Shown here in pieces: positions 1 to 36,646 of a stretch of 36,646 nucleotides of DNA. The notes under the pieces were generated by a model. It was not told the origin of the DNA and ran no database searches. It saw nothing but the letters and a program-made list of their open reading frames with translations. The translations under genes were made by a program, and so were the position numbers. The stretch comes from Parashewanella hymeniacidonis. Lineage in GTDB: Bacteria; Pseudomonadota; Gammaproteobacteria; Enterobacterales; Shewanellaceae. How positions within the stretch are numbered: the first letter of the stretch is position 1; each line of letters starts with the position of its first letter. Location: the NCBI RefSeq assembly GCF_016900895.1, contig NZ_JAFEUN010000042.1, positions 1 to 36,646 on the forward strand, in the 5' to 3' direction.

Positions 1-105
1 TTCTTTTTGCTCGAAAAAGATGGTGAGTTTTGGCTGTTTTGTAGTGAAATTGATGCAAAATCTAAGAAATCTTGCTTTTGGGGTACGGCTCTGAATTTTG
101 CGTAA
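1..105 (+). CDS. possible 3' end of an unknown gene (partial)
   Basis: Frame 1 is open from the window edge to a TAA at 103-105 and gives 34 residues ending in GTALNFA. The residue mix (charged, with W, F and C) is compatible with a real C-terminus, but the stretch is too short to assign to a family. It would converge on csiV. Frame 2 is also open to position 94, so chance openness cannot be excluded. This is a tentative call that needs the sequence to the left. Confidence 0.3.
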   Translation, partial: FFLLEKDGEFWLFCSEIDAKSKKSCFWGTALNFA

Positions 106-119
106 ATCAGATGCCGTAC
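83..119. repeat. inverted repeat between convergent genes
   Basis: GTACGGC at 83-89 pairs with GCCGTAC at 113-119. An inner CTGA/TCAG pair extends the stem, and the loop is about 12 nt. It lies between csiV and a possible gene running in from the left. Neither strand has a good T-run, so it is not a classic terminator. It could be a weak bidirectional terminator or an mRNA 3' end structure. Confidence 0.45.
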
Positions 120-182
120 ATTTTAACTCTTGAAATGGATTTTTTCAGAACCGACTAATTAGACTGAACACCCTTTCGATAT

Positions 183-1274
183 CTATTGAGTAGGTTCAAT
201 AGTTTTAGGTGAATCCTCAAATTCATGCCCGATTGGCTTTTCTTCAGGCTGCTTCATCTTTCTGATTTGAATAAACATCCCCATTTTAGGGTGATCAAAA
301 TAATGAATTTCTCCACTTCTTACTCTACGGTTTTGAACCATTGGTATGGAGAATAGGAAATGCTGAGCTTGTTTCACATGTTCTATAGGAACATTTGCCT
401 CATTAAGCTCATCATCACTTGATGTATGTTCAAGTAATCCTTGATTACGCAAACGCAAATCAGCTTGAATGTATAAGTAATGCTGTAGGTAAATATTTAA
501 TTTACCGTCCAATTCCCAGACTGGGCTTTGTTTAGGCGGCGCTTCAGCAGAAGGTTCATTGATAGAGCTTGCTTGTGTCGTATCGCTTTCAGAGCCTACA
601 TCTGAAATTATTTCCGGATGAAGCTGTGTATTTTCATCAGAATTATGTTCTTCAAGAGTATCTATTTTTACAGGGAATCCGTCTGGCTGAAATTGTTTTT
701 CATAATCTTGACCAGCAAATAAGTGTACGGCCTTTGCGTTTCTTCTTGAAAGCATTGGTTGCTGCCAAGTCATATGCAATAGATTATGAACACCATGCTG
801 CCTTTGAATTTTCTTGATGATGCTTTCAAATTGACTTTGTGAGTTGGCCAGTAACGTTGGCCCATCACCTTTATAAGCCGTAATTGGCTTAGATTCCCCA
901 ATACTAAACGGAACAACTTGAGGGTAACGTTTTTGAATGATGGGGTTGTGATCGACACAATCATTCATCAATGAGCGAGAGAGGTCGTGAAGTTGAGCGA
1001 TTGGATCATCATGCATACAACTCACTGCAGGGCGTAAAATATGCTCTACCATGGCGATTGGGCTGATTAAATCGACGTTCCCTCTTAAAGCAATGGGCTT
1101 TACTTTTTCAGTCCACTGCTCTTGAGACTTTTTAGCATCAAAATTGGCGTTTTGAGGCATTGTGTCTCTTTTGAAAATGTATACTTCAACCTCGAACCAG
1201 TGGCCTGGGTCGACTGCACGAGCTGAAAACGTCGCTAAAAGTGCAACTAAAGCTAGGCTGGTGGCACGTATCAC
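183..1274 (-). CDS. csiV: CsiV-like peptidoglycan-binding periplasmic protein
   Basis: The 363-residue protein has an N-terminal signal peptide (residues 1-20, cleavage near FSARA/VDPG). The mature protein starts with the HWFEVEVYIFKR pattern and has a C-terminal EIHYFDHPKMGMFIQIRKM segment; both are typical of the CsiV family. In Vibrio cholerae, CsiV binds peptidoglycan and works with LpoA to activate the PBP1A synthase; that role is inferred here from the family. Residues about 205-255 form an acidic, low-complexity insertion. The start is GTG and overlaps the mfd stop (GTGA, 4 nt), which implies translational coupling and a shared minus-strand transcript. The mfd neighbourhood is the usual place for this gene. 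I am fairly sure of the family and less sure of function in this organism. Confidence 0.8.
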   Translation of the reverse strand: MIRATSLALVALLATFSARAVDPGHWFEVEVYIFKRDTMPQNANFDAKKSQEQWTEKVKPIALRGNVDLISPIAMVEHILRPAVSCMHDDPIAQLHDLSRSLMNDCVDHNPIIQKRYPQVVPFSIGESKPITAYKGDGPTLLANSQSQFESIIKKIQRQHGVHNLLHMTWQQPMLSRRNAKAVHLFAGQDYEKQFQPDGFPVKIDTLEEHNSDENTQLHPEIISDVGSESDTTQASSINEPSAEAPPKQSPVWELDGKLNIYLQHYLYIQADLRLRNQGLLEHTSSDDELNEANVPIEHVKQAQHFLFSIPMVQNRRVRSGEIHYFDHPKMGMFIQIRKMKQPEEKPIGHEFEDSPKTIEPTQ

Positions 1275-4200
1275 TTACTCACTCCCAATCTATTTTCGGA
1301 AAGCTGTTTCAAAATCAGTTTGACTAAATTGAGTCTGTCATCGCTCGATTCAGCAGGTAAAGAGAATCTTAACTTATTTGGCCCGTCCATTCGATAGATT
1401 TGTGGCTGAGTTTGCAATAAGCCAATGATAAATTCGGGGTTTACGCTGTGATTATCAGCAAATTCTATACTACCGCCTTTTGCATGAATATCGATTTTAC
1501 TGGCGCCAATACGACTGGCTTTACGTTTTAATAACGTCACATCCATCAGGTTCTTCGCCGGTGCAGGGAGTAAGCCAAAACGGTCAATAAGCTCAACTTT
1601 CATTTCATCGATGGCTTTTTCGCTCTCACAATTAGCAATGCGTTTATACAGCGACAAACGTATATTTACGTCGGCAATATAATCTTCTGGAAGTAGGGCA
1701 GGAATGCGTAAATCCATTTCACAATGCTTGTTCACAACATGCTCAAGCGATGGCTCCTTACCTTGTTTTAAACTTTCAACGGCGGACTCAAGTAACTCCA
1801 TGTAAAGTGTAAAACCAATTTTAGTAATATGGCCACTTTGTTCATCACCTAATAATTCGCCTGCACCACGAATTTCTAGGTCTTGAGTTGCAAGTAAAAA
1901 ACCAGCGCCCAAGTCTTCCAGTGCTTCTATCGCTTCGAGGCGTTTTTTGGCGTCTTTCGTGAGTCGTTTGTGATGTGGCGTCATCATATAGGCATAAGCT
2001 TGATGATGAGAACGGCCGACACGGCCTCGAAGTTGGTGTAATTGTGCTAATCCGAATTTATCAGCTCTATCGATAAGAATGGTATTGGCTGTAGGGACAT
2101 CAATACCAGTTTCAATAATGGTGGTGCAAACAAGAACGTTAAAGCGCTGATGATAGAAGTCAGACATCACTTTTTCTAGATCTCGTTCTCTCATTTGTCC
2201 GTGAGCAGTTACTACTCTTGCTTCAGGTACTAACTCTTGAATGTCGGCAGCACATTTCTCTATGGTTTCTACACTATTATGTAAAAAGTAAACCTGACCA
2301 CCACGCAAAATCTCACGCTGAATGGCCTCTTTTATTGTTGCTTCGTCATATTCTCTCACGAACGTTTTTACAGACAGGCGTTTAGCTGGAGGTGTTGCAA
2401 TGATGGATAAATCTCGCATCCCAGACATGGCCATATTTAATGTTCGAGGAATGGGCGTTGCCGTGAGCGTTAGAATATCGACATTGGCTCTTAATGATTT
2501 TATTTTTTCTTTTTGACGTACACCAAAACGATGTTCTTCATCAATAACAAGTAAACCTAGTTGCTCAAATTGAGCGTCAGCATTGAGCAGTTTATGGGTA
2601 CCAATTACGACATCAACTTTACCGTCAGCAAGATCGTCCAATATTTGTTGCTGTTGTTTCGGAGTCTTAAATCTCGATAACACCTCGATTCTAAACGGCC
2701 AGTCAGCAAATCGATCTTTAAAGTTTTCATAATGTTGTTGAGCTAACAAAGTAGTTGGAACTAACACGACTACTTGTTTACCGTCGTTAACCGCAACAAA
2801 AACAGCGCGCATAGCCACTTCTGTTTTACCAAAACCGACATCTCCGCACACTAGCCGATCCATTGAAATTGGAGAACACATATCGGTGACGACAGCATTA
2901 ATTGAGGTCTCTTGATCGACCGTTTCTTCAAATGGGAAGCCTTGAGCAAATTGAGCATACTCTTGATGACTTAGTTTGCGGGCATCCCCAGGGCGAGCTT
3001 GTCTATGGGCATAAACATCCAATAATTCAGCAGCAATGTCACGAATACGTTCAATCGCTTTTTTCTTTGCTTTTGCCCAAGTTTCGTTGCCCAATTTATT
3101 CAGTGATATATTCTCTTCATTACCACCACTATATCGACTAATAAAATGTAAAGAACCAACAGGTACGTACAATTTGTCACCTGAGGCGTACTCTAACATT
3201 AAGTACTCTGCGACGATCCCACCTGTGTCAAGTGTTTCGAGCCCTTTATATAAGCCTACGCCATGTTCTAAATGAACCACAGGCTGTCCAACTTTGAGCT
3301 CAGCAAGGTTTTTTATGAGTGTTTCACTGCTGATTTGCTTTTGTTTGTCGTGACGGCGTTTTTGGCTGATTTTATGACCAAAGAGCTCTGTTTCGCAGAT
3401 AATAGCAATGTCTTTTTTGCCATCTTTTATGATTGCACCATGACTTAAAGGGGCAACAATGATACCAACGGAATCAGTTGCTGAAATATAGTCACTTAGA
3501 TGTTCAAATCGATTTGGTTTTACATCTATTTGCTGTAGAAGTTCAATTAAAGCTTCGCGTCGCCCTTCAGATTCAGCAATAAATAAAGTGCGATCTGATG
3601 AGTCTAGAAACTTATGTAGATTGGCTAAAGGTTGTTTAAGCTTGTGGTTCGCCGCAATATTTGGAAGCTTATCTACTTCTGCTTTTTGGTATTTGGCTGA
3701 TTTAGTTTCCGCATCAAACTGATATTGTGGCATCGGCTTAAACGCTGAAAAAACTTGTTCTGTCAGTAAATAAAGTTCCGATGGTTTGAGTAGCGGGCGG
3801 TGTATATCAACATTACGATTTTCAAAGCGTTGCTCTACATCAAGTAAATACTTTTTGGTTGCAGACTCAATATCACCGATGGTGAGCAGTTGGCTATCTT
3901 CATTGAGGTAATCAAATAAGGTTTCGCATTGCTCGAAAAACAATGGCAGGTAGTTTTCAATGCCTGCAGGCATGACTTTTTTACTGACTTGTTGATAAAT
4001 GGACTCTGGAGCATTGCTGGCCTTCTCAAATATAGCGCGATAGTTTTTTCTGAATGTTTCAATTGAGGCATCATCAGTAGGGAATTCTTTGGCTGGTAGC
4101 ATTCGGATGGACTCTATTTCCGTTTCCGAACGTTGAGTTTCAGGATCAAAATATCGAATTGTTTCGACTTCATCATCGAATAACTCGATTCTGAGCGGTT

Positions 4201-4753
4201 TTTTAGACCCAGAAGGGTAAATATCAATAATTGAACCTCGAACAGCAAACTCACCGTGTTCATAAACTTGTTCAACGGCATGGTAGCCTGTATCAGTAAG
4301 TGTTTTTCTCACCGAATCTAGATGGTAGTTATCACCTTTACTCAAAATCAGTACATTGTCGGTGATGAATTTTTGAGGTGGCAGCTTTACCAATAATGTG
4401 CTGATTGGAACAATGATAACTTTGCTTTTTTTCTCAGTTAAATGATGAAGTGTTTCTAACCGTTGTGCGACAAGATCTTGATGCGGTGAGAAGTTGTCGT
4501 ATGGCAGTGTTTCTCTATCAGGAAATAAAGCGACTGAATGCTCTGAGTTAGCGAGCAGATAGTTAAGTTCAGCGTCTAAATTGAGTGCGGTTGGGGTGTC
4601 GTTGGTGACGATAACCGTGGTGCCTTTATGCTTCTCTGTGATTTTTTTTAGTGTTAATGCCCGCACTAATTGAGTTTGAGCATTAATGTATTGAGTTTTG
4701 TTGGTTTTACTCGTGTCTAAAACAGGTGGTTCAAAAACAGAAAAAGCAGGCAT
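1271..4753 (-). CDS. mfd: transcription-repair coupling factor Mfd
   Basis: At 1160 residues it matches full-length Mfd (E. coli 1148). Mfd is a cytoplasmic DNA translocase that removes RNA polymerase stalled at lesions and recruits UvrA. The N-terminal third is the UvrB-like module. The RNA polymerase-interacting region is in the middle, around the QPVVHLEHGVGLYKGL segment. The RecG-like motor carries Walker A GDVGFGKT at residues 637-644 and the DEEH box at 738-741, followed by the SAT-like LTATPIPRTL and the QLRGRVGR motif VI. The C-terminal inhibitory domain is complete, ending with VSK. It is divergent from the reductase gene at 4826 across 72 bp and overlaps csiV downstream. No defect is visible. 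Confidence 0.98.
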   Translation of the reverse strand: MPAFSVFEPPVLDTSKTNKTQYINAQTQLVRALTLKKITEKHKGTTVIVTNDTPTALNLDAELNYLLANSEHSVALFPDRETLPYDNFSPHQDLVAQRLETLHHLTEKKSKVIIVPISTLLVKLPPQKFITDNVLILSKGDNYHLDSVRKTLTDTGYHAVEQVYEHGEFAVRGSIIDIYPSGSKKPLRIELFDDEVETIRYFDPETQRSETEIESIRMLPAKEFPTDDASIETFRKNYRAIFEKASNAPESIYQQVSKKVMPAGIENYLPLFFEQCETLFDYLNEDSQLLTIGDIESATKKYLLDVEQRFENRNVDIHRPLLKPSELYLLTEQVFSAFKPMPQYQFDAETKSAKYQKAEVDKLPNIAANHKLKQPLANLHKFLDSSDRTLFIAESEGRREALIELLQQIDVKPNRFEHLSDYISATDSVGIIVAPLSHGAIIKDGKKDIAIICETELFGHKISQKRRHDKQKQISSETLIKNLAELKVGQPVVHLEHGVGLYKGLETLDTGGIVAEYLMLEYASGDKLYVPVGSLHFISRYSGGNEENISLNKLGNETWAKAKKKAIERIRDIAAELLDVYAHRQARPGDARKLSHQEYAQFAQGFPFEETVDQETSINAVVTDMCSPISMDRLVCGDVGFGKTEVAMRAVFVAVNDGKQVVVLVPTTLLAQQHYENFKDRFADWPFRIEVLSRFKTPKQQQQILDDLADGKVDVVIGTHKLLNADAQFEQLGLLVIDEEHRFGVRQKEKIKSLRANVDILTLTATPIPRTLNMAMSGMRDLSIIATPPAKRLSVKTFVREYDEATIKEAIQREILRGGQVYFLHNSVETIEKCAADIQELVPEARVVTAHGQMRERDLEKVMSDFYHQRFNVLVCTTIIETGIDVPTANTILIDRADKFGLAQLHQLRGRVGRSHHQAYAYMMTPHHKRLTKDAKKRLEAIEALEDLGAGFLLATQDLEIRGAGELLGDEQSGHITKIGFTLYMELLESAVESLKQGKEPSLEHVVNKHCEMDLRIPALLPEDYIADVNIRLSLYKRIANCESEKAIDEMKVELIDRFGLLPAPAKNLMDVTLLKRKASRIGASKIDIHAKGGSIEFADNHSVNPEFIIGLLQTQPQIYRMDGPNKLRFSLPAESSDDRLNLVKLILKQLSENRLGVSK

Positions 4754-4794
4754 AAACGTTAATTACTTCATCATTTGTAAAATTGCCAGTATTG

Positions 4795-4800
4795 TATAAT
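4795..4800 (+). promoter_or_regulatory. putative -10 box for the reductase gene
   Basis: A perfect TATAAT lies 25 nt before the ATG at 4826, in the 72 bp divergent gap with mfd. The best-placed -35 (CATTTG, 17 bp upstream) is weak. This is a pattern match only. Confidence 0.4.
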
Positions 4801-4825
4801 AAAACAATTAGTAAGTTGAATAATA

Positions 4826-5476
4826 ATGAAAACAGCCATTGTATTAGGAGCAACTGGATTAATAGGACGTAATTTAGTGGCACAACTAGCGAATCAAGCC
4901 GAGTATTCGAAAGTGATTGCTATTACTCGTCGCAGAGTAGAGTACGATTTTGAAAACGTGTCTAATGAAGTCGTTAATTTTGATTGTTTAGACGATTTTT
5001 CCAATATTTTCACTGGAGATGTTTTATTTTCATGTTTGGGTACGACTAAAAAGCAAGCCGGATCTTATGAGGCACAGCGTATCGTCGATGTAGATTACCA
5101 ACTGAAAGTCGCTCAGCTAGCAGCTAAAAATAAAGTACAACACTACCTTCTTGTGTCGTCGAGAGGCGCAAATTCAAAAAGTAACAATCCTTATTTTCAG
5201 ATGAAAGGTGAGCTCGAAGAGCAAGTTATAGGATTAAATTTTGTAAGAGTAAGCATATTTCAACCCTCGCTGCTCCTAGGAGAGCGTGATCATTTTCGAT
5301 TTGGGGAAGCGATCGGTTTTTACCTAATGCCAGTGTTAAAATACCTGCCATTATTGAAGTCTTATAGACCAATTGAAGGTGGCGAAGTGGCTGAGAAAAT
5401 GGTGCAAGTGAGTTTGTCGTCAGAGACGGGTAAAGAACTATTTAAGTTAGATGAAGTTTTTCCTCAAGTTTTATAA
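4826..5476 (+). CDS. NAD(P)-binding atypical SDR-family protein (HTATIP2-like)
   Basis: The 216-residue protein has an N-terminal Rossmann fold with the dinucleotide-binding motif GATGLIG at residues 8-14. SSRGANSKSNNPYFQMKGELE near residue 110-130 contains the YxxxK pair typical of short-chain dehydrogenase-like folds. Overall it resembles the bacterial oxidoreductases related to human HTATIP2/TIP30. The substrate is unknown and the cytoplasmic location is inferred from the absence of a signal peptide. It is read divergently from mfd, and the MOSC gene starts 33 bp after its stop, so the two may share a transcript. The family is clear; the reaction is not. Confidence 0.8.
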   Translation: MKTAIVLGATGLIGRNLVAQLANQAEYSKVIAITRRRVEYDFENVSNEVVNFDCLDDFSNIFTGDVLFSCLGTTKKQAGSYEAQRIVDVDYQLKVAQLAAKNKVQHYLLVSSRGANSKSNNPYFQMKGELEEQVIGLNFVRVSIFQPSLLLGERDHFRFGEAIGFYLMPVLKYLPLLKSYRPIEGGEVAEKMVQVSLSSETGKELFKLDEVFPQVL

Positions 5477-5509
5477 GATAGAGAAACTTAGGGATAAGAG
5501 TAAAAAATC

Positions 5510-6193
5510 ATGAAACCTACCTTTCAAATCCTTGCTATTTACGGTGGTCAAATTAAGTCGTTTGAGAATTTTGAGACGGCGATGTTTAAATCTCGTCTCG
5601 AAGGGCAGCAGCAACTCAGGTTTACCGGGCTAGAACTAGATAGTATCGCTGATAAAAAACATCACGGTGGAGCGGACAGAGCTTTGCATCAATACCCTGT
5701 TGAGCATTATGATTTTTGGCGTAAAACCTTTCCTCAGCAACAAGAATGGTTTGCCCCTGGAATGGGGGAAAACATCAGCTCGGTAGGGATGAACGAGCAT
5801 AATGTTTGTATTGGCGATCAGTATCAATGGGGTGAAGCTGTAATTGAAGTGAGTCAGCCTCGATCTCCATGTTTTAAGTTAAGTAGAAAGTGGGGCGTTG
5901 AAGGTTTTTCGAAAACTATGCAACAAAACAGTCGATGCGGATGGCTTTACAGGGTGATAAAAGAAGGTACGGTTGACTGTAAGCAGTCACTCGTCTTAAT
6001 TCATCGAGAAACTAATGCTATGACTGTAGCCAAAGCTTGTGATTACTTTTTTGGTAACCCATTAGAAAAATCAGGGCTTCAAGCCTTAGCAGAACAACAA
6101 AAACTCGCACAGTCGTGGATGAAAACCGTCCATAAAAGATTGACGCATAATGAATTAGAAAACTGGAGTTTTAGACTGTTTAATCACGCTTAG
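5510..6193 (+). CDS. MOSC-domain protein, YiiM-like
   Basis: At 227 residues it is close to E. coli YiiM (224). MOSC proteins of this type bind molybdenum cofactor through a conserved cysteine and reduce N-hydroxylated compounds such as 6-hydroxylaminopurine. The expected pieces are present: KKHHGGADRALHQY at residues 49-62, FAPGMGEN near 81-88, and SQPRSPCFKL with the candidate ligand Cys121. The C-terminal 3-alpha-helical extension typical of YiiM follows (about 165-225). The stop codon TAG is made by the end of the inserted element that begins here. Removing the element and one TA joins the frame to TAT TGA, so the original protein was probably one tyrosine longer (NHAY). The truncation is unlikely to matter. 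Confidence 0.87.
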   Translation: MKPTFQILAIYGGQIKSFENFETAMFKSRLEGQQQLRFTGLELDSIADKKHHGGADRALHQYPVEHYDFWRKTFPQQQEWFAPGMGENISSVGMNEHNVCIGDQYQWGEAVIEVSQPRSPCFKLSRKWGVEGFSKTMQQNSRCGWLYRVIKEGTVDCKQSLVLIHRETNAMTVAKACDYFFGNPLEKSGLQALAEQQKLAQSWMKTVHKRLTHNELENWSFRLFNHA

Positions 6194-6473
6194 CTATATA
6201 CATATCCTCATGATAGCTGAAGATGCTCGATTTCAGCGAGAGTGCACAGATTGTTAATAAAAGCGACAGAGTGCGGCAATAGCGGGCTATTGTAAGCACT
6301 GACAACATAGCGTAATAATCTGTGCAACCCGCACTGCGTGGGCTTCTTAGCGCCAATTCTTCTTTGTTACATTAGCTCGAAAGAATCCCGATATTCCTTC
6401 ACTAATGCGCCTCAAAGAATTTGCGTTGAGAAAGTCCTGAAACATGCATCTTCAATTATCATGGGTGTATAGC
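6193..6473. mobile_element. MITE-like palindromic element, family B (281 bp)
   Basis: The ends are imperfect inverted repeats of about 30 bp (GCTATA... at the left, ...TATAGC at the right, followed inward by CATGATA and GAAGATGC). Both sides carry TA (6191-6192 and 6474-6475), the target duplication expected of Tc1/mariner-IS630-type transposition. There is no ORF. Inside is a nested stem: GCACAGATTGTTA at 6244-6256 pairs with 6313-6325 (one mismatch), enclosing GTGC/GCAC (6271-6274, 6296-6299) and CAATAGC/GCTATTG (6277-6283, 6286-6292). A second imperfect stem covers about 6350-6430. It is a non-autonomous element; the mobilising transposase is not in the window. Confidence 0.75.
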
Positions 6474-6502
6474 TATTGAATATGTGTTATTACGTAATTT
6501 AT

Positions 6503-6531
6503 TTGTTGGTTATTATTTAACCATTTAGAAT
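6503..6531 (+). promoter_or_regulatory. putative sigma70 promoter of the exported paralogue pair
   Basis: TTGTTG (6503-6508) and TAGAAT (6526-6531) are separated by 17 bp. The short inverted repeat GGTTA-TTATT-TAACC overlaps the -35 and spacer and could be an operator. The promoter sits just right of the family B element, outside it. Confidence 0.5.
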
Positions 6532-6546
6532 GATGAAAACTTTTAA

Positions 6547-7200
6547 ATGGTTAAGGCTATGCGTAAATACATTACTTCGAGTATTACTTTACTTCTGCTT
6601 GCTCAAGTCCATACTGCTAGCGCTGTTACAGTCAGTAACAACCAAGACAGTTTGATGTTTGATTATCATCGTTTGCAAGGGTCTATCTCTGTAATTGATA
6701 TGTCACATGTTCAAAAAGACTATATCCGCCAAGAGATCTATCTCGAAGAGCTTGTTACAGAGATGACAAAAGACATTTCTCAAAACATCAATTTACCTGA
6801 AGTAAAAGACATTGCTGCGGATTTAAATAATCTAGGTGCTAGTAGTTCTACTGGTGAAGTTATGTATCAAATCCCTTATGAACAGATGGTTTATTATAAG
6901 TCGCCACTTGATTCGAGTGCTGAAATACTAGGACGTAAAGCCGTTGGAACTGCAATATATGAACAATATATCGAGAGCAAATTAGAGGCATTAAATAATG
7001 AGCTTAAATCTGCAAAGTTATGTACTTTGGATAAATTTATTTCAGAAAATAAAAAAGCATATCAACAGCTCGATAGCCTAACTACTCAAGTCTATCAGCA
7101 CTCGAAAAAATCAAGACAAATTAGTATGAACCTTGGTTTTGAATATGAGCAATACCTATTGGCTTATTATTCGAGTTCTTTAAAGAAATTTTATAAGTAA
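6547..7200 (+). CDS. exported protein of unknown function, copy 1 of tandem pair
   Basis: I do not recognise a family. The 217-residue product starts with a Sec signal peptide (RKYITSSITLLLLAQVHTASA, cleavage near residue 26) and has no later membrane segment, so it should be periplasmic or secreted. The mature part looks mostly helical and charged. It shares several blocks with the next gene: EIYLEEL, LGRKAVGTAIYEQY, AYQQL..LTTQ, a YEQ.LLA.Y block, and the C-terminal LKKFYK. Start choice: ATG at 6547 is the first possible because a TAA precedes it in frame; ATG at 6559 (MRKY) is a good alternative. Neither has a strong ribosome site. Its promoter lies just upstream, and the family B element separates it from the MOSC gene. 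Confidence 0.75.
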   Translation: MVKAMRKYITSSITLLLLAQVHTASAVTVSNNQDSLMFDYHRLQGSISVIDMSHVQKDYIRQEIYLEELVTEMTKDISQNINLPEVKDIAADLNNLGASSSTGEVMYQIPYEQMVYYKSPLDSSAEILGRKAVGTAIYEQYIESKLEALNNELKSAKLCTLDKFISENKKAYQQLDSLTTQVYQHSKKSRQISMNLGFEYEQYLLAYYSSSLKKFYK

Positions 7201-7245
7201 ACTTTCCGGATAGAGCAGAATGCATACTGATAGGTGATAATACTG

Positions 7246-7884
7246 ATGTGCAAACACTTCAAATTATTCTTTACTGCAATGGCATTAATGCCTAGCTTTG
7301 TTCATGCAGCCAAAGTACATAACGCTTCGGATAGTTTAAAGTTTGACGTTGATGGAATTAAAGCATCAATGTCGCAAATAAAGATGAAACATGTCCATGG
7401 TGATTTTATTCATCAGGTTATTTATTTGGAAGAATTGGCTGATGACATGAATCGAGACTTAAGCACGAATTTTGACTTATCAGAAGTTAAACGGGTAGCT
7501 GATGAATTGAATGACACAATCAGCTCCAATTCCGTCGGTTTTAATTTAGTGCAGATTCCTATTTCTCAGCAAAGTTATTATCACCTTCCAACCGATGCTT
7601 CATCTGACACGCTTGGACGAAAAGCAGTAGCAACGGCTATCTTTGAACAATATACTTTGAATCAACTTGAAGCTGTCGATAAGGCATTAACCGTTGCCAA
7701 TCTGGGATCAATTAGCCAGTTTATCGAATCGAATCAAACTGCTTATCAACAGCTCGCTAACCTAACCACACAATTCTATTCTCAGGCAAGAAATGTGAAG
7801 AAGATTGAAATGAACTTTGCATTTGATTACGAGCAAAGTTTATTGGCGCATTACTCTCAGCCATTGAAAAAATTCTATAAATAA
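7246..7884 (+). CDS. exported protein of unknown function, copy 2 of tandem pair
   Basis: This is a paralogue of the preceding gene, by eye about 40-45% identical along the mature part, with the same length and the same ending LKKFYK. The signal peptide is MCKHFKLFFTAMALMPSFVHA followed by AKV. ATG at 7246 is preferred to the in-frame GTG at 7234 because AGGTG lies 9 nt before it and the signal peptide then starts normally. Best-conserved blocks between the copies are VIYLEEL, LGRKAVATAIFEQY, AYQQLANLTTQ and FDYEQSLLAHY. There are no cysteines in the mature part, no transmembrane segment and no recognised domain. The 45 nt gap suggests co-transcription with copy 1. Tandem duplication followed by divergence is the simplest history. 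Confidence 0.78.
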   Translation: MCKHFKLFFTAMALMPSFVHAAKVHNASDSLKFDVDGIKASMSQIKMKHVHGDFIHQVIYLEELADDMNRDLSTNFDLSEVKRVADELNDTISSNSVGFNLVQIPISQQSYYHLPTDASSDTLGRKAVATAIFEQYTLNQLEAVDKALTVANLGSISQFIESNQTAYQQLANLTTQFYSQARNVKKIEMNFAFDYEQSLLAHYSQPLKKFYK

Positions 7885-7942
7885 TAGCTTAATAAATTTA
7901 TAGGCAGGTATTTAGACATTTACCTTTATAAAAAATAAGCAT

Positions 7943-7968
7943 AAAAAAGCTCAGATAACACTGAGCTT
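7943..7968 (-). terminator. rho-independent terminator of cysK
   Basis: AAGCTCAG (7947-7954) and CTGAGCTT (7961-7968) form an 8 bp stem with a 6-nt loop. On the minus strand the stem is followed by six Ts (A-run 7943-7948 on plus). It may also stop the exported paralogue transcript from the other side, although the plus-strand T-run is weak. Confidence 0.8.
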
Positions 7969-7983
7969 ATTTAAACGAGACGG

Positions 7984-8952
7984 TTACTGAACGTTTTCTA
8001 AGTCAGAGAATTTGTCTTGAAACAGTGCAGAAGAAAGGTAACGCTCAGCTGCAGATGGGAGAACGACAACAATAGTTTTATCTTTAAACTCATCGAGCTG
8101 GGATAGGCGTTCAGCGACAACTACAGCTGCACCAGATGAAATACCTGCGAGAATACCTTCATCAGTCATTAGTTTATGCGCCATCTCAATTGAATCTTCA
8201 TTGCTAACCGCTTCAACACGATCCACAACTGAAAGATCTAAATTGCCAGGGATAAAGCCAGCGCCAATACCTTGAATTTTGTGAGGGCCCGGCTTGATGT
8301 CTTCACCAGCAAGTACTTGGGCTATAACTGGCGAGTCGACAGGTTCTACAGCAACTGACGTAATCGCTTTACCTTGAGTGTTTTTGATATAGCGGCTGAC
8401 ACCTGTGATTGTACCTCCAGTGCCGACACCTGCTACAAATACATCTATTTCACCGTCTGTGTCTTCCCAGATCTCTGGTCCCGTTGTTTTTTCATGAATT
8501 TCAGGGTTAGCAGGGTTATCAAACTGCTGGAGCAGAACGTATTTTTCAGGGTTTGATTGACGAATTTCTTCCGCTTTATCAATTGCGCCTTTCATTCCTT
8601 TAGGTCCTTCAGTAAGCACTAAATTAGCACCTAAAGCTTTCAGTAATTTTCTACGCTCTAAGCTCATGCTGTTAGGCATCGTCAGCGTTAATTTATAACC
8701 ACGAGCTGCTGCAACATAGGCTAATGCGATACCAGTGTTACCAGAAGTAGGCTCAATCAATTCTTTATCTTTGGTAAGATTTCCGTTTTTTTCAGCAGCC
8801 CAGATCATGTTTGCACCGATACGACACTTTACACTGAAGCTTGGATTGCGAGATTCAATCTTAGCTAAAATTTTGCCATTACCGATTCTGTTTAAACGAA
8901 CTAACGGACTACGTCCAATTGTCAGTGAATTATCTTCAAAAATTTTACTCAT
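7984..8952 (-). CDS. cysK: cysteine synthase A (O-acetylserine sulfhydrylase)
   Basis: The 322-residue PLP enzyme makes L-cysteine from O-acetylserine and sulfide in the cytoplasm. [11 protein letters not shown] holds the Schiff-base Lys42. [12 protein letters not shown] near residues 68-79 is the substrate loop, and [16 protein letters not shown] near 175-190 is the PLP phosphate loop. SSGAAVVVA near the C-terminus is also typical. Length and motifs match CysK rather than CysM. AGGAG lies 10 nt before the ATG. The gene has its own terminator downstream, and a separate terminator ends the next minus-strand gene, so it is probably monocistronic. The sulfate permease gene cysZ lies 2.8 kb away on the same strand, with a DUF5916 protein in between. 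Confidence 0.96.
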
Positions 8953-9090
8953 GGTTATCTAACTCCTGTGATTTCTAAGTAAATCATAGTGATAACAGTA
9001 TTAAAGGAAAGTGATAGTTTTATCTTCTATATTCCGTTTGGTTATAAGTGATTTGCCGTGTGTTTGATTTTGGTTATAAACGTGAAATAT

Positions 9091-9113
9091 AAAAAGAGCA
9101 TGTAATGCTCTTT
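9091..9113 (-). terminator. rho-independent terminator of the DUF5916 gene
   Basis: AAAGAGCAT (9093-9101) and ATGCTCTTT (9105-9113) form a 9 bp perfect stem with a 3-nt loop. On the minus strand it ends in a T-rich tail (TTTTTAT). It lies 34 bp past the stop of the gene ending at 9147 and so insulates cysK. Confidence 0.8.
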
Positions 9114-9146
9114 CTATATTCTAGATTAATTTGTGTTATACGTAGT

Positions 9147-11477
9147 TTAAATTACGAATGCGTAGCTGATTTTCATAAATATTCTGCGTTCATTAGGTGT
9201 TAAAGAGTCGATTTGGTCATTGGCTCTACTATTGTCTGAATAACCAAGATAGAAAACACTCAATGGATTAAGCTTATATCCATACAACACTTCATTACTG
9301 ATGCGTTGAGTATTTTTATTACTTGGCCTGAATTCAGCTTTATAGTTTTCTAGATTTCTATCAATATCTCTATATACGCTAGAAAAGCGGATGAAACTTT
9401 TTACGCTGAATTGCCAGTTTAACCTTAAGTCCGTTAAATTAGCTGTGAATAAACGACCTTGTTCTACATTTAAACGTTTGTAATTATGGGTCACTTCCAT
9501 TGCTAAGTTATCTAGAATGTCCCACTCTAATGACGGTCTAATTCGTAAGTTTTTACCAAGTTGATTGTTGGTGAAATCGATTTCATCACCGTAATTCACA
9601 TTGATTGCGAGAGAAAGGTTTGGAATAGGATCAAACTCTAAGTCAAAAAGATAAAAGGTTTCTTCAAATAACGTTGTTTCATTATCAATCGATAACTGAG
9701 CATTTTGTTTAATTTGATCAATGTCGCCGGCAGTTTGTCTTAAGCCTACTCGATTGCGGTCAAAAACCATAAAACGAACAAAGCTTTGATACTTACCCCA
9801 AAATCTGATTTCAGCTTGAGCTTCTTTCTCTAAAAGTTCATTTTTGTCATTATGCGTGATATCCCAATCACCTGAGAGTCTGATTTCATTAAAAAAACCT
9901 TGATCATAAAACCAGCTGTAGCCACCACCAGAAACAAACTTATTAAAATCGACTCTTTCAATGAAGCCTAAATCTGCTCTAAAATCGTCAGAATACGATT
10001 CGTAGGTAGCAAAGGCATTCCAATTACGTGTGTCGTGAGAGTAATTCAGACGGTAGTAATTACCTGTAAAGTCGTCATCAATATTTGTTCGTAAGTATGA
10101 CTCACAATCTCTGATGTCACAGTCGATGTTATCTCGCAGATATTCAGGGTATTCAGTTTGAGATAATGCCGCTTGAACTCTAAAAGTGTCTTGATTGCTG
10201 GGTTGGTATTTTAAGTCACCGCTCACCAAGTAGTTATGGTAGCCCTCAGATTGTTTAGCCGTTATGAGAGTGCCAATGGCCAATTTTTCCGTAGCATCAT
10301 AGCGGTATCGAGCTGCAATGTTCGTGCTTTTATCGTCAAGGCTTGCGACCTCAGATCCGAGGTTCCCAGGTATTAAAAAGTTAGTTTCAGAGTCTTGAGT
10401 AATCAGTAATGCAGACGTATGTTGGTCGACTTTACTGGTGACTTTTACGCCATAATCTGGTGCAGCAATGTTTCTTGTATGCAAAAGGTTACGCTGGGTA
10501 TCAAAATAATCTTTATTGTCTAAGAAGAATGGGCGTTTTTCAGGAAAATAGAGTGCGAAAGTCGTGTTAACGTCCAGCTGCCCTGCATCTGCTTCCACTT
10601 GAGAAAAATCAGGATTAATTGTTGCGTTTAATAACGTTGAAGGCGTAATTGACCAACGGAAATCTAAACCGGGCTCAACTTCTGTTTCGTTTTCCCATGG
10701 AGTATTCGGGTATAAATCTCTTTCTGATTGCCTCGAAGCAACCAAAGATGGTGTGATTTGAATTCCGCTACCTTGAGAAACGCCAGATAAACCGGTGGCA
10801 GTACCTATTTGGCAAAGGTTGCAGTTAATGTTGCGATCAATTTTATTGTTGGCGATTCTAACGACTTCACTACGAGGGTAATAGCGAATGAAGTCGATTC
10901 CCCAGGTTTGCATATCAAGAGAATCATCAAATACAAACATTGAAATAGGCAGTTCCATTTCTACATGGAAACCATCATCTGTTTTTTTTCCAGCACTGTA
11001 CCAGATACCATCCCAAGCATCGCTTTCTTGACCTGTTAATTCATTCTCAATACTGTCTGCTTGGGCACCATAGGCGTTCACGAAAAAGTTATAAGCAAGC
11101 TTAGAGTCATTATAGGTATCGAAGCGTATGCCAACAGTATCATCTCCCCACGAATTGTCTCTGTCTCTAAGGTTTGCTCTTATTTGGTCAGGGTTTGGAT
11201 CAAAAGCCTTGAATGCAACAAAGATTGAGTCTTTCGTCGCATAAATTTTTGCTTTAGTGGTTACGGGAGCGGCAATATTTTCTCTTGGACGAGTCTCAAA
11301 ATTGAGTGTCACTTCTGCAGCATTGTTCCACTGAGGTTCGTCAATGGCACCATCAATGTTTGCGGCTTGGGTTAATGTAGGAATTTGAATATTTTGCTGT
11401 TGGGATACGCCTGCGAGAGCAACTGAAGAAAAAAAGCTGGAATAGAAAGCGGTAAATAGCGAAAGAGTTTTTTTCAA
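9147..11477 (-). CDS. CBM9-like/DUF5916 outer-membrane protein
   Basis: The 776-residue protein has a signal peptide (MKKTLSLFTAFYSSFFSSVALA). A carbohydrate-binding family 9-like beta-sandwich follows (about 33-235, starting IDGAIDEPQW and including DDTVGIRFDTYND). A long region of alternating hydrophobic strands rich in Tyr, Phe and Asn ends in RRIFMKISYAFVI; this is the DUF5916 arrangement and suggests an outer-membrane beta-barrel. The exact ligand is unknown. The CNLC pair near residue 218-221 could form a disulfide. The start is TTG, with AGGTAG about 8 nt upstream; no in-frame ATG would keep the signal peptide. It stands alone between cysK and cysZ, with its own promoter and terminator, so it is probably a lineage-specific insertion in the cys neighbourhood. 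Confidence 0.83.
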   Translation of the reverse strand: MKKTLSLFTAFYSSFFSSVALAGVSQQQNIQIPTLTQAANIDGAIDEPQWNNAAEVTLNFETRPRENIAAPVTTKAKIYATKDSIFVAFKAFDPNPDQIRANLRDRDNSWGDDTVGIRFDTYNDSKLAYNFFVNAYGAQADSIENELTGQESDAWDGIWYSAGKKTDDGFHVEMELPISMFVFDDSLDMQTWGIDFIRYYPRSEVVRIANNKIDRNINCNLCQIGTATGLSGVSQGSGIQITPSLVASRQSERDLYPNTPWENETEVEPGLDFRWSITPSTLLNATINPDFSQVEADAGQLDVNTTFALYFPEKRPFFLDNKDYFDTQRNLLHTRNIAAPDYGVKVTSKVDQHTSALLITQDSETNFLIPGNLGSEVASLDDKSTNIAARYRYDATEKLAIGTLITAKQSEGYHNYLVSGDLKYQPSNQDTFRVQAALSQTEYPEYLRDNIDCDIRDCESYLRTNIDDDFTGNYYRLNYSHDTRNWNAFATYESYSDDFRADLGFIERVDFNKFVSGGGYSWFYDQGFFNEIRLSGDWDITHNDKNELLEKEAQAEIRFWGKYQSFVRFMVFDRNRVGLRQTAGDIDQIKQNAQLSIDNETTLFEETFYLFDLEFDPIPNLSLAINVNYGDEIDFTNNQLGKNLRIRPSLEWDILDNLAMEVTHNYKRLNVEQGRLFTANLTDLRLNWQFSVKSFIRFSSVYRDIDRNLENYKAEFRPSNKNTQRISNEVLYGYKLNPLSVFYLGYSDNSRANDQIDSLTPNERRIFMKISYAFVI

Positions 11478-11500
11478 ACCTGAACTACCTGTTCTAATTG

Positions 11501-11528
11501 ATTGTAATTTTTTTTGATATTTTGTCAG
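11501..11528 (-). promoter_or_regulatory. putative promoter of the DUF5916 gene
   Basis: On the minus strand, CTGACA (11528-11523) and TACAAT (11506-11501) are separated by a 16 bp A-rich spacer. The start codon lies 23 nt downstream of the -10. The rest of the 230 bp gap up to cysZ shows an imperfect palindrome around CTCTAGAG (about 11670) and nothing else I can name. Confidence 0.5.
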
Positions 11529-11709
11529 AAAAACAATGTGATGTGGAAAACTAATTGTGAATAAGTTTTACAAGATGTTTCAGGGAAGGTGATTTTTGAA
11601 TGATTTAAAAGATCATCAGTCTGACATTACTGAAAAGTTGGAAGCTGTAGGTGCTTTCTCACTCTAGAGTCAATAGGGGAGAAGCAACTACAAGTCATGA
11701 CAAATCTAT

Positions 11710-12477
11710 TTATTCAGGAGCAATAACGGTATTACGGTAGGCAGGGCGATATTTATCAACCCACAGAGCCGTAGCTCCACAAATCGCCACTGGCATGACA
11801 ATAAAATTCACGATTGGAATCATTGAAAATAATGAAACAGTAGCGCCAAACGTGTAAGACGTGCCTTTGGTATTCTTTAGTGCAAACTTCATATCATCAA
11901 ATTTCACTTTATGATTATCGAATGGATAATCACAATACTGAATCGACATCATCCATGCGGTAAAAATAAACCAAACGATTGGTGCCACAGTTTGTCCTAC
12001 ACCTGGAATAATAAACAATAACAAGCATAAAATTGCTTTCGGTAGGTAATACTTGAGTTTCTGCCACTCTCGTCCGAGGATTCTTGGCAAATCTTTGATT
12101 AAATCCATGGTGCCGCCTGTATTAAGCGGTTTTCCTGTGAGTGCCTGTTCGACCTTTTCTGCAAGTAAGCCATTGAAAGGGGCGGCTAACCAATTCATCA
12201 CCGAGCTAAAAATAAATGACATGGTGATCAATAGCGAGACGATAGCAATTGGCCATAATAAAAAGTGTAACCAAGATAAAAAGTCGGGAAGCTGACCATT
12301 TAACCAATTAAAGAGTTGCTCCATTCTGCCAAATGCAAAATAGAAAGCCACGGCGAAAAGCAAGAAGTTAATGGTCAGTGGAATAAACACAAAGCTTCTC
12401 AAACCAGGTCTTTTAATCAGGCTAAAACCTTCAAGAAAATAATTCACGCCACTTTTATTGGTGCTTTTTTGATTCAT
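11710..12477 (-). CDS. cysZ: sulfate transporter CysZ
   Basis: With the ATG at 12477 the protein has 255 residues (E. coli CysZ has 253). It starts MNQKSTNKSGVNYFLEG; the longer frame from TTG at 12501 adds eight residues not expected in the family. CysZ is an inner-membrane sulfate importer feeding cysteine synthesis. Hydrophobic segments at about 30-50, 67-92, 145-170 and 205-235 and the family-typical FLEGFSLIKRPGLRSFVFIP and NWLAAPFNGLLAEK blocks support the call. The gene is divergent from smc. In many gammaproteobacteria cysZ lies next to zipA, and here smc sits between them, as in Shewanella and Pseudomonas-type arrangements. Confidence 0.93.
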   Translation of the reverse strand: MNQKSTNKSGVNYFLEGFSLIKRPGLRSFVFIPLTINFLLFAVAFYFAFGRMEQLFNWLNGQLPDFLSWLHFLLWPIAIVSLLITMSFIFSSVMNWLAAPFNGLLAEKVEQALTGKPLNTGGTMDLIKDLPRILGREWQKLKYYLPKAILCLLLFIIPGVGQTVAPIVWFIFTAWMMSIQYCDYPFDNHKVKFDDMKFALKNTKGTSYTFGATVSLFSMIPIVNFIVMPVAICGATALWVDKYRPAYRNTVIAPE

Positions 12478-12587
12478 TATCAAAATACCTAAAATCAACA
12501 ATAGCTTGATTGTGAATAACTTGCTTTAAAATAACAAGTAAAGTGCAATCTGAAAGATGTAAAAAACGTTACAAAATGCTGCGTGCT

Positions 12588-12616
12588 TTGCTAAAGTACC
12601 ATTGTTATTCCATAAA
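12588..12616 (+). promoter_or_regulatory. putative promoter of smc, upstream of the inserted element
   Basis: TTGCTA (12588-12593) and CATAAA (12611-12616) are separated by 17 bp. If this is the native promoter, the transcript must cross the whole 297 bp element before the start codon. The match is modest, and a promoter inside the element is an alternative. Confidence 0.35.
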
Positions 12617-12638
12617 AAATAAACCGTTACAGCCTCTA

Positions 12639-12935
12639 GAGGCCGTTCCCAATTAGTCATTTCGATTTGTTACTGCCTAAAATTGGCAAAATCGAGGCAC
12701 GAAGAATGAAGTTTAGTGGGCTAAACGCAGTAACGACAGTTTTGTATGTCGGTCAATGAAATATGAGTAACAAAGAGTTTGCCAATTTTAGGCGTAACCC
12801 GAAGGGCTGTGTATATTTTTCGTTTCTTCGGTGTTGCCGAATGCTTATGTAGAACAACTACACCCCACATTCGCCGCCTTGAATAAACACAAAATCTACA
12901 ACAGCAAATCGAAATAGTTAATTGGGCACGGCCTC
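12639..12935 (+). mobile_element. MITE-like element, family A copy 1 (297 bp), abutting smc
   Basis: The ends are inverted repeats of 31 nt with about 4 mismatches, starting GAGGCCGT. TA lies on the left (12637-12638) and TG on the right, probably a decayed TA duplication. There is no ORF. The left half holds a long stem: CCTAAAATTGGCAAA (12676-12690) pairs perfectly with 12778-12792, extended by GTTAC/GTAAC and enclosing the hairpin GTTTAG-TGGG-CTAAAC. The right half holds a second stem with nested GAATG/CATTC and TGTAG/CTACA. Hand alignment with copy 2 gives about 21 differences in 297 and no indels (about 93% identical). The element ends 3 nt before the smc ATG. Confidence 0.85.
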
Positions 12936-12938
12936 TGA

Positions 12939-15900
12939 ATGAAATTAAAACAAATAAAGCTGGCTGGATTTAAGTCGTTTGTTGATTCAACAAAAATCCC
13001 GTTTGAAAAAGCGCTTACCGGTATTGTCGGGCCTAATGGTTGTGGCAAGTCGAACGTGATCGATGCTGTTCGTTGGGTGCTTGGTGAAAGTAGTGCCAAG
13101 CATTTACGAGGTGGAGCAATGACTGATGTGATTTTCAGTGGTTCTAATGCTCGAAAACCCGTATCTGTCGCAAGTGTTGAACTCAGTTTTGATAATCAGG
13201 ATGGACGCCTTGCAGGACAGTATTCTAGCTACCAAGAAATATCGGTAAAACGCCAAGTCAGCCGTGACGGTGATTCATTTTACTTTTTGAATGGACAGAA
13301 GTGTCGTAGAAAAGACATTACGGATTTATTCATGGGTACCGGGCTTGGGCCAAGAAGTTATGCCATTATCGAACAAGGTATGATTTCTCGTCTTATTGAA
13401 TCTAAGCCTCAAGACTTACGAGTTTTTATCGAAGAAGCTGCGGGTATCTCTCGCTACAAAGAGCGCCGCCGAGATACTGAAAACCGCATTCGCCATACTC
13501 GTGAAAATTTAGAACGTTTATTTGATATACGCAATGAACTTGAGACTCAACTTAAAAAGTTAGAATCTCAATCAAAGTCTGCACTTAAGTACCGTGAACA
13601 AAAAAAAATTGAAAGAAGACTGCATGCAGAACTTTTGGTTTTAAAGTATCAAGAGCACACAACTCAAGTTGATCAAACTACGGTTAAAATTAATCGTTTA
13701 GATGTTGAGCTCGAAAAGATCAATGCTGAGATTGAGTCTGTAAAAGGACAACATACCAAGCTTTCGCTAGAATTAAGCGAGCTCAATGCTAAAGAGCAGA
13801 ATCAAGTAGAAGCTTTTTATAAAACAGGCACTGAAATTGCGAGACTTGAACAACAAAGTACTCATCAAAAACAACTTGATAAGAAGTTGTTAGAGCAGCT
13901 TGAAAAAGATGAGCAACAAAAATTAGAGCTTGAGTCCGATTTAAAAGTACAGCAGGAAAAGAGTACGCAGTTACGTTCAGAGCTCATCAATTCTCAAAAT
14001 GAGCTTGAAGTAATTCAAGAGCAGGTTGAAGAGTCTAAGTTAAGCTTAGAAGATGTCCAGAGTGAATATACTCTTTTGTCTGATACTGAGCGTACCCAGC
14101 GTCAGCAGCTTTCAGAATTCAAGCTTCAGCTTCAGCTCCATCAATCTCAACAAACGCATAAACAGCAAAATGTTTCACATTTAGAACAGCAGTTACAACA
14201 ACTCAATCAACAGCAAGACTCACTCGCTCAAGAGCAGGTTGATGTTGATAAAAAGCAAAATGAATTACACTCAGCTCATCAAAAAATTATACAGTTAGAG
14301 CAGAAACAAGATAAAGCTAAACGTAATTTTATTGAATTGGAACAACAAGTTTTATCAATAACAGCAGAACAAAAAACAGTTGAGACAGCGATTACAGAGA
14401 AATCTAGCCGAATCAACATTATTGAAGAATGGTTGAGTGATCACCAACAGAGTGAATCTCCAATTTGGCAAGTGATAAACGTAAACAAAGGTTGGGAAAA
14501 GCCTGTTGAGTTACTGCTCGGGAATATTCTTAATCATGCATATTTTGATACAACGAGTGCCGAAGAAATAGGTTTTGTTCATCAGAAAACAGAGTTCAAA
14601 AATGCAGTCATTACATCTTCTAAAGTCAATTTAGCTCCTTGGTTCAACAACGTTGAGTTTATTGAAACTAAGACACAAGCTTTAGCTGCAGTAAAAAGTA
14701 ATATCCAGATGATGTATTTAACCCAAGATGGTTACATTGTTGGCGATGGCTTTATCCTTGAAAAACAAAATACAGAATCATCTCAGCTTAGTCTTCAATC
14801 TGAAAAGTTAGAGTTATCAGCGCAGCTTACGGATTCTAAGGCTCTCATTTTACGCATTAACCAACGATTAGCTGACTCGCTTGAACGTAAGAATGAAGTT
14901 AACGATGAATTACTAAATCTGAATCAAGAATTGCAACAGATTGAACTTAAACGATCCAGTTTGTTATCTTCCATTACCGTGATATCAGAGCAACAGCAAA
15001 AAGATAACTTACGAAAACAAGAAATCGCACAACGAATAGATCAAATACAAAAACAAATTGTAGAATTACAACTTACTGATGAAGTTGAGCAAGAAAAACA
15101 GCAGCGAATAGAAGTCTCAATTGAAGACGTCGCAAGTTTGCTCATCGCTACCGAGCAAACGATGAAGCAGAAGCAAAGTCAAGTTCAACAAGTCAAAGCA
15201 ACGCTTAATGAATTACAACAAAAGCTCAATACTGGTGGCACGCACAATCAAAAGATAAATACACAGCTTGCTGTTTGTGAGCAACAAATCATCCAAACAA
15301 AAAATCGAATTGATGAGTTTAATAGTAAAGTACAAGAGTTACAAAATTCATTAGATTCGAAAGATGCAGAGATTGGAGTTCTTTCTCCTCGAGCGCTTGA
15401 GCAAGAATTGAAAAAGCAAGTTCAGCTTCATAGTGAGCAGCAAAGTGAGTTAACAGTGATAAGGCAATTACAGACTCATATACAAGCTCAAGTAAATGAT
15501 TTTACTCATCAACAGAAACAATTTGTTAGCCAGCAAGAAAGTATTGTGAAGCAAATCGGTGAGCTAAAAATATCGCGTGAAGGCATCAAAGGCCAAATAA
15601 ACAGTCAATTGGAGCTGCTAAAAGAAGAAAAAGTCGATATTCATTCAGTTGCGGTTGAAATGCCTCCAAATGCTGATATAAATAACTGGCACGAGGAGCT
15701 TGAAAAAGTTAAACAACGAATTGCTCGCCTTGGCGCCATCAACTTAACTGCGATAGAAGAGTTTGAACAGCAAAAAGAGCGAAAAGACTATCTCGATAAG
15801 CAAAACGATGATTTAACCTCAGCTTTAGATAGCCTTGAGTCTGCAATTCGTAAGATTGATAGAGAAACTCGCAGTCGTTTTAAAGAGACTTATGAAAAGG

Positions 15901-16346
15901 TAAATAATGACCTCCAAGTGTTGTTTCCTAAAGTCTTTGGTGGTGGCAGTGCATACTTAGAGCTAACGGGTGATGACCTTTTAGAAACAGGTATTACCAT
16001 CATGGCAAGACCACCAGGTAAAAAGAATAGTACAATTCATTTACTTTCTGGTGGAGAAAAGGCGCTAACCGCATTATCATTGGTGTTTGCAATTTTTAGA
16101 TTGAATCCAGCACCTTTTTGTATGTTGGATGAAGTAGATGCACCATTAGATGATGCAAATGTTGAACGTTTCTGTCGATTACTTGAAGAAATGTCTCAAA
16201 CAGTGCAATTTATATATATAAGCCATAACAAGATCACCATGGAGATGGCTGATCAGTTAATTGGCGTAACTATGCATGAGCCAGGCGTTTCTAGAATCGT
16301 CGCTGTAGACGTTGATGAAGCCGTGGCGCTTGCAGATGTAGGATAA
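12939..16346 (+). CDS. smc: chromosome segregation ATPase SMC
   Basis: The 1135-residue protein is a full-length bacterial SMC. The head has Walker A GPNGCGKSN at residues 31-39. Two long Gln/Glu-rich coiled coils flank a hinge at about 490-620. The C-terminal head has signature LLSGGEK at 1035-1041 and Walker B CMLDEVDAPLDD from 1061. With ScpA and ScpB (not in this window) it compacts and separates chromosomes. MKLKQIKLAGFKSF is the normal SMC N-terminus, so the ATG at 12939 is right, although it has no Shine-Dalgarno: the whole upstream 297 bp is the family A element, whose end is 3 nt away. zipA follows after 72 bp with a terminator-like hairpin between. No truncation is seen. Confidence 0.97.
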   Translation: MKLKQIKLAGFKSFVDSTKIPFEKALTGIVGPNGCGKSNVIDAVRWVLGESSAKHLRGGAMTDVIFSGSNARKPVSVASVELSFDNQDGRLAGQYSSYQEISVKRQVSRDGDSFYFLNGQKCRRKDITDLFMGTGLGPRSYAIIEQGMISRLIESKPQDLRVFIEEAAGISRYKERRRDTENRIRHTRENLERLFDIRNELETQLKKLESQSKSALKYREQKKIERRLHAELLVLKYQEHTTQVDQTTVKINRLDVELEKINAEIESVKGQHTKLSLELSELNAKEQNQVEAFYKTGTEIARLEQQSTHQKQLDKKLLEQLEKDEQQKLELESDLKVQQEKSTQLRSELINSQNELEVIQEQVEESKLSLEDVQSEYTLLSDTERTQRQQLSEFKLQLQLHQSQQTHKQQNVSHLEQQLQQLNQQQDSLAQEQVDVDKKQNELHSAHQKIIQLEQKQDKAKRNFIELEQQVLSITAEQKTVETAITEKSSRINIIEEWLSDHQQSESPIWQVINVNKGWEKPVELLLGNILNHAYFDTTSAEEIGFVHQKTEFKNAVITSSKVNLAPWFNNVEFIETKTQALAAVKSNIQMMYLTQDGYIVGDGFILEKQNTESSQLSLQSEKLELSAQLTDSKALILRINQRLADSLERKNEVNDELLNLNQELQQIELKRSSLLSSITVISEQQQKDNLRKQEIAQRIDQIQKQIVELQLTDEVEQEKQQRIEVSIEDVASLLIATEQTMKQKQSQVQQVKATLNELQQKLNTGGTHNQKINTQLAVCEQQIIQTKNRIDEFNSKVQELQNSLDSKDAEIGVLSPRALEQELKKQVQLHSEQQSELTVIRQLQTHIQAQVNDFTHQQKQFVSQQESIVKQIGELKISREGIKGQINSQLELLKEEKVDIHSVAVEMPPNADINNWHEELEKVKQRIARLGAINLTAIEEFEQQKERKDYLDKQNDDLTSALDSLESAIRKIDRETRSRFKETYEKVNNDLQVLFPKVFGGGSAYLELTGDDLLETGITIMARPPGKKNSTIHLLSGGEKALTALSLVFAIFRLNPAPFCMLDEVDAPLDDANVERFCRLLEEMSQTVQFIYISHNKITMEMADQLIGVTMHEPGVSRIVAVDVDEAVALADVG

Positions 16347-16350
16347 ATTT

Positions 16351-16386
16351 AAAAGCGATATATTAAGTTCTAATATCACGCTTTTT
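16351..16386 (+). terminator. imperfect terminator-like hairpin between smc and zipA
   Basis: AAAAGCG (16351-16357) pairs with CGCTTTT (16379-16385). After a 2x2 mismatch, ATATTA pairs with TAATAT around loop AGTTC, and a short T-run follows. It is probably a partial terminator within the smc-zipA-ligA run. Confidence 0.5.
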
Positions 16387-16418
16387 GTTAAATAAAGATT
16401 TATAAAACAGGGTAACAA

Positions 16419-19375
<2,957 letters not shown>

Positions 19376-19385
19376 ACGAGAATCT

Positions 19386-19817
19386 ATGTCTTTATTACAC
19401 CAAATTGCAATTGGAACAGGCATGATTATTTTATGTGTGTTTTTTCACGTTGGCGGTTTGGTGTATCTGTCTCATTTTTTACGAGATTTTTGGCCTGTTA
19501 AATCGCAAAGGCCCAAGCCATTAGCAGTGATGGGTATCGTCATTGGCAGTATGCTGATCATGATTGCTTTGCATTCCATTGAAGCATGGTTATGGGCTGG
19601 TTTATATATTTACATCGGTGAATTTAACCAGTTAAGTGATGCGCTTTATTTTTCGACCGTTACCTCAACGACGCTTGGATATGGAGATATTGTACTTTCA
19701 GATTCAGGCCGATTATTAAGTGGTTTTGAGTCGATGGGTGGCTTGTTATTATTCGGAGTAACCACAGCTTTTTTGATTGATGTGATTCGTTATTTGATGA
19801 AAGAGCATTTCGATTAG
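19386..19817 (+). CDS. small potassium-channel-like membrane protein
   Basis: The 143-residue protein has three hydrophobic segments (about 9-31, 48-72, 112-136). A pore loop between the last two contains TTLGYGD at residues 95-101, the potassium selectivity-filter signature of the ion-channel 2 domain family. It has no RCK or cyclic-nucleotide domain, so gating is not evident. A functional channel would be a tetramer in the inner membrane. It starts 10 bp after ligA and is probably co-transcribed with it; the link to DNA ligase is likely positional. A stem-loop follows between it and the convergent pta gene. I am confident of the filter; potassium selectivity is inferred. Confidence 0.82.
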   Translation: MSLLHQIAIGTGMIILCVFFHVGGLVYLSHFLRDFWPVKSQRPKPLAVMGIVIGSMLIMIALHSIEAWLWAGLYIYIGEFNQLSDALYFSTVTSTTLGYGDIVLSDSGRLLSGFESMGGLLLFGVTTAFLIDVIRYLMKEHFD

Positions 19818-19822
19818 AGAAA

Positions 19823-19845
19823 AGCTCCTCAAATTGAGGAGCTTA
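19823..19845. terminator. bidirectional terminator between the channel gene and pta
   Basis: AAGCTCCTCA (19823-19832) and TGAGGAGCTT (19836-19845) form a 10 bp perfect stem with loop AAT. T-rich tails on both strands are short, with the minus strand better (TTTTC). It lies between convergent genes. Confidence 0.7.
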
Positions 19846-19854
19846 CTTAGACAT

Positions 19855-21987
19855 TTACTGAGTTGCCTGAATCGCAGTCAGAGCAATGGTATAAACAATG
19901 TCGTCCACCAATGCGCCGCGAGATAAGTCATTCACAGGCTTACGCATACCTTGAAGCATTGGACCAATACTGATCAAATCAGCACTTCTTTGTACAGCTT
20001 TGTAGGTTGTATTACCCGTATTTAAATCAGGGAAAACAAATACCGTCGCTTGACCAGCTACTGGGCTGTCAGGAGCTTTAGAACGGGCCACGTTTTCCAT
20101 TACAGCAGCATCATACTGAAGTGGGCCATCAATCATTAGATCAGGGCGTTTTGTTTTAGCAATTTCCGTTGCTTCACGCACTTTTTCTACATCACTACCT
20201 GTTCCAGATGTGCCAGTTGAGTAACTGATCATGGCAACTTTAGGGTCAATGCCAAATGCTTTTGCTGAGTCTGCTGACTGAATCGCAATATCTGCAAGTT
20301 GCTCAGCGTTTGGAACTGGATTAATCGCACAGTCACCATACACAAATACTTGGTCAGGCATCAACATAAAGAAGATGGATGAGACTAAGCTTGAACCTGG
20401 TGCAGTTTTAATCAATTGCAATGGTGGGCGAATGGTATTTGCCGTAGTGTTCACAGCACCAGAGACAATGCCATCAACCTCATCATTTGAAAGCATCATT
20501 GTACCTAATACCATGTTGTCTTTTAACTGCTCTTTAGCGACAACCTCAGTGAGTCCTTTATGACGACGAAGTTCAAGCATTGGTTCCACATAGTTATTGC
20601 GAACCGCTGTTGGATCGATGATCGTAACGCCTTCGCCAAGATCAACTTGTTGCAGCTCAGCGGTACGACGGATTTCATCTTCATTGCCTAAAAGTACGCA
20701 CTTAGCAATACCGCGCTCTGCACAAATGGCTGCAGCTTGAATTGTTCTTGGCTCTTCGCCTTCAGGAAGTACAATGGTTTTAGCTGCTGCACGAGCAAGT
20801 TCTGTCAGCTTATAACGGAATGCTGGTGGTGATAAACGATGTTCACGCTGTGTGCCTTTAGCAATACTTTCTACCCAGCTGGAATCAATGCTTTGAGCAA
20901 CGAATTGCTGAACAGATTCGATACGAACAGAGTCATCAACGGGCACTTCGTGGTCAAAACGTTGGATATTTAATGATGTTTGCCATGTATTGGTATCGAT
21001 CATAAACACCGGAAGCCCAGTTTCAAACGCTTGGTTACAAAGCTTTAGAATTTCAGGTTCAGGCTCGTAGCTGCCAGTGAGTAATAAGGCACCGATTTTA
21101 ACGCCGTTCATGGCAGCTAAACAGGCTGAAACAATCACATCTGAGCGATCACCTGAGGTGACAATCAGTGAACCTGTTTTTAGGTGAGTTACCATATTTG
21201 GAATACTGCGAGCACAGAAGGTTACCTTACGAAGGCGACGAGTATGCATATCACCAGCATTTAAGATTTTTGCACTCAAATGTTTAGCTAAGTCAGATGC
21301 TCTCGGTGCAACAAGCTCAACGTTGTATGGCACTTTACCAAGGATTTTAACTGGTGGTTGCTTCGGCATATCAAAGCTATCAATAGCCGGCTCATTATTA
21401 CCATCAGGATCAAATACTTCTGAAAGGTCAGGGCGAGTTCGACCCTCTTCATCAACAGGTGCATTGACTTTGTTGATAATGGCACCAATCAAACTTTTAT
21501 TCTTTTTACCACCCCAAGATTGGTGAGTGATCTTTAGACGGCTATTAAATTCTGCTGGAGTATCAGTACCTGGTGTTCCAACGAATACAACATCAGCATC
21601 AAGTGCTTTAGCAATTGCTGAGTTAATCTCATCAGCAAATGGATGTTGTCGAGTTGGCACTAAGCCTTCTATAACCAGTAATTCAGTGTTATGAGCACAA
21701 GAAGAAGTGCGAGCAATGATTTGCTCCATCAGAACATCAGTTTGTTCTGAGCTGATAAGCTTTTCTGCATAACCCATTGAAAATGGTTCTAGCGGGTTCA
21801 CCGTAGGTGAAGTACTAAGAATTGTCGTCGAACGCTCAGGGCCATGATCACTTGGTCTCAGTTGAGAGATTGGTTTAAAGAATTGCACTTTAATACCGTG
21901 CTGCTCAAGGGCGCGTACCATGCCAAGACTGATTGAGGTTAAACCTACGCTAGTACCCATCGGGACAAGCATAATTTTCCGCGTCAT
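19855..21987 (-). CDS. pta: phosphate acetyltransferase (long form)
   Basis: The 710-residue protein matches the long enterobacterial-type Pta (E. coli 714). It converts acetyl-CoA and phosphate to acetyl phosphate and CoA, the first step of acetate excretion. The N-terminal half is the P-loop-like/DRTGG regulatory part (MGTSVGLTS near the start; [10 protein letters not shown] at about 275). The C-terminal half is the catalytic PTA_PTB domain (about 385-710) with [23 protein letters not shown] and the C-terminal [18 protein letters not shown]. It lies 62 bp downstream of ackA in the same direction, with a stem-loop between. The order ackA-pta is standard. Confidence 0.97.
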
Positions 21988-22017
21988 AGTGACTCCAAAG
22001 TGACAACGTAAAACAGA

Positions 22018-22037
22018 AACGCCGCTTTTCAGCGGCG
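22018..22037 (-). terminator. stem-loop between ackA and pta
   Basis: CGCCGCT and AGCGGCG (22020-22037) form a 7 bp GC-rich stem with a 4-nt loop. On the minus strand it is followed by TTTCTGTTTT. Its place inside an operon suggests an attenuator or processing site that lowers pta relative to ackA. Confidence 0.6.
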
Positions 22038-22049
22038 ACCTAAAGTAAC

Positions 22050-23249
22050 TTACTTATTGATAAGTTTAATTGAATCTTGTGCAATTACCCATTCTTCATT
22101 GGTTGGGATAACCATTGCAATCGGGCTACCTTCAGCAGTGATGACACCTTTATTACCAAAGCGTGCAGCTTGGTTACGGGCTTTATCAACATTGAAATTG
22201 AAGATGCTTAAATGGTTTAGCACTTTTTCACGGATTAAATCAGAGTTCTCACCAATACCACCTGTAAAGATAATGGCATCTAAACGACCCAGTGGAACGG
22301 TATAAGACGCAATGTATTTTGCAAGACGATAGCAGAAGATTTCTAGTGCTAGTTTTGCACCTTTATGTCCTTCTTCATAGCCTTCTTCAATACCACGGCA
22401 GTCGTTAGTGAGTTCAGATATTCCAAGCAGTCCGCTTTGCTTGTTCAGTAAGTTATTTACTTCATCAAGGGTGTAGCCAAGCTGATTAACTAAGTGAAAA
22501 ATGATTGAAGGATCAAGATCGCCAGAACGAGTACCCATCACTAGACCTTCAAGCGGCGTTAGCCCCATAGAAGTGTCAACACTCTTACCGTTTTTAATGG
22601 CTGTTACTGAAGCGCCATTACCCAGATGAGCACAAATTACATTAGTTTCTGAAATATCTTTATTCAGAACTTTTGCAGCTTCACGGCTAACAAATAGATG
22701 GCTTGTGCCATGCATACCATAGCGACGTACACCATTTTCTCGATACAGTTTGTATGGAAGAGCATAAATAAATGATTCTTCAGGCATTGTTTGATGGAAA
22801 GCGGTATCAAACACTGCAACCTGAGGAAGATTTGGAAATGAAGCTTGTGCTGCGCGAATTCCGATTAAATGAGCAGGATTATGAAGAGGTGCAAGAGAAA
22901 CACATTCTTTGATACCTTTAACTACTTGCTCATCAATAACGACTGAGTGTGTGAATTTCTCACCACCATGAACTACACGGTGACCGATAGCTTGTATTTG
23001 CTCAGCAAGTTCTGGTTGTGCAGCTAGGATTTTATTTACAATAAACTCAATTGCTTCGCGATGAGCGGTAAAAGCACCTAAATCAGCTTGTTGCTTTTCA
23101 CCATTAGTTTTCCACTTAATTCTTGAATTTTCTAAGCCAAAACACTCGGCTAGGCCTGAAATTCTGTCTTCACCTGTTTGGGCGTCCATAACCGCAAACT
23201 TTAGTGACGAACTACCGCAATTAAGCACTAAAACAAATTGATTGGACAT
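22050..23249 (-). CDS. ackA: acetate kinase
   Basis: The 399-residue protein has the acetokinase signatures: [11 protein letters not shown] near residue 10, [10 protein letters not shown] near 90, [11 protein letters not shown] near 207, and FTGGIGENS near 327. AckA transfers phosphate from acetyl phosphate to ADP, giving acetate and ATP, in the cytoplasm. GAAGG lies 8 nt before the ATG. A good promoter lies directly upstream, its -35 overlapping a perfect palindrome. The yfbV gene is divergent, as in many gammaproteobacteria. Confidence 0.98.
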
Positions 23250-23270
23250 GGTTAAACCTTCTGCAATTGT

Positions 23271-23299
23271 GTATTAAATTTAATTCATAAATAGCCCAA
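23271..23299 (-). promoter_or_regulatory. putative ackA-pta promoter
   Basis: On the minus strand TTGGGC (23299-23294) and TAATAC (23276-23271) are separated by 17 bp. The start codon lies 22 nt past the -10. Confidence 0.55.
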
Positions 23300-23315
23300 A
23301 AAGCAGTTTTGGGCT
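23293..23315. repeat. perfect palindrome over the ackA -35 region
   Basis: AGCCCAAAA (23293-23301), loop AGCAG, and TTTTGGGCT (23307-23315) form a 9 bp inverted repeat. It covers the predicted ackA -35 and lies in the ackA/yfbV divergent gap, so an operator is more likely than a terminator. I cannot name the factor. Confidence 0.5.
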
Positions 23316-23389
23316 TGAAAACTGGTTTCCATAGCATTCGCTATGCTATGCTCAAATTAGAAGTATTAAGTCGGGAGACCTTTCAAACA

Positions 23390-23827
23390 ATGACAATTAT
23401 AAAAAAATTACGTACTGGTCATCGTTATATGAAAACTTGGCCTATGGTAAAACAACTAGGTTATTTCTTTCCCGAATATCGAGTAGTCAAAGCTACTCAA
23501 GTTGCCATTTTTTCAATGCCTTTATTGGCAATTGTTAGCTGTGGCTCACAGCTGTATTTTTCTGGTTGGGATGCATTACCACAAGCCGTTTGTTATGCAC
23601 TGTTCTTTTTAAGCTTGCCACTCCAAGGGCTCATTTGGCTTGGTTGGCGTGCTGAACACCCTTTACCGTTAACTATTTTTAGCTGGGGACAAGAGCTTTG
23701 TTCAAAACTGACTTCAATGGGAGTCCATTGTAAGCCGCTCACTGCGAAAGCGTGTTATTTCGATATCGCTTTGCTTCTAAAAACTGCTTTTGAGCGTCTT
23801 GAGCCTGATTACTGGGAACAACTTTAA
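23390..23827 (+). CDS. yfbV: YfbV family (UPF0208) membrane protein
   Basis: With the ATG at 23390 the product has 145 residues (E. coli YfbV 151). An upstream in-frame TTG would add 27 residues not expected in the family. Family blocks are G-HYxKTWP (GHRYMKTWPMVKQL), the pair of membrane segments at about 42-62 and 72-92 ending LPLQGLIWLGWR, and the C-terminal LKTAFERLEPDYWEQL. E. coli YfbV limits the effects of the Ter macrodomain protein MatP; whether that holds here is unknown. It is divergent from ackA and converges on pflA, with 6 bp between stops. Confidence 0.88.
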   Translation: MTIIKKLRTGHRYMKTWPMVKQLGYFFPEYRVVKATQVAIFSMPLLAIVSCGSQLYFSGWDALPQAVCYALFFLSLPLQGLIWLGWRAEHPLPLTIFSWGQELCSKLTSMGVHCKPLTAKACYFDIALLLKTAFERLEPDYWEQL

Positions 23828-23833
23828 CTTTTT

Positions 23834-24574
23834 CTAATAGCTTGCATTAATTCCCATATCGGTAAATATTTTCTTCACTTCTTCCATGACTTCTCGTGAT
23901 GGAGGATGTATCTCTGTGAGCTGATAATCTTCTCCCATCGCTTCCCATTTATGCTTACCTAATTCGTGGTAAGGAAGTAATTCAACCTTTTCGACATTGG
24001 TCATGGGTTTTACAAATTCAGCTAACTTTTTTGCGGACTCAATATCTTCAGTAAATCCACCAACGACAACATATCGAATCCATGTTTTCTGATTCTTTTT
24101 CGCTAAGTATTCTGCAAATTGTAATGTTCGGTGATTACTGACTTTAGTAAGCAATATGTGTTTGTCATCATCCATTTGCTTTATATCGAGTAATACTAGG
24201 TCGGTATTATCTAACAATCTATCTATGTCTGCTGTGTACTTGCGCACAAAACCGTTAGTATCGAGACACGTGTGTAAATTTTCTTTTTTACAGGCTTCAA
24301 ATAAATCAGCAACAAATTCAGCTTGAAGAATGGCTTCGCCGCCACTGGCAGTAACACCACCATTACTCGACTCTAGAAAAGGGCGATATGTTGTTATTTG
24401 AGACATAAGTTCATCAATAGTGACTTCTTTACCGCCGTCTAAATCCCAAGTGTCTCGATTATGGCAATATTGACAACGCATTAAGCATCCTTGCATAAAG
24501 GCGATAAAACGGATGCCTGGACCGTCTACAGTTCCAAAAGACTCCACTGAATGAATGCGACCATTAATTGCCAT
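23834..24574 (-). CDS. pflA: pyruvate formate-lyase activating enzyme
   Basis: The 246-residue radical SAM enzyme installs the glycyl radical on PflB. The 4Fe-4S motif CxxxCxxC is at Cys30, Cys34 and Cys37 ([15 protein letters not shown]). The family start [15 protein letters not shown] and the SAM-binding GGEA ([10 protein letters not shown]) are present. Length equals that of E. coli PflA (246). It lies 99 bp downstream of pflB in the same direction, with a strong stem-loop between. Cytoplasmic; active only without oxygen. Confidence 0.97.
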
Positions 24575-24633
24575 GAGTTTACCTAATAAATAGTGCTATT
24601 TCTGAAATACAAACGGATGAACTTTAGAAATAA

Positions 24634-24663
24634 CACTGCCAACAAACGAATCTGTTGGCAGTG
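24634..24663 (-). terminator. stem-loop between pflB and pflA
   Basis: CACTGCCAACA (24634-24644) and TGTTGGCAGTG (24653-24663) form an 11 bp perfect stem with an 8-nt loop. The minus-strand tail (TTATTTCT) is a poor T-run. It is probably a 3'-end stabiliser or partial terminator that keeps pflB mRNA above pflA. Confidence 0.6.
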
Positions 24664-24673
24664 ATTTTAAGCC

Positions 24674-26959
24674 TTACAGAGACTTAGTGAAAGTACGTGC
24701 GATAACGTCTTGTTGCTGTTCTGTGGTCAGTGAGTTGAACCTCACTGCGTAACCAGAAACACGGATTGTTAGCTGTGGGTACTTGTCTGGATGAACAACG
24801 GCATCTTCAAGCATCTCACGGTTCATCACATTCACGTTCAAGTGTTGACCACCTTCACGGTTATCGTTATGAGCAAAATAACCGTCCATCAAAGCTGCAA
24901 GGTTCTTACGACGACTGTCATCATCTTTACCCAGTGCGTTTGGCACGATAGAGAAAGTATATGAAATCCCGTCTTGTGCGTGAGCAAATGGCAGTTTCGC
25001 AACAGAAGTCAAAGAAGCAATTGCACCATTTTCGTCACGACCGTGCATCGGATTTGCACCTGGAGCAAATGGAGCACCTGCTGGACGACCATCAGGAGTA
25101 TTACCTGTCTTCTTACCATAAACCACGTTTGAAGTGATGGTTAAGATAGATTGTGTTGGAATTGCATCACGGTACATTTTCTTGTTGCGGATTTTCGCCA
25201 TAAAGCGTTCAACAAGATCGCAAGCAATGTCATCAACACGAGGGTCATTGTTACCAAATTTCGGATAGTCGCCACTGATGTCGAAATCAACAGCAATACC
25301 ATTTTCATCACGAACAGGTTTTACTTCAGCAAATTTGATTGCTGACAAGCTGTCTGCTGCAATAGAAAGACCGGCGATACCACAAGCCATAGTACGACGA
25401 ACATCACGATCATGTAGCGCCATTAATGCTGCTTCATAGCTGTATTTGTCGTGCATGAAATGGATTGAGTTTAGTGCAGTCACATATTGTGTGGCTAACC
25501 AGTCCATTAGGGTATCAAGACGGCCCATTACATCATCGTAATTAAGTACATCATCAGTAATCGCATCAGATTTAGGAGCTACTTGCGCTTTTGATTTTTC
25601 ATCAACGCCACCATTGATAGCGTAAAGCATGGTTTTCGCTAAGTTGGCACGAGCACCAAAGAACTGCATGTGTTGTCCAATAATCATTGGGCTCACACAA
25701 CATGCAATTGCATAGTCATCAGATTCAAAATCAGGACGCATTAGGTCGTCATTTTCATACTGAATAGAGCTGGTATCGATAGATACTTTAGCACTGTACT
25801 TTTTGAAGTTTTCAGGAAGCTTATCAGACCAAAGTACGGTGATGTTTGGCTCTGGGCTTGGTCCCATAGTGTAAAGCGTATTCAAGAAACGGAAGCTGCT
25901 CTTAGTAACAAGAGTACGACCATCTAAGCTCATACCAGCTACAGATTCTGTTGCCCAAATTGGGTCACCTGAGAACAACTCATCGTATTCAGGAGTGCGT
26001 AGGAAACGAACCATACGAAGTTTCATTACGAAATGGTCAACCATTTCTTGAGCTTGTTCTTCAGTGATTACGCCGTTCTTAATATCACGTTCGATGTAGA
26101 TATCTAGGAAAGAAGACGTACGGCCAAGAGACATTGCAGCACCGTTTTGGCTCTTAACTGCTGCTAGGTAACCAAAATAAGTCCATTGAATAGCTTCTTG
26201 TGCATTGACGGCAGGGCGAGAAATATCGGAACCGTATTTAGCCGCCATTTTTTTCATTTGTGCAAGTGAACGATGTTGCTCTGCAATTTCTTCACGAAGT
26301 TGCATTACTTCAGCTACTTTTTCACCAGCTTCAAACTGAGCTTGAAGCGAGTGGAATTGAGCTAGCTTGTCTTTCATCAAGAAGTCGATACCGTAAAGTG
26401 CAATTCGGCGGTAATCACCAATAATACGACCACGACCATAAGCATCAGGTAAACCCGTCAGTACACCCGACTTACGACAAGCAAGGATTTCTGGAGTATA
26501 CACATCAAAAACACCTTGGTTGTGTGTTTTACGAAGCTCTGAGTATACGTATTTGACATCAGCATCTAATTCACGGTCATAAGCTTTACAAGAACCTTCA
26601 ACCATTCTGATACCACCGTTAGGTAGCATTGCACGTTTAAGTGGTGCATCAGTTTGTAAACCAACAATCGTTTCAAGGTCTTTGTTAATGTAACCAGCAT
26701 CATGAGATGTGATGGTTGAAACCATTTTTGTATCAAAATCAACAGGTGCGTGAGTACTGTTCTCTTGCTTGATACCTTCCATGACTTTAGCCCACAGAGT
26801 ATTTGTTGACTCTGTAGCACCTGCTAAGAAAGATTCATCACCTTCATAAGGAGTATAGTTTTTTTGGATGAAGTCACGGACGTTAACTTCTGATTTCCAA
26901 TCACCTGAGTTGAAGCCTTCCCAAGCGTTACTGAATAATTCTGCATTTTCGGTTGTCAT
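24674..26959 (-). CDS. pflB: formate C-acetyltransferase (pyruvate formate-lyase)
   Basis: With ATG at 26959 the protein has 761 residues (E. coli 760); AAGGT lies 6 nt upstream. The longer in-frame start at 26989 is not needed. The catalytic cysteine pair is Cys420-Cys421 in ACCVSPM. The glycyl radical site is Gly736 in RVSGYAVRF near the C-terminus. PflB cleaves pyruvate with CoA into acetyl-CoA and formate during anaerobic growth. Its product feeds pta-ackA nearby, and pflA downstream activates it. A PdhR-type palindrome 166 bp upstream suggests pyruvate-responsive control. I did not see a convincing FNR box in the 587 bp upstream gap. Confidence 0.98.
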
Positions 26960-27546
26960 ACCACTACCTTCTATTTGGAAATAATGCAAATTGGCCTATG
27001 AGCTGTAACTTTAAAAAAGAAGCTGAAAGCTACAAGGGCATCGGTCAGCATTTAAAAATAACATTTTGGTTTGCTTCTTACTGTATGAAAAACAGCATAA
27101 AACAAATCAAAATCTCACTCTGGGTAATTGGTCTTACCAATTAATAGTGATGCTAACATAGTTATCTTTTATTAGCATTGTGTCATGTCACATTATAGGT
27201 ACTTTATTTTGGTTTTTGATTTCTAGATAGTATTTTAAGTGACAAGGTTAAGCAGGAATTCAGAATAATAATAATGATCTGTAAAAAGTAAAAGAATTGA
27301 CTGTGATATGGCATGTTTTTATGTAATGACAAACTGCCTTGTTCCCTTGCTGTAGCAAGAATACACTCACTATTTTATTTAATCATTCTAAGGACAAGCA
27401 AAGATTAAAATTTAGACTATAGTTTAGCGGTAGTTAAACTTGAAAAAATACTTTTTTGCTAAAAGTTTTGGTTTACGTGAAATTTTGTGCTCTGTCTAAG
27501 GGTCTTTCACTGATAATTGACACTATTGCGTATATGGGGATAATCC
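26960..27546. other. 587 bp divergent regulatory gap (pflB / DoxX gene)
   Basis: This is AT-rich with no credible ORF. It holds the PdhR-like operator at 27125-27143, a compact TGTG-CACA inverted repeat near 27178-27195 whose spacing does not fit CRP, and a CTTGCT/AGCAAG repeat near 27350. A TTGACA box lies close to the DoxX gene start, but a -10 at the usual spacing would overlap the start codon. Long multi-promoter leaders are usual for pflB in other gammaproteobacteria. Confidence 0.5.
27125..27143. promoter_or_regulatory. PdhR-type operator upstream of pflB
   Basis: TAATTGGT-CTT-ACCAATTA is a perfect 8+3+8 palindrome and contains the full ATTGGTnnnACCAAT consensus of the GntR-family pyruvate regulator PdhR. 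The regulator gene is not in the window. Its location in front of pflB fits control by pyruvate. Confidence 0.75.
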
Positions 27547-28140
27547 ATGGACTTAACTCAACTTTATAAAAAATTCCTCGGCTTAGTAGGAAACATTGAA
27601 GGGCTTGCGCCATTAGCTCTAAGAATTTATCTCGCTCCGATTTTACTTCAAGCTGGTTACAACAAGTACAGTCACTTTAGTGACACCGTTGCTTGGTTTG
27701 GTAATCCTGATTGGGGATTGGGCTTACCATTCCCAGCTGTAATGGCAACTCTTGCGGTTGGAACAGAATTAGTTGGTTCAGCTTTACTTCTAATTGGTTT
27801 AGCAACTCGTTTAGTTGCAATACCTTTAATGGTGACTATGTTAGTAGCGGCATTTACAGTGCATTGGGAAAACGGCTGGTTAGCGATTGCAGATCCAAGT
27901 TCTTGGTTAGCCAATGAACAAGTTATGGCTTCTGCAGATAAGTTATCTCGTGCGAAAGAAATTTTACAAGAAAATGGTAATTATGATTGGTTAACTTCTT
28001 CCGGAAACTTTGTTGTATTGAACAACGGTATTGAGTTTGCGATTACCTATTTCTTAATGTTATTTGCTGTATTTGTAATGGGTGGTGGTCGTTACTTTAG
28101 TCTTGACTATTACATAGCTAAGAAAAACGGATTAGCGTAA
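27547..28140 (+). CDS. DoxX-family membrane protein
   Basis: The 197-residue protein has four hydrophobic segments. The family start LALRIYLAPILLQAGYNKYSHF (about 23-44) is followed by a second segment with LAVGTELVGSALLLIGLATR (about 69-90), a third (LVAIPLMVTMLVAAFTVHW), and the last before GGGRYFSLDYYI at the C-terminus. DoxX proteins are inner-membrane proteins linked to redox and oxidative-stress functions in some bacteria; no reaction can be assigned here. A loop of about 45 residues (115-155) before the last segment is longer than in minimal members. GGGGAT lies 5 nt before the ATG. It ends in its own stem-loop and is divergent from pflB. Confidence 0.85.
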   Translation: MDLTQLYKKFLGLVGNIEGLAPLALRIYLAPILLQAGYNKYSHFSDTVAWFGNPDWGLGLPFPAVMATLAVGTELVGSALLLIGLATRLVAIPLMVTMLVAAFTVHWENGWLAIADPSSWLANEQVMASADKLSRAKEILQENGNYDWLTSSGNFVVLNNGIEFAITYFLMLFAVFVMGGGRYFSLDYYIAKKNGLA

Positions 28141-28159
28141 TCTATTACTAAAATAATTA

Positions 28160-28187
28160 AATAAGCCGCACAGTATTGCGGCTTATT
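28160..28187 (+). terminator. terminator of the DoxX gene
   Basis: AATAAGCCGCA (28160-28170) and TGCGGCTTATT (28177-28187) form an 11 bp stem with a 6-nt loop. The T-run after it is interrupted (TATATTTC). Confidence 0.7.
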
Positions 28188-28234
28188 TATATTTCGATTT
28201 TGAATGTGTTCGCTGTATTTTTGTTATCAATGAA

Positions 28235-28263
28235 TTGAATCTCGGAATCGGTAACTGTATATT
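28235..28263 (+). promoter_or_regulatory. putative promoter of the nitroreductase gene
   Basis: TTGAAT (28235-28240) and TATATT (28258-28263) are separated by exactly 17 bp, with the ATG 20 nt past the -10. Confidence 0.55.
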
Positions 28264-28283
28264 CAACTAAAATAATTCAAATA

Positions 28284-28844
28284 ATGGATATCACTTTGGA
28301 AGCTAAAGAATTACTTCTTACCAGACATTCATCCCCACGTTTAATTGAGCCTGGTCCAACGAAAGATCAGTTAGAGTTTATTTTGGATGCAGGGGTTCGA
28401 GTTCCAGATCATGCGAGCCTGACTCCTTGGGAATTTATCGTAATTGAAGGTGAGGGCACAAAAAAGTTTTCTGATATTTTGGTTAAAGCTGCAAAAAGAA
28501 ATGATGCCCACCGTCAAGCTCTCGATAAAGCAGCGATGATGCCTTTTAGAGCGCCAACTATTATTGCTATTGTTGCTACTTACAAGCCACATGCAAAAGT
28601 GCCTAAATTAGAGCAAGCTATTTCAGCGGGTTGTGCTGTTATGGCAATGCAACAAGCCTGTTTCACTTTAGGTTTAGGAAGTATTTGGAGAACAGGTGAA
28701 TACGCATATAACACTACTGTTAAGCGTGAAATGGCAATAAATGATAATGATGAAATTGTAGGCTTTCTTTATATCGGTATGCCACCAAGCCCTGTACCTG
28801 AAAAAGCTGCAAAAAAAGGTGAAGATTTTACGCGTTACTTGTAG
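28284..28844 (+). CDS. YdjA-type FMN nitroreductase
   Basis: The 186-residue protein fits the small nitroreductase family, close to E. coli YdjA (183). Family pieces are RHSSPRL near residue 14, AGVRVPDHASLTPWEF (about 36-51) binding FMN, FRAPTIIAIVA, SAGCAVMAMQQA (about 114-125), the GLGSIWRTG segment, and VGFLYIGMP near the C-terminus. Such enzymes are FMN-dependent NAD(P)H oxidoreductases acting as dimers; the natural substrate is not known. It has its own promoter, and the GNAT gene starts 110 bp later behind a GTTAGTT/AACTAAC inverted repeat (28901-28923). Confidence 0.9.
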   Translation: MDITLEAKELLLTRHSSPRLIEPGPTKDQLEFILDAGVRVPDHASLTPWEFIVIEGEGTKKFSDILVKAAKRNDAHRQALDKAAMMPFRAPTIIAIVATYKPHAKVPKLEQAISAGCAVMAMQQACFTLGLGSIWRTGEYAYNTTVKREMAINDNDEIVGFLYIGMPPSPVPEKAAKKGEDFTRYL

Positions 28845-28954
28845 TCATCAATTCATTAATTTTTTTACATATTCATTTATCAAAATATTTTGGTGCTAAA
28901 GTTAGTTAAGTGAAAAAACTAACAGCATCGAAATTTTTTGGTATGGAGTCATGA

Positions 28955-29452
28955 ATGCCACTGATAACTACTGAACGGTTATTGATAAGATTTGTTGATG
29001 ACTCAGATCTTGATTTTATTTTCGAAATAGTCAACTCGCCCGGTTATATACAATTCATTGGCGATAACCGAGTCAGAAGTAAAGAACATGCGAAAGCTTA
29101 TATAATGAATGGCCCTAAAACCAGCTATCAACAGTATGGTTTTGGATTATTTCATGTGAGTTTGAAATCTACTGGTGAGGCTATTGGCCTGGCTGGATTA
29201 ACCAAGCGAGAGTATTTGTCTTTTCCGGAGCTTGGTTATGCATTACTTCCTCGTTATTGGGGGAATGGTTACGCCAAAGAAGCAGCTAAAGCAGTGGTTG
29301 ACTGGGGCTATCAACAAATGAACATTAAAAGGATTATGGCGTTAGTTAAACACGATAATCCAGGTTCACAATCTGTTTTAAGGAGTGTTGGCTTTAAAAA
29401 TGTGCGAGATATTGCCGTGCCAGATGAAGACGAGCCAATGCTTCTGATGGGT
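28955..29452 (+). CDS. GNAT N-acetyltransferase, RimJ/RimL type
   Basis: The 166-residue protein is a GNAT-fold acetyltransferase of the RimJ/RimL-like group. TERLLIRFVDDSDLDFI is the typical start. ELGYALLPRYWGNGYAKEAAKAVVDWGY holds the acetyl-CoA pyrophosphate loop (WGNGYAKEA). The C-terminal NPGSQSVLRSVGF motif is also usual. GGAG lies 6 nt before the ATG. The acceptor is unknown. Its TAG stop (29453-29455) is formed from the TA target duplication plus the first base of the family A element. Before insertion the stop would also have been TAG, so the protein is unchanged. Confidence 0.85.
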
Positions 29453-29454
29453 TA

Positions 29455-29751
29455 GAGGCCGTTCCCGATTAACTATTTCGGTTTGCTGTTGTAGATTTTT
29501 TGTTTGTTCAAGGCGGCGAATGTGAGGTGTAGTTACTCTACATAATCATTCGTTAACGCAGAAGAAACGAAAAATATACACAGCCCTTTGGGTTACACCT
29601 AAAATTGGCAAACTCTTTGTTACTCATCTTTCATTGATCGACATACAAAACTTTCGTTACTGCGTTTAGCCCACTAAACTTCTTTCTTCGTGCCTCGATT
29701 TTGCCAACTTTAGGCAGTAACAAATCGAAATGACTAATTGGGAGCGGCCTC
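29455..29751 (-). mobile_element. MITE-like element, family A copy 2 (297 bp), inverted
   Basis: This is the same length and structure as the element before smc, in opposite orientation, about 93% identical by hand alignment and without indels. Perfect TA duplications flank it (29453-29454 and 29752-29753). The terminal bases GAGGCC... and ...GGCCTC and all internal stems are retained. No ORF. It lies exactly between the stop codons of the convergent GNAT and LysR genes and contributes a base to each. Confidence 0.88.
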
Positions 29752-30683
29752 TAGAGCCAATACTCTTCATCGATGGATTTACTGGTAAAATCAAAGCCAT
29801 TATTTTTCACTTCTTTCAGCACAAAATCGATGAATTCTTTAGCCGGCCTACTCAAGTAGGCCCTTGAAGGGTAAACGATGTTGTATATTCCCTTTACCGA
29901 TTCAATCTCGGGTAACACTTTTATTAAATCACCATTTTCTACTTGTGATTGCACGAAGTCATTAGGTAAACATGCAATACCTTTTCCTTCAATGGCGGCC
30001 ATTTTTGCAAATGCAACACTATTGGTAATCAAATTCCCTTTAAGCTTAATGTTGCCAAGATTTGAAAAGTCTGACGTATCGTTAATAACTTTACTGCTCA
30101 TAAAGCGATATAAAATACAGTTGTGTTTTTCTAAATCCATTGCTGAACACAAGTTTCCATGTTCTTCTATATATGCGGGGCTAGCGTAAAAATGGACTTC
30201 TCTTTCGAATAAGGGACGGACCACAAGATCTGCGTCTTCTGTTTGGATGCCAATCCGGAAAGCAACATCTAAGTTGTGCTTCACCATATCAAGCGGCTCT
30301 GTTGTCACCAATAGTTCCACATCAATCTGTGGGTGTTTGTCTATAAAAGAAAATATGAGTGAACACAGATGGCTTGCTTTAGGGAGTGGCAACATCTGTA
30401 TTCTTAGCTTGCCTGACAGCGGAGCTTTATCGGTATTTAAACCACTCACTAGGTTCTCTAACTCAGAAATCATCGAGATTGTTTGCTGGTAAAATCGCTC
30501 TCCAGCTGCAGTAGGAACCATTTCTCTGCCGTGGCGATGAAAGAGTTTAATAGACAACTCTTCTTCTAAAGATTTTAATCGACGACTGATTGTTGATTTA
30601 GGAATGCTTAATTGAGCGGCAGTATCGTTAATGCTTTTTTTCTCGACTATTCTGTGGAAAAGTGAGATATCTTCTGTCTTCAT
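29751..30683 (-). CDS. LysR-family transcriptional regulator
   Basis: The 310-residue protein has an N-terminal winged helix (about 1-60, with NDTAAQLSIPKSTISRRLKSLEEEL as the DNA-binding helices) and a LysR substrate-binding domain (about 90-295). It resembles the CrgA-like subgroup (RLSG..-type LSGKLRI linker, AFRIGIQTEDADLVVRPL). It is divergent from an RND efflux operon across about 120 bp, so it most likely controls that operon and itself. Its TAG stop is made by the end of the family A element; without the element the frame would end TAA after the same Leu. The extra C-terminal tail (about 295-310) is not part of the core fold. Confidence 0.9.
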   Translation of the reverse strand: MKTEDISLFHRIVEKKSINDTAAQLSIPKSTISRRLKSLEEELSIKLFHRHGREMVPTAAGERFYQQTISMISELENLVSGLNTDKAPLSGKLRIQMLPLPKASHLCSLIFSFIDKHPQIDVELLVTTEPLDMVKHNLDVAFRIGIQTEDADLVVRPLFEREVHFYASPAYIEEHGNLCSAMDLEKHNCILYRFMSSKVINDTSDFSNLGNIKLKGNLITNSVAFAKMAAIEGKGIACLPNDFVQSQVENGDLIKVLPEIESVKGIYNIVYPSRAYLSRPAKEFIDFVLKEVKNNGFDFTSKSIDEEYWL

Positions 30684-30768
30684 ATAATTTTACCTGCTGC
30701 TAAATCTGTTCCACTTTATGCAACGAATACTCCCATTTAAAACCGTATTTTGCAACGATAGTTCGAAG

Positions 30769-30774
30769 TATAAT
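30769..30774 (+). promoter_or_regulatory. putative -10 of the RND operon with nearby TTCGAA palindrome
   Basis: TATAAT at 30769-30774 lies 30 nt before the preferred adaptor ATG. A near-palindrome centred on TTCGAA (about 30759-30772) overlaps it and could be the LysR target. No good -35 is seen, as expected for an activator-dependent promoter. Confidence 0.4.
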
Positions 30775-30804
30775 TTCAGCAATTTTTTATATGGATCTTT
30801 TGAA

Positions 30805-31884
30805 ATGTTTAAGCCACGTTATATCAGTATCTTAATTGCAAGCATGTTGTTTATGACTGCTTGTAGTCCTAAACAAGAAGTTGTGACTTCTAGTGAAGTT
30901 ATTCAACCAGTGAAGCTATTTACGATCCCGAGTGAAGAAAGCCGTAATACTAGGACTTATCCTGCAAAGGTGGCTGCAAACAAGCAGGCTGATTTATCTT
31001 TTAGAGTCAGTGGTGTCATGGAAAAGAGGCCGCCATTCGAAGGTGTTCAAGTTAAAAAAGGTCAGTCACTAGCAAAATTAGAAGATAAAGATGCCAAAAA
31101 TAATCTGTTAAACCGTGAAGCTGATTATGAGCTAGCGAGTGCTGAATTTAAACGTGTCCAAAAGTTACTTAAACAAAAACTGATCTCGCAATCAAATTAC
31201 GATACAGCCAAAGCCAAGCAAAAATCAGCTGATGCAGCACTGGCCTCTGCTAAAGATCAACTTAGTTATACTACCCTTTATGCACCATTTGATGGAATCG
31301 TCGCTAAAGTTAGCGTAGATAACTACCAGGTGGTTGGTGCAAATCAAGCGGTTTTAACACTGCAAAAAAACGACAGTGTAGATTTAGAAGTTCAAATTCC
31401 AGAATATTTAGTCGCCAAGTATTCAGTGAATGAGCGTTATAAAAAAATAAAGAGCTCAGCACAGTTTATTGGCGATAAAAATCATACTTACCCAGTCACT
31501 CTCAAAGAATTTACAACTCAAGTCACTCCGGGCACTCAAGCATATGAAGTGGTTTTTAGTCTTGCACAACCAAAAGACTTAAAACTACTTCCTGGTATGA
31601 CTGCCGAAGTCACTTTTATTTTGCCAAATGATGGGCCTGATCATGTTTATCCTGTTGTTCCTTTGTCTGCTGTCGAGAATGCTGATGCCAATGGTGAGTC
31701 TGTGGCTTGGGTTTTCAGCAATGGGCAAGTAAAAGAACGAACAATTAAGTTAGGAAAAATCACCGATGATGGCATTCAGATCATTAGTGGCTTAACTGCA
31801 GGCGAGCAAATCGTTTCTGCCGGAATCCAACACTTATCAGAAGATATGAAAGTTAAGCCTTTAAAATGGGAACGTGGAGTTTAA
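30805..31884 (+). CDS. RND efflux periplasmic adaptor (lipoprotein)
   Basis: With ATG at 30805 the protein has 359 residues. It starts with a lipoprotein signal MFKPRYISILIASMLFMTAC with a lipobox (FMTAC) and lipidation Cys20. The in-frame ATG at 30718 would bury that signal behind 29 residues and precede the -10 box, so I reject it. The body is a membrane fusion protein: lipoyl half-motif (KVAANKQADLSFRVSG), a short helical hairpin (about 85-140), the second lipoyl half (YTTLYAPFDGIVAKV), beta-barrel and membrane-proximal domain. It links the RND pump in the inner membrane to an outer-membrane channel. The permease starts 3 bp after its stop. Confidence 0.92.
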   Translation: MFKPRYISILIASMLFMTACSPKQEVVTSSEVIQPVKLFTIPSEESRNTRTYPAKVAANKQADLSFRVSGVMEKRPPFEGVQVKKGQSLAKLEDKDAKNNLLNREADYELASAEFKRVQKLLKQKLISQSNYDTAKAKQKSADAALASAKDQLSYTTLYAPFDGIVAKVSVDNYQVVGANQAVLTLQKNDSVDLEVQIPEYLVAKYSVNERYKKIKSSAQFIGDKNHTYPVTLKEFTTQVTPGTQAYEVVFSLAQPKDLKLLPGMTAEVTFILPNDGPDHVYPVVPLSAVENADANGESVAWVFSNGQVKERTIKLGKITDDGIQIISGLTAGEQIVSAGIQHLSEDMKVKPLKWERGV

Positions 31885-31887
31885 ACC

Positions 31888-34800
31888 ATGAATATCGCAC
31901 AGTTTTCCATTGAGAGAAAAGTCATTAGTTGGATGTTCGTACTGATTTTACTGATTGGCGGCGCAATTTCATTTACTGGGTTAGGGCAATTAGAATTTCC
32001 TGAATTTACGATTAAACAGGCCCTAGTAAATACAGTATACCCTGGCGCATCACCTGAACAAGTTGAAGAAGAGGTTACCCTCCCGCTTGAAGATGCTATT
32101 CAGCAATTGGATGCAGTTAAACATGTAAAGTCGGTTAATAGCGCAGGTTTATCTCAGATTGAGATTGAAGTTTATGACTCGTATGGGCCTAAAGAACTTC
32201 CGCAAGTTTGGGATGAAGTACGTCGAAAAGTAAATGATTTACAAGGTCAATTTCCTCAAGGTGTTCAGAAACCTCAAGTCATCGACTATTTTGGTGACGT
32301 TTTTGGTTTGCTGTACAACTTAAATGGCGACGGCTATACATCGAGAGAGCTGAAGAATTACGCAGACTTTTTACGCAGAGAGTTGGTACTTATTGACGGC
32401 GTTAAAAAAGTATCGGTAACAGGCAATATTCCTCAGCAAATTTTTGTTGAGATCTCTCCAGAAAAGTTGGTAAGTCTTGGTTTAAGTCCTGCTTCAATTT
32501 TCAGAACCATTCAACAACAAAATGTCGTATCAAATGCAGGGAGCATTCGCATTGATAACAACCGTATTCGGATTCACCCAACAGGTGAATTTAAGAATAT
32601 TGATGATTTGCGAAATCTTCTCGTAAGTCCACCTAATAGTACTAAATTGGTGTATCTAAAAGATATTGCTAAGGTTTACAAGGGCTATAGTGAAACACCA
32701 CGTGTGCTTTATCACAATCAAGGTGAACCTGCGATTTCAGTAGGTATTTCATTTGCTTCAGGCGTCAATGTTGTTGATGTGGGCAATGCGGTAAAAGCTC
32801 GATTGACAGAACTCAAAGATCGTCAGCCTTTAGGGATGGAACTGAATAAAATTTATGACCAAGCACAAGTTGTTGATACTACTGTAACGGGTTTCGTTAT
32901 CAATTTGGCTGAATCTGTAGCCATTGTGATCGGTGTTTTGCTTCTATTCATGGGAGTACGCTCTGGTATTTTAATGGGCTTAATTTTGTTGCTGTCTATT
33001 CTTGGTACTTTCATCGTTATGAAAGTGATGGGGATTGAGTTACAAATCATTTCTCTTGGAGCATTGATTATTGCACTGGGTATGCTGGTGGATAACGCTA
33101 TTGTCGTTACTGAAGGTGTGATAATCGGTTTAAAGCGTGGGCAAACTCGTTTACAGGCTGCTAAAGGTATTGTATCTCAAACCCAATGGCCATTATTAGG
33201 CGCAACGGTTATTGCCATCATTGCATTTGCTCCTATTGGTCTTTCGCAAAATGCCGCCGGTGAGTTTTGTCGCTCATTGTTCTATGTGTTATTAATTTCA
33301 CTGTTTATCAGCTGGATCACCGCAATAACCCTAACGCCATTCTTCTGTAATATTGCATTTAAAGATGGCGAGCAAAAAGCTGACGATGGAAGTAATGATC
33401 CATACAAAGGCATTGTGTTTACGGTTTATGGTAAAGTACTTTCTGCGGCGATTCATCATCGTGCAGTAACAATCTTATTGATTGTTGCAGCACTTGGTGG
33501 AGCAATTGCTGGCTTTGGCCATATTAAAAATGTATTTTTCCCTGCCTCAAATACACCGATTTTCTTTGTGGATGTTTGGTTACCTGAAGGTACTGATATT
33601 AAAGCCAACGAAAGTTATATGCAGAAAATCGAGAAAGACATCCTTACTAGTGAAGCTGAACACAAAAATGGTGTAGAAAACCTAACAACAGTAATCGGTC
33701 AGGGCGCACAGCGTTTTGTTTTGCCTTATGCACCAGAAAAAGGGTATGCAGCTTATAGCCAGCTATTGATAGAAATGAAAGATCTTGATTCTCTTAAAAG
33801 CTATATGCCTAGACTGCAAGATCAGCTAAGACAGAAATATCCTGAAGCTGAATTTAGATTTAAACCTTTGGAAAATGGTCCTTCACCAGCCGCTAAAATT
33901 GAAGCACGCTTTTATGGGGATGATCCTATTGTTTTACGTGAGCTTGCCGCTAAAGCTGGAGCAATTCTAAAAGCTGAGCCCACTGCAGATAATGTACGAC
34001 AAAATTGGCGTAACCAAGTGATGATTATTCGTCCACAAATCGCAGCGCCACAAGCGCATGCTCTAGGTATTACAAAAACAGAAATTGATGATGCGCTACA
34101 CACTAACTATTCAGGAAAAGTGATTGGTAGTTATCGGGAAACTTCACACATTTACCCTGTTGTTGCTCGAGCTCCACAAGCTGAAAGACAAGATGCAGAC
34201 AGTGTGTCTAAAATTCAGGTATGGAGTAATAAAACCTCTTCGTTTGTACCTTTGAATCAAGTAGTGTCTGAATTTAAGACTGAGTGGGAAAATCCATTAA
34301 TAGTTCGTCGCGACAGAAAACGAATGATTGCTGTTATGGCTGACCCTAAACTTGGTGTTGATGAAACGGCCGACTCCGTATTCAGAAAAGTGCGTGATAA
34401 AGTTGAGCAAATTAAACTCCCGCACGGATACAAGTTAGAATGGGGGGGAGAATACGAAAGCGCTGGTGATGCTCAAAAAGCTGTATTCAGCTCAATTCCT
34501 ATGGGTTATCTAGGGATGTTTTTGATCACTGTATTATTGTTTAACTCGGTAAGGCAGCCACTCGTTATTTGGTGCACTGTACCTTTATCAATTATTGGGA
34601 TTGTTGCAGGCCTGTTGTTATTTGATGCTCCATTCAGTTTTATGGCTTTGTTAGGAATGTTAAGTTTGACAGGAATGGTGATCAAAAACGGCATTGTTTT
34701 GGTGGATCAAATTAATCTTGAATTGAGCAATGGTAAAGAACCTTATGCCGCAGTAATTGATTCATCGGTGAGTCGTGTTCGACCGGTTTTGATGGCTGCA

Positions 34801-34959
34801 ATTACTACCATGCTTGGTATGTTGCCACTGATCAGCGATGCTTTCTTTGGGTCAATGGCGATTACGATCATTTTTGGTTTAGGCTTCGCTTCTATTTTAA
34901 CGCTGTTAATTGTGCCAGTACTTTATACTGTATTCTTTAAAATCAGAGTTCGAGCATAG
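31888..34959 (+). CDS. RND-family efflux permease (AcrB-like)
   Basis: The 1023-residue protein has the RND layout: a first membrane helix (about 11-31), a large periplasmic porter loop, helices 2-6 (about 335-500), a second periplasmic loop, and helices 8-12 (about 850-1015). Proton-relay positions match AcrB in part: Asp402 in GMLVDNAIVV (AcrB Asp407), with Asn403 where AcrB has Asp408, Lys933 in IKNGIVLVD (AcrB Lys940), and Arg965 in SRVRP. VDN at this site occurs in other RND branches, so the pump is probably active. The substrate is unknown; the sequence is HAE-1-like and lacks CzcA metal motifs. No outer-membrane channel gene follows, so a TolC encoded elsewhere is implied. Confidence 0.93.
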   Translation: MNIAQFSIERKVISWMFVLILLIGGAISFTGLGQLEFPEFTIKQALVNTVYPGASPEQVEEEVTLPLEDAIQQLDAVKHVKSVNSAGLSQIEIEVYDSYGPKELPQVWDEVRRKVNDLQGQFPQGVQKPQVIDYFGDVFGLLYNLNGDGYTSRELKNYADFLRRELVLIDGVKKVSVTGNIPQQIFVEISPEKLVSLGLSPASIFRTIQQQNVVSNAGSIRIDNNRIRIHPTGEFKNIDDLRNLLVSPPNSTKLVYLKDIAKVYKGYSETPRVLYHNQGEPAISVGISFASGVNVVDVGNAVKARLTELKDRQPLGMELNKIYDQAQVVDTTVTGFVINLAESVAIVIGVLLLFMGVRSGILMGLILLLSILGTFIVMKVMGIELQIISLGALIIALGMLVDNAIVVTEGVIIGLKRGQTRLQAAKGIVSQTQWPLLGATVIAIIAFAPIGLSQNAAGEFCRSLFYVLLISLFISWITAITLTPFFCNIAFKDGEQKADDGSNDPYKGIVFTVYGKVLSAAIHHRAVTILLIVAALGGAIAGFGHIKNVFFPASNTPIFFVDVWLPEGTDIKANESYMQKIEKDILTSEAEHKNGVENLTTVIGQGAQRFVLPYAPEKGYAAYSQLLIEMKDLDSLKSYMPRLQDQLRQKYPEAEFRFKPLENGPSPAAKIEARFYGDDPIVLRELAAKAGAILKAEPTADNVRQNWRNQVMIIRPQIAAPQAHALGITKTEIDDALHTNYSGKVIGSYRETSHIYPVVARAPQAERQDADSVSKIQVWSNKTSSFVPLNQVVSEFKTEWENPLIVRRDRKRMIAVMADPKLGVDETADSVFRKVRDKVEQIKLPHGYKLEWGGEYESAGDAQKAVFSSIPMGYLGMFLITVLLFNSVRQPLVIWCTVPLSIIGIVAGLLLFDAPFSFMALLGMLSLTGMVIKNGIVLVDQINLELSNGKEPYAAVIDSSVSRVRPVLMAAITTMLGMLPLISDAFFGSMAITIIFGLGFASILTLLIVPVLYTVFFKIRVRA

Positions 34960-35039
34960 CAACCTAATGATTCAAAAAGTTAGCGACCGTTTAAATTCCG
35001 TCTTACTATTAATTCATCGGAGTCAAAATTGGTGAATCA

Positions 35040-35492
35040 ATGCAATATCAAATTTCAAAAGCAAAAATTGAAGATGTAAAACAAGTCGCAGTTCTTTTCG
35101 ATAAATATCGACAATTCTATGAGCAGAAAGGTGATGTATCGCTTGCTGAGCACTTCATTCGCTCTCGAATATACGATGATAGTACGTTAATTTTTCTTGC
35201 CAAGAATGAAGAGGGCGAATTAGGTGGTTTCTGTCAGGTATTCCCTACATTTTCATCTTTGTTAGCTAAAAAGGTCTTCGTACTTAACGATGTTTTTGTT
35301 GCTCATAACCATAGGCGAAAGGGGATTGCCAAAGCGTTAACTTCCAAAGTTATTTCTATGGCAAGGATAGAGGGAGTTAATCGAGTTGAGCTAAAAACTC
35401 ACCATGACAACCTGATTGCGAAAAACCTTTATGAAGGTTTAGGCTTTAAATGTGATGATCAATTCTTATCATACGAACGAGAAATAATTTAG
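35040..35492 (+). CDS. GNAT family N-acetyltransferase
   Basis: The 150-residue protein is a single GNAT domain. FVLNDVFVAHNHRRKGIAKALTSK (about 80-103) is beta-4 plus the acetyl-CoA loop (RRKGIA), and HHDNLIAKNLYEGLGFK (about 121-137) is the usual N-x-x-A-x-x-LYE-x-x-GF motif B. The substrate cannot be told. No strong ribosome site precedes the ATG (GGTG 6 nt upstream at best). It lies 80 bp after the RND permease and may be read from the same transcript or independently. Confidence 0.85.
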   Translation: MQYQISKAKIEDVKQVAVLFDKYRQFYEQKGDVSLAEHFIRSRIYDDSTLIFLAKNEEGELGGFCQVFPTFSSLLAKKVFVLNDVFVAHNHRRKGIAKALTSKVISMARIEGVNRVELKTHHDNLIAKNLYEGLGFKCDDQFLSYEREII

Positions 35493-35527
35493 TATTATTA
35501 GCATATTAATATGATAAAGAGGTTTAT

Positions 35528-35917
35528 ATGAAAACAGGATTGAAATTACTACTGGTATTTCTCTTCCAAGCTTTTTCTGTGTTTGCAGCTACTCCAGAAC
35601 AAAAATTAGTGGATGAAGCGTTATCATGTGCTTCGTATTATCAAATCAGTAGCCGTGCTCTGGAGCAAATGAATGTGCCTCAGATGAAGAACGTTGCTGA
35701 AAGGCTTAAAGGCTCTGAAAAACTAGCGATTAAAATTGCAATAAAATATGATAAGGATGCAGAAGCTAAGCTCCAAAAAGTGATGCAACAACAAATGAGT
35801 GTAATGAAGAACTCAACGGGATTAAAAGATATGATCGCTAAGTACAGACAACAATGTATGACTTTGCTATCAGATCCTGACAAACGTCTCGATTATTGGG
35901 AGATGGCGTTGATGTGA
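35528..35917 (+). CDS. small exported protein of unknown function
   Basis: The 129-residue product has a clear signal peptide (MKTGLKLLLVFLFQAFSVFA, then ATPEQ) and a helical mature part of about 109 residues. There are two cysteines in the mature part (about Cys34 and Cys110) that could form a disulfide. The charged helices include KLQKVMQQQMSVMKN. GAGG lies about 6 nt before the ATG. I do not recognise a family. It lies 36 bp after the GNAT gene on the same strand. Periplasmic location is inferred. Confidence 0.72.
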   Translation: MKTGLKLLLVFLFQAFSVFAATPEQKLVDEALSCASYYQISSRALEQMNVPQMKNVAERLKGSEKLAIKIAIKYDKDAEAKLQKVMQQQMSVMKNSTGLKDMIAKYRQQCMTLLSDPDKRLDYWEMALM

Positions 35918-35987
35918 AATAATTTTCGTTGATCCTCGTTCTTAATACTGAGTGTAGTGGGAAATTATAGTAAAAGATGAGAAAACT

Positions 35988-36368
35988 ATGATCTTTGGAT
36001 TGGGTTTGATAGGTGCAGCTATTTGTCTTTATTGCCATATAATGAGCAATAAAAACTCTATATCAGGTGCGAACACAATGCTATCTTCTGAAAAAGATAA
36101 ATTAGCGTTGTTCAACTTTAGTTACATTGTTGTTTTACATGTAATAACAGGGGCTGTATTGGCAGTAGCAGCATTTGACGTTATTTCTAAAATGCATATT
36201 TTTGGTTTAATGTCATTTATTTCTCTGCTCTACCTTCTTTTCTTCGTTTGGCGAAGTTACTTAGGTTTTGTTGTCGGTCAACCTTATAAGAAATTAGATT
36301 ACCTAGAGACGTTAGGCTTCTTAATAACAGGGCTCTCAGCTGTCGGTGGGTTATATTTCGTAAAATAA
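35988..36368 (+). CDS. small membrane protein of unknown function
   Basis: The 126-residue product has four predicted membrane segments (about 2-20, 43-66, 71-91, 107-124). It has short loops with a basic patch (QPYKKLDYLE) between the third and fourth. I do not recognise a family. A GATGAG sequence 6-7 nt upstream serves as a ribosome site. It is followed by a strong terminator and then the intron, so it is the last gene before the inserted element. Confidence 0.7.
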   Translation: MIFGLGLIGAAICLYCHIMSNKNSISGANTMLSSEKDKLALFNFSYIVVLHVITGAVLAVAAFDVISKMHIFGLMSFISLLYLLFFVWRSYLGFVVGQPYKKLDYLETLGFLITGLSAVGGLYFVK

Positions 36369-36384
36369 AACGTTATATTTTATT

Positions 36385-36415
36385 AGGCACTTCGAACATT
36401 CGAAGTGCCTTTTTT
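36385..36415 (+). terminator. rho-independent terminator, group IIC intron target
   Basis: AGGCACTTCGAA and TTCGAAGTGCCT (36385-36410) form a perfect 12 bp stem with a minimal loop, followed by TTTTTT. It ends the small membrane protein gene. Group IIC introns insert just after such hairpins, and the intron sequence starts at the next base. Confidence 0.9.
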
Positions 36416-36646
36416 GTTTGCCCAGCGAAGCTGGCAAACCCGACAGGTTGAAAGAAACCTGTATCGCCCCGACTGAGGGGAAGATAATCCGAATGGCAAG
36501 GGCGTTGTTGGCTAACGGCAGGGTCTGAAGGAAGCCATAGGAAGTTAGAGGAACACAGCGAAAGTGAACCTGATTCGGCATAATAGAGAGGTAAGCGTCC
36601 GAAATAGCGCAACGCCAAATACTCAGTCAGCTCTATTGTGTGTTTG
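36416..36646 (+). mobile_element. 5' part of a group IIC-like intron (runs off the window)
   Basis: The sequence starts GTTTGCCCAGC at the end of the T-run. That is one base from the GTGTGCCCGGC start I recall for the class C intron of Oceanobacillus iheyensis. It then follows the domain I order: a GACAGGTTGAAAG..CCTGTATC stem, GGTCTGAAGGAAGCC, GAGGAACAC, GTGAACCTGATTCGGC, CCGAAATAGCGCAACGCC. No real gene is present; small minus-strand ORFs here are by-products of the RNA structure. The reverse transcriptase/maturase, if present, lies to the right of the window. The comparison with known introns is from memory. Confidence 0.78.

Follow-up and report, generated by a model that had tools for sequence, protein, structure and literature searches.

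A MITE-like palindromic element inserted directly before the smc start codon of Parashewanella hymeniacidonis

In Parashewanella hymeniacidonis the smc gene begins directly behind a small palindromic, MITE-like element, which raises the question of whether the element supplies the gene with its own promoter and initiation context, or is crossed by the transcript as a long structured 5′ leader. Both alternatives were offered by the original prediction, which was made from the sequence alone and held that in either case smc had been rewired by an insertion. The stretch of DNA analysed, termed the window below, is 36,646 nucleotides long and constitutes contig 245 of a 4.8 Mb genome; by SMC, the closest named relatives are Shewanella sp. 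OPT22 and Parashewanella curva. The features discussed are as follows, with positions counted from the first letter of the window.

11710–12501, − strand: cysZ (Pfam), divergent neighbour of smc
12569–12597, + strand: promoter-like TTACAA-17-TAAAGT with TG one base before the second hexamer, conserved in the family; putative promoter
12637–12638: left TA of the target site
12638–12669, + strand: left terminal inverted repeat (self-match to 12905–12936, 88%)
12639–12935, + strand: MITE-like element of 297 bp, a long imperfect palindrome
12723–12753, + strand: nested unit of ~31 nt inside the element
12794–12899, + strand: structured core, common to elements of other genera
12905–12936, + strand: right terminal inverted repeat, forming the −34 to −3 region of smc
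12936–12937: right target copy, TG in place of TA
12939–16346, + strand: smc, 1135 aa, intact (PF02463)
16419–17321, + strand: zipA, 72 nt 3′ of smc
29455–29751, − strand: second element copy (93% complementarity, match 29454–29756), between two convergent genes

The element and its insertion before smc

The order at the smc junctions is ...CAGCCTC-TA-GAGGCCGTTCCC...GGCACGGCCTC-TG-A-ATGAAATTAAAACAAATAAAG. Read from the sequence, the 297 bp body ends 3 nt short of the smc ATG, and this start is set by the N-terminus of SMC, in that the PF02463 protein begins at the ATG and homologues from relatives align from residue 1. As had been proposed, a MITE-like element with a TA target makes up the whole −4 to −300 region of smc. 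Its terminal repeats are ~32 nt each and 88% alike, and it folds at −107.4 kcal/mol compared to −70.5 ± 5.5 kcal/mol for 100 shuffled sequences (z −6.8, none as low). The scan reported no intrinsic terminator at the element. We also considered a short frame upstream of smc that ends at the TGA preceding the ATG, and rejected it, as no in-frame ATG, GTG or TTG is present after the in-frame TAG at 12915 (by eye).

The element before smc is carried by two of the five genus genomes examined, P. hymeniacidonis and Shewanella sp. OPT22, and is absent from the other three, namely P. curva and two further genomes referred to as G002 and G003. Two of these three show the target intact: in the alignment, G003 and P. 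curva read ACACAGCC-TA-A-ATG, compared to TTACAGCCTC-TA-element-TG-A-ATG in the window. The third, G002, has diverged at this position and reads ACAGCCCATTA-ATG. The empty sites in P. curva and G003 thus identify the insertion target as the TA at −3/−2 of the smc ATG.

That the sequence is common to two species might suggest an ancestral smc leader rather than an insertion. This reading is refuted by the empty sites and retains next to no probability, as the sequence is shared by only two of the five genus genomes and not by all relatives, the element occurs in multiple copies with TA ends elsewhere, and in 65 of 67 family rows, including three from the genus, the stretch between the conserved upstream site described below and the ATG is too short to contain it. 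By parsimony, the element would have inserted in the common ancestor of P. hymeniacidonis and OPT22, before their split, though the shared insertion could instead have reached one species by allele transfer. The TG at the right end is present in OPT22 as well. Selection or drift had been invoked to account for it; the altered junction itself is found in both species, and a part played by selection is at most possible. TAA-ATG and TGA-ATG alike place a stop in frame ahead of the ATG.

The promoter-like site and the start codon

The site upstream of the element, TTACAA and TAAAGT with a spacing of 16–18 nt, is found with at least 10 of 12 matching bases in all 67 Shewanella/Parashewanella smc leaders, and with all 12 in 63 of them. 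Its start lies between −68 and −174 in the 65 rows that lack the element and at −370/−371 in the two carriers, which are the only ones among the 67 to exceed 174 nt from the start of the site to the ATG. For a rough chance level we considered 16 rows from outside the family, where the best match in the same stretch is 8–10 of 12, except for Agarivorans with 12. In the alignment the site is identical in both carriers and G002. It matches only 3/6 and 4/6 consensus bases (by eye) and is missed by a simple promoter scan; from its conservation, its position and the TGn we infer that it is a working promoter.

There is no Shine-Dalgarno match longer than 3 nt at −20 to −4 of smc in the window, as originally noted. 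The lack of such a match is not caused by the insertion, however, since none of the 67 Shewanella/Parashewanella leaders has one longer than 4 nt in this region. Additionally, the last 20 nt before the smc ATG (e.g. GACGACCTAACTGGCACC) are alike in many Shewanella (loci L087–L145), again with no Shine-Dalgarno sequence (by eye), and this similarity suggests a constrained initiation region of a non-Shine-Dalgarno kind.

With both conserved across the family, the promoter-like site and the start without a Shine-Dalgarno sequence look older than the element, which itself looks like an added 5′ leader. The insertion probably left the promoter in place, because the conserved site is still intact on the upstream side of the element; a simple scan of 12440–13000 likewise finds no promoter-like excess over chance (2 sites compared to 1.8 ± 1.5 expected). 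Since the ancestral site is intact and the start is old, a crossed structured leader is favoured over an element-borne promoter, and is the better supported of the two alternatives offered at the outset. That smc expression has been rewired by the insertion is possible.

A different arrangement, in which smc was taken over by an outward promoter within the element's right half, leaving the left arm outside the mRNA and the start region open, is in our judgement rather unlikely. Sigma70-like promoters are reported for Correia elements, MITEAba12 and SonMITE_1 in the account given in PMC10969869. However, our scan finds no + strand promoter-like site in the right half of the element, the sole + strand site in 12440–13000 being in the left arm (12654–12683), and the upstream site has remained unchanged in both carriers.

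A family of structured repeats

The P. hymeniacidonis genome has 34 BLAST matches to the element, 12 of them 150 nt or longer and the others short pieces; diverged copies occur across the genome, several of them with TA ends. The element has the marks of a MITE, being short, multi-copy and bounded by terminal inverted repeats, with duplication of a TA that is single at the empty site in G003 and P. curva (the right copy at smc reading TG), and the TA target is of the IS630/Tc1-mariner type. We found no autonomous relative: searched with at most 3 mismatches in the five genus genomes, the ends pair at ~50–460 bp or have no near partner, and none of six DDE_3 places in the P. hymeniacidonis genome has an element end below 5 mismatches in 17; a parent with more diverged ends, or one in unassembled DNA, would escape such a search. 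Two elements lie ~3.5 kb apart in P. curva (L231, G004:C1:173500-178300) and flank frames that resemble an ABC transporter (named by eye), a possible composite arrangement, with no transposase noticed in the stretch between them. As no transposase with element ends was found, the link to IS630 is drawn from the TA target alone. An encoded peptide was also considered and rejected as a conserved gene, the 29-codon frame from ATGAGTAAC being whole in just 9 of 23 copies, with the others lacking an ATG, stopping early or shifted (one frame followed).

We aligned 30 of 56 places (alignment A1). A second alignment of 23 copies (A2) omits L165, L073, L063, L068, L190, L039 and L043, six of which have nested 31-nt units and one of which is a near-duplicate, and a third (A3) is A2 minus L175, L187, L041, L082, L048 and L044, plus five from other genera. 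The structure predicted from the 23 aligned copies has 63 pairs, and compensatory changes occur in 26 of these. Pairing is seen in 96.1% of cells compared to 89.0% in shuffles, and changes on both sides in 97 cells compared to 35.0, neither value being reached in any of 500 shuffles. Because this alignment also served to derive the structure, the test is biased in its favour, and relatedness among the copies widens the gap to the shuffles. Structures slid by 1–3 columns give 39–49% pairing. Template switching can also homogenise palindromes, and covariation alone is therefore no proof of RNA function.

As a DNA query the element gives matches in 8 of 60 genomes of the order, and the copies inspected outside the genus have the core in common and differ at the ends. 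A covariance model of the 107-position core, used with E up to 1e-5, matches 21 of the 60 genomes and 8 of 29 genera, with E-values that are rough and with some elements matching twice, on opposite strands. Eight of the 21 genomes (four genera) supplied model sequences and match by construction, and of the 13 that are independent of the model three (G010, G013 and G042) lie near the cut-off. Matches number 48 in the P. hymeniacidonis genome and 63 in G002. Nine genomes were reached via named loci and eight of them match the core model, including Shewanella sp. ANA-3 and Agarivorans; OPT22 and P. curva, among the nine, are in the model, and others of the nine overlap with the 60.

In Rfam 15 the element has no match at gathering score, the sole match in the window being a group II intron domain (RF02001, 35.5 bits) at 36505–36646, broken off at the contig end. 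The titles and abstract openings covered by our literature search contain no description of the element. Judged from its sequence, it is part of a superfamily of structured repeats that show strong covariation, and is a new member of a known sort of element.

Correia elements have a TA target. Together with NEMIS in Neisseria they are described as likewise small, palindromic, gene-adjoining and transcribed as hairpins (PMC10969869, PMC2229807). Correia forms of 105 and 155 bp are given in PMC2229807, compared to 297 bp and several internal hairpins here, the comparison being one of descriptions. According to PMC10969869, mRNA containing Correia elements is cut by RNase III at the terminal repeats and some subtypes carry promoters, in contrast to the smc element, in which no promoter above chance was found. 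A similar example is ERIC, found in enterobacteria and Vibrio and also described as an imperfect palindrome in intergenic DNA (PMC2267715). It is ~127 bp long and forms a single long stem-loop according to the same source, whereas the family here has a basal stem with several inner hairpins; in Yersinia, RNA hairpins of ERIC are reported to affect neighbouring genes (PMC2267715, PMC10969869). SonMITE_1 of Shewanella oneidensis is a MITE from the sister genus, listed with a sigma70-like promoter in PMC10969869 and likened to our element by description. RUP in pneumococcus is also given as non-autonomous and inserting at TA (PMC2229807). RUP is mobilised by a matching IS630-Spn1 parent, whereas for the element here no parent of IS630 type was found.

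With regard to neighbouring genes, we inspected 26 copies in four genomes, which amount to 24 insertions when the smc copy and the second copy, both found in two species, are each counted once. The smc insertion is the only one at distance 0 from a start codon (longest-frame rule), an unusually exposed place. Among 28 usable rows of the P. hymeniacidonis genome (30 fetched of 48 core matches, minus L214 and L215, short loci whose core coordinates are wrong), L206 has another gene start 40 nt from the core compared to 38 nt for smc, the starts being uncurated. In eight of the 26 copies (seven insertions) the element extends over the stop codon of an adjacent frame of 100 aa or more. The element starts with G after TA at both ends (window 29453–29455 and 29751–29753; copies in P. 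hymeniacidonis, OPT22 and G003), and an element that enters the TA of a stop codon therefore leaves TAG. For instance, the two convergent genes at 29455–29751 both end in a TAG made of TA plus the first base of the element, and a copy between ruvA- and ruvB-like genes (L042, G000:C273:10800-11470; by eye) has the TAG of the first gene at its edge.

A hairpin unit of ~31 nt (CGACA-N8-TGTCG) is nested at three different positions of the element (window 12723–12753; L175, L048, L165, L073, L068 and L190). It has 15 further rows in the P. hymeniacidonis genome, some inside other superfamily members, and rows in other genomes of the genus too, and is possibly a tiny mobile repeat in its own right.

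Predicted consequences for smc and zipA

Assuming an RNA start 6 nt after the −10-like hexamer, a fold of −116.8 kcal/mol is predicted for the leader together with the first 60 nt of smc. On the same assumption, and with equilibrium folding, the predicted energy of opening −20 to +13 is 29.3 kcal/mol in the window and 21.1 kcal/mol in OPT22, compared to 5.0–13.4 kcal/mol in 62 element-free leaders (L087–L145, P. curva, G002 and G003), and the element leader is predicted to bury the smc start region. For four RNAs starting inside the element the value drops to 6.6–10.7 kcal/mol, which speaks for the outward promoter considered above. So does a difference between the two arms: of 302 positions compared at the smc element 20 differ between the carriers; six of these fall in the first 48 nt, and the last 48 nt are identical, a small, post hoc contrast (Fisher p 0.026), compared to two and two in the second element copy of the same carriers. 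This contrast would also fit constraint on the right arm as an initiation region, with loosening of the left arm.

A block of the start as strong as predicted could mean that smc has been silenced and is decaying in the carrier lineage, which we regard as very improbable, the 1135-aa frame being intact in both species. Over 1083 of the 1135 codons dN is 0.025 and dS 0.183 (dN/dS ~0.14), and 112 of 172 changes are at third positions; by this codon comparison, smc still evolves under constraint in the carriers. Since smc is intact and constrained, and the gene for its partner ScpA is present in the genome, the start codon must be reached.

The element might also be a neutral passenger, with the same anatomy and another effect: either little SMC protein is needed or translation is unhindered, and there is no regulation. 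The intact and constrained smc would agree with this, as would OPT22, where the left arm is altered at basal pairs and the opening energy is lower. Against it, the predicted opening cost lies far beyond the range of the 62 relatives, and we hold it to be possible but doubtful.

Any effect may extend to a second gene. The only terminator-like site within 16200–17500 is at 17336–17355, after zipA, which itself follows smc by 72 nt; smc and zipA are probably co-transcribed, and the element may therefore affect both.

With the insertion, its target and empty sites, the conserved upstream site and the continued constraint on smc in hand, we think it probable that the common ancestor of P. hymeniacidonis and Shewanella sp. 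OPT22 acquired a MITE that separates the start codon from the ancestral promoter-like site and adds a long hairpin leader, while the old promoter and the old start without a Shine-Dalgarno sequence were kept. A non-autonomous, TA-targeting, hairpin-forming element would have entered the TA at −3/−2 of the ATG, and the smc mRNA would have gained a leader of ~335 nt, mostly one long hairpin, with the old promoter and start codon remaining in use. This hairpin would lower or condition initiation. Initiation should be strongly hindered by a complete hairpin only 3 nt away from the AUG, which would agree better with an internal start. The start would most likely become accessible when RNase III, or a different RNase, cuts the long duplex and frees the right arm; we rank RNase III trimming of the smc leader as most likely, by analogy, because such cleavage is reported for Correia-containing transcripts in PMC10969869. 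Next in line would come a weak start within the element itself, or initiation on a hairpin that is breathing or not yet fully formed.

An added leader might further act as a switch, the closed hairpin keeping the end of the old leader beside the AUG and blocking initiation, and RNase III or temperature, through duplex stability, turning smc and zipA on. We consider such a conditional leader improbable; if it were true, a transposon would have put chromosome organisation and division under RNA-processing control. The family itself would matter for an inner structure maintained by compensatory changes and for its matches in 8 of 29 sampled genera (by rough E-values), with no match in Rfam 15. 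At the head of smc-zipA, closely related species offer a natural experiment, in which the same promoter-like site and the same kind of start occur with and without a very stable hairpin right in front of the AUG, and in which it becomes testable how a gene without a Shine-Dalgarno sequence tolerates a hairpin at −3.
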